Below the pieces are notes generated by a model. The model made no database searches. It worked only from the letters and a program-made list of their open reading frames with translations, and was not told the origin of the DNA. Positions 1 to 51,251 of a stretch of 51,251 nt of DNA are shown piece after piece. Each line of letters opens with the position of its first letter. The first letter of the stretch is position 1. This DNA comes from Synergistaceae bacterium (GTDB taxonomy: Bacteria > Synergistota > Synergistia > Synergistales > Synergistaceae). Position numbers and translations under genes: made by a program. The stretch covers positions 1 through 51,251 of the forward strand of contig JAISZL010000068.1 of the NCBI GenBank assembly GCA_031269245.1, given 5' to 3'.

Positions 1-102
1 CGTCCGGTTTCAGTGCTTCCCTCATCTCCGCGATTTCTGAGACACCTGATCAGATCAACTTCCATCTCTTTCCGCATTGCCGCTTGAGGCGGTCCGTTTA
101 TA

Positions 103-127
103 TGCGACATTTGCGCAAAGTGTCGCA
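103..127. promoter_or_regulatory. Palindromic operator-like site
   Basis: TGCGACA at 103-109 and TGTCGCA at 121-127 form inverted 7-base arms. Between them lies a second palindrome, TTTGCGCAAA (110-119), with nearly the same centre. Such nested dyads are typical of a dimeric regulator's binding site. It probably serves a minus-strand gene running off the left edge: an open frame begins at an ATG near position 77 on that strand. No regulator can be named and no promoter was assigned. Confidence 0.35.
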
Positions 128-146
128 TTTTGGGTGCGCATTTATC

Positions 147-200
147 GAATCAAAGGAAGCGCCGGCACGTTTGGAGTCGTGCCGGCGCTTCCTTTGATTC
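147..200. terminator. Perfect 23-bp inverted repeat, secF terminator
   Basis: A 23-base arm (147-169) is repeated exactly in reverse complement at 178-200 around an 8-base loop. It lies 27 bases past the secF stop codon, so it very likely ends the yajC-secD-secF transcript. A perfect stem can act in both directions. No long T-run follows, so the strength of termination is inferred only from the stem. Confidence 0.7.
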
Positions 201-227
201 ACGATTGCCGCGGCACCTCTCTACTTC

Positions 228-1112
228 CTAACCCTTCAGGGGTTTTCTGATGTACCACTCCGCGAGTAGGGCGCTCGCTATGTAGATCGAGCTGTAGGTT
301 CCCACCACTATGCCCACGAGGAACGCGAATGCCAGGTTCGATATCACCTCTCCGCCGAAGAAGAACATCGCCAGAACCGGCAACAGGGTTGTGAGCGAGG
401 TGTTGATCGTGCGCGAGAGGGTCTGGTTTATCGAGTTGTTCACGAGATCGAGGACGCCCCTCGTGCGAATCTGGCCCCAGTTTTCCCTGATGCGGTCCAG
501 GACGACTATGGAGTCGTTGAGCGAGTAGCCGATGACCGTCAGTATGGCGGCTATGAAAGAGGTCGAGATCTCGCGCCCCGTAAGGCTGTAGATACCCAGC
601 ATTATCACCGTGTCGTGGACCAGGGCCGCTACCGCCGCCACCCCAAAACGGAACCTGAAGCGGAAGCCCATGTAGCAGAGTATGAGCAATATCGACACGA
701 AAACGGCTACCGCCGCCTGGCGGCGCAGTTCCTCGCCGACCACCGGGCCCACGTCGTCTATCTTTTGGACCGTTACCTCGCCGAACTTATCGCCCAGCGC
801 CTCTATCATCTCGCGGCGCGATCTCTCATCGGAGTCCTGATATCGCAGAAGCATGTTCCGATCGTCGTAAGCCTGTATGACGGCCTGCCCGTGCCCGACG
901 GAGGCCAGGGTATCGCGTATCGCGCCTACCTCGGCGGGCGACTTGAACTCGAGATGGATAGCCACGCCCCCCGCGAAGTCGACGCTGTAGTTCACTCCTT
1001 TAGCTAACAGCAGGACAAAGCTCGCGGCCATCAGCGCGAGGCTCAGCCCCACAGCGAAAACCCTGTACTTCATGAAGGGAAGTTTCAATTTGGATGCGTC
1101 AAAAGTTGTCAT
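228..1112 (-). CDS. secF: Protein translocase subunit SecF
   Basis: SecF forms the SecDF subcomplex with SecD. It uses the ion gradient to pull exported proteins through SecYEG from the outer face of the membrane. The 294 residues give the family layout: a first membrane helix at about 15-37, a periplasmic domain with FAGGVAIHLEF, then five helices from about 133, including the conserved GYSLNDSIVVLDRIREN motif. The length is normal for SecF. A GGGGAGGA Shine-Dalgarno sequence precedes the ATG. The gene starts 19 bases after the secD stop, so the two are co-transcribed with yajC upstream. Confidence 0.96.
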   Translation of the reverse strand: MTTFDASKLKLPFMKYRVFAVGLSLALMAASFVLLLAKGVNYSVDFAGGVAIHLEFKSPAEVGAIRDTLASVGHGQAVIQAYDDRNMLLRYQDSDERSRREMIEALGDKFGEVTVQKIDDVGPVVGEELRRQAAVAVFVSILLILCYMGFRFRFRFGVAAVAALVHDTVIMLGIYSLTGREISTSFIAAILTVIGYSLNDSIVVLDRIRENWGQIRTRGVLDLVNNSINQTLSRTINTSLTTLLPVLAMFFFGGEVISNLAFAFLVGIVVGTYSSIYIASALLAEWYIRKPLKG

Positions 1113-1131
1113 GCGATCACGTCCTCCCCGC

Positions 1132-2526
1132 TTACATGGACATCTCGTGGCGGTTGCGCAACATGAACTGCAGCAACGCGCGAGTCACGACGATGTTCCC
1201 AAACATCGACGTCAATACGCCAAGGCTGAGAGTCACGGCAAAACCGCGGATGGGGCCAGAGCCGAAATAAAAGAGCGCCGCCGCCGCGATGAGCGTCGTC
1301 ACGTTGGAGTCCAGAATAACTATCAGTGCCTTGCGGAAGCCGGAGTCGAGCGCCGAGAGGACCGTCTTCCCAGAGCGGTACTCCTCCCTCATTCTCTCAT
1401 ATATGAGGATGTTGCCGTCGACCGCCATTCCTATCGTGAGTATGATCCCGCCGATGCCAGGCAATGTGAGCGTGACCTTGAGCGATATCATGACCGCCAT
1501 CAGCATCAGCATGGACGTGGCCATGGCTATGTCGGCGGCGATACCCAGCATCCCATAGTAGATCAGCATAAACAGGGTGACCAGCGCGGCGCCTATCAGG
1601 CCGGATCGCACGCCCGAACGGATCGAGTCCTCCCCCAGGGTCGGGCCTACGGAGCGGTTCTCCAGGACCTCGACCTTAACGGGCAGCGCGCCGGCCCTGA
1701 GCATGACGGCCAGGCGGACGGCCTCCTCGGTCGTGAAGTTGCCCGATATTTGGGCCTGACCGCCGCTGATCCGCGATCTGACGACCGGCGCCGATATGAC
1801 GACACCGTCGAGAACTATGGCTATCTGCTTCTCTATGTTCGCGGCGGTCGCGGCCTCGAACGCCACGGCGCCGGCTCCGCTGAAGCTCAGGGACACGGCA
1901 GGCTTCCTGAGCTCATCGTAGGTCGCCTCAGTGCCGGAGAGGTCCTTGCCGGTGACGTAGGTCTCGCCCAGCAGGTAGGTCTCGCCGGCGTCGCCGCGCG
2001 CGAAATGCCGCGACGAGTCCTCGCTCACGGCCATGTCGAAGGACTTGAGGCTGCGTTCGAACTCCTGGTTCAGCATCTCCCAGTTAGCAGAAGCCCTGTC
2101 GAAGTCCTCGTCCGAGCGATAGTTCTTCCTCTCCACGCGCGGCGGAGCGGAAGGCCCTTTCGCCGCGACCTGACGAAACTCCAGCACCGCCATGCGCCCT
2201 ATCAGCTCAAGTGCCGCCTCGGGGTCGTCGATGCCGGGCAGGTCTATCGCCACTCGATCGCTCCCCTCGCGCTGGATGAGCGGCTCGGTGATGCCATACT
2301 GGTCGATTCTGTTTCTCAGAACTGATATCAGGCTGTTCATCGTGTCGTCGATCCTGGCATAGTCCAAGGGGATCTCGTCGGTGCCGCGCGCCTGCATGAC
2401 TATGTGAGCGCCCCCCTTGAGGTCAAGGCCGAGCCTTACCCTCCCGTCTATCGGGAACACCGCCGCGATCGATACGACCAACACCGCTGCTATGATGCCC
2501 AGCCTCCATTTATCCCTCTTCAGCAT
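1132..2526 (-). CDS. secD: Protein translocase subunit SecD
   Basis: This is the partner of SecF in the ion-driven export motor. The 464 residues begin with one membrane helix (about 9-26). The motif GLDLKGGAHIVMQ follows, then the periplasmic P1 head, with LPGIDDPEAALELIG at about 134-148. The C-terminal half carries five helices with the SecD signature AVDGNILIYERMREE. It is at the short end for SecD but complete. The start ATG has GGGAGGCG about 11 bases upstream. SecD and SecF are separate genes here, unlike the fused SecDF of many Firmicutes. Confidence 0.96.
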   Translation of the reverse strand: MLKRDKWRLGIIAAVLVVSIAAVFPIDGRVRLGLDLKGGAHIVMQARGTDEIPLDYARIDDTMNSLISVLRNRIDQYGITEPLIQREGSDRVAIDLPGIDDPEAALELIGRMAVLEFRQVAAKGPSAPPRVERKNYRSDEDFDRASANWEMLNQEFERSLKSFDMAVSEDSSRHFARGDAGETYLLGETYVTGKDLSGTEATYDELRKPAVSLSFSGAGAVAFEAATAANIEKQIAIVLDGVVISAPVVRSRISGGQAQISGNFTTEEAVRLAVMLRAGALPVKVEVLENRSVGPTLGEDSIRSGVRSGLIGAALVTLFMLIYYGMLGIAADIAMATSMLMLMAVMISLKVTLTLPGIGGIILTIGMAVDGNILIYERMREEYRSGKTVLSALDSGFRKALIVILDSNVTTLIAAAALFYFGSGPIRGFAVTLSLGVLTSMFGNIVVTRALLQFMLRNRHEMSM

Positions 2527-2553
2527 TTTAGATAAACGCCTCCCGCGGTTTGC

Positions 2554-3162
2554 TCATTTCTTCTGCTCTTTCGTCTCTTCGGCGGAGGCCTCGATGTCCT
2601 CCTCGGAGAAGTCATCGCCAGTCACCAGGGCCTCGTTCTCCTCGTAAGACACACCCTCATCGGACCCGCGCAAAGGAGCCCGCTCGACCTCCTCTCGGCG
2701 GACGTCGTCCGTCTTTTCGAGCGAGACCGCTTCGGGATTCTCCTGCTTGCCGTTTGGCGATCCATCCCTGTCGCGGCGCCTCTTCTTCAATTTGCGGGTC
2801 CTGATCCGCTCCTCGCCCGCCTCTCTGCGAGTCGATATCGAGGATTTCAATATCCGCGCCTTCACCCCGTCCGCCAGCTCAATTATGTACGAGTCGTCCA
2901 AAACCTCGCAGACGCGCCCGAAAAACCCCCCGGCGGTTATGACCGTGTCTCCCCTGGATATGGAAGCCAGCATCGTTTCGTGCTGTTTCTGCTTCTTCTT
3001 CTGCGGGCGGAGTATGAGGAAATAAAATATAAAGAACATTATCGCCAGCATGGGCAGCATATCGAGCCAGCCGCTCTGCCGAGGAGTTCCTTGAGGCGCG
3101 TCCGCCGCTTGCGCCGCCCCCGCGAGCAGGAGCTCTCGGATCCACTCAGTCAATTGTTGCAA
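2554..3162 (-). CDS. yajC: Preprotein translocase subunit YajC, extended tail
   Basis: YajC is a small single-span protein that joins the SecDF complex. One membrane helix (about 35-52) is followed by the family motif LRPQKKKQKQHE and a small beta domain with GDTVITAGGFFGRV and DGVKARILKSSIS. Typical YajC proteins end near residue 110. This one runs to 202 with a highly charged, low-complexity tail rich in Arg, Lys, Glu and Asp. The tail is specific to this lineage or strain and its role is unknown. The gene is first in the yajC-secD-secF operon, 27 bases ahead of secD. Confidence 0.93.
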   Translation of the reverse strand: MQQLTEWIRELLLAGAAQAADAPQGTPRQSGWLDMLPMLAIMFFIFYFLILRPQKKKQKQHETMLASISRGDTVITAGGFFGRVCEVLDDSYIIELADGVKARILKSSISTRREAGEERIRTRKLKKRRRDRDGSPNGKQENPEAVSLEKTDDVRREEVERAPLRGSDEGVSYEENEALVTGDDFSEEDIEASAEETKEQKK

Positions 3163-3282
3163 AAAAATCCCTCCTGTCGGGTCTTCCCCCTAATTCCGTC
3201 GAACATTTTAGCACGAATTTCACAAAAGACTACACTCGCCGTGAAAATCGGCTTCGCGAATGAGCCGAGCCAGCAACATAAA

Positions 3283-3308
3283 GCCCCCGCCCGAAAAATC
3301 GCGGGGGC
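3283..3308 (-). terminator. Terminator after ridA
   Basis: GCCCCCGC (3283-3290) pairs with GCGGGGGC (3301-3308) across a 10-base loop. On the minus strand the stem is followed by TTTATG. It lies about 30 bases past the ridA stop and separates the eno/ridA transcripts from yajC. Confidence 0.7.
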
Positions 3309-3336
3309 GTTGTTCAGCGGCTATATGCCCATTCCT

Positions 3337-3714
3337 TCATTTGCGCGCGATGATCTCGATCTCAACCAACCCTCCGAGCGGCAGAGACGACACCTCCACG
3401 CACGTTCTGGCTGGCGGGTCCGAATTGAAAACTCGGCCGTAAGCCTCGTTGACCTCCTTGAAGCCGGCCATGTCGGTCAAAAAAATCGTCGCCTTCACGA
3501 CGTCGGACGACGTCAGTCCCTGCGACGAGAGAAGCGCTAGCACGTTCTTGAGCGCCTGGATGGCCTGGGTCGTCACGTCCGGCCCGGCGAGCGCCCCGCT
3601 CTCGGGGACGAGACCGAGCTGGCCGGAGCAATACAGGAAATCGCCGGACCAAACCGCCTGGCTGTACGGCCCCGCGGCAACCGGGGCGTTGCTTATGGAA
3701 ACAGTCTTCTTCAT
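3337..3714 (-). CDS. ridA: RidA family enamine/imine deaminase
   Basis: RidA proteins hydrolyse the reactive 2-aminoacrylate released by PLP-dependent dehydratases, which protects other PLP enzymes. The 125 residues cover the whole YjgF/YER057c/UK114 fold. GPYSQAVW lies near the N-terminus, and PPARTCVEVSSLPLGGLVEIE carries the substrate-binding arginine and the catalytic-site glutamate. It acts as a cytosolic trimer in known members. A GGGAGGAC sequence precedes the ATG. It sits 113 bases downstream of eno and may be transcribed with it; a modest inverted repeat GGAAGC/GCTTCC in the gap could attenuate read-through. Confidence 0.93.
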   Translation of the reverse strand: MKKTVSISNAPVAAGPYSQAVWSGDFLYCSGQLGLVPESGALAGPDVTTQAIQALKNVLALLSSQGLTSSDVVKATIFLTDMAGFKEVNEAYGRVFNSDPPARTCVEVSSLPLGGLVEIEIIARK

Positions 3715-3827
3715 GATCTCGTTCTGTCCTCCCGCGTTCGCTAATTTTATTTGGCTCGAGGAAGCGCCGGCTAAAGTGGCTTCCGTCTCCGCCTCCCTTT
3801 AGGCTTATGACGATGAATCGGCGTTCC

Positions 3828-5144
<1,317 letters not shown>

Positions 5145-5417
5145 CTACCATGGTTTTTTCCAGTCGTCCAACCCTCTCTCCCGGACGATCTCGAACGACG
5201 TCTCCCCGCGCTTCAGCGCCCGTTCGTCCGCGGTCAGGACGAGCACCTCCAGCAACCTCCTGGGGAAAGCTATCTCCATTCCGTCCCCGTCCCGCACCTC
5301 CGAGGACGGCTTTGCCCTGCGACCGTTCAACCTCACCGCGCCTACCTCCAGCATCTCGGCCGCGGCGGCGCGGCGCCTGACCAGCCTGGAGAGTTTGAGA
5401 AACCTGTCGGCTCGCAT
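5145..5417 (-). CDS. S4-domain RNA-binding protein, RqcP/Hsp15-like
   Basis: This 90-residue protein is essentially one S4 RNA-binding domain (about 1-60), with MRADRFLKLSRLVRRRA at the start and AVRLNGRRAKPSSEVRDGD. Small stand-alone S4 proteins of this type include RqcP (YabO), which supports alanine tailing in ribosome-associated quality control, and Hsp15. Length and sequence fit RqcP best, but residues cannot separate the two with certainty. A short acidic/basic tail ends DDWKKPW. It starts 15 bases after the rpoD stop and 27 bases before eno, so it is part of that transcript. Confidence 0.82.
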   Translation of the reverse strand: MRADRFLKLSRLVRRRAAAAEMLEVGAVRLNGRRAKPSSEVRDGDGMEIAFPRRLLEVLVLTADERALKRGETSFEIVRERGLDDWKKPW

Positions 5418-5432
5418 GTCCCCGGCGGCTCG

Positions 5433-6662
5433 TCAGTCGAGGAAATCCTTGAGTCTTCTGCTGCGGCTGGGGTGGCGCAGCTTGCGAAGCGCCTTGGCCT
5501 CTATCTGGCGGATCCGCTCCCTCGTCACCCCGAAGCGCTTGCCTACGTCCTCCAGCGTGTGGGCGTGACCGTCCTCGAGGCCGAACCGCAGGCGCAGCAC
5601 CTCTCGCTCCCTGTCGCCGAGGTCGGCCAGCATCTCCTCCAACTGTTCGCGCAGTATGAGGCTCGCCGCCACCTCCTCCGGGTTCGGCATGTCCTTGTCC
5701 TCGAGAAAATCGCCGAGCTGGCTGTCCTCCTCTTCGCCGATGGGGGTCTCTAGGGAGACGGGCTCCTGGGCGATTCGCTGTATCTCCTCGACTCGATCGG
5801 ACGATATCTCCATCTCGACCGCTATCTCCTCGGCGGTCGGCTCGCGGCCCAGGCGCTGTACGAGCTGGCGCGACATCCTGATAAGTTTGTTGATCGTCTC
5901 GACCATGTGAACCGGTATGCGTATGGTGCGAGCCTGGTCCGCGATGGCTCTGGTTATCGCCTGGCGTATCCACCAGGTGGCGTAGGTGCTGAACTTGAAA
6001 CCCTTCTGGTAGTCGAACTTCTCGACAGCGCGGATCAACCCGAGGTTCCCCTCCTGTATGAGGTCCAGGAACAGCATCCCCCGGCCTATGTACTTCTTCG
6101 CGATGCTCACCACGAGGCGCAGGTTCGCGTCGACGAGGTGGGACTTCGCCGCGGGGTCGCCAGCCTCTACGCCCTTTGCGAGCTCGACCTCCTCCTCCGC
6201 GGTGAGCAGGGCTATCTTGCCGATCTCGCGGAGATACATGCGCACCGGGTCGGAGAGAGGCAGCTCCTCGAGTGCCGGGTCCTCCTTGCTGGAGACCATC
6301 GGTAGTATGTCATCGTCGAGATCGTCCTTTTCCTTGGGCTCGTCGACGACGTCTATCCCCAGCTCCATTATGTTGAGGTAGATGTTGTCCAATATCTCGG
6401 CGGACAGGATCTCCTTCGGCAGGCGCTTCTCTATGTCCTCATAGGTCACGAAACCCTTTTCCCTGCCGGTGTGGAGCAAGTCCTTGATGCTCTCGATGTA
6501 ATCCATCATCTCCTCCGCCGGTATTTCGGCGCCCACAGGCTCCACCGACGACTCTATCGACTCCATGGACGACTCGATGTCCCCCGGCGACGCGTCAAGA
6601 TCGACATCGTCCCCGTCCGCGCTTTTGTCTATCTTTTCAAGAACATCCTCGTTCTCATCCAC
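5433..6662 (-). CDS. rpoD: Primary RNA polymerase sigma factor (sigma-70/SigA)
   Basis: This is the housekeeping sigma factor. The 409-residue form has region 1.1 ([20 protein letters not shown]), region 1.2 ([17 protein letters not shown]), the core-binding and -10 melting region 2 ([18 protein letters not shown] and [17 protein letters not shown]), region 3, and region 4.2 with [19 protein letters not shown]. The long non-conserved insert of proteobacterial RpoD is absent. The longest frame starts at GTG 6698, but a GGGGGGGG run sits just upstream of GTG 6662, which is preferred. It follows dnaG by 58 bases, the classic macromolecular-synthesis pairing. Confidence 0.96.
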
Positions 6663-6720
6663 TGGCTGCCACCCCCCCCTATATATAGAAATTATCACGC
6701 CAATCTCCCCGCATCCGCCG

Positions 6721-8508
6721 CTATCCCTTCAACTTCTTGACCAGCTCGCGATACTCCATGAGCTCCTCCCCGCTCGCTTCCTCGCTCAGCACGATTCGTC
6801 TGAGAGACTCGTACCTCCTCTTCATCGCCCCGTTCTTGACGTCCTCCAGCAGCTTCGCCGCGTGCTCGCTTCCCAGGTTCCCCTCGGACAGCACCGCGTT
6901 GCCGCGCGCTATACGCCCCATGCAGTTTGAATCCCCCATCATGCGCCACCGCGACTCCAGCTCCCCCGGGGTGTCGCCGGACAAGAGCGCCGAGACGATC
7001 CCGGCTGCGGCCTCATCCTCGAAGTACGGCATAATGTCGCCGCAGGTGAAGTCGGATCTCAGCTCCTCGTGCTGCCAGAGCAGGCCGCAAAAAGCGCACT
7101 CGAGATCCCTGGCCCTGCGGTCCCGCTCGCTAGCGCCGCTATCATCTATATATACGCTCGAAGCGCCGCCAATGCCTTCTGCGTAAATTGCGGATTTTTC
7201 GTCATCATGACTTTCCCACGCGGGGCGGCGAGAGGCGTTTCGCCTTCTGGCCTCTATTTCGCGCTGGAGCTCGTGCTGCAGCACCCCGAATCCCTTGGCG
7301 ATGCCGGGCAGGTGCGGCGCGAGGTCGAGCGGCGGGATGCCCGCCAACCGGGCGAGTATCTCCTCCCTGGCCTTATGCCCTCTGCCGGGCGTCCTGAGAT
7401 CGTTCCTTCTTATGTGCACGTGGTAGATCGGCAGGGATCTGGATTTTTCTATGGCGCTCTCGAACGCCTCGGCTCCGCCTTCGGCGGAGAGCGCGTCGTC
7501 AGGATCGAGCCCCTCTCTCAGCGTCACGACCCTGACGTCCACCCCCTTGCGCTGCAATATGTACATGCCCCTTATCGAGGCCTCCTGCCCGGCGCCATCG
7601 GCGTCGTAGGAAATGTAGCAGAGATCCGTGAAACGCTTAATGAGCGACGCCTGCTCCTCGGTCAGTGACGTGCCCAGGGACGCCACCGCCTCGGAGAACC
7701 CGGAGAGGTGCGCCCTGATCGCGTCCATGTAGCCCTCCATGAGGATTGTCCTGCCGCGCTCCCTGATGGATCGCTTGGCCTCGTGCATGAGGTAGAGTAT
7801 CCGGCGTTTGTTGAAAACCTCCCCCTCGGGGCTGTTGACGTACTTCGCGCCCTCCCCGTCGATGAGCCTCCCGCCGAACCCGACGATGTGTCCCATGTCG
7901 TCGCGGACGGGGAAGATCACGCGCCCTCTGAAGCGGTCATATACCCCCTTTTCGCCCCTGATCGCCACGCCGGCGCCGACGATCTCATCCTCTCCAAAGC
8001 CGAGGGACTTGAGGCGATTCGACAGGGCATCCCACGACTGCGGGGACCAGCCCAGCTCAAATATCCGCGAACTACCCCCGTCGAGGTTCCTGCGGGCCAG
8101 GTACGCCCTGGCCGCTTCGCCTCCGCTGCCGCCCAACGACTCGCGGAAAAAAATCCCCGCTTCCTCGAGCACGGCCCTCGCGCCTCTTTGCCTTTCGGCG
8201 GGTTTGCCGCCCGCGCCGGCGGAGCGGGGCGAGAGTTTAACCCCCGCGCGGTCGGCCAGCAGGTTCAGAGCCTCGGGAAACGACAGTCTCTCCAGCTCCA
8301 TGAGGAAGGCGAATATGTCGCCCCCCTTGCCGCACCCGAAACAGTGGTACGTCTGGCGCTCTTGGGAGACGTAGAACGAGGGGGTCTTCTCCGCGTGAAA
8401 GGGGCACAACCCGACGAGCGAGTTGCCCGCCCTCCGCAGCCGAACGTAGTCCCCTATCACGTCAACTATGTCTATCCGTGACTTTATCTCGCGAACGTCG
8501 TCTGACAT
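6721..8508 (-). CDS. dnaG: DNA primase
   Basis: DnaG makes RNA primers for replication. The 595 residues include the CHC2 zinc-binding domain near the start ([11 protein letters not shown] and [11 protein letters not shown]). The catalytic core follows, with a TOPRIM fold ([12 protein letters not shown], then [10 protein letters not shown], whose DxD binds metal). A C-terminal helical region should contact DnaB. The frame opens at a TTG (8535), but ATG 8508 has AGGGAG about 12 bases upstream and matches the usual N-terminus [17 protein letters not shown]. The gene is first of the dnaG-rpoD-rqcP-eno series. Confidence 0.96.
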
Positions 8509-8541
8509 CGAACATACCGCTCCCTGCGTATACAACCACCG

Positions 8542-8571
8542 CTGGCTCCCAGCAAAAAAACCGGGAGCCAG
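8542..8571 (-). terminator. Hairpin between hppA and dnaG
   Basis: CTGGCTCCC (8542-8550) and GGGAGCCAG (8563-8571) form a 9-base stem with a loop containing seven A/T. It lies between the hppA stop and the dnaG start. The T-run is in the loop rather than after the stem, so efficiency is uncertain. Confidence 0.5.
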
Positions 8572-8602
8572 TCGGAAGACGGATGTTTCAAGGACTCGAG
8601 CG

Positions 8603-10573
8603 CTACCCGATGAATAGAGGCGCCAGCACCAGTGACACCACGGTCATGAGTTTTATCAGTATATTGAGGCTCGGCCCGGCGGTATCCTTGAAGGGGTCCC
8701 CCACGGTGTCCCCGTTGACGGCCGCGGCGTGCGCGGAAGAGCCCTTGCCGCCGTGCCGGCCGGACTCGATGTACTTCTTGGCGTTGTCCCAAGCGCCGCC
8801 GGAGTTGGACATGAATATGGCCATCATGACGCCCGTCACTATCGCGCCGCCTAGAAGCCCGCCGAGTGCGGGGGCTCCGAGCGTGAGGCCTACGGCCACC
8901 GGAACTATCACCGCCATCATTCCCGGCACGACCATCTCCTTGAGCGCGGCGGCGGTCGATATATCGACACACTTCTCGTACTCGGGGCGGCCGGTGCCCT
9001 CCATGATGCCCGGTATCTCCCTGAACTGGCGCCTGACCTCCTCGATCATGCGTTCGGCCGCTCTGCTCACGGCCTGTATGGAGAGAGCGCTGAATATGAA
9101 GGGAAGCACCCCCCCTATGAAGAGGCCGATCATGACGTTCGGGTCCATCAGGTCTATCTTGTCGAGCTTCGTCGCGGCCGCGTAGGACACGAAGAGCGCC
9201 AGGGCCGTGAGAGCCGCGGAGCCTATGGCGAGCCCCTTGCCGACCGCCGCCGTCGTGTTGCCGACCGCGTCGAGTCGGTCCGTTATCTGGCGAACCTCGT
9301 GCGGCAGGCCGGCCATCTCGGCTATGCCGCCCGCGTTGTCGCTGATCGGGCCGTATGCGTCGACCGAGAGGACCATCCCCGTGATGGAGAGCATCCCCAC
9401 CGCCGAGCAGGCTATGCCGAACATGCCGCCGGACTTCATCCCGACGAGGGTGGCCGCGCAGATGAGGATGACGGGCGCCACGGTGGACTTCATGCCGACC
9501 GAGATGCCGGCCAGCACGTTCGTAGCGGTGCCGGTGGCGGATGCATCGGCTATCTCCCTGACGGATTTATAGTCGGACGACGTGTAGACCTCGGTGATGA
9601 GCCCGATCACTACGCCGCATACGACCCCGGCGACGACCGACCAGAACAGATTCACGCTGCCGAACATCCACTTCGTCAGCACGAAGGTGCCCGCTATCAT
9701 GAACACGCCCGTCGCGTACAGCCCCATGCTCAATGCCCTCTGGGGATTGCCGCCCTCCCTGACCCTGACGAAGAACGTTCCCAGGAGGGCGGAGACTATC
9801 CCGACGGCGCAGAGCAGCATCGGGTAGACGACCCCTGGCAGCTGAAGGGTGATCGCGCCTATGGCCATCGCGGCCAGAATGGAGTTCACGTAGCTCTCGA
9901 AGAGGTCCGCGCCCATGCCGGCGATGTCGCCGACGTTGTCGCCGACGTTGTCCGCTATGACCGCCGGGTTGCGCGGGTCGTCCTCTGGGATGCCTGCCTC
10001 GACCTTGCCCACGAGATCGGCCCCCACGTCCGCCGCCTTGGTGTAAATCCCGCCGCCGACGCGCGCGAAGAGGGCGATCGAGCTGGCGCCGAAGCCGAAG
10101 GCCGTCACCGCCTGGATGTCCCCCAGGATGAGGTACGCGCCGAAGACCCCCAGCAACCCGACGCCGACGACCGTCATGCCCATCACGCTGCCGCCCCTGA
10201 ACGCTATGCCCAAAGCATCGCTCATGCCCTTGAGCGCGGCGAACGCCGTCTTCCCGTTCGCCTTGGTGGCGACCTTCATGCCGACGTAGCCGGTGAGGGC
10301 GCTGCAAAGCGCGCCCGCCACGAAACACGCGGCCGTCGGCGCTCCGAGGTAGAACCCGAGAATTGCCCCCACGACGACTACGAAGATGGAGAGCGATTTG
10401 TACTCACGATACAAAAACGCCATGGCGCCGCCCTGTATGATGGCGGAAAGCTCGTTGATGCGGTTGTTTTCCACCGCATAAGAATCTATTTTCGTGGCGG
10501 CGTAGATCGCGTAAATCAACGAAATTCCAGCCACTACAGCTATAGCCGCATACAACAACGATAAATGTTCCAT
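8603..10573 (-). CDS. hppA: Membrane pyrophosphatase, K+-dependent, probably Na+-pumping
   Basis: This integral membrane enzyme couples pyrophosphate hydrolysis to ion export. The 656 residues predict about 16 helices and carry the catalytic acidic motifs [20 protein letters not shown] and [20 protein letters not shown]. The sequence [10 protein letters not shown] has Ala and Gly where K+-independent enzymes carry Lys and Thr, which indicates K+ dependence. The acidic residue of DLFESY sits where Na+-pumping enzymes place their gate glutamate, while plant-type H+ pumps have glycine there. The ATG at 10573 is chosen; the longer TTG frame would start inside the GGGAGGGG ribosome site. Confidence 0.95.
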
Positions 10574-10830
10574 AACTAATTCGACCCCTCCCAACGAATT
10601 ATTGGTGATTCTTGACGATAAAGATAAAACTTGGCGCTCGCTTGCGAATTTCTCGTTGGCCCTCCGACATCACCCCTCCATAACACGGCAGGGATACTCC
10701 TTAATTGTACCTCAAAATTCACGTGAAATATACAGAATATACTTCCATTATTTGGATATCGATGAGATACTATAACCATCATCCCCATGAATTGCGCTTA
10801 TATATTTTTACAAGAACATAAGTATAAAGG
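10574..10830. other. AT-rich divergent spacer between hppA and HD-GYP gene
   Basis: This 257-base region is far more AT-rich than its surroundings and must hold promoters for both flanking genes. On the minus strand TACAAT precedes the hppA leader and on the plus strand TATAAC and TACTAT are possible -10 boxes, but none has a convincing -35 partner. A minus-strand 36-codon frame (GTG 10686 to stop 10576) with AAGGAG ten bases upstream ends two bases before the hppA ATG and may be a translated leader. Confidence 0.4.
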
Positions 10831-12114
10831 ATGCAAAATAAAATAATGAAATATGTTGAATCTAGTGATACGACTAAAAAAATACATCCATCAGACGAGA
10901 TTGAGGTCTTAAAAACACCTTATGATGAATTGCCGGACAAGACCGTGGTTTTAAAAGTTCCCGTCCGGATGCTGGGGAACAGCGAGGGGACCGTCGCGAA
11001 AGAGGTGTTGGCGAGAAACGGCGCCGTGATACTGCCGGTGGGGGTCGACATAACCATTTTCGAGGCATCCATGGGCGTCCTTATAAAAAAGATGGAGGAG
11101 CAGGGGATCGAGTTCGTGCACCTGCATCCTCCGCAGATGCTGTCCGAGCATGACATAAACGAGATAATAGAGCGGGTATACTCCAACGAGAACGACCTCA
11201 TAAGCAAGGAAAAGGCCGTAAACGTCATCAAGGGCGTGGACAATCTCTTCCACAACATCAGGGAGGACGACCTCGCCGCCGGGATAACGACCACGATAAC
11301 CAACATGAGCCAAGATCTCACGGAGGATCTGCTGCGCAACCCCTCGGTCGCGTTCTCGCTCGGCAAGGTTCAGGAGGCCGACGAGTACACGTTTGTCCAC
11401 TCCTTCAACGTGGCGATCCTGACGGGTTTCCTGGCAAACAGGATCCATCCGGGCGACAGGGATTTCCTCCAGAAGATCGTGATGGGCTCGCTCATCCACG
11501 ATATAGGCAAGGCGAAGATCCCCCTGGAGATCCTCAACAAACCGGCGCCGCTCAGCCCCGCGGAGTTCACCGAGATGAAGCGCCACCCGAGCCTTGGGGT
11601 CAGCATGGCGCTGAAGTCTGGGGTCACTGACCCCGCCATCATAGCGGTCATCGGCGGACACCATGAAAAGTGGTCCGGCAAGGGGTACCCCAAGGGGAAG
11701 AAGGGCTTCGAGATACCGGAGTCCGCGCGCATAGCGGCTGTGGCCGACGTATTCGACGCCCTGACCGCAAAGAGGGTGTACAAGAACTCCATGTCGTCCA
11801 GGAACGCGATAACGCTGATCCTCAAGGACTCGGGCTTCCACTTCGACATCAGGGTGGCAAGGGAGCTGCTCGTCAGCCTCGGCCTGTATCCTCCGGGGTC
11901 GATAGTGGCCCTGTCCGACGGAAGGGTAGGCATAGTGGTCTCCGGAGGCGGCAAGGATCTGGTTCGCCCGGTGATCCTGCTTCAGGAGACGGACAACAAG
12001 AAGAAGAAAAACGCGCCTGACGCGCCGGTCTTCGTAGACCTCAAGAACGCGGGGGACATCTGCATATCGCAATACCTGGGGCACGGAGAGAAGAGGGATC
12101 TCAAGTATGACTGA
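10831..12114 (+). CDS. HD-GYP domain protein, c-di-GMP phosphodiesterase
   Basis: HD-GYP proteins degrade cyclic di-GMP, which controls motility and surface growth. In this 427-residue protein an N-terminal region without a recognised domain (about 1-175) precedes the HD-GYP domain. The metal-binding histidines lie in HSFNVAILTG and LIHDIGKAKIPLEI, and the GYP loop reads HHEKWSGKGYPKGKKG. No membrane helix or receiver domain is seen, so it is cytosolic. AAAGG directly abuts ATG 10831; the in-frame ATG at 10846 is an alternative start. Flagellar genes follow on the other strand, which fits a motility link but does not prove it. Confidence 0.9.
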   Translation: MQNKIMKYVESSDTTKKIHPSDEIEVLKTPYDELPDKTVVLKVPVRMLGNSEGTVAKEVLARNGAVILPVGVDITIFEASMGVLIKKMEEQGIEFVHLHPPQMLSEHDINEIIERVYSNENDLISKEKAVNVIKGVDNLFHNIREDDLAAGITTTITNMSQDLTEDLLRNPSVAFSLGKVQEADEYTFVHSFNVAILTGFLANRIHPGDRDFLQKIVMGSLIHDIGKAKIPLEILNKPAPLSPAEFTEMKRHPSLGVSMALKSGVTDPAIIAVIGGHHEKWSGKGYPKGKKGFEIPESARIAAVADVFDALTAKRVYKNSMSSRNAITLILKDSGFHFDIRVARELLVSLGLYPPGSIVALSDGRVGIVVSGGGKDLVRPVILLQETDNKKKKNAPDAPVFVDLKNAGDICISQYLGHGEKRDLKYD

Positions 12115-12115
12115 C

Positions 12116-12781
12116 CTATAGGCGAGGGCGGGCGTTCCTCGCGGCGATCACGGCGGCCAGGCCGGCCCCTACGCCATTGTCGATGTTCACCACCACCAGC
12201 CCTGGCGAGCAGGAGGACAGCATCGCATTGAGCGCTGTCGTCCCGCCGGAGGCCACGCCGTAGCCCACTGAGGTTGGCAAGCCTATGACGAGGCACGGCA
12301 GAAGCCCGGCAACGACGCTCGGCAGTGCCCCATCCATCCCGGCGGCCACTATGGCCGCGTCGGCCCCGGACATCTCTGGCAACACGTCTAAGAGACGGTG
12401 CAGCCCGGCCACTCCGACGTCGAAGAACTTTCTGGCCTCCAGGCCGAAGAACTCCGCTATCCCCGCGGCCTCGAGGGCTGCCGGTATATCGCCGCTCCCC
12501 GCCGTGACCACAGCCACGATGGCGCCGGACCGGGGGCGCGGGGTACACTCAATGAGGCCCAGGCGCGACACGGGGTCATACGATAGGCGCGGAGTCCCAT
12601 CCGCTATCAGATCGGCCTGCGCAGGGCTCATCCTGCTGAATGCCATGTTCATCCCCCTCGCCCTGACGTCGCGAGCGATGGAGAGCATCTGCGAGTCGGA
12701 CTTGCCGGGGCAGTAAACGACCTCGCCAACCCCTCTGCGAGCCTCCCTGGCGTAATCCAGCCTCACCTCGCCTGCCTCCAT
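12116..12781 (-). CDS. larB: LarB, pyridinium-3,5-biscarboxylate mononucleotide synthase
   Basis: LarB carboxylates nicotinate adenine dinucleotide in the first step of the nickel-pincer nucleotide cofactor made for lactate racemase and related enzymes. It resembles PurE in its C-terminal half. Visible signatures are LDYAREARRGVGEVVYCPGK near the start, TAGSGDIPAALEAA, FFDVGVAGLHRLL, and the glycine-rich GLPTSVGYGVASGG. The length, 221 residues, is slightly below typical LarB (about 245). No larC, larE or racemase gene lies in the window. It begins 6 bases after the flgC stop, so it sits in the flagellar/CodY operon. Its stop is one base from the converging HD-GYP gene's stop. Confidence 0.88.
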   Translation of the reverse strand: MEAGEVRLDYAREARRGVGEVVYCPGKSDSQMLSIARDVRARGMNMAFSRMSPAQADLIADGTPRLSYDPVSRLGLIECTPRPRSGAIVAVVTAGSGDIPAALEAAGIAEFFGLEARKFFDVGVAGLHRLLDVLPEMSGADAAIVAAGMDGALPSVVAGLLPCLVIGLPTSVGYGVASGGTTALNAMLSSCSPGLVVVNIDNGVGAGLAAVIAARNARPRL

Positions 12782-12787
12782 TGGCGG

Positions 12788-13240
12788 TTATGCCCTCATT
12801 ATGTCCATCGCGCTGTTCGACATCGACTTGCTCGTCTCGACGACGGTCAGGTTTGCCTCGTAGGCGCGGCTCGCCACCATCATGTCGGCCATCTCCCGCA
12901 CGACGTTGACGTTCGGGTAGGCGACGTAGCCCTCCGCGTTCGCGTCGGGGTGGTCGGGCTGATACGCCAGCCTCGGCGGGGTCGCGTCCGTCGCTATCTC
13001 CGACACCCTGACTCCGGACGACGAGTAAAACCCCAGCCAGCCCTTGGCCATTCGGTCCTCCCGCGCGCCCACGGCGTCCAAGAGGCGCTCCTGAAAGACC
13101 GGCACCCTCCTGATGTACGGACCTCCCTCCGGCGTGCGGGTCGTGTTCACGTTCGCCAGGTTGCTCGATATTGTATCCATCCACAACCTGTGGGCTGTTA
13201 AGGCACTGCCGGCTATGTCGATGGATCTGAATACCCTCAT
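12788..13240 (-). CDS. flgC: Flagellar basal-body rod protein FlgC
   Basis: FlgC is a proximal rod protein of the flagellar axle, exported by the flagellar type III system. The 150 residues have the N-terminal rod motif MDTISSNLANVNTTRT and the C-terminal VNVVREMADMMVASRAYEAN, the two conserved helices that polymerise. The length is normal. Its start codon overlaps the flgB stop (TAATG), so translation is coupled. In many genomes fliE and the fliF region come next, but here larB follows. Confidence 0.95.
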   Translation of the reverse strand: MRVFRSIDIAGSALTAHRLWMDTISSNLANVNTTRTPEGGPYIRRVPVFQERLLDAVGAREDRMAKGWLGFYSSSGVRVSEIATDATPPRLAYQPDHPDANAEGYVAYPNVNVVREMADMMVASRAYEANLTVVETSKSMSNSAMDIMRA

Positions 13241-13644
13241 TACGCTCCGCCTCCTATGGCCCTCCTGTAATTCGCTATCTTGCGGGTGAGGACCCTGGTC
13301 ATCGCCTGATACGTTATCCTGGTCTCCGCCAAGCGCGCCGCCTCGGTCTCCGGGTCCACGTTGTTATGGTCGAGCCTGTATATCTCGTAGCCGACAGATC
13401 TCTCGAAGGGGATCACCTCCGCCACGCTCGTCTTGACGTTGGAGAAGTGCCTGTCGCTGCTGCGCTTCAGCGGGAGCTTTCTCGGGGAATCTATGACCTC
13501 CTTGAGCTGGTCCTCGAAGGAGACCTCCTTGCGGGCGTAACGGGGGGTGTTCACGTTGGCTATGTTCTGGGACGTGGCCTCCAGGCGTTTCGCGAGGCCG
13601 CCAAGGTCGCGCTCTATCACACCCCACGTCATGTCTCCTATCAT
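13240..13644 (-). CDS. flgB: Flagellar basal-body rod protein FlgB
   Basis: FlgB is a proximal rod subunit. The 134-residue protein carries the rod motif LEATSQNIANVNTPRYARKE and a C-terminal helix with ITYQAMTRVLTRKIANYR. The ATG at 13644 has GGGGAGGTG nine bases upstream and is preferred over an upstream in-frame start at 13677. The gene lies about 120 bases after codY in the same direction, as in Bacillus, where codY leads directly into the flagellar operon. Confidence 0.94.
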   Translation of the reverse strand: MIGDMTWGVIERDLGGLAKRLEATSQNIANVNTPRYARKEVSFEDQLKEVIDSPRKLPLKRSSDRHFSNVKTSVAEVIPFERSVGYEIYRLDHNNVDPETEAARLAETRITYQAMTRVLTRKIANYRRAIGGGA

Positions 13645-13767
13645 CCTTGAAACACCTCCCCTTTTGCCGCCGGGCATCCCTCAGGCTTCATGCCGCAAGC
13701 CCGGATTGCCCTCCACTATCTATATTCGGACGCCATCCCCGAGGGCTTTAGCCGAACCGCTGAAAGA

Positions 13768-14616
13768 TCAAGCGACGCTCGCTGAGTCGTTGAACTTGGG
13801 AGCCCTCTCCCATTTGTCGGCGCGGATCCCCAGTTCCTCCAGGAAGAGGTTGCTTATCACCCTGATATAGGTGCCCTTCATGCCCAGGCTCCTGCTCTCT
13901 ATGATACCGGCGCTTCCCAGCTTGCGCAGTGCGTTGACTATGACGCTGCGCGTGACTCCCACCCTGTCCGCGACGCGGCTGGCGACCACGACCCCGTCCA
14001 TCCCCCCGAGATCCTCTATGATGTGTTTTATGGACTCGACCTCGGAGAACGAGAGCGCCCTCATGGCCATCTGCACGACCAGCCGCTCCCTGCCGCGCTC
14101 CTCTATGTTGCGCCCGCGCTCGTTCAATATCTCGAGCCCCACCACGGTGGCCAGGTACTCGGCCAGAACGAGGTCCTTCGTCGCGAACGGGTCGCCGAAG
14201 CGGGCCAGTATGAGCGTGCCGAGCCGCTCGGCCATGCCGTTGATCGGCACGAATAGCACGTGCTTGTTCGAATAGGTGCACACCTGGTCGGAGTACGCGC
14301 ACAATCCATTGTCGGTGTGGTTGAGCACCGACTCCCTCGCCATGTTGAGTTTCTCCACGTACTTCTCCGGCATGAAGTTCCCCTCGAGGAACCCCTCCAT
14401 TATCGGGCAGTCGTACTCGCTGACCCAGGAGTACCCCAGTATCCTGCCCTCCCTGTTTATCAGATACACGTTCGCGGACGACAGGTCCGTCAGAAGCCTC
14501 GCCAGCTTCTGGTAATCGGGCATCCTGTTGTCGAGTCTGTTTTGCAGGACTCGGCTCACCAGCCTCGTCTTCTCCAACAGGTCATTTAAATCGTCGTTGA
14601 CCTGGCACTCCGTCAT
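13768..14616 (-). CDS. codY: GTP- and branched-chain-amino-acid-sensing regulator CodY
   Basis: CodY is a global repressor that senses GTP and branched-chain amino acids and controls nutrient starvation genes. The N-terminal GAF domain (about 20-165) contains ERLGTLILARFGD and LAEYLATVVGLEIL. The C-terminal winged helix has VASRVADRVGVTRSVIVNAL and ESRSLGMKGTYI, almost identical to Bacillus CodY, so DNA recognition should be conserved. Part of the effector loop differs (CAYSDQVCTYS). With ATG 14616, preceded by GGAAGGGG, it has 282 residues, about 20 more than Bacillus CodY at the N-terminus. It follows hslU by 40 bases. Confidence 0.95.
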   Translation of the reverse strand: MTECQVNDDLNDLLEKTRLVSRVLQNRLDNRMPDYQKLARLLTDLSSANVYLINREGRILGYSWVSEYDCPIMEGFLEGNFMPEKYVEKLNMARESVLNHTDNGLCAYSDQVCTYSNKHVLFVPINGMAERLGTLILARFGDPFATKDLVLAEYLATVVGLEILNERGRNIEERGRERLVVQMAMRALSFSEVESIKHIIEDLGGMDGVVVASRVADRVGVTRSVIVNALRKLGSAGIIESRSLGMKGTYIRVISNLFLEELGIRADKWERAPKFNDSASVA

Positions 14617-14656
14617 ATCAATGACCCCTTCCATTAAATACACAAATCAATGAAGC

Positions 14657-16102
14657 CTACAGCAGGTACTTTCTGGCGTCCTCATCCAGCACCAGCGCCT
14701 CCAGCCTGTGCCTCACGAAATCCCCGTCGATCTCGATTCGGGACTCGCATTTCCCCTCGTCCCCGGCATCGAAACTTATCTCCTCCAGCAACTGCTCCAT
14801 CATCGCGTGCAGTCTGCGCGCGCCGATGTTCTCCATCTGGGCGTTCATCGCGGCGGCGTACTCGGCTATCGCGCCGACCGCGTCCTTCGTGAAGACCAGC
14901 TCCGTCCCCTCCGTGCCTATCAGGGCTACGTACTGCTTTATCAGGCTGTTCTCCGGCTCGGTGAGGATTCTCATCAAGTCGCCCTCTGACAGCGCCTCAA
15001 GCTCCACCCGTATGGGCAGCCTGCCCTGCAGCTCGGGCGCCAGGTCCGAGGGCTTGTTGTGGTGAAACGCCCCCGCCGCTATGAACAGGATGTGGTCGGT
15101 CTCGACCGGGCCGTACTTCGTCTGCACAGTCGAACCCTCTATTATCGGCAGGAGGTCCCTCTGCACGCCCTCGCGGCTGACGTCGGGCCCGGACTTGCCG
15201 GCGGCGCCGCCGGCGGCGATCGTGTCGATCTCGTCTATGAAGATGATTCCCTCCTCCTGAGCCTTCTCCACGGCCTCGGAGCTGATCGCCTCCATGTCGA
15301 GCAATTTTTCGGCCTCCTCGGCCTGGAGCAGTCTTCGGGCCTCGTCGACGCGCATCCGCTTGCGCCTGGTCTTCTTGGGCAGCATTCCGCCTATGAACTC
15401 GCCTATGTTGATGCCCATCTCCTCCATGCCCCCGCCTATGAAGCCCATGCCCACCTTCGGGCTCTCCGCCACGTCTATGTCCACCTCGCGCCCGTCCAGC
15501 TTCCCGGCGCGCAGCATGTCGCGCATCTTCTCCCTCGTGTGGGATGTCCTCTCGTCGTCCGCATCCTCGGCATCCGCCGCCGTCGCGCCGTCATCCTTCG
15601 CATCGCCGCCCAGAGCCCCGAATATGCGCATTATGTCGGACACGTTCGACCCGTGCGTCTTCTTTTTGCCCGGCAGGAGCGCGTCCAGCAGCCTCTCCTC
15701 CGCCATCCCCTCGGCGGCATCCTGCACCTCGTCGATCTTCCGCCGCCGCACCATCTGCACGGATGCCTCGATTAGATCCCTCACCATGGACTCCACGTCG
15801 CGCCCCACGTATCCGACCTCCGTGAACTTTGTGGCCTCCACCTTGACGAAGGGGGCGTCGACCAGTTTCGCAAGCCTTCTGGCGATCTCGGTCTTGCCGA
15901 CCCCTGTGGGGCCGACCATCAATATGTTTTTGGGCGCTATCTCCTGCCTCATCTCCTCGGAGAGCGCCCTCCTGCGTATCCTGTTGCGAAGGGCTATCGC
16001 CACGGACTTCTTGGCCGAGTCCTGCCCTATGACGTAGCGGTCGAGGTACGCGACCACCGAGCGCGGGGTGAGGCTCGCCCCCAGTTTCATGGAAATAGCC
16101 AT
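14657..16102 (-). CDS. hslU: HslU (ClpY) AAA+ unfoldase
   Basis: HslU is the ATPase ring that unfolds substrates and feeds them to the HslV protease. The 481 residues show Walker A GPTGVGKTEIARRL, the pore motif GYVGRDVESMVRDL, a long intermediate domain (about 130-250), Walker B IIFIDEIDTIA, and the C-terminal activation tail RKYLL. The ATG at 16102 overlaps the hslV stop as TAATG and has AGGAG upstream, so it is chosen over the in-frame start at 16147. The gene forms the codV-clpQ-clpY-codY type operon with its neighbours. Confidence 0.96.
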   Translation of the reverse strand: MAISMKLGASLTPRSVVAYLDRYVIGQDSAKKSVAIALRNRIRRRALSEEMRQEIAPKNILMVGPTGVGKTEIARRLAKLVDAPFVKVEATKFTEVGYVGRDVESMVRDLIEASVQMVRRRKIDEVQDAAEGMAEERLLDALLPGKKKTHGSNVSDIMRIFGALGGDAKDDGATAADAEDADDERTSHTREKMRDMLRAGKLDGREVDIDVAESPKVGMGFIGGGMEEMGINIGEFIGGMLPKKTRRKRMRVDEARRLLQAEEAEKLLDMEAISSEAVEKAQEEGIIFIDEIDTIAAGGAAGKSGPDVSREGVQRDLLPIIEGSTVQTKYGPVETDHILFIAAGAFHHNKPSDLAPELQGRLPIRVELEALSEGDLMRILTEPENSLIKQYVALIGTEGTELVFTKDAVGAIAEYAAAMNAQMENIGARRLHAMMEQLLEEISFDAGDEGKCESRIEIDGDFVRHRLEALVLDEDARKYLL

Positions 16103-16647
16103 TATCCTATCTCCTCCAAAATTATCGAGTCGTTGGTGTATATGCATATCCTTGAAGCTATCTCTATGCTCTTGCGCGCTATCACGCCAGATGGGAGGTC
16201 GGTGTTGTCCAGCATCGCGAGCGCCGCCGCCTGGGCGAACATCCCTCCCGAGCCGATCGCCGCGACCCCGTTCTCCGGCTCCAGCATGTCCCCGGCGCCG
16301 GACAGCATGAAGACGTCGTTCTTGTCCGCGACGATCATCATCGCCTCGAGTCGGCGAAGGTATTTGTCCGTGCGCCAGTCCTTCATGAGCGCGCCGGACG
16401 CGCGGAGCAGGTTGCCGTGGTGCTCGTCCAGCTGTTTTTCGAATCTCTCCAGCAGCGTCATCGCGTCCGCGGTACTGCCGGCGAAGCCGGCTATGGCGTC
16501 CCCCCTGCCCTTGCCGCCTATGCGCCTGACCTTGCGCGCTGTCATCTTGACGACCTGGGCGCCGAGAGTGACCTGCCCGTCGCCAGCCATGGCCGTGTGT
16601 CCGTTCCTCTTGACGCAGATAACAGTGGTCCCTTCCATGTTGTGCAT
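16102..16647 (-). CDS. hslV: HslV (ClpQ) peptidase
   Basis: HslV is the proteasome-like peptidase of the HslUV complex. After the short leader MHNMEG comes [10 protein letters not shown]; the first threonine should become the N-terminal nucleophile after the leader is removed. [31 protein letters not shown] and [14 protein letters not shown] are further family motifs. The known Bacillus ClpQ uses an N-terminal serine, so this is the threonine type common in other phyla. The start overlaps the xerC stop (TAATG), with AAGGAA a few bases upstream; ATG 16638 is an alternative that would shorten the leader to MEG. Confidence 0.95.
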
Positions 16648-17561
16648 TATTCCTTCTGCCCTCCGCCGGAGCGCGGGTGCGTCTCCATATAGCTTTTTTT
16701 CATCTGTTCCGTCGTGATTTTCAGGTATCGCTGGGTGGTGGCGAGGCTCTCGTGTCCCAGCAGCTCCTGTATGACCCGCAGCGGAGCGCCTCTCTCCAGC
16801 ATGTGCGTGGCGAAGCTGTGCCGCAGTGTGTGGGGCGTCACTCCGTGAAGCCCGGCGATGTTCGCTATCGACACTACTACTCTGTCCACTGTCCTCTCTG
16901 TGAGGCGAAGGGCGTTTACCTTCTCGGGGTAGAACACCGGCGAATCCTCATCCGTGCCCCGGCCCTTCGATTCCGCATCCGCCTTCCACCGCCGCAACAT
17001 GTCCTGGGCGGTTCTGCCGAAGTAGACCAGCCGCTCCTTCGAACCCTTGCCGGTCACACGTATCTCCCTCTCGTCCATGTTCACGCAACCCCACATGATG
17101 GAGACCAGCTCGTTGACGCGCAACCCCGAGCCGTAAAGCAACTCCAGTATGATGGAGTCGCGCAGCCCCTTCTTCCTTCCCTTTGCGGCCGCCTCCAGCA
17201 TCTTGAGGACGTCCTCGTAGGCTATGGCTCTCGGCAGGGGACCCGAGGCCCTGGGGCTCCGAAGTCCCAGGGATATGTCCCTGTCCAGGACGCGCGACTT
17301 CGCCAGATACTTCACGAACCCCCTGAGTGACGAGAGCTTGCGAGCGATCGAACTCCTGGAAAAACCGAAGCCCGACAGCTCTCTCAGATACCCCCGGAGG
17401 CAGTCCTGGCTCATGTCATGCGCCGACTCCACCCCTGACGCGGCAAGATAATCCGCGAACTGCGCGAGATCCACCGCGTAGTTCGTAACCGTGTTTTGGG
17501 AGCGCCCCATCACGTGGCCTATATGAAGCATAAATTCGTCGACATGGCTGAAAATATCCAT
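16647..17561 (-). CDS. xerC: Tyrosine recombinase XerC/CodV
   Basis: Xer recombinases resolve chromosome dimers at dif near the terminus. The N-terminal SAM-like core-binding domain (about 1-90) is followed by the catalytic domain. Its residues are Arg in [14 protein letters not shown], Lys in [13 protein letters not shown], HxxR in [14 protein letters not shown], His in [11 protein letters not shown], and the nucleophile Tyr in RYLKIT. The promoter at 17573-17600 makes the long GTG start (17582) impossible, so the ATG at 17561 is used, giving 304 residues and almost no leader. It is first in the operon with hslV, hslU and codY. Confidence 0.93.
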
Positions 17562-17572
17562 TATTAGCATAA

Positions 17573-17600
17573 ATTGTATCACTTTTTCGAATTAAAACAA
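17573..17600 (-). promoter_or_regulatory. Promoter of the xerC-hslVU-codY operon
   Basis: On the minus strand TTGTTT (17600-17595) and TACAAT (17578-17573) are separated by 16 bases, a good sigma-70 promoter. Transcription should begin near 17566, only about five bases before the chosen xerC ATG, and no Shine-Dalgarno sequence is visible. Confidence 0.6.
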
Positions 17601-17687
17601 GAATTTCGAAAAATCCCCAAGATGTTGGACCGCCATCTGCGAGCCGAAAAGATTGTTCAAGGGAGGGAATGACCCATCCGCCGCGCG

Positions 17688-18053
17688 TCACTCCCCTCGC
17701 GGTATGATCTCAATCCAGTAGCCGTCGGGATCCTCGATGAAGTATATGCCCATGACGTGGTTTTCGTAGCATATGCAGCCCATGTCGGAGTGAGCCTTGT
17801 GCGCTGACGCGAAATCCCCGACCTCGAACGCGATGTGGGATTCGTTGTCCCCAAGGTCGTAGGGTTCCGCGCGGTCCGCGAGCCACGTCAGCTCGAGCTG
17901 GTGCTCCGTCGTCCCGTCACCGAGGAACAGCAGGGAGAAGCCGTCGCCGTCCCTGCGGCGCAGCGTCCTCAGTCCAAGCGCGCGCTCGTAGAACTCCCTG
18001 CTTCGCTCCAGGTCCAGCACGTTTATGTTTGTGTGAAGAAATTTCGCCATCAT
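17688..18053 (-). CDS. gloA: Glyoxalase I / VOC-family lyase
   Basis: Lactoylglutathione-lyase-like enzymes convert the hemithioacetal of methylglyoxal and a thiol into a lactoyl thioester. The 121 residues form one vicinal-oxygen-chelate domain with two beta-alpha repeats. Metal ligands are visible as His in LHTNINVLD, Glu in QLELTW, His in ESHIAFEV and Glu in GYWIEIIPRG, the usual H/E/H/E set. The start is placed at ATG 18053, seven bases from GGAGGAG; the longer upstream frame has no support. The physiological thiol is unknown, since many anaerobes lack glutathione. It stands alone between xerC and the propeller gene. Confidence 0.88.
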   Translation of the reverse strand: MMAKFLHTNINVLDLERSREFYERALGLRTLRRRDGDGFSLLFLGDGTTEHQLELTWLADRAEPYDLGDNESHIAFEVGDFASAHKAHSDMGCICYENHVMGIYFIEDPDGYWIEIIPRGE

Positions 18054-18184
18054 TGCCAGTCTCCTCCGCCAGAGATTAATAATGATCATTACACAACGCC
18101 CAGCCAAAGCGCCGGCGCCCTTCAGACGCCTCGGCCGCGCGGCCTGCGTTTCCTAAAAATAGTGCCCAGTGCGCCCGGATGACG

Positions 18185-19288
18185 TTACTTGATGCACCTC
18201 AGCACGTTGTCCATGCCCGCCGCGTATATTCCGTTCGCCCCAACCGCCGGGGCCGCGGCGATGGCCCCTCCGGCTGAGATCCGCCACGCGGCGGCCCCGG
18301 TGTCGGCCGCGAGCGAGTATATCTCCCCGACGCTGTTGCCGAAGAACAGGCTGTTTCCCGAGATCGACGGGGAGGACGAGATGGAAGCCCCCGTCTCCTG
18401 CCTCCAGAGGACCCCTCCGCTCTCGGCGCTGAGCGCGGTCATCGTCCCCCTTATGTTGCCGAAGTAGACCCTTCCGTTCGCGACGAGCGGCGACGACTCT
18501 ATCGAGCCTCCGGAGTAGTGCTTCCATATCATGGCCTGGTTCTTTATATCCGCGCAGTACAGTGTCCCATCCCAGCTCCCGAAGTACAGCCTGCCGTTCG
18601 CCGCCGCCGGGCCGGTGACCACTGGACCGCCGACTATGGCTCGCCACTTCAGGCGCCCCGTGGAGGCGTCTATCGCCATCATCTTTCCGTCGTTGTTGCC
18701 GACGTAGACGACTCCATCCGCGACGGACGGGGACCCGTAGACCTCTCGCCCCGCTTTGTAGCTCCACTTCTCCCAGCCGGTGGACGTGTCGACGCAGTAC
18801 ACGTTCCCGTCGACGCTGCCGAAGTACACCCTGCCGCCCGCAATCGCCGGAGACGACGCCACCATGTTGTGCGTCGTGAACCGCCATTTGAGCGCGCCCG
18901 TGCCTGCGTCAAGGGCATACACCTTACCGTCGTACGAGCCGAATATCACAAGTCCGCCGCCGAGCGCGGGCGACGACGTGACCCAGTTTCCGGTCGAGAA
19001 GCTCCACAGCGGCTTGCCGTCGGACTCCCTCACCGCGTAGAGGCTGCCGTCGTTGCAGCCGACGTATATCGTTCCGTTCCCGATCGCCGGGGAGGACTGG
19101 AGCTCCGCCGGCATCCTCATCTGCCACGAGACCGTCCCCGAGAACCGCCTCGCCGGCGCCGCGGTATCCGCGGCATTGCCGGTGCGCAGCGCGTTCCCGC
19201 GGAACATCGGCCAGTCCGCCGCTAACGCGCGGCCCGACATCGATAGAAAGACAAACAGCGCGGAAAGAAATACAAACGATCTCCTCAT
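18185..19288 (-). CDS. Exported PQQ-like beta-propeller protein
   Basis: This 367-residue protein begins with a signal peptide (MRRSFVFLSALFVFLSMSG, cleavage after RALA). It continues as about seven repeats of roughly 40 residues with the pattern SSPAIxxGxxYxGxxDGxxYAxDxxTGxxxWxF, typical of PQQ-like propellers such as BamB. True PQQ enzymes have extra catalytic residues that are not apparent, so it is probably a periplasmic or surface scaffold. The frame extends 95 codons upstream, but ATG 19288 with GGAGGG seven bases away gives the signal peptide directly. It is not in an obvious operon. A BamB role is possible but not shown. Confidence 0.85.
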   Translation of the reverse strand: MRRSFVFLSALFVFLSMSGRALAADWPMFRGNALRTGNAADTAAPARRFSGTVSWQMRMPAELQSSPAIGNGTIYVGCNDGSLYAVRESDGKPLWSFSTGNWVTSSPALGGGLVIFGSYDGKVYALDAGTGALKWRFTTHNMVASSPAIAGGRVYFGSVDGNVYCVDTSTGWEKWSYKAGREVYGSPSVADGVVYVGNNDGKMMAIDASTGRLKWRAIVGGPVVTGPAAANGRLYFGSWDGTLYCADIKNQAMIWKHYSGGSIESSPLVANGRVYFGNIRGTMTALSAESGGVLWRQETGASISSSPSISGNSLFFGNSVGEIYSLAADTGAAAWRISAGGAIAAAPAVGANGIYAAGMDNVLRCIK

Positions 19289-19318
19289 TGTGCAGCCCTC
19301 CAATTTTTTATGTTGATA

Positions 19319-19333
19319 CCAATTCGCGGTCAA
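19319..19333 (+). repeat. Copy 1 of dispersed intergenic motif
   Basis: CCAATTCGCGGTCAA lies upstream of the propeller gene. Close matches occur at 26813-26829 (plus) and 37256-37273 (minus), with a weaker relative at 50811-50850. All are in non-coding gaps. Confidence 0.4.
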
Positions 19334-19450
19334 TCCCTTGCCATGATAGTAACACCATCTGTAAGCGGCGGTATTGAAGATATGGCGCAATAAAACAGAT
19401 CCTTTGGCGGAAATCACGTAAAATAACCGAGACCCTATGGTATATTTCGT

Positions 19451-19479
19451 TTGTGAGTTTTTCCAGTATGTGCAATAAT
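19451..19479 (+). promoter_or_regulatory. Promoter of the cheW operon
   Basis: TTGTGA (19451-19456) and AATAAT (19474-19479) are 17 bases apart, a plausible sigma-70 promoter. Transcription should start near 19486, about 48 bases before the cheW ATG. No sigma-28 flagellar consensus was recognised. Confidence 0.55.
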
Positions 19480-19533
19480 ACCATGAGAATTCGAATAAAA
19501 TTATCGAGCGGTATTTCGTGGGAGGGAATACAC

Positions 19534-20052
19534 ATGTCAGCGACAACGGCCGAAATTGTGAAAAAACCCGCAAGCGCAGGCGACAACGCGGCTGCGGATA
19601 AGGAGCGCACCCTTCTGGTGTTCGACTTGGTCGGCGAATACTGCGGCTTGGATGTCAACCTCGTGCGCGAGATCGTCCACGTCCCGCCGAGGATCACCAG
19701 GGTCCCCAACGCGCCCCACTACGTCAGGGGGGTGATAAACCTGAGAGGGACTGTCATCCCGGTGCTGGACTGCGCGTTGAAGATGGGCGGTTCCTTCACG
19801 GACAACACGAGCGATTCCCGCATAGTCGTGGCGGAGTTCGAGGGGATACAGTTCGGGGTCCTGGTCGACGCCGTCAGGGAGGTCCGCGCCGTCCCGGACT
19901 CCCTCATAGAGTCCGACGGCTCCGCGAGCAGCGACTCCATCGGTGCGCAGTACGTGACAGGGATAGCGAAGATGGACGACGGCAGGCTGATAGTCCTGCT
20001 CGACCTTGCGGAGCTCTTTGAGATCACCCAGCTGCTGGAGGAAGAAAATTAA
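19534..20052 (+). CDS. cheW: CheW-like chemotaxis coupling protein
   Basis: CheW links chemoreceptors to the CheA kinase. The 172 residues hold one CheW domain (about 25-165) with FDLVGEYCGLDVNLVREIV, the receptor-binding NAPHYVRGVINLRGTVIPV, and GVLVDAVREVRAVP. About 20 residues precede the domain. ATG 19534 has GGGAGGGAA six bases upstream; the longer frame from 19453 starts inside the promoter. No cheA, cheY or receptor gene lies nearby, so this is either an orphan adaptor or part of a dispersed system. The following gene overlaps its stop. Confidence 0.93.
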   Translation: MSATTAEIVKKPASAGDNAAADKERTLLVFDLVGEYCGLDVNLVREIVHVPPRITRVPNAPHYVRGVINLRGTVIPVLDCALKMGGSFTDNTSDSRIVVAEFEGIQFGVLVDAVREVRAVPDSLIESDGSASSDSIGAQYVTGIAKMDDGRLIVLLDLAELFEITQLLEEEN

Positions 20053-20872
20053 AATTATCGATCTGCACGTCCACAGTGTGCATTCAGACGGAACCAGCAC
20101 AGTCGGGGAAATAGTCCGCGCGGCGCGGCGCAGGAGGGTGTCCGTGATGGCGCTCACCGACCACGATACGATAGACGGGTGGGAGGTTTTCAGGGACACG
20201 TGCGTGAAATGCTCCATAAGACCCGTGATGGGAGTGGAGCTCTCCTCCAAGTTTTCGCGCACGGCGCATATTCTGGGCTATAGGATGAGGAGATTGGAGC
20301 CGCTGGAGGATTCCCTGTCGTCCATGAGGGACAGCCGCAGGAGGAGAAACGAGCGGATGCTCGAGCTCCTGACGGATCTGGGTCTCGGCCTGAGCATGAA
20401 GGACGTAGAGTCGGAGGCCGGGGGAAGCATAGTGGCTCGACCCCACTTCGCATCGGCCCTGGTGAAGAAGGGGTACGTCAGTGACGCGCAGTCCGCGTTC
20501 TCCAAGTACCTGGGGCGCGGGGCGCTGGCTTATGCCGCCCGCGACGGCTTGTCCCCCGCCGATTGTGTGTCCGTGGTCAAAGATGCGGGGGGCTTGCCCG
20601 TCCTGGCTCATCCGTCGCTCACCGGATTCAGTGCCGGCGAGCTGGGGGAGTTTTTGGAGGATCTCAAGAGTCACGGTCTGTGGGGGCTGGAGTGCATCTC
20701 ATCGCACTGTTCGCCGGAGGATGCGTACGAATTTCTCGCGATCGCCGGCGAGCATGGTCTGTTCCCCACCGCCGGCTCCGATTTTCACGGGTCCATACGC
20801 CCCAACGCTACCCTGGGCGTCCAAGTGTCCGACAATTTTCTCCCCTGGGCGCGGCTGGGCGTCTCTCTCTGA
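20048..20872 (+). CDS. PHP-domain metal-dependent phosphoesterase, probable ATT start
   Basis: PHP phosphoesterases of this type (YciV/RNase AM, TrpH family) hydrolyse nucleotide 3',5'-bisphosphates or trim RNA 5' ends. Metal-binding motifs are clear: IDLHVHSVHSDGT at the start, ALTDHDT, a Glu in MGVELSS, HIL, ARPHFA, LAHPSL and a final GSDFHG. No ATG, GTG or TTG with a ribosome site fits. GGAGG at 20037-20041 lies six bases before an in-frame ATT at 20048, giving IKIIDLHVHS as N-terminus and 274 residues. In-frame TTG codons at 20006 and 20018 are alternatives without Shine-Dalgarno support. It overlaps the cheW stop, implying coupled translation. Confidence 0.88.
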   Translation: MKIIDLHVHSVHSDGTSTVGEIVRAARRRRVSVMALTDHDTIDGWEVFRDTCVKCSIRPVMGVELSSKFSRTAHILGYRMRRLEPLEDSLSSMRDSRRRRNERMLELLTDLGLGLSMKDVESEAGGSIVARPHFASALVKKGYVSDAQSAFSKYLGRGALAYAARDGLSPADCVSVVKDAGGLPVLAHPSLTGFSAGELGEFLEDLKSHGLWGLECISSHCSPEDAYEFLAIAGEHGLFPTAGSDFHGSIRPNATLGVQVSDNFLPWARLGVSL

Positions 20873-20950
20873 CAAGCTCTACCCTAAATGGATTCGTTGG
20901 CGGCGGCTCAACGTCGGAATTGCTGAAATTTTCGCAAAGGAGCGGTCGAT

Positions 20951-21133
20951 TTGGATATTCTGAATTTCAGGAGCGGCACCGTCACGCAGCCTACGGACAG
21001 GATGCGCGAGGCGACGGCCTCGGCCGTCGTTGGCGGTGATCCGACTGTGAACGAGCTCGATGAGAGCTCCGTAAGGCGAGCGGTGGAGATTATGGGGGAA
21101 ATTCTTGAATCTTGCGAGGTTGGAAACCGGTGA
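20951..21133 (+). pseudogene. Internally deleted L-threonine aldolase remnant
   Basis: This 60-codon frame starts at TTG with AAAGGAG nine bases upstream. Its first part, FRSGTVTQPTDRMREA and GGDPTVNELDE, matches the N-terminus of low-specificity threonine aldolases (normally RSDTVTKPT...GEDPTVNELE). The rest, SSVRRAVEIMGEILESC, resembles the C-terminal helix of the same enzymes (about 340 residues). The catalytic middle, with the PLP lysine, is missing, and a few residues around the conserved GDDVYGE are also lost. It looks like an in-frame internal deletion that left a translatable stub, which cannot be an active enzyme. Its TGA overlaps a possible GTG start of pmbA. Confidence 0.6.
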
Positions 21134-21144
21134 ATCGAGGATAT

Positions 21145-22503
21145 ATGAACCGCTTTGAGGTCGAATCCATAGCGGAGACGATCCTGGGGATGGCTGGGAG
21201 CAAGTGCGGCGTTCTTGGGGCAGACGTAATGTATTTTTTCGCGGAGTCGCACTCCTTGAGCCTTTTGGACGGTGCGCCGGAGGAGAACTCATACGGCGTT
21301 TCGGGGGGTATCGCGGTTCGTGTGATAGGCCGCGACGGCCGCCAGGGCGTCGCGTATGGGAACGATTTTTCCAGATCCTCCATATGTGACATGGTCGAGT
21401 GGAGCCACGCTAACTGCCTGGCCTCCGAACCCGACGAGGGGGTGTCTCTGTACGACGGCCCAGTCCCCGGCGACGAGCGGTCGCTTCAGCTGTACGACGA
21501 GAGCATAGCTCGCGGGGTGCCGTCGGAGTTCAGGATGAGAACCTGCATGGAGATGACCGCCATTGCCCGTGAGCGAGACGGCCGGGTCGTTTCGGTCAGG
21601 TCGGCCGCGTGGAGCGACAGCGTCGCGGAGTCGTTTTACGCCTCCACGGCAGGAGCGCGAGGCTGGAAGAGGGGCACCGCGGCGTCCTGCGGCGTCACCG
21701 TGGTCCTGATGGACGGGGAGTCCTACGAGATGGGCGCGTACGGACACGGCGCGAGGTACATGGAGGATCTCGACGGTGTGGAGTACGCGAGGAGATCAGT
21801 GGACAGGACACTGCAGGTGCTTGGCGGCAAGCCCCTGCCCACCGGCAAATACACACTCCTGCTGGACCCGGAGGTCTCCGCATCCATGATCGACGAGATA
21901 GGGGACATGTTTTGCGCGTCGGAGATACACAAGGGACGCTCCCTGATGGCCGGCCGCCTCGGAGAAACCGTTGCCGGCTCGTGCGTAACCCTAGTGGATG
22001 ACGCGAGACTGCCTAGGCGCATGGGCACGTCCTCATTCGACGGGGAGGGCGTACCTACGGGCAGGACGGTGCTCATAGATTCAGGCGCGGCGTCCGCGTA
22101 CCTCTACAATCTTCAGCACGCGGCCAAGGACGGGGTGAGATCGACGGGAAACGCGGCCAGGAGCCTAGCCTCCCTTCCGGACGTGGGCGTCTCGAACTTG
22201 ACGCTGGCTCCCGGTTCCGAGTCGAGGGAGTCGCTGATCAGGGGCGTCGGAAGAGGGTTTCTGGTGACCGAGCTGATGGGGCTTCACACCATCAACCCCG
22301 TGAGCGGTGATTTCTCGCTGGGGGCTAAGGGAGTAGTGATCGACAACGGGGTCGCCGGCGCGCCCGTCGCGGGGGTCACCATAGCGGGCAACCTCATAGA
22401 GTTCTTGAAAAAAATAACGTCGGTCGGCAGCGATCTGGAGTTCTTCGGATCCACCGGGGCGCCGACCATAGTGGCGGAGGGTATCACAGTTGCTGGCGAT
22501 TAG
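21145..22503 (+). CDS. pmbA: TldE/PmbA family protein
   Basis: TldD and TldE form a metalloprotease that unfolds and trims peptides such as microcin B17 and the CcdA antitoxin. This 452-residue protein is the TldE/PmbA half: GGIAVRVIGRDGRQGVAYGN and YTLLLDPEVSASMIDEI are typical, and it lacks the HExxxH of the TldD catalytic subunit. The C-terminal half has GTSSFDGEGVPTGRTVLID and a glycine-rich end. The ATG at 21145 follows GAGG by four bases; GTG 21130, overlapping the preceding stop, is an alternative. No tldD is in the window. Confidence 0.87.
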   Translation: MNRFEVESIAETILGMAGSKCGVLGADVMYFFAESHSLSLLDGAPEENSYGVSGGIAVRVIGRDGRQGVAYGNDFSRSSICDMVEWSHANCLASEPDEGVSLYDGPVPGDERSLQLYDESIARGVPSEFRMRTCMEMTAIARERDGRVVSVRSAAWSDSVAESFYASTAGARGWKRGTAASCGVTVVLMDGESYEMGAYGHGARYMEDLDGVEYARRSVDRTLQVLGGKPLPTGKYTLLLDPEVSASMIDEIGDMFCASEIHKGRSLMAGRLGETVAGSCVTLVDDARLPRRMGTSSFDGEGVPTGRTVLIDSGAASAYLYNLQHAAKDGVRSTGNAARSLASLPDVGVSNLTLAPGSESRESLIRGVGRGFLVTELMGLHTINPVSGDFSLGAKGVVIDNGVAGAPVAGVTIAGNLIEFLKKITSVGSDLEFFGSTGAPTIVAEGITVAGD

Positions 22504-24085
22504 GCGTTTTTGCGCGGTTGCCGCGGTTTCGGTTTTCGCATTGTTTTTGTGTGGTTCGATTTCATTCGCCGCGGACATGGAACTGGCTCAGGGCGACATA
22601 CGAAAGGGAAGGGTCTCGATGTTGGAGCGCGATGGGGTCAGATACGCCGCCCTCGACGAGGTGATGACCCGCTTGGCCTTCGCCCCGAGCTCGGTCACGG
22701 GCGGGTTTGTAGTGACGTTCTCCGGCAGGAAGATGGAGTTCTGGAGCGGGTCGAACGTCGCCAGGGTGAACGGGACGGTGTTCACGCTCCCGACAAACGT
22801 GTTTTTCGAGGACGGCCACTGGTGGGGCGAGGCGAACGTTTCGCTGCAGGTGGTGAGCAATTTCCTGTCCAGCGTCTCGAGGCCTTATGACATAAAATGG
22901 ATCCCATCCGCTTCGCAGCCCGCTTCTCGGCCATCCGCCGGGGTGCCGGCCGCCCCGGCGGCAAAGGCGCCTCCCGTTAAGCCCCCCGTTCGGCCCTCGG
23001 ACGATTGGGGCGTCATATCAGGCGTCAGGTGGGGGGAGCAGTTGGATGCGTACAGGGCCGTCATCGACATCTCCAGGCAGGTCGAGACCGTTTTGCGGGA
23101 GCACCCTGACAGGGTGGAGGTCGTCTTCTCCAACTCCAGCGTCGAGCCGTTCAGCAGCAGGAGCCCGTGGGCCCCGTTGGCGGCCGCTTCGATGCAGTCC
23201 GAGCAGAACGCCGTCTTGACGTTCATTCGCCCTCCGGGCGCGGTGAAGAGCTTCTGGCTCTCCGATCCGCCGAGATATGTCGTTGATTTTTACTTCGGCG
23301 GGCCGGCCGCTCCGCCGGAGCCCCAACCTAGCGCTCCCCCCGCAAGGATCGAGACCAATCCCAAAAGGTCGCGGTCGGGGAAGTTTCTCGTGGTCATCGA
23401 CGCGGGACACGGCGGGCATGACCCCGGAGCGGCCGGAAACAAGCTTCGCGAGAAGGACATAAACCTCCGCGCCGCGATCGAGCTTGCCGAGAGCGCGAAG
23501 GCATTGGGGCTCGACGTGAAGCTGACGCGCGCGGACGACAGATACCTGAAGCTCGCTGAGCGCACCGCCTTCGCCAACAACAACAACGCGGACATATTCA
23601 TAAGCCTGCACTGCAACGCTCTGCCCAAGGGACAGCACGCGTCCGGCACGGAGCTCTACCTGATGGCGCAGCACACGGACAGGGACGCTCTGAACCTGGC
23701 TATCATCGAGAACAGGGAAATCCTCGGGGAGGCGCAGAGCTCGGCGGACATCAACGCCGCCGCGGACAAGAGGACTCAACTGCTGCTCAAGATACTCGGG
23801 GACATGCAGCAGAGCGACAAAATCAACGAGAGCACGACTCTCGCGGAACATCTTTATGACAAGATGAGAACCGCCCAGTTTCCGATCCGCAAGGTGCGGC
23901 AGGCGCCGTTCTTCGTGCTCAGGGGCGCCGGAATGCCGGCGGTGCTCGTGGAGATGGGCTATATAACGGAGGCGAGCGACGCGAAGCAGTTAAACTCGGC
24001 GCAGTACAGGAAAAAGATGATGGACTCGCTTGCGGCTGGCATATTGAACTATCTCAACAAAAGACCGGGAGAGGGAGGACGTTAA
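22490..24085 (+). CDS. N-acetylmuramoyl-L-alanine amidase (AmiC type)
   Basis: This exported enzyme cleaves the bond between muramic acid and the stem peptide and helps separate daughter cells. A signal peptide (about 1-28) is followed by a copper-amine-oxidase-like N-terminal domain, a proline/alanine linker (about 142-168), an AMIN-type domain (about 175-270) and an Amidase_3 domain (about 300-525). Zinc ligands are His in DAGHGGHDPGA, Glu in REKDINLR and His in ISLHCNA; the catalytic Glu is in VLVEMGYIT. The TTG start, eight bases from GGAGGG, overlaps pmbA by 14 bases. The AMIN domain suggests binding to peptidoglycan. Confidence 0.92.
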   Translation: MLAIRRFCAVAAVSVFALFLCGSISFAADMELAQGDIRKGRVSMLERDGVRYAALDEVMTRLAFAPSSVTGGFVVTFSGRKMEFWSGSNVARVNGTVFTLPTNVFFEDGHWWGEANVSLQVVSNFLSSVSRPYDIKWIPSASQPASRPSAGVPAAPAAKAPPVKPPVRPSDDWGVISGVRWGEQLDAYRAVIDISRQVETVLREHPDRVEVVFSNSSVEPFSSRSPWAPLAAASMQSEQNAVLTFIRPPGAVKSFWLSDPPRYVVDFYFGGPAAPPEPQPSAPPARIETNPKRSRSGKFLVVIDAGHGGHDPGAAGNKLREKDINLRAAIELAESAKALGLDVKLTRADDRYLKLAERTAFANNNNADIFISLHCNALPKGQHASGTELYLMAQHTDRDALNLAIIENREILGEAQSSADINAAADKRTQLLLKILGDMQQSDKINESTTLAEHLYDKMRTAQFPIRKVRQAPFFVLRGAGMPAVLVEMGYITEASDAKQLNSAQYRKKMMDSLAAGILNYLNKRPGEGGR

Positions 24086-24825
24086 TGAGGCCTTCTGAGA
24101 GAAGAAAGTGGAAGAGCAGCGACGAGCCGTCTCCCCGAGAGAAGCGGGAGTTGATCGAGAAGGGAGAGTGGAGTGAGGAGGACGACGGCGAACCTGGAAA
24201 AGCCCCTTTCATATTCAGGCTTGCCGCGTGGGCGTCCCTGGTGGTGATTTTTTTCGCCGTGGGGTATGGCGCAACGTCGCTCGTCTTCAAATGGATGGAC
24301 AACAGAGGGGGGAATCGGCATCCTCAGAACCTGGTCAGAAATCAGGACGAGGCGGGCGGTCTTTTGGGACAGATGGGCCAAGATGCCTCCGCTGGATCGG
24401 GGGACTCGGCCCCCAAGAGGGACAGTTCCCAGGTCGTGACCATATTCATGCCGAACGGCTCCGCCTTCATGGCTAGGCAGATAGTCTGCCCTGTGGGTTT
24501 GAGGGAGGATACGATGAAACTCGCGCTCTCAGCGTATATGGACGCGATGAAGGAGAGCCAGATGCTGGGCCCGTCGGCACAGGCTTTGAACGTCTTTCAG
24601 AGCGGGGATTGGCTCTACTTGAACATGAACAAGGATTTTCTGGAGTCCATAAAGTCCCTCGGCGCCGACAAGTCGAGAATACTCTTGACCGGAATGGTCA
24701 AGACGATGTCCGACAACTTCGCGCCCGTCAATAAAATCAAGTTTTACGTCGATGGGGAAGAAGTGAGGGACAAGAAACCGCTCGACCTCACCATGCCTTG
24801 GGGCATCACCGCAAGGTCCCGGTAG
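24085..24825 (+). CDS. Membrane-anchored GerMN-domain protein
   Basis: This 246-residue protein has a charged cytoplasmic N-terminus (about 1-40), one membrane helix (about 43-68), a polar linker and a C-terminal GerMN domain (about 115-235). The domain has VTIFMPNGSAFMARQI, LYLNMNKDFLESI and INKIKFYVDGEEV. GerMN domains occur in spore-germination and cell-wall proteins and probably bind partners at the cell surface. Spore formation is not implied. The start overlaps the amidase stop (TAATG), so both are translated together, which fits a cell-wall role. Confidence 0.85.
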   Translation: MRPSERRKWKSSDEPSPREKRELIEKGEWSEEDDGEPGKAPFIFRLAAWASLVVIFFAVGYGATSLVFKWMDNRGGNRHPQNLVRNQDEAGGLLGQMGQDASAGSGDSAPKRDSSQVVTIFMPNGSAFMARQIVCPVGLREDTMKLALSAYMDAMKESQMLGPSAQALNVFQSGDWLYLNMNKDFLESIKSLGADKSRILLTGMVKTMSDNFAPVNKIKFYVDGEEVRDKKPLDLTMPWGITARSR

Positions 24826-24836
24826 AGCGGGCGGCG

Positions 24837-25520
24837 GTGTCTCTGTTTGACGGACTCTGCTCCAGGCAGGATAAAAAAATCAGCATAGTGCTGGCGAGCG
24901 GCAACGCGCACAAGCGCGAGGAGTTCTCCGATTTTTTCAAGTCCTTTGGAGATGTGGAACTGCTCAGCGCGCGAGATTTTTCCTCCTGCCCCGGGGATGT
25001 GGAGGAAAACGGCTCCTCTTACGAGGAGAACGCGCTGGCAAAGGCCAGGGCTTGGGCCGATTTCACCCATATGCCATCTCTGGCCGACGACAGCGGAATC
25101 GAGGTTCGCCGCATGGATTGGAAGCCGGGGATATTTTCCGCTCGCGCCGTATCCGGCAGCGACTCATGCCGGATCGAGCGGCTGATGGACGAAATGGGGC
25201 GCGCGCCTGACAGGAGGGCTCGTTTTGCGGTCTGCCTCGTGGTGGCTTTTCCGTCGTTCAAGCCGGTCCGCGCGCGCGATTATTTCGCCGTCGAGGCCAG
25301 GTGCTGGGGAACGATAGCGCGCGCTCCGTCGGGCGAGCACGGTTTTGGATATGACCCGGTCTTCATACCGGATGGGTTCGACAAGACCTTCGCTGACCTC
25401 GGGCCCGCGATAAAATCGAAAATTTCGCATAGGGCAATCGCTATGCGGGGAGTAGCGCAAATACTTCCCAATATGTTAAAATATTTTGCCGCTTGTGATA
25501 AGTTCAAGCGAACGCTCTGA
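24837..25520 (+). CDS. rdgB: XTP/dITP diphosphatase (RdgB/HAM1)
   Basis: RdgB removes non-canonical purine nucleoside triphosphates such as dITP and XTP before they enter DNA. The motifs are ASGNAHKREEF (the phosphate-binding loop), NGSSYEENALAKARAWA, LADDSGIEV and GEHGFGYDPVFIP, with a C-terminal SHRAIAM. The chosen GTG at 24837 gives 227 residues and lies 12 bases past the GerMN gene stop. The longest frame starts at TTG 24798 inside that gene. Ribosome-site evidence is weak for both. The segment FPSFKPVRARDYFAVEAR is slightly longer than usual. Confidence 0.92.
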   Translation: MSLFDGLCSRQDKKISIVLASGNAHKREEFSDFFKSFGDVELLSARDFSSCPGDVEENGSSYEENALAKARAWADFTHMPSLADDSGIEVRRMDWKPGIFSARAVSGSDSCRIERLMDEMGRAPDRRARFAVCLVVAFPSFKPVRARDYFAVEARCWGTIARAPSGEHGFGYDPVFIPDGFDKTFADLGPAIKSKISHRAIAMRGVAQILPNMLKYFAACDKFKRTL

Positions 25521-25540
25521 CGAGGGGGTTTACCAAACGC

Positions 25541-25774
25541 ATGACCATTAAGGGTTTCTTAGAGATACTATTTATTTTGCTGTGCGCGGCTTTGATGGGT
25601 GTCATTTTGATGCAGCACCGGAAGAGCGGAGGGTTCTCGGGAAGTTTCGGCGGGGGCGGCACGCAGATGGACCTCTCAGGAGGGTCGTGGCAGCGGATGA
25701 CGCAGATGACCAAGGTAACTGTGGTGCTGGTCGCTGTTTTTATGGCGCTCTCCTTTTTGCTCGCACTCCTGTAG
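25541..25774 (+). CDS. secG: Preprotein translocase subunit SecG
   Basis: SecG is the small accessory subunit of the SecYEG channel. The 77 residues make two membrane helices (about 5-24 and 56-76) joined by a glycine-rich loop with QHRKSGGFSGSFGGG, the family signature. GAGGGGG lies upstream of the ATG. The gene begins 20 bases after rdgB, the last of the run from cheW. No tRNA gene follows it. Confidence 0.95.
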   Translation: MTIKGFLEILFILLCAALMGVILMQHRKSGGFSGSFGGGGTQMDLSGGSWQRMTQMTKVTVVLVAVFMALSFLLALL

Positions 25775-25803
25775 AGTTTTGACGCTCGCTGCGGAGGCCG
25801 CGC

Positions 25804-25832
25804 TTGACCGTATATTTATGTTATATTATAAT
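25804..25832 (+). promoter_or_regulatory. Strong promoter of rplM-rpsI
   Basis: TTGACC (25804-25809) and a perfect TATAAT (25827-25832) are 17 bases apart. Transcription should start near 25839, leaving a leader of about 65 bases before rplM. This is the best sigma-70 match in the window. Confidence 0.85.
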
Positions 25833-25859
25833 TCGAGAGTTTTTCTGAACAGTTTCATG

Positions 25860-25886
25860 CACTGCCCCCCTACGGCGGTGTTTTTT
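25860..25886 (+). terminator. Attenuator-like hairpin in the rplM leader
   Basis: CACTGCC (25860-25866) pairs with GGCGGTG (25874-25880), including one T-G wobble, and six T residues follow at once (25881-25886). It lies after the rplM promoter and just before the GAGGAGG ribosome site, so it sits inside the leader RNA. It could attenuate rplM-rpsI or end read-through from secG. Ribosomal protein leaders often bind their own product, but no known L13 leader motif was matched here. Confidence 0.6.
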
Positions 25887-25903
25887 GAAGAGGAGGAAGT
25901 TTT

Positions 25904-26350
25904 ATGATAGGTACGCGCACATTTGTGGCCAAGCGCGAAGAGGTGGAGCGGAAGTGGTATGTCGTCGACGCGTCCGGGAAGCATCTAGGCAGGCTGGCCG
26001 TCCAGATTGCCCGCATTCTCACTGGGAAACACCGTCCGACATATACGCCGCACGTCGATACCGGCGATTTCGTCATCGTCGTCAACGCGGACAGGGTGGG
26101 GCTTACGGGAAAGAAGACCGAGCAGTCGAAGTTATACAGGTACAGCGGTTATCCCGGTGGACTGAGGTCCTCGACATACGGCGAGGTCCTAAAGAAGCGC
26201 CCAGCCCACCTCATCGAGAGGGTCATCTGGGGTATGTTGCCGAAGACCAAGCTGGGCAGAGCCATGTACAAGAAGCTCAAGGTATATTCCGGGAGCTCCC
26301 ATCCGCACGCATCGCAGACGCCGGAAGCTGTCGACAGCTTCCAGTGGTAG
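25904..26350 (+). CDS. rplM: 50S ribosomal protein L13
   Basis: L13 is an early-assembly protein of the large subunit. The 148 residues match the family throughout: RKWYVVDASGKHLGRLAVQI, LTGKHRPTYTPHVDTGDFV, KLYRYSGYPGGLRSSTYGE and WGMLPKTKLGRAMYKKLKVY. AGGAGGAAG lies upstream of the ATG. The gene is followed ten bases later by rpsI, the standard bacterial pair. Confidence 0.98.
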   Translation: MIGTRTFVAKREEVERKWYVVDASGKHLGRLAVQIARILTGKHRPTYTPHVDTGDFVIVVNADRVGLTGKKTEQSKLYRYSGYPGGLRSSTYGEVLKKRPAHLIERVIWGMLPKTKLGRAMYKKLKVYSGSSHPHASQTPEAVDSFQW

Positions 26351-26360
26351 GAGGAATATT

Positions 26361-26753
26361 ATGGACGTTGTGAATTATTGGGGGACCGGGCGCCGCAAGA
26401 ACGCCGTCGCGCGGGTGCTCCTCCGAGCCGGGAGCGGCAAGGTCACTATAAACAACCGCACGGTCGACGACTACCTGCCGCGTTACTTCTGGAAATCGCA
26501 GGCTATGGAGCCCCTCAAGGTCGCGGGAGTCGAGGGCAGTGTCGATATCATGGTCAACGCCCACGGCGGCGGTTTGACCGGACAGAGCGGCGCGATCAGG
26601 ATGGGCATAGCCCGCGCCATACTGAAACTCAACCCCGAGGCGAGGCCCGTTCTCAAGAAAGCCGGAATGCTGAAGCGCGACTCCCGCATGGTCGAGCGCA
26701 AGAAGTTCGGCCAGAAGGGCGCGCGAGGCAAGAGGCAGTTCTCCAAGCGCTAA
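26361..26753 (+). CDS. rpsI: 30S ribosomal protein S9
   Basis: S9 reaches with its basic C-terminal tail to the P-site tRNA. The 130 residues have WGTGRRKNAVARVLLRAGSG at the start, AHGGGLTGQSGAIRMGIARA in the middle, and the tail RKKFGQKGARGKRQFSKR with the usual terminal Lys-Arg. GGAGGAATATT precedes the ATG. It is the second and last gene of the rplM-rpsI operon, which ends in a strong terminator. Confidence 0.98.
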   Translation: MDVVNYWGTGRRKNAVARVLLRAGSGKVTINNRTVDDYLPRYFWKSQAMEPLKVAGVEGSVDIMVNAHGGGLTGQSGAIRMGIARAILKLNPEARPVLKKAGMLKRDSRMVERKKFGQKGARGKRQFSKR

Positions 26754-26774
26754 AATATACCGGAGCAGCCAAAA

Positions 26775-26803
26775 AACGAGCCGCCATTTGGCGGCTCGTT
26801 TTT
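26775..26803 (+). terminator. Intrinsic terminator of rplM-rpsI
   Basis: AACGAGCCGCC (26775-26785) and GGCGGCTCGTT (26790-26800) form an 11-base stem with a four-base loop and a T-run after it. An A-run on the other side would also allow action in the reverse direction. Confidence 0.9.
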
Positions 26804-27087
26804 ATACCAATATCAATTCGCAATCAAGGACCTGAAGTTAAAGGATTTTTAAGATGCTTTGGGCTTTGCTCCTCCGCCGTTGATTGTGATATTATTATAA
26901 GGCGGTGATACAAAAGTTGCCTTTATTAGCATTGACATTGAATCTGCCGCGCCGATGCCGCGAATACCAGTGACAAAAATAATCGGCGTCTTCTTGAAAA
27001 CAGAATCATGAAGATCTATTGACATGGGCGGGATGAAAAGAGCTGAACCTATATGTCTGGGTTCGCTAGCGGGAGAGAGGTTTGGGG
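26804..27087. other. AT-rich spacer before the Hsp70 cassette
   Basis: This 284-base gap must hold the promoter of the chaperone cassette, but no convincing -35/-10 pair was found; TTGAAA with TATTGA 17 bases on, around 26996-27024, is the best weak candidate. No CIRCE heat-shock operator is present. Part of the minus strand (about 27026 down to 26849) reads as an uninterrupted, protein-like frame of 58 codons without a ribosome site. Copy 2 of the CCAATTCGC motif lies at its left end. Confidence 0.4.
26813..26829 (+). repeat. Copy 2 of dispersed intergenic motif
   Basis: TCAATTCGCAATCAAGG lies just after the rpsI terminator. It matches the copies at 19319 and 37256 over the core CAATTCGC-RR-TCAA. 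The following bases AAAGGATTTT also recur near 50852. Confidence 0.4.
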
Positions 27088-27687
27088 ATGTTCGGTTTAA
27101 GTTCGATCGAGAAGAGAATTTCAGCAAAGATTGACGGACTGGAAGAAAAAATGGAGGCGTATTTTTCCGATCGCTTCGAAAAGATTGAAGAGCATCTCCA
27201 GCAGTCAATTCGTCAGGAGCGCAGAAATCAGGCGGCACTGGAGAGCGTGTTCGAAAACCAGAAGGCTGAACTCTCAATGCTCCGCAGGATACGGGACGAA
27301 TCAGGCGCACTGAAGGTGTTGATGAATTTCGCGGAGGGTTTTGCGCTATGGCGTCAATCCCAGCCGGATGCGCCGGAGATACGAGTGCTATGGATGAAGC
27401 TCGGCGCGATGCTCGACCATTTCGGCCTGACAATAGAGGCGGAGGCCTGGATCCCTTTCGATCCATCGCTTCATGAGGCGTGTGCCGTGCGCTTCGACCC
27501 GGAGGCGCCGGATGGGCATGTGCTGGAGGTGGTGCGTCCGGGGTTCTCGTCGGACGGCGAGGTTTTACGCTACGCCGCCGTCGTCGTAAACCGTCCGAAC
27601 GTTTTGGTTTTAGGCGAGGACGAGTCTGAGAGCGGGTATCGGTATGATGACGGCGCCTCGGCCGAGACTGAAGGGTGGGGAAGCTGA
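27088..27687 (+). CDS. Divergent GrpE-like nucleotide exchange factor
   Basis: GrpE proteins release ADP from Hsp70. This 199-residue protein starts with a predicted long coiled coil (about 8-75, rich in Glu, Lys and Arg), as GrpE does. It ends with a small beta-rich region, VLEVVRPGFSSDGEVLRYAAVVV, resembling the GrpE head motif VLRKGYxLxGRVLRPAxVxV. Overall similarity to housekeeping GrpE is low, and the call rests on this motif and on the next two genes being a J-domain protein and an Hsp70. ATG 27088 has GAGG seven bases upstream. The stop TGA is immediately followed by the next gene's ATG. Confidence 0.65.
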   Translation: MFGLSSIEKRISAKIDGLEEKMEAYFSDRFEKIEEHLQQSIRQERRNQAALESVFENQKAELSMLRRIRDESGALKVLMNFAEGFALWRQSQPDAPEIRVLWMKLGAMLDHFGLTIEAEAWIPFDPSLHEACAVRFDPEAPDGHVLEVVRPGFSSDGEVLRYAAVVVNRPNVLVLGEDESESGYRYDDGASAETEGWGS

Positions 27688-28068
27688 ATGATCGAGTCCG
27701 CGTATGAAATTTTGAAAATTTCGCGCGACGCGACGCCCGAGGAGGTGAGGGCGGCTTACGTGAAACTGGTTCGCCGTTATCCCCCGGAACACTTCCCGGA
27801 ACGGCTGGCGCGTTTCCGCAACGCCTACGCCAAAGTATGCCTGGACGACGAGTTCCTCCTCAACCTCTTGGAATCAGGGGTATGCAAAAAGACGCCGCTC
27901 GAGTTTGCCGGATTCCTCTGGGGGGACCGTAGGGAGTTCTATTTCGCGGAATCCGACCTGGGCGATCTCGCGACGCTGGCTGGCGGCCGGAACGGGCACA
28001 CCGTTGACGGCATCCTTGAATCCATTGACACGTCTGACATTGAGTGGAGAGGATTGGAGCAAAGATGA
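27688..28068 (+). CDS. J-domain-like protein lacking the HPD motif
   Basis: The first 50 residues match a J domain: SAYEILKISRDATPEEVRAA, then YVKLVRRY, then a helix FRNAYAKV. In active J proteins the loop after this tyrosine reads HPD and triggers Hsp70 ATP hydrolysis. Here it reads PPEHFPE, so the HPD triad is gone. The remaining 75 residues (about 52-126) have no known domain and no zinc-finger or Gly/Phe region. It may still dock on the adjacent Hsp70 or act as an adaptor without ATPase stimulation. The start is directly after the GrpE-like stop and the end overlaps the Hsp70 start (ATGA). Confidence 0.75.
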   Translation: MIESAYEILKISRDATPEEVRAAYVKLVRRYPPEHFPERLARFRNAYAKVCLDDEFLLNLLESGVCKKTPLEFAGFLWGDRREFYFAESDLGDLATLAGGRNGHTVDGILESIDTSDIEWRGLEQR

Positions 28069-29768
28069 GTGAATCTAAAATTTTTGGCATCGACCTTGGG
28101 ACGACGAACTCCTGTATATCCGTTCTGGACAATAAGAAACCGCGCGTGATTCCGGTGGATGGGAGTGGGGTGGTCCCATCGGTGATAAGCGTCCTCGGCG
28201 ACGAAATTTTAGTTGGGCGCAGGGCTAAAAACCGCGCTGTCGCCTTCCCCGAACAGTCCGTGCGTTCCGTAAAGCGCAAAATGGGGACGGACAAGGCCAT
28301 CGTCATAGGGGAAAAATCATACAGCCCCGAGGGTATTTCGGCAATGATATTGCGCTTTCTCTGCGATGAGGCCGCGCGTTTAGAGGGTCACGAGGTTTCA
28401 AGAGCCGTGATCACGGTGCCGGCTTATTTCAGCGACGCGCAGCGAAAGGCTGCGATCGAAGCCGGGAAACTGGCGGGGCTTTCGGTGGAGAGAATAATCA
28501 ACGAGCCGACGGCCGCCGCGCTTTTTTACGATCATGTCAACATCTCGTCGGGCGACATTGGCCGCTCGTGGAAACACGCCCTTGTATACGACCTCGGCGG
28601 CGGGACGTTCGACGTGTCCGTCCTGAGAATGAGCGAGATAATAGAGGTATTGGCGAGCACTGGGGACACGAGGCTTGGCGGGGACGACTTCGACAGGTGC
28701 ATAGTCGACCACTTCCTCAGCGTCATTCGGGCAAACGGAGGACCCGACATCTCTGAGTTCACCCCGGCCATCGCTAGGTTGTCCGCTGTCGCGGAGCAGG
28801 CAAAGATCGACCTGTCGGTGAGGGGCACCGTGACGATAGAGGAAGCGAATATTCCCACCCCGGACGGGAGCGGCTGTACGATATCGACTGAGGTGTCGAG
28901 AAACGAGGTCGAGGAGCTGTCGTCCCACCTGCTGGAACGCACCGTCGACTTCGTGCGCAAGGCGCTGGACGAGGCTAAACTGCACGCGAGCGACATAGAC
29001 AAGGTGCTGTTGGTTGGCGGGATGACGAGAATGCCTGTCATTTCGCAGCGGCTCTCCGATCTGTTCGGGGACGCCAGCATGCCGGCGGTCGACCCCGACC
29101 TGAGCGTCGCGTACGGCGCGGCGATACAGGGAGGGATTATAAACGGAGAGAATCTCGAACAGATCCTGCTCGACGTGACATCGCACACATTAAGCCTTGG
29201 GGCGATCAACCCGTACACGGACGCTTTGACGTGCGCGCCTATAATCCCGCGCAACACGCAAATACCCGCTACACGCGCCAGGCTCTTCTGGACCGTCGCT
29301 GATAACCAGAAGCATGTGGAGCTTGAAATCTATCAAGGGGAATCCGAGCTGCCCGAGGAAAATACCCTCATAGGACACACGAAGCTGGACCTCGCGAAAG
29401 CCGAGGCTAACTCGCCGGTTGAGGTGAAGTACTCCTACGACCTCAATGGGATAATTCACCTCACCGCTGAACACAAGGGGTTCAGCAAAAAGACCGAGGT
29501 ATATTTCGATAGCAGAAACCCGGAGGAGGATCGCAGTCAAACGCTGGCAGAGGACCTCGCCGACGAATTGGAGATGCCGCGGAAATCGAACGAGCCCATC
29601 AACTTCGTCATTCACCGTGCCAGGCTTTTGCTTGATGGAATGTCAGAGGGGCCGCGAAAAACGGCCTTCGCCGGCCTGGTCGAGCGTTACGAATCGGCTC
29701 TTTTGGAGGACTCGGACGACGTGGACGGTTTCGAGGACGATTTGCTGTCGGCAATGGACGAACTTTGA
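28065..29768 (+). CDS. Accessory Hsp70 (DnaK-like) with short C-terminal lid
   Basis: This 567-residue Hsp70 keeps all ATPase motifs: FGIDLGTTNSCISV (phosphate 1), VYDLGGGTFDVSVL (phosphate 2), INEPTAAALFY (connect) and LLVGGMTRMPVISQ (adenosine). The linker reads QILLDVTSHTLSLGA. A beta substrate-binding domain follows (about 365-480), then a short, acidic helical region instead of the full lid; there is no EEVD-like tail. Housekeeping DnaK is about 600-640 residues. ATG 28065, five bases from GGAG, overlaps the J-like gene. With its private GrpE-like and J-like partners it is a self-contained second Hsp70 system, not the main dnaK. Confidence 0.93.
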   Translation: MSESKIFGIDLGTTNSCISVLDNKKPRVIPVDGSGVVPSVISVLGDEILVGRRAKNRAVAFPEQSVRSVKRKMGTDKAIVIGEKSYSPEGISAMILRFLCDEAARLEGHEVSRAVITVPAYFSDAQRKAAIEAGKLAGLSVERIINEPTAAALFYDHVNISSGDIGRSWKHALVYDLGGGTFDVSVLRMSEIIEVLASTGDTRLGGDDFDRCIVDHFLSVIRANGGPDISEFTPAIARLSAVAEQAKIDLSVRGTVTIEEANIPTPDGSGCTISTEVSRNEVEELSSHLLERTVDFVRKALDEAKLHASDIDKVLLVGGMTRMPVISQRLSDLFGDASMPAVDPDLSVAYGAAIQGGIINGENLEQILLDVTSHTLSLGAINPYTDALTCAPIIPRNTQIPATRARLFWTVADNQKHVELEIYQGESELPEENTLIGHTKLDLAKAEANSPVEVKYSYDLNGIIHLTAEHKGFSKKTEVYFDSRNPEEDRSQTLAEDLADELEMPRKSNEPINFVIHRARLLLDGMSEGPRKTAFAGLVERYESALLEDSDDVDGFEDDLLSAMDEL

Positions 29769-29780
29769 GGATGACGGTAC

Positions 29781-31757
29781 GTGTCGCGCAATAAGAAAAA
29801 GAAGAAAAAGATCGCGGGGCAAAACCTATCCCTTTCAGAACGTCTCGAGCGCAATTGGGAGGGCGGAAAGTGGGAGGCGTTCGTCTCGCTTTACATGAGG
29901 GACAGGGAGGCGTCGGACAGGGGGCCGTGGGCGGCGAGACTGCCCGATGCCCTCTACAACTGCCTTACGGCGGCGCTTTTCCTGCGCAAAAACTGCGGGA
30001 GCGCCCGGCAAATAGCTGAGATTATGCTCCAGGAACGCTCTCTCGGCCCGGATGACGGTGTTCTGCGGGCATGTGCGCGGACAGCTCTCGATTTGATAAA
30101 TATAAGGGCGGGCATGTCTTGCGCCCCGTCAGATTGCGAAGGGCACCGCACCCCTCTGCCGGCACCATATGAGGAACTCAGGCAGAGGCTCATCGACGAG
30201 TTCGCTCCCTCAAAGCCTGGCAAAAGGGCGCGGGCGTCATCCAATCCGACGCTCGAAAAGCTCTTGAAGCAGTTCAAAGCGCTCCCGTCCGCCAAGAACA
30301 GCGCCCTGTACACGAACTTTCTCAAGACCGCTGAGGCCTTGGCCGATGAGATGAAAGGGTCTGACGTTTCGGCGGTCTTCACGGTCGTGCGCGACATAGC
30401 GTCAATAATGAGCGGCATAGCGAGCAAAGGACTCCGCGCCAAGAACCCGGCCCTGGCCGTCGACCTTGGGGCCTCTGGGATATACCCGATGCGCGCGGGC
30501 TATCCCGCTCTTCTTACGCTGTGGGAGTACATGTGCAAACAGGGTGGACGCAGGTTCGGCGCCGATTGGGAGAGCACGGCGAGAGTGGCTAGGATGAGTC
30601 TGATAACGGCAAACGAGGAGTTCAGACCGGCCTATGACAAACTGATGTCCCTGGGTGAAAACCACTCCGACGAGGATCTGCCCGTAACAGCCGAACGGCA
30701 TTACGGAGGATGGACGGAGCAGGAGAGATTTGTCCTCATATTTCTCGCTATAACGGAGTACTTGAAGAAAAGCCCTGAATTTTTCGATAATATCCCCAAC
30801 AGGACAATTCTGAGGTGGTTCAAGACCCTTGGAGAGATAGGGCGCAGGAGACGGTCCGGCAGGGCATGGCCCGCTCCGGTCGATATTGCGTTCGAGAGGT
30901 TGGTTTTCACGGGGGACGAGGGGTTTGTCGAGACCCTGTACAGGGAGGACCTCCCGTTCGAATGCATGACCTCGGCCACGATCATAGCGATGACGCTGCT
31001 GTGCGGTCTCTCCGCGCTAAGGCGCCTAGAGGACAAGCTGAGGCATCGTCTGCCGCTACGCATAAATGAGAGGGACGAAAGGGTTTTGGGCGATTTTTTT
31101 TTCGATACGGTATTCCCCGTCCCCGCGCTCAAGATGACATCCAGGCTTTGCGACCGTAAGGGGAGGGAGACCCTCTTCAAGATCATTCTCACGTCGATAA
31201 TGAGCGCTGATGTATCCCAAGTGCTGGAATACGATCGTCCCGGTCCAATGCTGTGGCGCTCGGTGTCGCAAGCGCATATCGAGCTGTTCGCGGAGAATCT
31301 GCCGGAAGGCTCGCAAGCCGCGGCCTTTTGCGCGCTCTGTCTCGGCAAAAAAAACATGTGTTTGTCGGACGACCCATCGAAAACCGCGGCATTTTTCGCG
31401 ACGAGCGATAAATGGGACTCCAGCGACGGGGATTTGCTGTCGCTGTTTCTGATGACCTGGCCGGGAGTATCCGCTGAGTTTCTGCTGCGGCTCTTCGAGA
31501 ACTCCTCCCATGAGCGCGCGATGTCGGACGAGTGGATAAAAATCCCGAAGATCATCTCCAAGATCCAGGATCCTGCGAGCAGGAAGAAAATCGCGCATGG
31601 TGTGTCGCTCACGTTAAAGAGAATGCTTGGCGGCAAAATGGGCGGCTGGAAGTTTGTGACCAAAGCTCTCGTCAGTTTGGAAAAGAACGGCAAGCTGCCG
31701 GAAAATTATGATATAGGACGGATACTTTTGACGGCACGGGACTTTTTTAATATATGA
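29781..31757 (+). CDS. Hypothetical protein, fourth gene of the Hsp70 cassette
   Basis: The family of this 658-residue protein is not recognised. The GTG start lies ten bases after GAGG and 12 bases past the Hsp70 stop. It begins with a lysine run (NKKKKKK) followed by LSLSERLERNWEGGKWEAFVS. The rest appears almost entirely helical, with repeated Leu/Ala-rich stretches that could form a TPR- or HEAT-like solenoid. No signal peptide, membrane helix, nuclease, ATPase or metal motif is visible. The gene is tightly linked to the chaperone genes, so it is probably their client or an effector kept folded by them. This is inference from position. Confidence 0.75.
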   Translation: MSRNKKKKKKIAGQNLSLSERLERNWEGGKWEAFVSLYMRDREASDRGPWAARLPDALYNCLTAALFLRKNCGSARQIAEIMLQERSLGPDDGVLRACARTALDLINIRAGMSCAPSDCEGHRTPLPAPYEELRQRLIDEFAPSKPGKRARASSNPTLEKLLKQFKALPSAKNSALYTNFLKTAEALADEMKGSDVSAVFTVVRDIASIMSGIASKGLRAKNPALAVDLGASGIYPMRAGYPALLTLWEYMCKQGGRRFGADWESTARVARMSLITANEEFRPAYDKLMSLGENHSDEDLPVTAERHYGGWTEQERFVLIFLAITEYLKKSPEFFDNIPNRTILRWFKTLGEIGRRRRSGRAWPAPVDIAFERLVFTGDEGFVETLYREDLPFECMTSATIIAMTLLCGLSALRRLEDKLRHRLPLRINERDERVLGDFFFDTVFPVPALKMTSRLCDRKGRETLFKIILTSIMSADVSQVLEYDRPGPMLWRSVSQAHIELFAENLPEGSQAAAFCALCLGKKNMCLSDDPSKTAAFFATSDKWDSSDGDLLSLFLMTWPGVSAEFLLRLFENSSHERAMSDEWIKIPKIISKIQDPASRKKIAHGVSLTLKRMLGGKMGGWKFVTKALVSLEKNGKLPENYDIGRILLTARDFFNI

Positions 31758-31825
31758 CCTCGAACGCTTAGTGCCGGGAGCGGAGTCGTGTCGCACCGGC
31801 CGCGAGCCGAACTTATGATTCGGAA

Positions 31826-33277
31826 TTACCTCCTCCAGAAACTGGGGGTGAACACCGCCAGCAGGGTGAAGATCTCTAGTCTCCCGCAGAGCATCAGGAA
31901 TATGAGCACGGCCTTGACTGTCCCCGGCAGCATCGCGTAGTTCTCGGCCGGGGCCGCCATGCCGAATCCGGGGCCTACGTTGCCGAGCGCGGCGGCCGCT
32001 CCGAAGAGCGCGGCGGCCATGTCCTGACCGAAGAGGCTCAACAGGACGAATCCGGCGCCGAAGATCGCGACATACGCGGCTAAGTACGCGAAGCACGCGG
32101 ATACCACACTGGCATCCAGCGTCTCATTGCCCATCCTGGTGGGGACTATGGCGCGCGGATGGAGGAGCCTGACGAACTCCGTCCGAATATGCTTGAATAT
32201 CACGAGCACCCTGACGCATGTGAGGCCGCCGGCCGTCGAGATCGCGCACCCGCCGCAGAACATCAGCGCGAGCGTGAGATACCGCACGGATGCGGGCCAC
32301 GCGCTGTAGTCGCTGGTGAAAAAGCCGCAGGAGGACAACATGCTCACGGCGTGAAAAAACCCCGCCGACAGGGACGCCCGCATGGATGGAAAATCCCCGC
32401 CGGCATACAGCAGCAGGGAGATCAGAAGCCCGCTCGCGAACAGTAGAAAAGCGTAGCAGCGCAGCTCAGGGTTTTCGCGCAGCGGGGACAGGTTTCCTCG
32501 GACTATCAGGGAGTGGTAAAAAGTGAGATTAGCGCCGGACAAAAACAAAAAAACACCGCTCACCAGTCTGACGTAATCACTCCTGAAGTGCCCCAGGCTG
32601 TTGGCGTAGGGTGAGAATCCTCCCGTGGCCAAGGTACTGAAGGAGAGCGCGGCGGAGTCGAAGAGGTCGAGGCCGCCTGCCAGGAGCAGCGCGATCTCCG
32701 CGCACGTCAGGATGAGGTACGTCTTCCACAAAAACGCGGCGGTCTGCTGTATCCGCGGGGTGAGGCGCTCGTGTATAGGGCCGGAGACCTCCGCCTTGTA
32801 CAGCTCCATACCCGCCCCCGACACTGGGAAGAGCGCCAGCGCCAGGACGACTATCCCCACCCCTCCCAGCCACTGGGAGAAGCTCCTCCACAGCAATATG
32901 CTCCTGGGTATCTCCGACAGACGGCCGATCACCGTAGCGCCTGTGGTGGTGAATCCGGAGACCCCCTCGAATATCGCGTCCAGCGCGTTCGGGAGCGCGC
33001 CGGAGAACATATAGGGAAGGCCCGATATCACGGAGACAATGAGCCACGAGCCGGTGACAGCGAGAATCGCCTCGCGGACGTCCATATCCAAAAACGACGC
33101 CCTTCTCCCGCAGAGAAACAGGGCTCCGCTCGTCAGCACCCCGACCGCGGACGAGCGGAGCAGGGGCAGCAACCCTGGATCGCCCGCTGCCAGGCTCCAG
33201 GCGATGGGGACGGCGAACGCCATCGTTATCGCCCCCGTCGTCGCGGCGAGGAAGCGAAATACCGCGCCGACGTTCAA
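31826..33277 (-). CDS. trkH: TrkH family K+ uptake protein (first paralogue)
   Basis: TrkH/KtrB proteins conduct K+ through a pore built from four M1-P-M2 repeats. The 483 residues have the selectivity-loop motifs VSGFTTTGATV, LATGGFSPYA, LSSCGFFTSD and LGNVGPGFG, one Gly in each. The intramembrane gate glycines between repeats are also present. Its ATG overlaps the trkA stop (4 bases), so the channel and its regulator are translated together. It lies after trkA in the transcript. Some pore loops differ from the second copy, which may change ion preference. Confidence 0.93.
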   Translation of the reverse strand: MNVGAVFRFLAATTGAITMAFAVPIAWSLAAGDPGLLPLLRSSAVGVLTSGALFLCGRRASFLDMDVREAILAVTGSWLIVSVISGLPYMFSGALPNALDAIFEGVSGFTTTGATVIGRLSEIPRSILLWRSFSQWLGGVGIVVLALALFPVSGAGMELYKAEVSGPIHERLTPRIQQTAAFLWKTYLILTCAEIALLLAGGLDLFDSAALSFSTLATGGFSPYANSLGHFRSDYVRLVSGVFLFLSGANLTFYHSLIVRGNLSPLRENPELRCYAFLLFASGLLISLLLYAGGDFPSMRASLSAGFFHAVSMLSSCGFFTSDYSAWPASVRYLTLALMFCGGCAISTAGGLTCVRVLVIFKHIRTEFVRLLHPRAIVPTRMGNETLDASVVSACFAYLAAYVAIFGAGFVLLSLFGQDMAAALFGAAAALGNVGPGFGMAAPAENYAMLPGTVKAVLIFLMLCGRLEIFTLLAVFTPSFWRR

Positions 33278-34650
33278 TCCGATCGGACTCCCAGAGCCAT
33301 CAGCGACGCGCTCGAGACCTCGACCGTGGCGAATAGGATGACCTTGTCGCCGGCCAGGAGGCTGGACCTGCCGGTGGGTATGAAGATGCTGCCCTCGCGC
33401 TTGCCCCTCATGACGAGTCCCAACAGCGCTCCAGACGGCAAGGAGAGGTCCTTCAGCTCGACGCCTATCGCCGGGCTGTCCTCCGGTATGGTCACCTGTA
33501 TGGTCTCCGCGCCTATCTGGTCCAGCAGGGCGAGAGTGCTGGCGTGGCCGGGGTACCGAACGGCGCTTATCAGGACGGACGACAGGGCCTCGTTCCTGTT
33601 CACTATCGCGTCGACCGGGATGTGCTCGGACAGCTTCATGTAGTTCTTCCTGCGGATGACCGCGATGCTCTTCTTAGCGCCGAGGGATTTGGCTAAGACG
33701 GCGAGCACTAGATTGACCTCGTCGCTGTCAGTGGCGGCGACGAACCCCCCGGCGTTGGCTATTCCCTCGTTCTTGAGCAGCTCCTCGTCGGCGCCGTCGC
33801 CCCACAGCACCATGGCCCGGGTCAGCTCCGACGCGACCCGCCGGCACTTTTCGCGGTCGATGTCGATCATGCGCACGTCCACCCCTTTGAGGTGTTTTTG
33901 CAGGAGCATGGCGGTTTGGAATCCGACCTTGCCCGCGCCCACCAGCATGACGCGCCTGAGTTTTTGGGACCTGTGGGGCTGGTACAGATCCGCTATCTCC
34001 TGTATCTGGTCGAGGTAACAGAACGAGTAGCAGAGGTCCCCCGCGAGGAGCGTGTCCGCCGCCCGCGGTATGAAGCCGTTGTCCCCCCGCCGCACGTAGA
34101 CGATTATGGTCACGAGCTCCGGGTTCTTCCTCCTCAGGTCGAACAGAGACACCTCGCTGGCAGGACTGTCCTCCTCCACCCTGAAGGCGTAGATCCCGGC
34201 CTTCTCGTTGAACTCAGAGGAGTACACCGCGCCCTGCGTCTCGAGCAGGTTCTCTATCTCCCTGGCAACGCTTCGCTCTGGAGATACCATCATGTCTATG
34301 CCCAGGTCGCGGCTCCATGCATCCGTGTCGGTGAACTCGAGCCCGACCGCCCGGGAGATGACCCTGCGGACTCCCATTTTTTTCGCTATCCAGCAGGCGA
34401 GGATGTTGACCTCGTCCCTGCTCGAACACGCTATCAGCAGCTCGACGCCGCCGCCCGGGGCGATGCCCGCCTTCTCCAGGACGTTCGGCCTCGCTCCGTT
34501 GCCCCTCACCACCATCACGTCAAGCTCGTTCTCCGCCTTTGACGCCCTGTCGGGGTTCTCCTCCACCAGGACGATGTCGTGCCCGTCCTGGGAGAGGCTG
34601 CGCGCCACGTTGAAACCCACCTCGCCCGCGCCGACTATCACTATGCGCAA
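33274..34650 (-). CDS. trkA: TrkA, NAD(P)-binding regulator of K+ uptake
   Basis: TrkA binds NAD(H) and ATP/ADP and gates TrkH. The 458 residues contain two RCK_N Rossmann domains, marked by MRIVIVGAGEVGFNVARSL and RRVMLVGAGKVGFQTAMLL (about 1-120 and 230-345), each followed by an RCK_C domain. This duplicated layout is the classic TrkA form rather than the half-length KtrA. It sits between the two trkH copies: 16 bases after the upstream copy and overlapping the downstream one by four bases. One TrkA therefore probably serves both. Confidence 0.95.
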   Translation of the reverse strand: MRIVIVGAGEVGFNVARSLSQDGHDIVLVEENPDRASKAENELDVMVVRGNGARPNVLEKAGIAPGGGVELLIACSSRDEVNILACWIAKKMGVRRVISRAVGLEFTDTDAWSRDLGIDMMVSPERSVAREIENLLETQGAVYSSEFNEKAGIYAFRVEEDSPASEVSLFDLRRKNPELVTIIVYVRRGDNGFIPRAADTLLAGDLCYSFCYLDQIQEIADLYQPHRSQKLRRVMLVGAGKVGFQTAMLLQKHLKGVDVRMIDIDREKCRRVASELTRAMVLWGDGADEELLKNEGIANAGGFVAATDSDEVNLVLAVLAKSLGAKKSIAVIRRKNYMKLSEHIPVDAIVNRNEALSSVLISAVRYPGHASTLALLDQIGAETIQVTIPEDSPAIGVELKDLSLPSGALLGLVMRGKREGSIFIPTGRSSLLAGDKVILFATVEVSSASLMALGVRSD

Positions 34651-34666
34651 ATCCTCAACCCCTCCC

Positions 34667-36151
34667 TTAACGTTTGCCGCCGTTCGACAGCGTCACGCCG
34701 TCGCGCCAGAAAACCCCCGAAAACAGCGCGAGGACGGTGTAAAGCTCCAGCCTCCCACAGAGCATCAGAAACGAGTAAATCCACTTCGCCCCGCACGCCT
34801 GGTCCGCGAAGCTCAAAGTTGGGCCCAGGCGCGCGAACCCGGGGCCTACGTTGCCGAGAGTCGTCGCGGCCCCCGATATGGCCGTGACGAAATCCGGCTC
34901 GTACAGCGTGATCAAAAAACCGCCCGCTGCGAACACCAGGAAGTACAGGCCGAAGAAGGCCATACACGACGACATGACCTCGCCCTCCATGACCTGCGAC
35001 CCGAAACGGAAGGGCAACACCGCGCGAGGGTAGAGCGTCCGCAGAAGGTGTCTGCCTATGTGGCGGCCCATCGCCAGGAGCCTCGCCTGCTTTATCGCCC
35101 CCGAGGTGGAGCCGGCGCAGCCGCCCAGGAACAGGCAGACGAAGAGCAGTGCCTTGGTGAACGGCGGCCACACGTCGTAGTCAGCGGAGACGAAGCCGGT
35201 CGTCGTCACCAGGCTGACGGTTTGAAACGTGCCGAAGCGAAGCGCGGACGACATGGTCCCGTAAACGCCGCTCCGATAGAGCGACAGGGAGACCGCCGCG
35301 CTGATCGAGGCGATCAGCGCCAGGTAAAAGCGAAACTCCGGGTCCTCGAAAAATGACTTGAGCGAGCGCCCCCGGAGCGCGTGAAAGTGAAGCGCGAAGT
35401 TCGCCCCGGATATGAACATGAAGAATATCAGCACCCAGTCGAGGTAGGCGCTGTCGAAGTGAGCCACGCTCATCCCGTGCGGGGAGAAACCCCCCGTCGA
35501 GATAGTGCCCATTGCGTGGGTAACCGCGTCGTATGCGCTCATGCCCCCGGCCGTCAGGAGCGCGGCCAGCGCGGCAGTCAGCATGAGGTAGATGATCCAG
35601 AGTATGGCCGCGGTCTGCTGGAGCCGGGGGGTTATCTTCTCGTGCACCATTCCCGGGGCCTCGGCGCTGTACAGCTGGAACCCCCCGACGCCGATCAGCG
35701 GCATGACCGTGAGTGTGAGCACTATTATGCCCATCCCTCCGAGCCAGTGCGTCAGCGCCCTCCACAGGAGGAGGCCCCTGGGGAGCGACTCCAGGTTCAC
35801 GAGGATCGTCGAGCCCGTCGTGGTGTAGCCGGACATGGCTTCGAAGAAGGCGTCCGCGAACGTCGGAGCCGCGCCGTCGAGCAAGTACGGCGCGCAGCCG
35901 ACGGCGCTAGCGATGACCCAGGACATGGAGACCGACATCAGTGCCTCGCGCATTCCCATCTTGGACATGTCCGCGCCCCTGCCGGCGGCGAGCAGCGCGG
36001 CGCCGGACGCGGCACCAAGCGCCGCGGATTTGGCAAAAGCGGGCGCGTCCGTTTCGCCGTTGACTGCGGAGTATATGAGAGGAACTATCATCCACGCGGA
36101 AATGACCAACGTGAGAAAGCCGAGAAATTTGAGAACCACGAGTACTCTCAA
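34667..36151 (-). CDS. trkH: TrkH family K+ uptake protein (second paralogue)
   Basis: This 494-residue channel has the four pore motifs MSGYTTTGSTI, ISTGGFSPHG, VTTTGFVSAD and LGNVGPGFA and about ten membrane helices. It is a clear paralogue of the 31826-33277 gene. The longest frame starts at 36202, but TTG 36151 has GCGGAGGC nine bases upstream and puts the first helix (VLVVLKFLGFLTLVISAW) at the N-terminus as expected, so it is used. It is first in the transcript trkH-trkA-trkH. A possible extended -10 (TGATATTAT) lies near 36305-36320 on the minus strand. Confidence 0.93.
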   Translation of the reverse strand: MRVLVVLKFLGFLTLVISAWMIVPLIYSAVNGETDAPAFAKSAALGAASGAALLAAGRGADMSKMGMREALMSVSMSWVIASAVGCAPYLLDGAAPTFADAFFEAMSGYTTTGSTILVNLESLPRGLLLWRALTHWLGGMGIIVLTLTVMPLIGVGGFQLYSAEAPGMVHEKITPRLQQTAAILWIIYLMLTAALAALLTAGGMSAYDAVTHAMGTISTGGFSPHGMSVAHFDSAYLDWVLIFFMFISGANFALHFHALRGRSLKSFFEDPEFRFYLALIASISAAVSLSLYRSGVYGTMSSALRFGTFQTVSLVTTTGFVSADYDVWPPFTKALLFVCLFLGGCAGSTSGAIKQARLLAMGRHIGRHLLRTLYPRAVLPFRFGSQVMEGEVMSSCMAFFGLYFLVFAAGGFLITLYEPDFVTAISGAATTLGNVGPGFARLGPTLSFADQACGAKWIYSFLMLCGRLELYTVLALFSGVFWRDGVTLSNGGKR

Positions 36152-36364
36152 AGCGTTACCGCCTCCGCGCGTGATGGGTGAAGGCCGAACCGCCCGCGGC
36201 ATTTTCGCGCGGACAAGCCAACCAAACGCCTTAAGTGCCGTGTAATTTCGATCTCAAGCCAAAGATGCCTTCGTTTGGTTCGAAATCGGAATTGCCGACG
36301 CCAACCATAATATCACAAAACTGGGGGTGCTCGCTCTGATTTTAAACATGACTCTTCCAGCGTT

Positions 36365-36406
36365 CGTCAAGGGCCCAAGCGCGCGGCACGGCTTGGGCCC
36401 TTGACG
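36365..36406. terminator. Perfect 16-bp inverted repeat after DUF169 gene
   Basis: CGTCAAGGGCCCAAGC (36365-36380) is repeated in reverse complement at 36391-36406 with a ten-base loop. It lies 17 bases past the DUF169 stop and separates that gene from the Trk cluster's promoter. It lacks a T-run but the stem is very stable. Confidence 0.75.
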
Positions 36407-36422
36407 ATAAACCGGTGTTTCC

Positions 36423-37244
36423 TCAAGCCTGGAACTGGGCCCCTTTCATTATGGACCTCCAGGCTAAGCGGGTCAGAAAGCTATCCCCGGCGTTCGACTC
36501 CATCTCCAGATATAGGCTGAACGGCGCCGCAAACGAGAGAAGGTCACTGCCGAGGAGCTTGTTCAAATAGAAGCGCGCTGAGATGTCCATCAGCCCTATG
36601 ATGACTTTCGGGTCGCCCTGACCCGCCTCGTGGAAGGGGAAAGCCCCGAGGCATTGGCACCCCGCGCCGAACGGGACTTTCACGTGATCGGCTTGGGGGT
36701 GCGCGAAGTGCGCGAGGCCGACCAACGCCGAGAGTTGGTCCGGGTTCGCCAGAAAAGCCACGATCTTCGGTTTTTCCGACGACCTGAGATCCCTCATGGG
36801 CTTGATCACGACGCAGGCGCCCTCGGGCTCCGTGTAAGGCACGCTCGCCGCAAACGTCTCCGCTATGTCGGGGGTCTTCAGAAAACCCTCGCCCTCTGAA
36901 AATTCTTCTATCATGATTTTGGGCGCGCGCGCCGTCCTCAACTGTTCAAGTACGGCGCGCCCCCGCTCCCAGTCCTTGTTGCCGGTGGACAGAAACCGAA
37001 AATAGCACGCGCGGCCTCCGGGGAAACAGTCAGGGTCGTGAGGCGTCAGGCAAAAGCCGGAGGAAGCGCCGGGACAGCCGCATCCGCCATCGCGCAGCGC
37101 CACCGTCGCGCCTTTCGCCGCTTCCGCCACAAGGGACATCGCGCATAATGAATTGAGCTTCTTCGATTCGGCCGGAGGTTCTTTGGCGTAAAAAATCGCC
37201 AGGGGAGGGTATTTCAGCGATAAAGCACTTTCTATTGCCAGCAT
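36423..37244 (-). CDS. DUF169 family protein
   Basis: DUF169 proteins are cytosolic and of unknown activity, found mostly in anaerobes and archaea. The 273 residues include KYPPLAIFYAKEPP near the start, GGCGCPGASSGFCLTP with several cysteines, CFPGGRACYFRF, KPMRDL and FGAGCQCLGAFPF. The conserved cysteines suggest a metal or Fe-S site, which is inference. The ATG at 37244 follows AAAGGAGAG and is used instead of the 54-base longer frame. It lies 50 bases after tetR in the same direction, so the regulator may control it. Confidence 0.88.
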   Translation of the reverse strand: MLAIESALSLKYPPLAIFYAKEPPAESKKLNSLCAMSLVAEAAKGATVALRDGGCGCPGASSGFCLTPHDPDCFPGGRACYFRFLSTGNKDWERGRAVLEQLRTARAPKIMIEEFSEGEGFLKTPDIAETFAASVPYTEPEGACVVIKPMRDLRSSEKPKIVAFLANPDQLSALVGLAHFAHPQADHVKVPFGAGCQCLGAFPFHEAGQGDPKVIIGLMDISARFYLNKLLGSDLLSFAAPFSLYLEMESNAGDSFLTRLAWRSIMKGAQFQA

Positions 37245-37255
37245 TCCCGCTCTCT

Positions 37256-37273
37256 CCTTTGATCGCGAATTGG
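37256..37273 (-). repeat. Copy 3 of dispersed intergenic motif
   Basis: On the minus strand CCAATTCGCGATCAAAGG lies between the tetR stop and the DUF169 start and runs into its AAAGGAG ribosome site. It matches the core of the copies at 19319 and 26813. Confidence 0.4.
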
Positions 37274-37294
37274 CATAATCAGCGTTTCCTTGAA

Positions 37295-37858
37295 TCAAAT
37301 CGAATAAGTCAGCTCTATAAGGCGATCAATCGCGGACGCGCGCGTTTTCGCGCAATCGGCGCCGGTCCCGGCACATGCTTCCAGCCAGATGCCGTCCGCG
37401 GCGTATCGAACCATAAGCCCTATGGCGGAGCCGACGTCCTCGGAGTGTTTCCCCATTTGCGCGGCCACCCACTCCCGCCATATCGCCGCGAGGTGTTCAT
37501 CATTGCTCATCGCCAGGGCAAAAGCTCCGTGAAGTTTGCTCTCGTCCGGATCGCCGACCGGGAACGCGGAAGCCATCAAGTACGCCCTGGAAAACCTGCC
37601 TCGGGGGTTCGAATCCTGTGATATGTAATTGGCCACGGAACTTTCAAACAGCGCTAGCAGATGGTTGAACAATCCCTCGACCAGAGCGCGCCTGCTTGGG
37701 AAATGATGTATCAACCCCCCCTTGCTGACGCCTGCCCTCTGCGCGACGAGGTCGAGGGTCAAGGCGCCCAGACCGCGCTCCGCCGCAACGGACGCGGCTG
37801 ACGCCAGCAACTGCTCTCTGACAATCTCCGGCTGTCTCTTTCTGTTGTTGTTTGTCAT
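37295..37858 (-). CDS. TetR family transcriptional regulator
   Basis: TetR proteins are dimeric repressors released by a small ligand. The 187 residues have the N-terminal helix-turn-helix LGALTLDLVAQRAGVSKGGLI and the capping motif HHFPSRRALVEGLF. A C-terminal ligand domain (about 70-185) resembles TetR_C_6-type effectors but its ligand is unknown. The ATG lies only a few bases after the predicted transcription start, with no Shine-Dalgarno sequence, so the mRNA may be leaderless. A dyad upstream overlaps its promoter, which suggests self-repression. It is followed by the DUF169 gene. Confidence 0.92.
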   Translation of the reverse strand: MTNNNRKRQPEIVREQLLASAASVAAERGLGALTLDLVAQRAGVSKGGLIHHFPSRRALVEGLFNHLLALFESSVANYISQDSNPRGRFSRAYLMASAFPVGDPDESKLHGAFALAMSNDEHLAAIWREWVAAQMGKHSEDVGSAIGLMVRYAADGIWLEACAGTGADCAKTRASAIDRLIELTYSI

Positions 37859-37867
37859 GAGGGAATG

Positions 37868-37890
37868 ATAATACCAACCAGTCGGTTTGT
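37868..37890 (-). promoter_or_regulatory. tetR promoter with overlapping operator
   Basis: On the minus strand an extended -10, TGGTATTAT, lies at 37876-37868, so transcription should start near 37861, three bases before the ATG. ACCAACC-AGTC-GGTTTGT (37873-37890) is a near-perfect dyad (six of seven arm bases) of the kind TetR proteins bind, and it covers the promoter. Confidence 0.6.
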
Positions 37891-37903
37891 AAAGAAGGGC
37901 TGA

Positions 37904-37937
37904 TTAAATGCCCAAAACGGCATTTAAGCGTTTTGGG
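37904..37937. other. Two overlapping, mutually exclusive hairpins
   Basis: TTAAATGCC (37904-37912) pairs with GGCATTTAA (37919-37927), and CCCAAAACG (37911-37919) pairs with CGTTTTGGG (37929-37937). Each stem has nine bases and the two share sequence, so only one can form at a time. The site lies after the slt gene and before tetR. It may be a terminator/antiterminator-like switch or simply a terminator of slt. Confidence 0.5.
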
Positions 37938-38022
37938 GGCGTGTGTTCTGGCTGGGTTTGAATCCTTACCCTTTAGGCTCTTAACAATAAAATCAGTTTT
38001 CCCTTAAAAATTCCGTACGGCT

Positions 38023-40077
38023 TCATTTGGCGGACGGGTAGATCCTCCAATAGACGGCGATGTTCCGCAGAACCGCCTTCACGTACCCTCGCGTCTCGCT
38101 GTAGCTTATGTCCTCCACCCACTCGGGCATGTCTTCGATGCCGCCTTTGCTCCACCTCGTGACCGGCGTGCCGCCGGCGTTGTAGGCGGCCAAGGCCAGG
38201 GGCATCTCCTTGAACCTCGCGATGAGGCCTGAGATGTGGTTCGCGCCCAGCAGGATGTTGTCGGGGGCGCGCAGGTAGGAGTTGGAGGCCATCTTCAGCT
38301 TCGCCGCTTCCCCCTTAGCTGTGCCTGGCATGAGCTGCATCAGCCCGTATGCCCCAGCGCTGCTGGTCACGTCCGGCTCGTACATGCTCTCCTGCCTCAT
38401 GATCCCCCAAATCACCGCCGGCTCGACGCCCGTACTCTCAGACGCCGCAAGCACATCCCTCTCGAACGCCCTTGGGTACGCGTTCTTCAGGAGCTCGGAG
38501 CTGCCCCTTTCCTCTCGCGGCATCAGCCTCTGAAGTACGGCGAACGTGCGCACGGACGAGGAGAAATCATCCTCCCACGCGGCGAGCCTCGACGCGCGGT
38601 AGAGCGAGGGCATGTCCGCGCTGGCCGTGGCGTCCGGCGGGATCATTGCCTCCAGCCTGGCGTAGACGGCGAACCCCCAATCCTCCAGCTCGCTCGGCGC
38701 GATGAGGCTCGCCGGCACATCCCCCGGCTTTATCCCGCCGCCGGGGTCGGCGAGAAACGTGTAGTACTCCGCCGGATAACCCTCGACGAGCCGTTTTTTG
38801 ACTCGCTCCGCGGCCACCGGGCTATTGAGCCTTTCGAGCGCCCTCATGCTCCAGTAGAGCAGCCTTGACGCCAGCTCCGTGCTGCCTAGCTCTGGCGTGT
38901 ACCCGGCGGACCAGTGGTCGAACGCCGTTTTGCTCCTCCCGCCCTTCCACGCCTCCCAGCCCTTCTCCCAGCGCATCGCCGCGGCTTGCGGCGTCGGCGC
39001 GTGCGCGCTGAACAGTTTTTCCATGGCGCCCTCCGCGGTCTTGCCGCCGGAGAGCCTTATCACGCTCACGAGCGCGTCGGCCGCCAGCTCCGGGTAGTCG
39101 TCGGCCCGCTTGTCCGCCACATTCAGGAGCAGCTCCACTATGTTCTCGCGCATGGCCCGGCCTGCCAGCGACTGAAGCCTCCGCACCGACCTCTGCGGGT
39201 AGTCGAAACCGTCCAGGGCTATCTTCGACCACAGGCTGTACGCCTGGTCGTCATCCTTCCTCATGTACGCGGAGTACGCCCAGTAGTAGCGGGCGGCCTC
39301 CCCGTACTCGGCGTCGGCGGAGGCCATCTGGAAGCGGGCGATCGCGGATTCGTGTTTCCCCCTTGCGTAAGCGAGGTATCCCCTCGCGTACTCCGCCTTG
39401 GAGCTCGTCCCCTCCGGCATGGCGTCGAGGAGGGCGCTCGCCCGCGCGTCGCCCGGCGAGGCGATCAGGAGCGAGGCCGCCTCGTCGGGTGTCACGCCGT
39501 CGAGCGTTATCATCTGACTCAGCGCCTGGATCGCTCGCTTTTTGTCCGGCGCGCTCTCCAGCATCCTACGGAACCAGACGAGCGCCTCCCCTGGTTTTTC
39601 GGTGTCGCGCGCGATCCTCGCCATCGCGTACGCCAGGTAGTACCTCAGCGGACCGGGCGCGTCGTCCCAAAGGGCGGCCCCCGCTTCCGACGCCGTGTCC
39701 CTCCTGCCGGCGCGCTCCGCCCCGAGGATCAACAGCATTTTGGCGTAAGGCCTTACCCCGTCCGGGAGATCTTGCTGTATACTTTCAAGTATGGAGACGC
39801 CCCTCTCGTATCTCCCCTGCCGCCAGAGGGCGTTCGCATAGATGGAGAGGCCGCGCGCGGACAGGGATGATCTCGCGTCGGACGAGACGTCGGACGCGTC
39901 GCCGGAGACGAAGAGGTCGTAGAGCGAGTCCATGGCCCTCCAGTCCCGGGCCTCGAAAAAGCCGCTCATGGCGCGATCGCCGTCAAGCGGCGCCGCCGCG
40001 GCAAGAGTGCCCGATATTGCCGCGGCGGCCGCGATTGACGCGAGTACGAGAAAATTTTTTTTGGAGAGATTAAACAT
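38023..40077 (-). CDS. slt: Soluble lytic murein transglycosylase (Slt family)
   Basis: This exported enzyme cleaves peptidoglycan glycan strands with formation of anhydromuropeptides. A signal peptide (about 1-28, ending TLAAAA) is followed by a long alpha-helical superhelix (about 35-500) like the Slt70 U-domain, and a C-terminal SLT domain. In that domain the catalytic Glu is in IMRQESMYEPDVTSSAGA, followed by YGLMQLMPGTAK and ALAAYNAGG. The length of 684 is normal for Slt70. Its ATG overlaps the divergent citG ATG, so the ribosome site lies inside citG codons. Confidence 0.95.
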   Translation of the reverse strand: MFNLSKKNFLVLASIAAAAAISGTLAAAAPLDGDRAMSGFFEARDWRAMDSLYDLFVSGDASDVSSDARSSLSARGLSIYANALWRQGRYERGVSILESIQQDLPDGVRPYAKMLLILGAERAGRRDTASEAGAALWDDAPGPLRYYLAYAMARIARDTEKPGEALVWFRRMLESAPDKKRAIQALSQMITLDGVTPDEAASLLIASPGDARASALLDAMPEGTSSKAEYARGYLAYARGKHESAIARFQMASADAEYGEAARYYWAYSAYMRKDDDQAYSLWSKIALDGFDYPQRSVRRLQSLAGRAMRENIVELLLNVADKRADDYPELAADALVSVIRLSGGKTAEGAMEKLFSAHAPTPQAAAMRWEKGWEAWKGGRSKTAFDHWSAGYTPELGSTELASRLLYWSMRALERLNSPVAAERVKKRLVEGYPAEYYTFLADPGGGIKPGDVPASLIAPSELEDWGFAVYARLEAMIPPDATASADMPSLYRASRLAAWEDDFSSSVRTFAVLQRLMPREERGSSELLKNAYPRAFERDVLAASESTGVEPAVIWGIMRQESMYEPDVTSSAGAYGLMQLMPGTAKGEAAKLKMASNSYLRAPDNILLGANHISGLIARFKEMPLALAAYNAGGTPVTRWSKGGIEDMPEWVEDISYSETRGYVKAVLRNIAVYWRIYPSAK

Positions 40078-41047
40078 GCCTGAGGTTCCACCTTTCCGTG
40101 TCCGTCAAACCCGCCGGGGAGACCGAGGCCGCCTGGCGGCGGACGGACCCGGCGCGAGCGCCGGGATATTTGCCGCCTCAGCCGGCGCCATTGCCGCGAT
40201 GGCCGCGTTCGAGGAGGTCGTCCTCGCGCCGAAGCCCGGGCTCGTCGGCCCTGATGGCAGCGCTAGCCACACCGACATGAACTGGACGACCTTCGTTAAG
40301 GGAGCGTCCGCCCTGGCGCCTCTCTGGAGGGACCAGGCGCTCTTGGGCGCGCGGCACGGATATTATAAACCATTGGGTGAATTAGCGGCGCGCCTCAGAT
40401 CCAAAGGAGCCGAGATGGAGCGCGCGATGTTCGAGGCAACGGGGGGGATCAACACGCACAAGGGCCTCATATTTGCCCTCTCCCTGTTGCTTGGCGGCTA
40501 TGGCCTCTGTTTCGCGAGCGGCGGTCTGTCCGTCAGCGGAGTGCTCGAAAAGTCGTCCGAGGTGATCTCTCCGTGCATCGCGTCGGAGATGGAGGGGATT
40601 AAACGCCGTCACGCGGAGGGCGAGCCGCTGACGCACGGGGAGAAGATCTTCGCGCGTTACGGCATCGGCGGCATAAGGACGGAGGCGGCCAACGGATTCC
40701 CGTCCCTCAAGCTAGGACTAGAGGCTCTGGAGGACGCCCTCTCGACCGGCGCCGCGATGCGGGACGCCTCCCTCTTGGCGTTGCTCGTGCTGATGAGGGA
40801 GTGCGAGGACACGAACGTGATACATCGCGCCGGGGTGGATTTTTGGCGAGAGGAATATAAAGAAAATATTTCAGCAACTTTACGTAAATTTAATCCGTTA
40901 AAACCATCGTGTTACAAACCGATGCTTGATCTGGACAGGTTTCTGACGAGGCGCAGGGCGAGCCCAGGAGGCGCCGCCGACCTTCTGGCCTGTACTCTTT
41001 TTATTTATCGTAGTAAAATTTCGGTCAACAGTTTTGAATGCCTTTGA
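40076..41047 (+). CDS. citG: Triphosphoribosyl-dephospho-CoA synthase (CitG/MdcB family)
   Basis: CitG makes the precursor of the prosthetic group of citrate or malonate lyase acyl-carrier subunits from dephospho-CoA and ATP. The 323 residues show FEEVVLAPKPGLVGPDG, SHTDMNWTTFVKGASAL, TGGINTHKGLIFALSLL and RDASLLALLVLM, all typical. ATG 40076, seven bases after GGAGAG, is chosen; the frame stays open far upstream only because it is antisense to slt. No lyase subunit gene (citD, citE, citF) is in the window. It has a Leu/Arg-rich start that could be partly spurious; the core begins near residue 40. Confidence 0.87.
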   Translation: MPEVPPFRVRQTRRGDRGRLAADGPGASAGIFAASAGAIAAMAAFEEVVLAPKPGLVGPDGSASHTDMNWTTFVKGASALAPLWRDQALLGARHGYYKPLGELAARLRSKGAEMERAMFEATGGINTHKGLIFALSLLLGGYGLCFASGGLSVSGVLEKSSEVISPCIASEMEGIKRRHAEGEPLTHGEKIFARYGIGGIRTEAANGFPSLKLGLEALEDALSTGAAMRDASLLALLVLMRECEDTNVIHRAGVDFWREEYKENISATLRKFNPLKPSCYKPMLDLDRFLTRRRASPGGAADLLACTLFIYRSKISVNSFECL

Positions 41048-41063
41048 TGGGGAGGTTTTGCGT

Positions 41064-41465
41064 TTGAGTTTGGGACTGAGATTGAAGACGCTGAGGAAGA
41101 ACGCGAGTCTGACGCAGCAGAAACTGGCTGATATAGTGGGTGTCAGCCGCATCTACGTGCAGGCTCTGGAGAGCAATAGGCGCACGCCGTCGATGAAGCT
41201 TCTGTACCGTCTGGCCGACGCGCTTCAGGCGTCCGTGACCGACATCGTGGACGAGTATCCGCCCAGCGGCGGCAGGATGCAGCTGGAGGAGTTGCTGTCG
41301 TCCGGCGAGGTCGACGTCTGGTTCCGCAAGAAGAAGCTGAGCGACGCGGACCTGAGGAGGGTCGAGCGGGTGATAAGCGCGGTGCTGGAGGAGTGGGACC
41401 AGGACGCCGGCACCCGCCATCCTAAGAGGGGCAGGAAAATCAAGGGAGTGAGCGTCTCTGGCTGA
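41064..41465 (+). CDS. XRE family transcriptional regulator
   Basis: This 133-residue protein has an N-terminal XRE helix-turn-helix (about 3-60) with LKTLRKNASLTQQKLADIVG and VSRIYVQALESNRRTPSMKL. A C-terminal helical part of about 70 residues includes ELLSSGEVDVWFRKKKLSDAD. TTG 41064 lies eight bases after GGGGAGG, so it is preferred over TTG 41034, which precedes that site. The next gene, an ImmA-like metallopeptidase, overlaps its end by eight bases. XRE repressors cleaved by such peptidases control mobile elements and stress responses; the pairing here suggests the same. Confidence 0.88.
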   Translation: MSLGLRLKTLRKNASLTQQKLADIVGVSRIYVQALESNRRTPSMKLLYRLADALQASVTDIVDEYPPSGGRMQLEELLSSGEVDVWFRKKKLSDADLRRVERVISAVLEEWDQDAGTRHPKRGRKIKGVSVSG

Positions 41466-41880
41466 GGAGGAGCTTTCGCTTGCCCCAGCCGGGCCGTTCG
41501 AGTTTCCCAACCCGCCCGAGAGCATCCCGGACTGGGCGAAGAAGGAGGCTGCTCCGTGGCGCGGTCTCAGAAATTTCGACATAGAGGCGCGGGCGGAGAC
41601 GGTCTCCGGGCTGGAGGTCGAAATCCGCTCCGTCTCGCTCCCAGCCGCGGTATGGGGCCTGCACGTCGCCCGCGATGGGAGGGCACGGCTCTGCATCAAC
41701 AGCGAGCTGCCGGACATCTGGAGGCGCTTCGCGGTCTTCCATGAGTTGTACCACCTGATAGCGCACTCCGAGGGCGAATATTTTTGGCGGCAGACGCTCC
41801 ACCCCATCTCCCGCTTCGAGAGCGAGGCCGACATGTTCGCGTGGGCCGCTATCGAGCCCGAGATGACGGAGGATTTTTGA
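41458..41880 (+). CDS. ImmA/IrrE-like metallopeptidase with CTG start
   Basis: This 140-residue frame has no ATG, GTG or TTG before its active site. CTG at 41458, nine bases after GGGAG, is the likely start and overlaps the XRE gene by eight bases. The zinc motif HExxH is present as FAVFHELYHLIAHS, and the third ligand lies in FESEADMFAWAAI, as in ImmA/IrrE proteases. Upstream, LHVARDGRARLCINSEL matches the usual strand pattern before the motif. Such enzymes cleave a partner XRE repressor. The stop is followed at once by the GTG of the radical-SAM gene. Standard ORF callers would probably miss this gene. Confidence 0.8.
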   Translation: MAEEELSLAPAGPFEFPNPPESIPDWAKKEAAPWRGLRNFDIEARAETVSGLEVEIRSVSLPAAVWGLHVARDGRARLCINSELPDIWRRFAVFHELYHLIAHSEGEYFWRQTLHPISRFESEADMFAWAAIEPEMTEDF

Positions 41881-42855
41881 GTGGCGCGCCTCGGGGCTCC
41901 AAGGCGCGCGGCGTACTTCATCCCGTTTCGGGGCTGTGCGCGCAGGTGCGTCTACTGCGACCAGCGGGTCATAACTCAGGACGCGTCCGGCGGCGCGCCG
42001 GTCTCGCCGGACGTGGTGAGGCGCGAACTGTCTGGCGCGAGCGGCGCGCTCGAGCTCTGTTTCTTCGGGGGCAGCTTCGCCAAGCTGGAGCGCGGCGAGA
42101 TGACGGAGCTCCTGCGGGCTGTGGAGTCTGCGCCCAATGGGAGCGTAGTCACGTTTTCGTCGTACCCCGGAGATTTTGAGGGCACGGACGGCGCCGCCTT
42201 GATCGACGTCCTGCGCGGATTTCCGATTGGCACGATAGAGCTGGGTGTACCGTCGCTAGACCCGCACGTTCTCGCGCGCTGCGGTCGGCAGGACGACCCC
42301 GGCGGCATAAAGAGGGTGCTGACGCTCCTCCGTGACGAGGGCTTTCGCCTGGGGGTTCAGACGATGATCGGGCTCCCGGGGCAGACGTTCGAGAGCGCCA
42401 TGAGCGACATAGAGGAGCTGGGCCGTGTCATGGCCGGCGGCGCGTGGGACCTCAGGCTGTACCCCTGCCTGGTTCTGCGCGGCACGGAGCTCGAGAGCAT
42501 GTCCCGCCGCGGCGGGTACTCACCCCTCGGTCTCGAGGACGCGGCGCGGCAAAGCGGAGCCCTCCTCCGCGCGGCGGAGGCGATGGGGTTCAACGTCATC
42601 AGGGTCGGGTTGCAGGACTCGCCGACGCTCAAACGATCGGTCGTCGGCGGCCCGTATCACCCCGCGTTCGGCGAGCTCGCGCTGTCCGAGAAGCTGGCGC
42701 TGGAGCTGTTTGAAAAAAATCCCCGCGGCCCGTGGCGGGTCGAGCCGTATAAAATATCGCAGCTCAAGGGACACGGCGCGAGGGGCGCCAGAAGGCTGGC
42801 GGAACTCGCCTCGATCCCCTTCCGTGCGGCGGAGGCGTTGATAGAGGCAATTTAG
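41881..42855 (+). CDS. Radical SAM protein, Elp3-like
   Basis: The 324 residues belong to the Elp3/oxygen-independent coproporphyrinogen-oxidase-like group of radical SAM enzymes. The 4Fe-4S cysteines are in CARRCVYCDQR (CxxxCxxC), followed by ELCFFGGSFAKL and GTIELGVPSLDPHVL, with SAM-binding GVQTMIGLPGQTF. It has no acetyltransferase domain, so it is not a full Elp3. The N-terminus IPFRGCARRC resembles the IPHRGCP of a widespread anaerobe family of unknown substrate. GTG 41881 directly follows the preceding stop (TGAGTG), so translation is coupled to the peptidase gene. Confidence 0.85.
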   Translation: MARLGAPRRAAYFIPFRGCARRCVYCDQRVITQDASGGAPVSPDVVRRELSGASGALELCFFGGSFAKLERGEMTELLRAVESAPNGSVVTFSSYPGDFEGTDGAALIDVLRGFPIGTIELGVPSLDPHVLARCGRQDDPGGIKRVLTLLRDEGFRLGVQTMIGLPGQTFESAMSDIEELGRVMAGGAWDLRLYPCLVLRGTELESMSRRGGYSPLGLEDAARQSGALLRAAEAMGFNVIRVGLQDSPTLKRSVVGGPYHPAFGELALSEKLALELFEKNPRGPWRVEPYKISQLKGHGARGARRLAELASIPFRAAEALIEAI

Positions 42856-42934
42856 CGCGATTGCGCCGCATAGCAACCCCTTCTAATACCAAAGACCTCC
42901 ACGGTTTCGTCGCGTTCCCTGCGGTCTCAGTTAT

Positions 42935-44521
42935 CTATCGCGGCGCCCCGTCATTGTCGATGCGCCTTGGACCTCTCCCGAAGAGCGACACCAGCTCCGC
43001 TATGCGGGGCATCTCGTCCCGCAGCTCTTTTAGGCTGGTGAGCTTCCACTCCCAGTTGCCCTTGACGGTGGACGGCACGTTCATCCTGGCGCCGCTGCCC
43101 AGCCTGAGGATGTCCTGTACGGTCAGCACCGCCAAGTCCGCCGTGCTGGAGAGGGCGAGGCGTATCATCTCGTCCGCCGCGGCGCGCGCGTCCATGCTCG
43201 GGCGCCCCAGGTACTTCATGAAATTTCGCCTCTCGGTCTCCGTGGCCTCTTTCTCCCACCAGCCGGCGGAGGTGTCGTTGTCATGCGTGCCGGCGTAGAC
43301 GACGCAGTTGCGCCTGTGGTTGTGCGGGATGTAGGGGTTGTCCTCCATGCCCTCGCCAAAGGCGAACTGAAGTATCTTCATGCCGGGCAGCCCGAACTCC
43401 TCCATGCTCTGGATCACGTCGTCCGTCATCACCCCGAGGTCCTCCGCGATGAAGGGGAGCCTGTCGTCCGACTCGTCGGCGAAGCAGTACCTGACGGAGT
43501 TGAAGAGGTCGTTGCCGGGCCCGGGTTTCCACGCCCCGGTGACGGCGGTCGGTTCGTCGGCGGGTATCTCCCAGAACCCCAGGAGGCCGCGGAAGTGGTC
43601 TATCCTCACCCTGTCGGCCTGCGCGAGGGCGTGGCGAAGCCGGCTGAGCCACCAGAGGTATCCGTTCTCCCGCATCCTGTCCCACCGGTATATGGGATTC
43701 CCCCACCTCTGCCCGGTCTCGCTGAAATAGTCCGGCGGGACTCCGGCGACGCGCGTCGGGGCGCCCTCTTCGTCGAGCTCGAAGAGATCCTGGTGTCCCC
43801 ACACGTCCGCGCTGTCGTAGGCCACGTATATGGGGAGGTCGCCTATCAGCTCGATACCAAGCTCGCGGCATTCTCGCCGCAGGTCCTCCATCTGGCTGAA
43901 GAAGACGAACTGCTCGAATCTGCTCAGGTCGAGGGCGGCGGATATCTCCGGCTCCCGCTTGAGCGAGTTCAGGCTGTTCCAGTCGCGCTCGCGGCGCTCG
44001 CGCCCCCACTCGCTCCACGCCGCGCCCCCCTCCAGCTCCTTCAACACGGAGAAGAGCGCGTAATCCTCCAGCCAATGCGCGTTATCGCGGCAGAAGTCCC
44101 AGAATTTGTCGGATATCTCCCTGAACTCGGTCCTGTAGGCGTCGCCGCGCCTGAAGTTGGAGTGGCACGTCGCCAAGATTTTTTTCTTCGCCCTGCGCGC
44201 CCGTGCGAAGTCGGCCCTCTCAGACTGGGGCAGCTCGTACTCCTTGAGCTCGCCGCCGTCGATCAGCCCCCGCTCCGCCAGCTTGTCGGGGCTTATGAAG
44301 AGGATGTTGCCGGCGAACGAGGACGGGCTGCTGTAGGGGGAGTTGGAGGATAAGGCACTCGTAGGGACGAGCGGCAGCATCTGCCACGCCGATATCCCGG
44401 CGAGGCTCATGATTCGCGCGAACTCCGCCGCGAGGTGCCCCATGTCGCCGACCCCGTACATCCCTGGAAGACTGGATATGTGCATCAAGACACCAGCCCC
44501 GCGCCTTCTGATATCGCCCAT
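42935..44521 (-). CDS. malQ: 4-alpha-glucanotransferase (amylomaltase, GH77)
   Basis: MalQ transfers glucan chains between malto-oligosaccharides in glycogen and maltodextrin metabolism. The 528 residues span a complete GH77 domain. RGAGVLMHISSLPGMYGVGD is at the start and AWQMLPLVPTSALSSNSPYS follows. The catalytic nucleophile Asp is in VRIDHFRGLLGFWEIP, the acid/base Glu in FIAEDLGVM, and a third Asp in GTHDNDTSAGWW. It lacks the N-terminal extension of the E. coli enzyme. It stands alone, convergent with the radical-SAM gene and divergent from the remB-gyrB run. Confidence 0.95.
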   Translation of the reverse strand: MGDIRRRGAGVLMHISSLPGMYGVGDMGHLAAEFARIMSLAGISAWQMLPLVPTSALSSNSPYSSPSSFAGNILFISPDKLAERGLIDGGELKEYELPQSERADFARARRAKKKILATCHSNFRRGDAYRTEFREISDKFWDFCRDNAHWLEDYALFSVLKELEGGAAWSEWGRERRERDWNSLNSLKREPEISAALDLSRFEQFVFFSQMEDLRRECRELGIELIGDLPIYVAYDSADVWGHQDLFELDEEGAPTRVAGVPPDYFSETGQRWGNPIYRWDRMRENGYLWWLSRLRHALAQADRVRIDHFRGLLGFWEIPADEPTAVTGAWKPGPGNDLFNSVRYCFADESDDRLPFIAEDLGVMTDDVIQSMEEFGLPGMKILQFAFGEGMEDNPYIPHNHRRNCVVYAGTHDNDTSAGWWEKEATETERRNFMKYLGRPSMDARAAADEMIRLALSSTADLAVLTVQDILRLGSGARMNVPSTVKGNWEWKLTSLKELRDEMPRIAELVSLFGRGPRRIDNDGAPR

Positions 44522-44605
44522 GAGACATGACCTCCCATAAATGAATGTTTTAGCGTTTTATGCCGCGCGTCTCGCTATTTTATCACTCGCCGGCGGTATA
44601 TCTTC

Positions 44606-44614
44606 TGATATAAT
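44606..44614 (+). promoter_or_regulatory. Extended -10 promoter of remB-gyrB
   Basis: TGATATAAT (44606-44614) is an extended -10 with a perfect TATAAT. No good -35 lies 17 bases upstream, which fits the extended type. Transcription should begin near 44621. Confidence 0.6.
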
Positions 44615-44667
44615 ACTATTAAATGGCCTCAAGTCATATAAGCGGGCCGCGAATATGGGGTGTTGCG

Positions 44668-44853
44668 GTGTTTCTGCTTCTCGGGGATGACGATATAGTC
44701 CTGGCGGACAAAATAGTGGCGCTCGTGCGGGGAGAGGGGGAGACCTCCATCTTCACGCGCGGCGGTGCCGTGAGGTCCACTCGCTTCACCCCTGCCACCG
44801 TCAGCGGGCGAAGCGAAAGGTTCTGGAAGCACGCGTCCTTGACGCGCGGCTAG
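44668..44853 (+). CDS. DUF370/RemB-like protein
   Basis: This 61-residue protein resembles RemB (YaaB), a small regulator of extracellular matrix genes. Its start, VFLLLGDDDIVLADKIVALV, matches the N-terminal pattern of that family (MYIHLGxDxVVxxxxIVxIF), and it is followed by a polar strand-rich part. In Bacillus yaaB lies directly before gyrB, as here. GTG 44668 lies seven bases after GGGG and is chosen because it gives the family N-terminus; ATG 44623 would add 15 residues and be almost leaderless. DNA-binding function is inferred from the family only. Confidence 0.6.
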   Translation: MFLLLGDDDIVLADKIVALVRGEGETSIFTRGGAVRSTRFTPATVSGRSERFWKHASLTRG

Positions 44854-44895
44854 TCGATGGCTGGCCGGATATATGGAAGGAGCGGCGGAGAGAAT

Positions 44896-46893
44896 ATGCC
44901 GGAGGAAATCAACGCGATAACCGGAGGTGCGGTCACCTCCGACCAGGCCGCGCCGAGCGCCGACTACGGCGCCAAGGACATTCAGGTTTTGGAGGGGCTG
45001 GAGGCCGTTCGCAAGCGGCCGGGCATGTACATAGGCGACCAGGGTTCGAGGGGTTTGCACCATCTCGTCTACGAGGTGGTTGACAACTCCATAGACGAGG
45101 CCCTGGCGGGTTTTTGCGACAAGGTGGACGTAACGATACATCCTGACGGCAGCGTGTCGGTGAGGGACAACGGGCGGGGCATCCCGACCGAGTACCACCC
45201 GGGGGCGGGCAAATCTGCCGCCGAGGTGGTGCTGACGGTGCTTCACGCCGGGGGCAAGTTCGACAAGGGCGCGTATCAGGTGTCCGGGGGCCTCCACGGA
45301 GTCGGGGTGTCGGTCGTGAACGCGCTGTCTTCCTGGCTCGAACTGAACATCAAGAGGGACGGCGGCGAGTTCGTCCAGAGATACGAGCGGGGAATCCCGG
45401 TCAGTGAGCTGACGCGAGCCGGGGATTCGGACGAGCACGGCACGACCGTCCGCTTCATGGCGGACGATGAGATATTCTCGACCACGGAGTACCTCCCCGA
45501 TATTTTGAAGGGGCGGTTGCGCGAGCTGGCGTTCCTCAACCCGGGCGTCACCATCACGTTCACCGACACCCGCCCCGACCCGTCAGAGGAGGAGGAGGAG
45601 GAGGAGGAGGAGGGGAGGCCTCCGCAGGTCAAGTCCTTCCACTACGAGGGGGGGATCCGCTCCTTCGTCGAGTACCTGAACAGGGGCAAGGAGACGGCGT
45701 TCAAGCCTCCTCTCCGCATACAGGGCGCCAGGGACAGGACGACGGTCGAGGTGGCCCTTCAGTACAACGATTCGTACATTGAGCGCGTATTCGCATTCGC
45801 CAACCTCATAAACACCGTCGAGGGAGGCACCCACGTCTCCGGGTTCCGTACCGCGCTCACCAGGGCCATCAACGACGAGGCCCGCCGCGCGAAACTGCTC
45901 AAGGAGAAGGACGCCAACCTCTCCGGGGACGATCTCAAGGAGGGGCTGACGGTGGTGATATCCGTCAAGCTCATGGAGCCGCAGTTCGAGGGGCAGACCA
46001 AGACCAAACTCGGCAACGGGGACGTCAAGGGGATCGTCGACTCCATAGTCTACGAGGGGCTGAAGGTGGCCTTCGAGGAGACGCCCGAGATACTGAAGCC
46101 CATCGTGGACAAGGCTATGCGCGCGCGCCAAGCCCGCGAGGCGGCGCGAAAGGCCCGCGACCTCGTTAGGAGGGGGTCGGCGATGAACAAGCTGGACCTC
46201 CCGGGCAAGCTGGCGGACTGCTCGAACCGCGACCCGTCCGAGTGCGAGCTGTATATAGTCGAGGGGGACAGCGCCGGCGGCAGCGCCAAGCAGGGGCGCG
46301 ACAGGGGGTTCCAGGCCATACTGCCTCTTCGCGGTAAGATACTGAACGTGGAGAAGGCCCGGCTGGACAAGATTCTCTCCAACGATGTCGTCCGTACGAT
46401 AATCCAGGCGCTCGGGTGCGGGCTGGGGGACGACTACGACCCGTCGAGGCTGCGCTATCACAAGATATTCCTGATGGCCGATGCCGACGTCGACGGGGCG
46501 CACATCAGGACGCTGCTCCTCACGCTCTTTTACCGCCACATGCCCCAGATAATAGAAAACGGGCACCTCTTCGTCGCGCAGCCGCCGCTCTACCGCGTGC
46601 AGGAGGGGAAGAAGGTCGAGTACTGCTATTCCGAGAAGGATCTGAAGGACACGACGGCCAGGATGGACCCCAAGCGCACGAGCGTGCAGCGGTACAAGGG
46701 TTTGGGCGAGATGAACCCGGGGCAGCTCTGGGAGACCACGATGGACCCCGAGAACCGCATAATCCTCAAGGTTCGGGTGGAGGACGCCATCCTGGCCGAC
46801 GAGCTGTTCGGCATTTTGATGGGGGATGCGGTGGAGCCCAGGCGCGAGTTCATAGAGAACCACGCCAGGGAGGTCCGCAACCTTGACATCTAG
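44896..46893 (+). CDS. gyrB: DNA gyrase subunit B
   Basis: GyrB provides the ATPase of DNA gyrase. The 665 residues show the GHKL ATP site ([45 protein letters not shown]), the transducer domain, and the TOPRIM domain with [15 protein letters not shown] and [13 protein letters not shown]. The C-terminus [20 protein letters not shown] is complete. A nine-residue glutamate run (GAG repeat) sits in the transducer region. ATG 44896 is preceded by GGAG at five bases; the longer ATG 44857 has no ribosome site. gyrA is not downstream; a dCMP deaminase overlaps the end. Confidence 0.97.
45586..45612 (+). repeat. (GAG)9 trinucleotide repeat inside gyrB
   Basis: Nine GAG codons in a row encode a glutamate tract just before [11 protein letters not shown]. 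Slippage here would change the number of glutamates without shifting the frame. Confidence 0.9.
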
Positions 46894-47395
46894 CCCCGAT
46901 GACCGCAAGAGGCCGGAGTGGGACGCCTACTTCATGGCGATGGCGCTTCTGGCCTCGACGCGGAGCACGTGCGTCAGGCGCAGGGTCGGCGCCGTGATAG
47001 TCAAGGACAACAGGGTGCTGGCCACTGGCTACAACGGCGCGCCCGCCGGGACCATGCACTGCGCTGACACAGGGTGCCTGAGACGGCGGCTTGGCATCCC
47101 GTCGGGCGAGCGGCACGAGATATGCAGGGGGGCCCACGCGGAGATGAACGCGATCTCCCAGGCCGCCTCCTCCGGGACCTCGATAAGGTCGTGTGCCATA
47201 TACGTCACGGCGGAGCCCTGCTCGATGTGCAGCAAGCTCTTGATCAACGCGGGGTGTGCCCGAATCGTCTGCATGTACCCCTATCCAGACGACCTGTCGC
47301 GGACGCTCCTCGAGGAGGCCGGGATTGCCTCTGAGACATACGGGGACGAGGGCGCGGTCATGAACGTGCTGAGGTCCGCCATGTCGTCGAAGTGA
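46883..47395 (+). CDS. dCMP/cytidine deaminase family protein (ComEB-like)
   Basis: Deoxycytidylate deaminase turns dCMP into dUMP for thymidylate synthesis. The 170 residues contain the zinc motif AHAEMNAIS with the proton-shuttling Glu and the CxxC ligands in [16 protein letters not shown] second zinc site in the insert [22 protein letters not shown] is typical of the dCMP group. The TTG start, nine bases from GGGAGG, overlaps the gyrB end by 11 bases. In Bacillus comEB lies by the comE genes, so this position next to gyrB is lineage-specific. Confidence 0.92.
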
Positions 47396-47482
47396 GCACG
47401 CGGAGCCGCGTTTGGCAACCGCGAAAACTATCAGTCTGCCGTGTTACGCGCGAAAATTAAGTATCGGCCATTCGACTACGTA

Positions 47483-47510
47483 TTGACAACCTTTTTATAT
47501 ACGTTGTACT
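47483..47510 (+). promoter_or_regulatory. Promoter of the two-component operon
   Basis: A consensus TTGACA (47483-47488) is followed 16 bases later by TGTACT (47505-47510). The -35 is perfect and the -10 weak, so an activator may be needed. The leader to the response regulator is about 95 bases. Confidence 0.55.
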
Positions 47511-47612
47511 GCTGATGTAACTGACTCCCGGAGCTTGCATGATTATGTAAGATTTTCAACTTTAAGTTAGGAGTTTCAGTGGCAGCGCATATATCTCGAG
47601 GGGGTTATGTAT

Positions 47613-48251
47613 ATGTCGATAAACCTGGTACTTGCGGACGATCATCCGCTGACTCGCGCGGGACTTTTGGCATATCTTTCGAAGGAGCAGGATTTCAACG
47701 TCGTGGGAGAGTACGCTGACGGGGAGGCGGCGTGGGACGGCATCAAGGATCTCAGGCCGCACGTGGCCCTGCTCGATATTCGTATGCCCGGCCTGGACGG
47801 GGTCTCAATAACGCGCAAGATAAAGGAGGAGGGGCTGCCCGTGGTGTCGTTGATGCTGACGAGCTACGACGCCCAGCAGTACGTCCTCTCCTCGCTGAGG
47901 GCCGGGGCGCGCGGCTACGTGCTGAAGTCGTCCACCGCCGACACGCTGTCGAGGGCAATCCGCATCGTGGCGCGCGGGGGCCTCTATCTCGACAGCGAGG
48001 TCGCCAGCACGGTCGAGGAGGGGGAGAACATGTCCCCGGAGCCCATATCCGCGCGTGAGAGGGAGGTGCTTCTTCTCGCGGCCAAGGGCTTTTCCGGCAA
48101 GGAGATAGCGTCCCAGCTTTTCATAAGCGAAAGGACGGTCCAGACCCATCTCGCGTCCATATACGACAAGCTGGGCGCCCGCAACAAGACGGAGTCCATG
48201 CTGCTCGCGCTCAAATACGGGGTCGTGATGCTGGAGGAGCTTTTGGATTAG
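47613..48251 (+). CDS. NarL/LuxR-type response regulator
   Basis: The 212 residues have a receiver domain (about 1-120) with the phosphoacceptor Asp in VALLDIRMPGLDG, acidic pocket VLADDHPLTRAG and Lys in GYVLKSS. A LuxR helix-turn-helix follows (about 145-205) with EREVLLLAAKGFSGKEIASQ and ISERTVQTHLASIYDKL. GAGGGGG lies eight bases before ATG 47613, and only two before ATG 47607, so the inner one is used. It is followed by its likely kinase, 73 bases on. The signal is unknown. Confidence 0.93.
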   Translation: MSINLVLADDHPLTRAGLLAYLSKEQDFNVVGEYADGEAAWDGIKDLRPHVALLDIRMPGLDGVSITRKIKEEGLPVVSLMLTSYDAQQYVLSSLRAGARGYVLKSSTADTLSRAIRIVARGGLYLDSEVASTVEEGENMSPEPISAREREVLLLAAKGFSGKEIASQLFISERTVQTHLASIYDKLGARNKTESMLLALKYGVVMLEELLD

Positions 48252-48324
48252 GCGAAAAGCTGACTGATCTGCGCTCCCAAGCCGGCCCTCTGATTCCGCC
48301 GTGAGGGCAGAGGAGGCGCTTTTC

Positions 48325-49662
48325 TTGAGACGAAAAAGCCGGCTTTTTTATCTGGCGCTGTCGGTCTTCCTTCCGCCGATGGCGGTTTTTTTGTTTGCGG
48401 CGACGGACCTGGTCTATTCTCAGCGCAATATGGAGGAGCTCGTCAGGTCTTACGTGGAGCACTTCACGGAAAGCGCGGCCAAAAACATGGGGAGCGGCGG
48501 CGGGGCGCGTGGGAATCCATTCCGCCCGGCTCCGCCGGGGCGCTTCCCCGTCCTCTCCGCCGTGCTGGACGCAGGAGGCATGTCCATCCTCCACAGTTTG
48601 GACGAGCGCGGCCGCCTGGCGGGACTGCTCGAGAGCACGTCCGGTCTGATACCGGTGGGAAGTGCCGGCGAGGTGCTCGGCCCCGGGCGCGAGCGCTTCA
48701 CGGCCGCGATGTTTCACTCGGATGACGGCGAATACCTCGTCGTCGGCGCCATTTCGTGGAACGATATGCAGAGCGCCGCCGCGACAGTCTACATATGGCC
48801 CTTTTTCATGGTCGCGGCCGCCCTGTGGAGCTCTATGTCGATCTGGTACATGTGGCGGAGGATCATACGCCCCATCGGCAGGCTGGAGAGGGAGATCTCC
48901 TCCATAAGGTGGGGGTTCGACCCGATGGGCGGTGAACCCATCGAGGCCGTCGAGGAGATAGAGAATATGCGCGCGACTCTGGTCAACGTCTCCCGCTCCG
49001 TCATGGACACCCAATCCGCGAACAGGACCTTCATGAACGATATGGTCAACGTGCAGGAGGACGAGAGGACCAAGATCTCGCGCGACATACACGACGGCCC
49101 GCTTCAGGATGTGACGGCCCTCATCCAGCGGTTGCACCTGGCGAGGCTCCCGGGGAACGCCGAGGAGGATACCCTGAGGGAGCTCGACCTGGCTGAGAAA
49201 ATCGCGCTCACGAGCGTCAAGGAGATGCGCGCTCTCTGCGACTTTCTGAACCCCCCGTGGCTCGAATTGGGCCTAGCCCAGTCCCTGACAGAGCTCACCG
49301 AGCGTCAGTCGATGCAGTACGGTGTCAGGATATTCCTGGGCGTCGACGATGATCTCGTCCTGCCCGATCCGGTCACGCTGGCGTTCTTTCGGGTCGTGCA
49401 GGAGGCCATCACGAATTCCGTCCGTCACGGCGAGGCCAAGAACATCTGGGTGGACATAAAGAAGAGTGAGAACGGGGTGGAGCTGACCATTCAGGACGAC
49501 GGGCACGGCTTTGACATGCACGAGAGCGGCACCCACGGCCTCAGGGCCGAGGGGCACAGGGGGCTCTCCAACATGGAGGAACGCATGACGCTGGTCGGCG
49601 GCCGCCTTAAAATAATTTCTTTCCGAGGAGAGGGAACCTGCATCAGAGGATTTCTTCCATAG
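48325..49662 (+). CDS. Membrane sensor histidine kinase (HisKA_3, NarX/DesK type)
   Basis: This 445-residue kinase has two membrane helices (about 8-32 and 156-180) around an extracytoplasmic sensor domain of roughly 120 residues. A HAMP-like linker, the dimerisation/phosphoacceptor site TKISRDIHDGPLQDVTALI and a C-terminal GHKL ATPase follow, with EAITNSVRHGEAKNI and DDGHGFDMH. It should phosphorylate the preceding NarL-type regulator. AGGAGG lies eight bases before TTG 48325, which is chosen over GTG 48301. The sensor domain is not recognised, so the ligand is unknown. Confidence 0.92.
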   Translation: MRRKSRLFYLALSVFLPPMAVFLFAATDLVYSQRNMEELVRSYVEHFTESAAKNMGSGGGARGNPFRPAPPGRFPVLSAVLDAGGMSILHSLDERGRLAGLLESTSGLIPVGSAGEVLGPGRERFTAAMFHSDDGEYLVVGAISWNDMQSAAATVYIWPFFMVAAALWSSMSIWYMWRRIIRPIGRLEREISSIRWGFDPMGGEPIEAVEEIENMRATLVNVSRSVMDTQSANRTFMNDMVNVQEDERTKISRDIHDGPLQDVTALIQRLHLARLPGNAEEDTLRELDLAEKIALTSVKEMRALCDFLNPPWLELGLAQSLTELTERQSMQYGVRIFLGVDDDLVLPDPVTLAFFRVVQEAITNSVRHGEAKNIWVDIKKSENGVELTIQDDGHGFDMHESGTHGLRAEGHRGLSNMEERMTLVGGRLKIISFRGEGTCIRGFLP

Positions 49663-49797
49663 CACTCCTCGAATAACTCAACGCGTTCGATGTATACGCT
49701 GCTTCCATGTCTGCCCCTTTTGGGTAATGGGACGGCATTGGCGCGGGCGGGTCGTCAGCAATATCGGAGGTAAACCCAAACAGAAGGGCGCATCGAA

Positions 49798-49950
49798 GTG
49801 CGACGCCACGCCCGAAAAGCCCGCACCGACAGCGGGGGCGCGTACAGCGACCGCGCCGGCGCGATATCGGACGAGATTCTCATCTTCATGCGGAAGATGA
49901 ACAGGGAGTACGACCATGACAGGGAACGCTTTCCGCTTTTTCGTTATTGA
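49798..49950 (+). CDS. Possible 50-residue ORF or gene remnant
   Basis: A GTG frame with AAGGG about nine bases upstream encodes 50 residues ending in ISDEILIFMRKMNREYDHDR and a short tail. The C-terminal half looks like a genuine charged helix. The N-terminal half is arginine-rich and less convincing. It lies in an otherwise empty stretch before the riboswitch promoter. It may be the end of a decayed gene. No family is recognised. Confidence 0.25.
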   Translation: MRRHARKARTDSGGAYSDRAGAISDEILIFMRKMNREYDHDRERFPLFRY

Positions 49951-49960
49951 ATTTTAGGTA

Positions 49961-49988
49961 TTGACAAAACGTGCCATGAGGGTAGAGA
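49961..49988 (+). promoter_or_regulatory. Promoter of the cobalamin riboswitch transcript
   Basis: TTGACA (49961-49966) and TAGAGA (49983-49988) are 16 bases apart. Transcription should start near 49995, about 80 bases before the riboswitch core. Confidence 0.5.
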
Positions 49989-50077
49989 ATCTTTTCGCTA
50001 AACATAATTACCCGGCGCCAGAAACGCGGAACCTACATAACTGAATAGAAAAGCATTGAAGAATCCAAGGCAATCAA

Positions 50078-50216
50078 GGAATCCGGTGAGAGACCGGAGC
50101 GGCCCCGCCACTGTGATCGGGACGAAACCGCGTGCGCAAGCGAGCCACCGTCATTATGGGAGTAATGATGGGAAGGCGCGGGAGTAGGATGAACGTGAGT
50201 CAGGAGACTAGCCTGG
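50078..50216 (+). promoter_or_regulatory. Cobalamin (AdoCbl) riboswitch
   Basis: The RNA shows the conserved order of a B12 riboswitch: GGAATCCGGTGAGAGACCGG, then CCCCGCCACTGTGATCGGGA, a variable stem with GCCACC, GGGAAGGCGCGGGAGTAGGA, and the B12 box region AGTCAGGAGACTAGCCTGG ending at 50216. Binding of adenosylcobalamin usually switches genes off. A strong intrinsic terminator follows 80 bases later, which indicates control by premature termination. The regulated gene should be a B12-related function. The first clear gene on this strand is the secreted protein at 50929, 600 bases beyond the terminator. Confidence 0.92.
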
Positions 50217-50296
50217 ATGAGTATGATATGAATGCGCGATGGGCGCAGGCGTGTCTCTTTTCCATTATCCCCGGGATGTGCCGTAAGGTTTCAGCG

Positions 50297-50325
50297 AGGC
50301 CCGCGCGCGAGTGCGGGCCTTTTTT
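50297..50325 (+). terminator. Riboswitch expression-platform terminator
   Basis: AGGCCCGC (50297-50304) pairs with GCGGGCCT (50313-50320) and a T-run continues to 50325. It closes the riboswitch transcript when the ligand-bound fold is formed. Confidence 0.88.
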
Positions 50326-50360
50326 GATTGCTTGAATTTTACGGGAAGGGGGTGAGAATA

Positions 50361-50534
<174 letters not shown>

Positions 50535-50928
50535 AAGAAGCCCCGATCTTCCCGGCGATTCGGGCAAAAGGCATTATCGGTCAAAATTATTCGCGGTTCG
50601 GTTTTTTAAAATTTTTACTTCCTTCAAAACCCATCACATTCCCCTTCTTAAACTTCCCGCATGGATGCGCGGCGGCCTTGCCTGGGCCACCGCGCGGCGA
50701 TTTTCGCGCTTGCGGCGCTGACTGCCAAGTGCCCCGGGAATAAACGCGCGCGCTGAGGCGATGTCGCAGGCGTAAAGCAGGGCATTTTACAGGAAGGGGT
50801 GGTGCGCTCGTTGATACCGATTTCGCAATTGGCATGAGGTCAAAGGATTTTAACGGCAGTGTTTGCGCGCCAAGGGGCATACCTTTGACACCTGATTGAA
50901 ATTGAATTGACACAAGGAGGTTTTGGAA
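50535..50928. other. Non-coding region before the secreted protein gene
   Basis: These 394 bases show no gene that can be supported. They contain a weaker relative of the dispersed motif (GATACCGATTTCGCAATTGG, 50813-50832) followed by AAAGGATTTT, and TTGACA near 50885 without a clear -10. A GC-rich stretch near 50660-50760 has many short palindromes. Confidence 0.5.
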
Positions 50929-51251
50929 ATGCGCTTGCGGAGAAACAAAAGTTTTCTGCTGGGGGTAATTTTGATTTTAATGGCGCTATTCGCCATGACA
51001 CCGCCGGCTATGGCGGGGGAGGGGGGATTGGGTGGGCTATTGGAGCTTGACGAGGCGCTCGAAGGCGTTCCGGACAACTGGTACAAGCACATACAGACGA
51101 ACTGCGATTATAAGCGCCTGGCCATAGGAGATACGGCCACGATCTGGCCGCGCACGTATTCGAATGGCCTGGAGGCTGGCCTCGGTGCCGTGGAGTTCAG
51201 CGTCATAGCCGGGGAAGACGTGATAAGCCTGATGAAGGTGGACAACAGCGA
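50929..51251 (+). CDS. Secreted protein with possible Ig-like domain (partial)
   Basis: The gene is cut by the window edge after 107 codons. AAGGAGG lies about nine bases before the ATG. A signal peptide is clear: MRLRRNKSFLLGVILILMAL and a probable cleavage after PPAMA. The mature part begins GEGGLGGLLELDEALEGV and continues with YKRLAIGDTATIWPRTYSNG and VEFSVIAGEDVISLMKV, which resembles the start of a bacterial Ig-like (BIG) domain used in surface proteins. It may be under the B12 riboswitch, or be served by a separate promoter. Its full length and function cannot be seen. Confidence 0.85.
   Translation, partial: MRLRRNKSFLLGVILILMALFAMTPPAMAGEGGLGGLLELDEALEGVPDNWYKHIQTNCDYKRLAIGDTATIWPRTYSNGLEAGLGAVEFSVIAGEDVISLMKVDNS

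Follow-up and report, generated by a model that had tools for sequence, protein, structure and literature searches.

A cobalamin riboswitch and a tetranucleotide-repeat leader reading frame precede the gene for a candidate B12-capture surface protein in a Synergistaceae bacterium

We report that a 51,251-nucleotide stretch of Synergistaceae DNA (the whole stretch analysed, hereafter the window) carries near its 3' end a cobalamin riboswitch with an intrinsic terminator, a short leader open reading frame (ORF) holding a perfect tetranucleotide tract, and the 5' part of a gene encoding a secreted protein (Table 1). Our data make it rather probable that this is a B12-repressed locus for a B12-capture surface protein, with a phase-variation leader placed in series with the riboswitch. 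The window is the entire contig C73 of a genome comprising 98 contigs and 2.34 Mb, and the contig end at 51251 falls inside the secreted gene; the target of the riboswitch is therefore cut off rather than absent. Judging from the name prefixes of the leader-bearing Synergistaceae metagenome-assembled genomes (MAGs), which are probably those of a termite-gut series, we take the host to be an uncultured, probably termite-gut, bacterium.

Table 1. Features of the riboswitch, leader and secreted-gene region of the window
Feature	Position	Strand	Evidence
Putative sigma-70-type promoter TTGACA-18-GAGAAT, 5' of the riboswitch	49961..49990	+	Consensus scan
Cobalamin riboswitch aptamer	50050..50230	+	RF00174, 81 bits, E 1.8e-18, full model 1-189
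Intrinsic terminator of the riboswitch, GAGGCCCGCGCGCGAGTGCGGGCC + T-run	50296..50325	+	Terminator scan: 11 pairs, 8 G-C
Shine-Dalgarno-like AAGGGGG of the leader ORF	50346..50352	+	Sequence
Leader ORF, GTG start (MVFTD...), VVFTDVLLNKPVQSS(AGRQ)n..., start block RTGGTTTTTACTGAT	50361..50534	+	Sequence and recurrence
(GGCA)16.5 tetranucleotide tract within the leader ORF	50405..50470	+	TRF, 100% matches, score 132
Secreted-protein gene, 5' part, cut by the contig end	50929..51249	+	SD 50914-50920 (AAGGAGG), signal peptide

The riboswitch is a genuine, ordinary cobalamin riboswitch. It aligns to the full RF00174 model (gathering score 31.5 bits), its terminator is a GC-rich hairpin followed by a T-run, and the segment from the aptamer end to the terminator folds with a z score of -2.84 relative to shuffled sequences. 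A sequence-only reading of the same DNA had named both the riboswitch and its terminator and had noted a gap of about 600 bases before the first clear gene; all of this holds, the first clear long gene starting at 50929, 604 bases past the terminator. The Rfam scan of the window revealed no RNA families besides the cobalamin riboswitch, and a weak isrD match at the terminator was judged to be due to chance. In a consensus scan the putative promoter was the sole plus-strand match between 49650 and 51000. The same scan, which relied on the consensus only, gave no plus-strand match between terminator and gene, and thus none of the separate strong promoter for the gene at 50929 that the sequence-only reading had regarded as evidence against riboswitch control.

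With 15 RF00174 matches this genome has the highest number among the 53 genomes of the family. The window riboswitch resembles other members of its class in that a full-model aptamer is followed by an intrinsic terminator, and elsewhere in the genome such riboswitches lie ahead of genes for B12 uptake and synthesis, among them those for a FecCD permease, a periplasmic binding protein, CbiK/CbiD and a BtuB-like TonB receptor; an NRDD reductase gene also follows a copy. It differs in that its expression platform is separated from the secreted gene by the conserved, tract-bearing leader ORF. Tandem cobalamin riboswitches were also observed, with a pair ahead of a single gene set at L030 (G000:C24:22865-23610), three on L180 (G029:C198) and two on L181 (G023:C340), while at L027/L028 (G000:C43:50672-51210) two divergent copies lie back to back, one of them preceding a periplasmic-binding-protein gene.

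The gap between riboswitch and gene is occupied by a Shine-Dalgarno (SD) sequence, the GTG-initiated leader ORF, which starts 36 bases past the terminator and stops at 50534, and the tract, which is the top-scoring tandem repeat of the window as judged by TRF; leader ORF and tract had escaped the sequence-only reading. The tract has the form of a simple sequence repeat (SSR): its short units are repeated perfectly in tandem, and it lies within a translated frame, close to the start of that frame. Elsewhere in the window, the gyrase B gene contains an in-frame GAG repeat (45586-45618) encoding a run of glutamates. The three frames past the tract end at 66, 253 and 275 nt, while the gene begins at +460, i.e. 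all three stop 185-395 bases short of it, and the window copy is therefore not a canonical switch. In this copy the tract, with its repeat number, could influence the secreted gene at most indirectly, through transcription polarity, or would be vestigial. We also considered the conserved block as a promoter, with a TACAAT-like box ahead of the tract, and rejected this since no fitting -35 element is present and the SD sequence together with the start codon fit better.

A DNA search showed that the leader piece recurs in its own genome. The block ATAGTGGTTTTTACTGATG is present in 10 copies there and in 15 of the 53 family genomes in all, representing four genera, while the reversed pattern gave no match. 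Using a codon-degenerate pattern together with MAGN repeats we also retrieved ATG-start versions, including two in the own genome (on C33 and C36), which brings the total to 16 of the 53 Synergistaceae genomes; again the reversed-pattern control gave none. Leaders with a short repeat number 12 in the own genome. Among GTDB contigs the exact 19-mer was found in 22 places, 17 of which are in Synergistaceae MAGs and nearly all of these with repeats; the five on non-Synergistaceae contigs lack SSRs, correspond to about the number expected by chance and were not accepted as leaders. The repeat units include GGCA, GACA, GCCA, GCAA, CATA, ATCT, GACG and one 8-mer, and the tract sits at the same place in other leaders as in the window. 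Moreover, a G-rich SD block at -12..-8 is kept in 42 leader copies and the first base of the start codon is conserved as A or G (ATG/GTG swaps), which points to translation of the leader. Read on the forward strand, none of the tract units contains a stop, which would also be true of 192 of 240 units. Within the start block the codons for V, F and D never differ in their third base, and a nucleotide-level role or recent spread of the block is therefore possible. As to the surrounding sequence, a dispersed repeat, GTTTGGCGCG..TTCACGCTTGCCTCGCTCGC..GTACCGAAAGTACG, lies directly 3' of GACA/GACG tracts in several genomes (L036, L037, L112, L097 and L083), and other tracts are followed by a CTTCTAGGTAATTTTT-like sequence and a palindrome.

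The sequences downstream of the tracts provide supportive data suggesting frame switching in the leader family. Specifically, 20 of 39 non-redundant loci have a stop in two frames no more than 30 nt past the tract and a third frame that stays open for 90 nt or longer, whereas shuffled sequences showed this at 3.0 loci on average and at 9 at most (300 shuffles). Of the loci with a clear pattern, three currently read the open frame, as opposed to 17 that do not. A gene with an SD sequence and a signal peptide follows on the same strand within 800 nt of the leader in 24 of 36 cases vs 291 of 3000 random positions. At G032:C109 (962 aa), G039:C29, G038:C64 and G032:C43 one frame continues from the tract straight into a secreted ORF, and the last three of these ORFs are open to the end of the stretch examined; at G038:C64 and G039:C29 no start codon was seen between the tract and the hydrophobic core. 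Four loci (L156, L087, L162 and L036) show a 4-nt overlap between the stop of the leader frame and the start of the secreted gene. The frame pattern, the placement before secreted genes, the fusions and the overlaps together support frame switching. We rejected direct fusion to a secreted gene as a general rule for the leaders, since there are only four clear fusions and most leaders have a separate downstream gene. The anatomy of the family is that of slipped-strand phase variation, and from it we infer slippage itself. At one further locus, L039:129-3560 (G000:C70), a (CAGG)18 tract that begins differently (VILRIC...) is joined in frame with the signal peptide of a secreted protein of 1144 aa, which has Ig-like/Rib-type matches; this phase-variable gene lacks the MVFTD block.

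In the genome under study seven of the 12 leaders lie within approximately 400 nt 3' of a cobalamin riboswitch or a riboswitch-like element (binomial estimate 7e-18), and the pairing with a cobalamin riboswitch also occurs in G023, G030, G032 and G034. For most leaders in other genomes no riboswitch is detectable, which suggests that the leader is a general element of surface-protein genes that was recruited here. The short cobalamin-like elements (GGGCAACCCGGTGAAAGACCGGGACAGCCCGGCTACTGTA...) 5' of leaders L035, L036 and L037 score 33.1, 28.6 and 22.6 bits, i.e. low or below the RF00174 cut-off, and appear as a variant class undercalled by the Rfam model. At L041 (G000:C32, oriented position 2566) a leader with (CATA)9 seems to have had its aptamer deleted, leaving a terminator-like remnant that resembles the one on C24.

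Only 107 residues of the window protein are present. The sequence-only reading had described it as secreted and Ig-like, of which the first is borne out by the signal peptide; the second is not, a Pfam search with the 107-aa fragment having given nothing useful and no Ig-like domain. The fragment is related to a 1633-aa lipoprotein encoded on C91 (37% identity over 71 aa, E 1.3e-9) and to a protein on G029:C235 (38% over 55 aa). A riboswitch-like element (22.6 bits) and a leader stand at the head of the C91 operon, and a broken relative of the C12 propeller gene comes after the leader. The 1633-aa protein matches DUF4430 at 22.3 bits, just under the cut-off of 23.8, and its 413-aa neighbour also has DUF4430. 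G029, another species, has three cobalamin riboswitches in a row, one of which precedes a DUF4430-type protein; approximately 500 nt, without an intervening leader, separate another riboswitch from a relative of the C91 beta-helix protein. These neighbourhoods lend support to the suggestion in the sequence-only reading that a B12-controlled surface protein is involved. Its alternative, that the original target was lost, is not needed, since relatives of the window protein follow cobalamin riboswitches and the gene is merely cut by the contig end.

The contig C55 (5421 bp) starts inside a homolog of the 3' part of the C91 protein gene (C-terminal half to two thirds; 51% identity over 576 aa), and its product matches DUF4430 at 31.1 bits (cut-off 23.8) and ends, as judged by eye, in a Synerg-CTERM-like tail. 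The window holds the only unpaired 5' end and C55 the only unpaired DUF4430-bearing 3' part, hence by parsimony the two are probably one gene, C55 being the 3' continuation with approximately 1.4 kb missing; this middle part was not found on any contig of the genome.

The alpha/alpha barrel of the C91/C55-type protein, modelled alone from a two-sequence alignment, was predicted with a pTM of 0.79, while DUF4430 and barrel folded together gave a poor model (pLDDT 48). Foldseek matched the predicted barrel to human intrinsic factor (3kq4/2pmv) with a probability of 1.00 and a TM score of up to 0.65, at ranks 2, 3 and 5, with E values of only 0.03-0.07 and with other barrels also matching. Transcobalamin and haptocorrin come next among the best PDB structure matches; E values range overall between 0.03 and 0.1, and other alpha/alpha barrels (terpene cyclases, alpha-2-macroglobulin) score like intrinsic factor. 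A sequence search of the PDB with the barrel returned only a weak cyclase match. DUF4430 has been noted at the C-terminus of transcobalamin-like proteins (PMC4350170). The C91/C55 protein resembles human intrinsic factor, transcobalamin and haptocorrin in DUF4430 and in the predicted barrel fold but is bacterial, has DUF4430 ahead of the barrel and shows no detectable sequence match to those chains. On the basis of this model we infer that it may bind B12 and regard it as a candidate B12-capture protein composed of DUF4430 and an alpha/alpha barrel. In Bacteroides, operons for B12-capture lipoproteins (BtuG, BtuH and relatives) encode riboswitch-controlled surface or secreted proteins beside a BtuB-type TonB receptor (PMC12751083). 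The Synergistaceae genome likewise has surface or secreted proteins encoded behind riboswitches, a BtuB-type receptor and beta-propeller-like proteins (C12, C8 and C86), whereas its candidate capture protein is of the DUF4430 and alpha/alpha-barrel type.

In the mechanism that we favour, plentiful B12 would hold the transcript off through the transcription-terminating riboswitch, and when B12 is scarce RNA polymerase would pass the terminator. The first part translated after read-through would be the short leader ORF (MVFTD...) with its hypermutable tetranucleotide tract, and further 3' would follow the signal-peptide surface protein, a B12-capture protein to judge from homology and the probable continuation on C55. 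The window leader would be one copy of a family-wide phase-variation device of Synergistaceae surface-protein genes, in which gain or loss of a repeat unit would change the distance that leader ribosomes travel; at other loci this would determine translation of the secreted gene, through direct fusion or stop/start coupling. More tentatively, we suggest that two switches might act in series, the riboswitch responding to scarce B12 and the leader selecting a fraction of the cells, the leader being an undescribed lineage-wide module of the Synergistaceae.

Alternatively, the region might be an ordinary long 5' UTR, with the surface protein under the control of the riboswitch only and the repeat-bearing leader a passenger that has no effect on this gene, either a decayed former target or a spread repeat. 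This we consider rather unlikely: it would agree with the three frames stopping before a gene that has its own strong SD sequence, with the similar distance of approximately 500 nt in G029 where the leader is absent, and with the C91 leader preceding a broken gene, but against it stand the tract, kept perfect over 16.5 units, and the association of leaders with riboswitches in seven of 12 cases here and again in four other genomes. Even less credence is given to a lost target, the secreted gene then being an unrelated neighbour with its own promoter. The 604-nt distance would fit, as would the contig end, which leaves the operon unreadable, yet the consensus scan detected no plus-strand promoter between terminator and gene, and homologous proteins, with DUF4430 and intrinsic-factor-like domains, lie behind cobalamin riboswitches elsewhere; we regard this reading as very improbable.

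It is also conceivable, albeit improbable, that block and tract work as DNA or RNA elements (through protein binding or mRNA structure, or as a recombination hot spot) and not as a translated frame switch. The invariant third codon positions in the block would be explained in this way, and upstream tracts that alter mRNA levels are known: in Moraxella, where uspA2 and mod genes show tetranucleotide-repeat phase variation, an AGAT tract upstream of uspA2 acts on transcription (PMC7302503). Against this stand the ATG/GTG swaps with a conserved SD block, the strong post-tract frame pattern, the fused ORFs and, less informatively given that most units would be so anyway, the stop-free tract units. 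The Synergistaceae leaders resemble the Moraxella systems in placing a perfect tetranucleotide tract close to the start of surface-protein genes or ahead of them, but differ in that they share a start block (SD and RTGGTTTTTACTGAT) across many loci and species, are often a separate upstream ORF and lie partly behind a riboswitch.

In the open-access literature we found no paper on a riboswitch and repeat-based phase variation in series, nor on repeat-based phase variation in the Synergistaceae, and the leaders apparently constitute an undescribed phase-variation family. Riboswitches and repeat-based phase variation are each well known, and bacteria use such repeats for random on/off switching of surface proteins. 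If our reading, a B12-repressed capture locus with a phase-variation leader, is right, B12-capture surface genes would be subject to both nutrient sensing and a random switch, which would make them a testable example of environment-gated bet hedging, and a bacterial intrinsic-factor-like B12-capture protein would bear on how gut bacteria compete for B12. Finally, the leader could serve as a simple sequence tag by which the phase-variable surface genes of this uncultured lineage may be catalogued.
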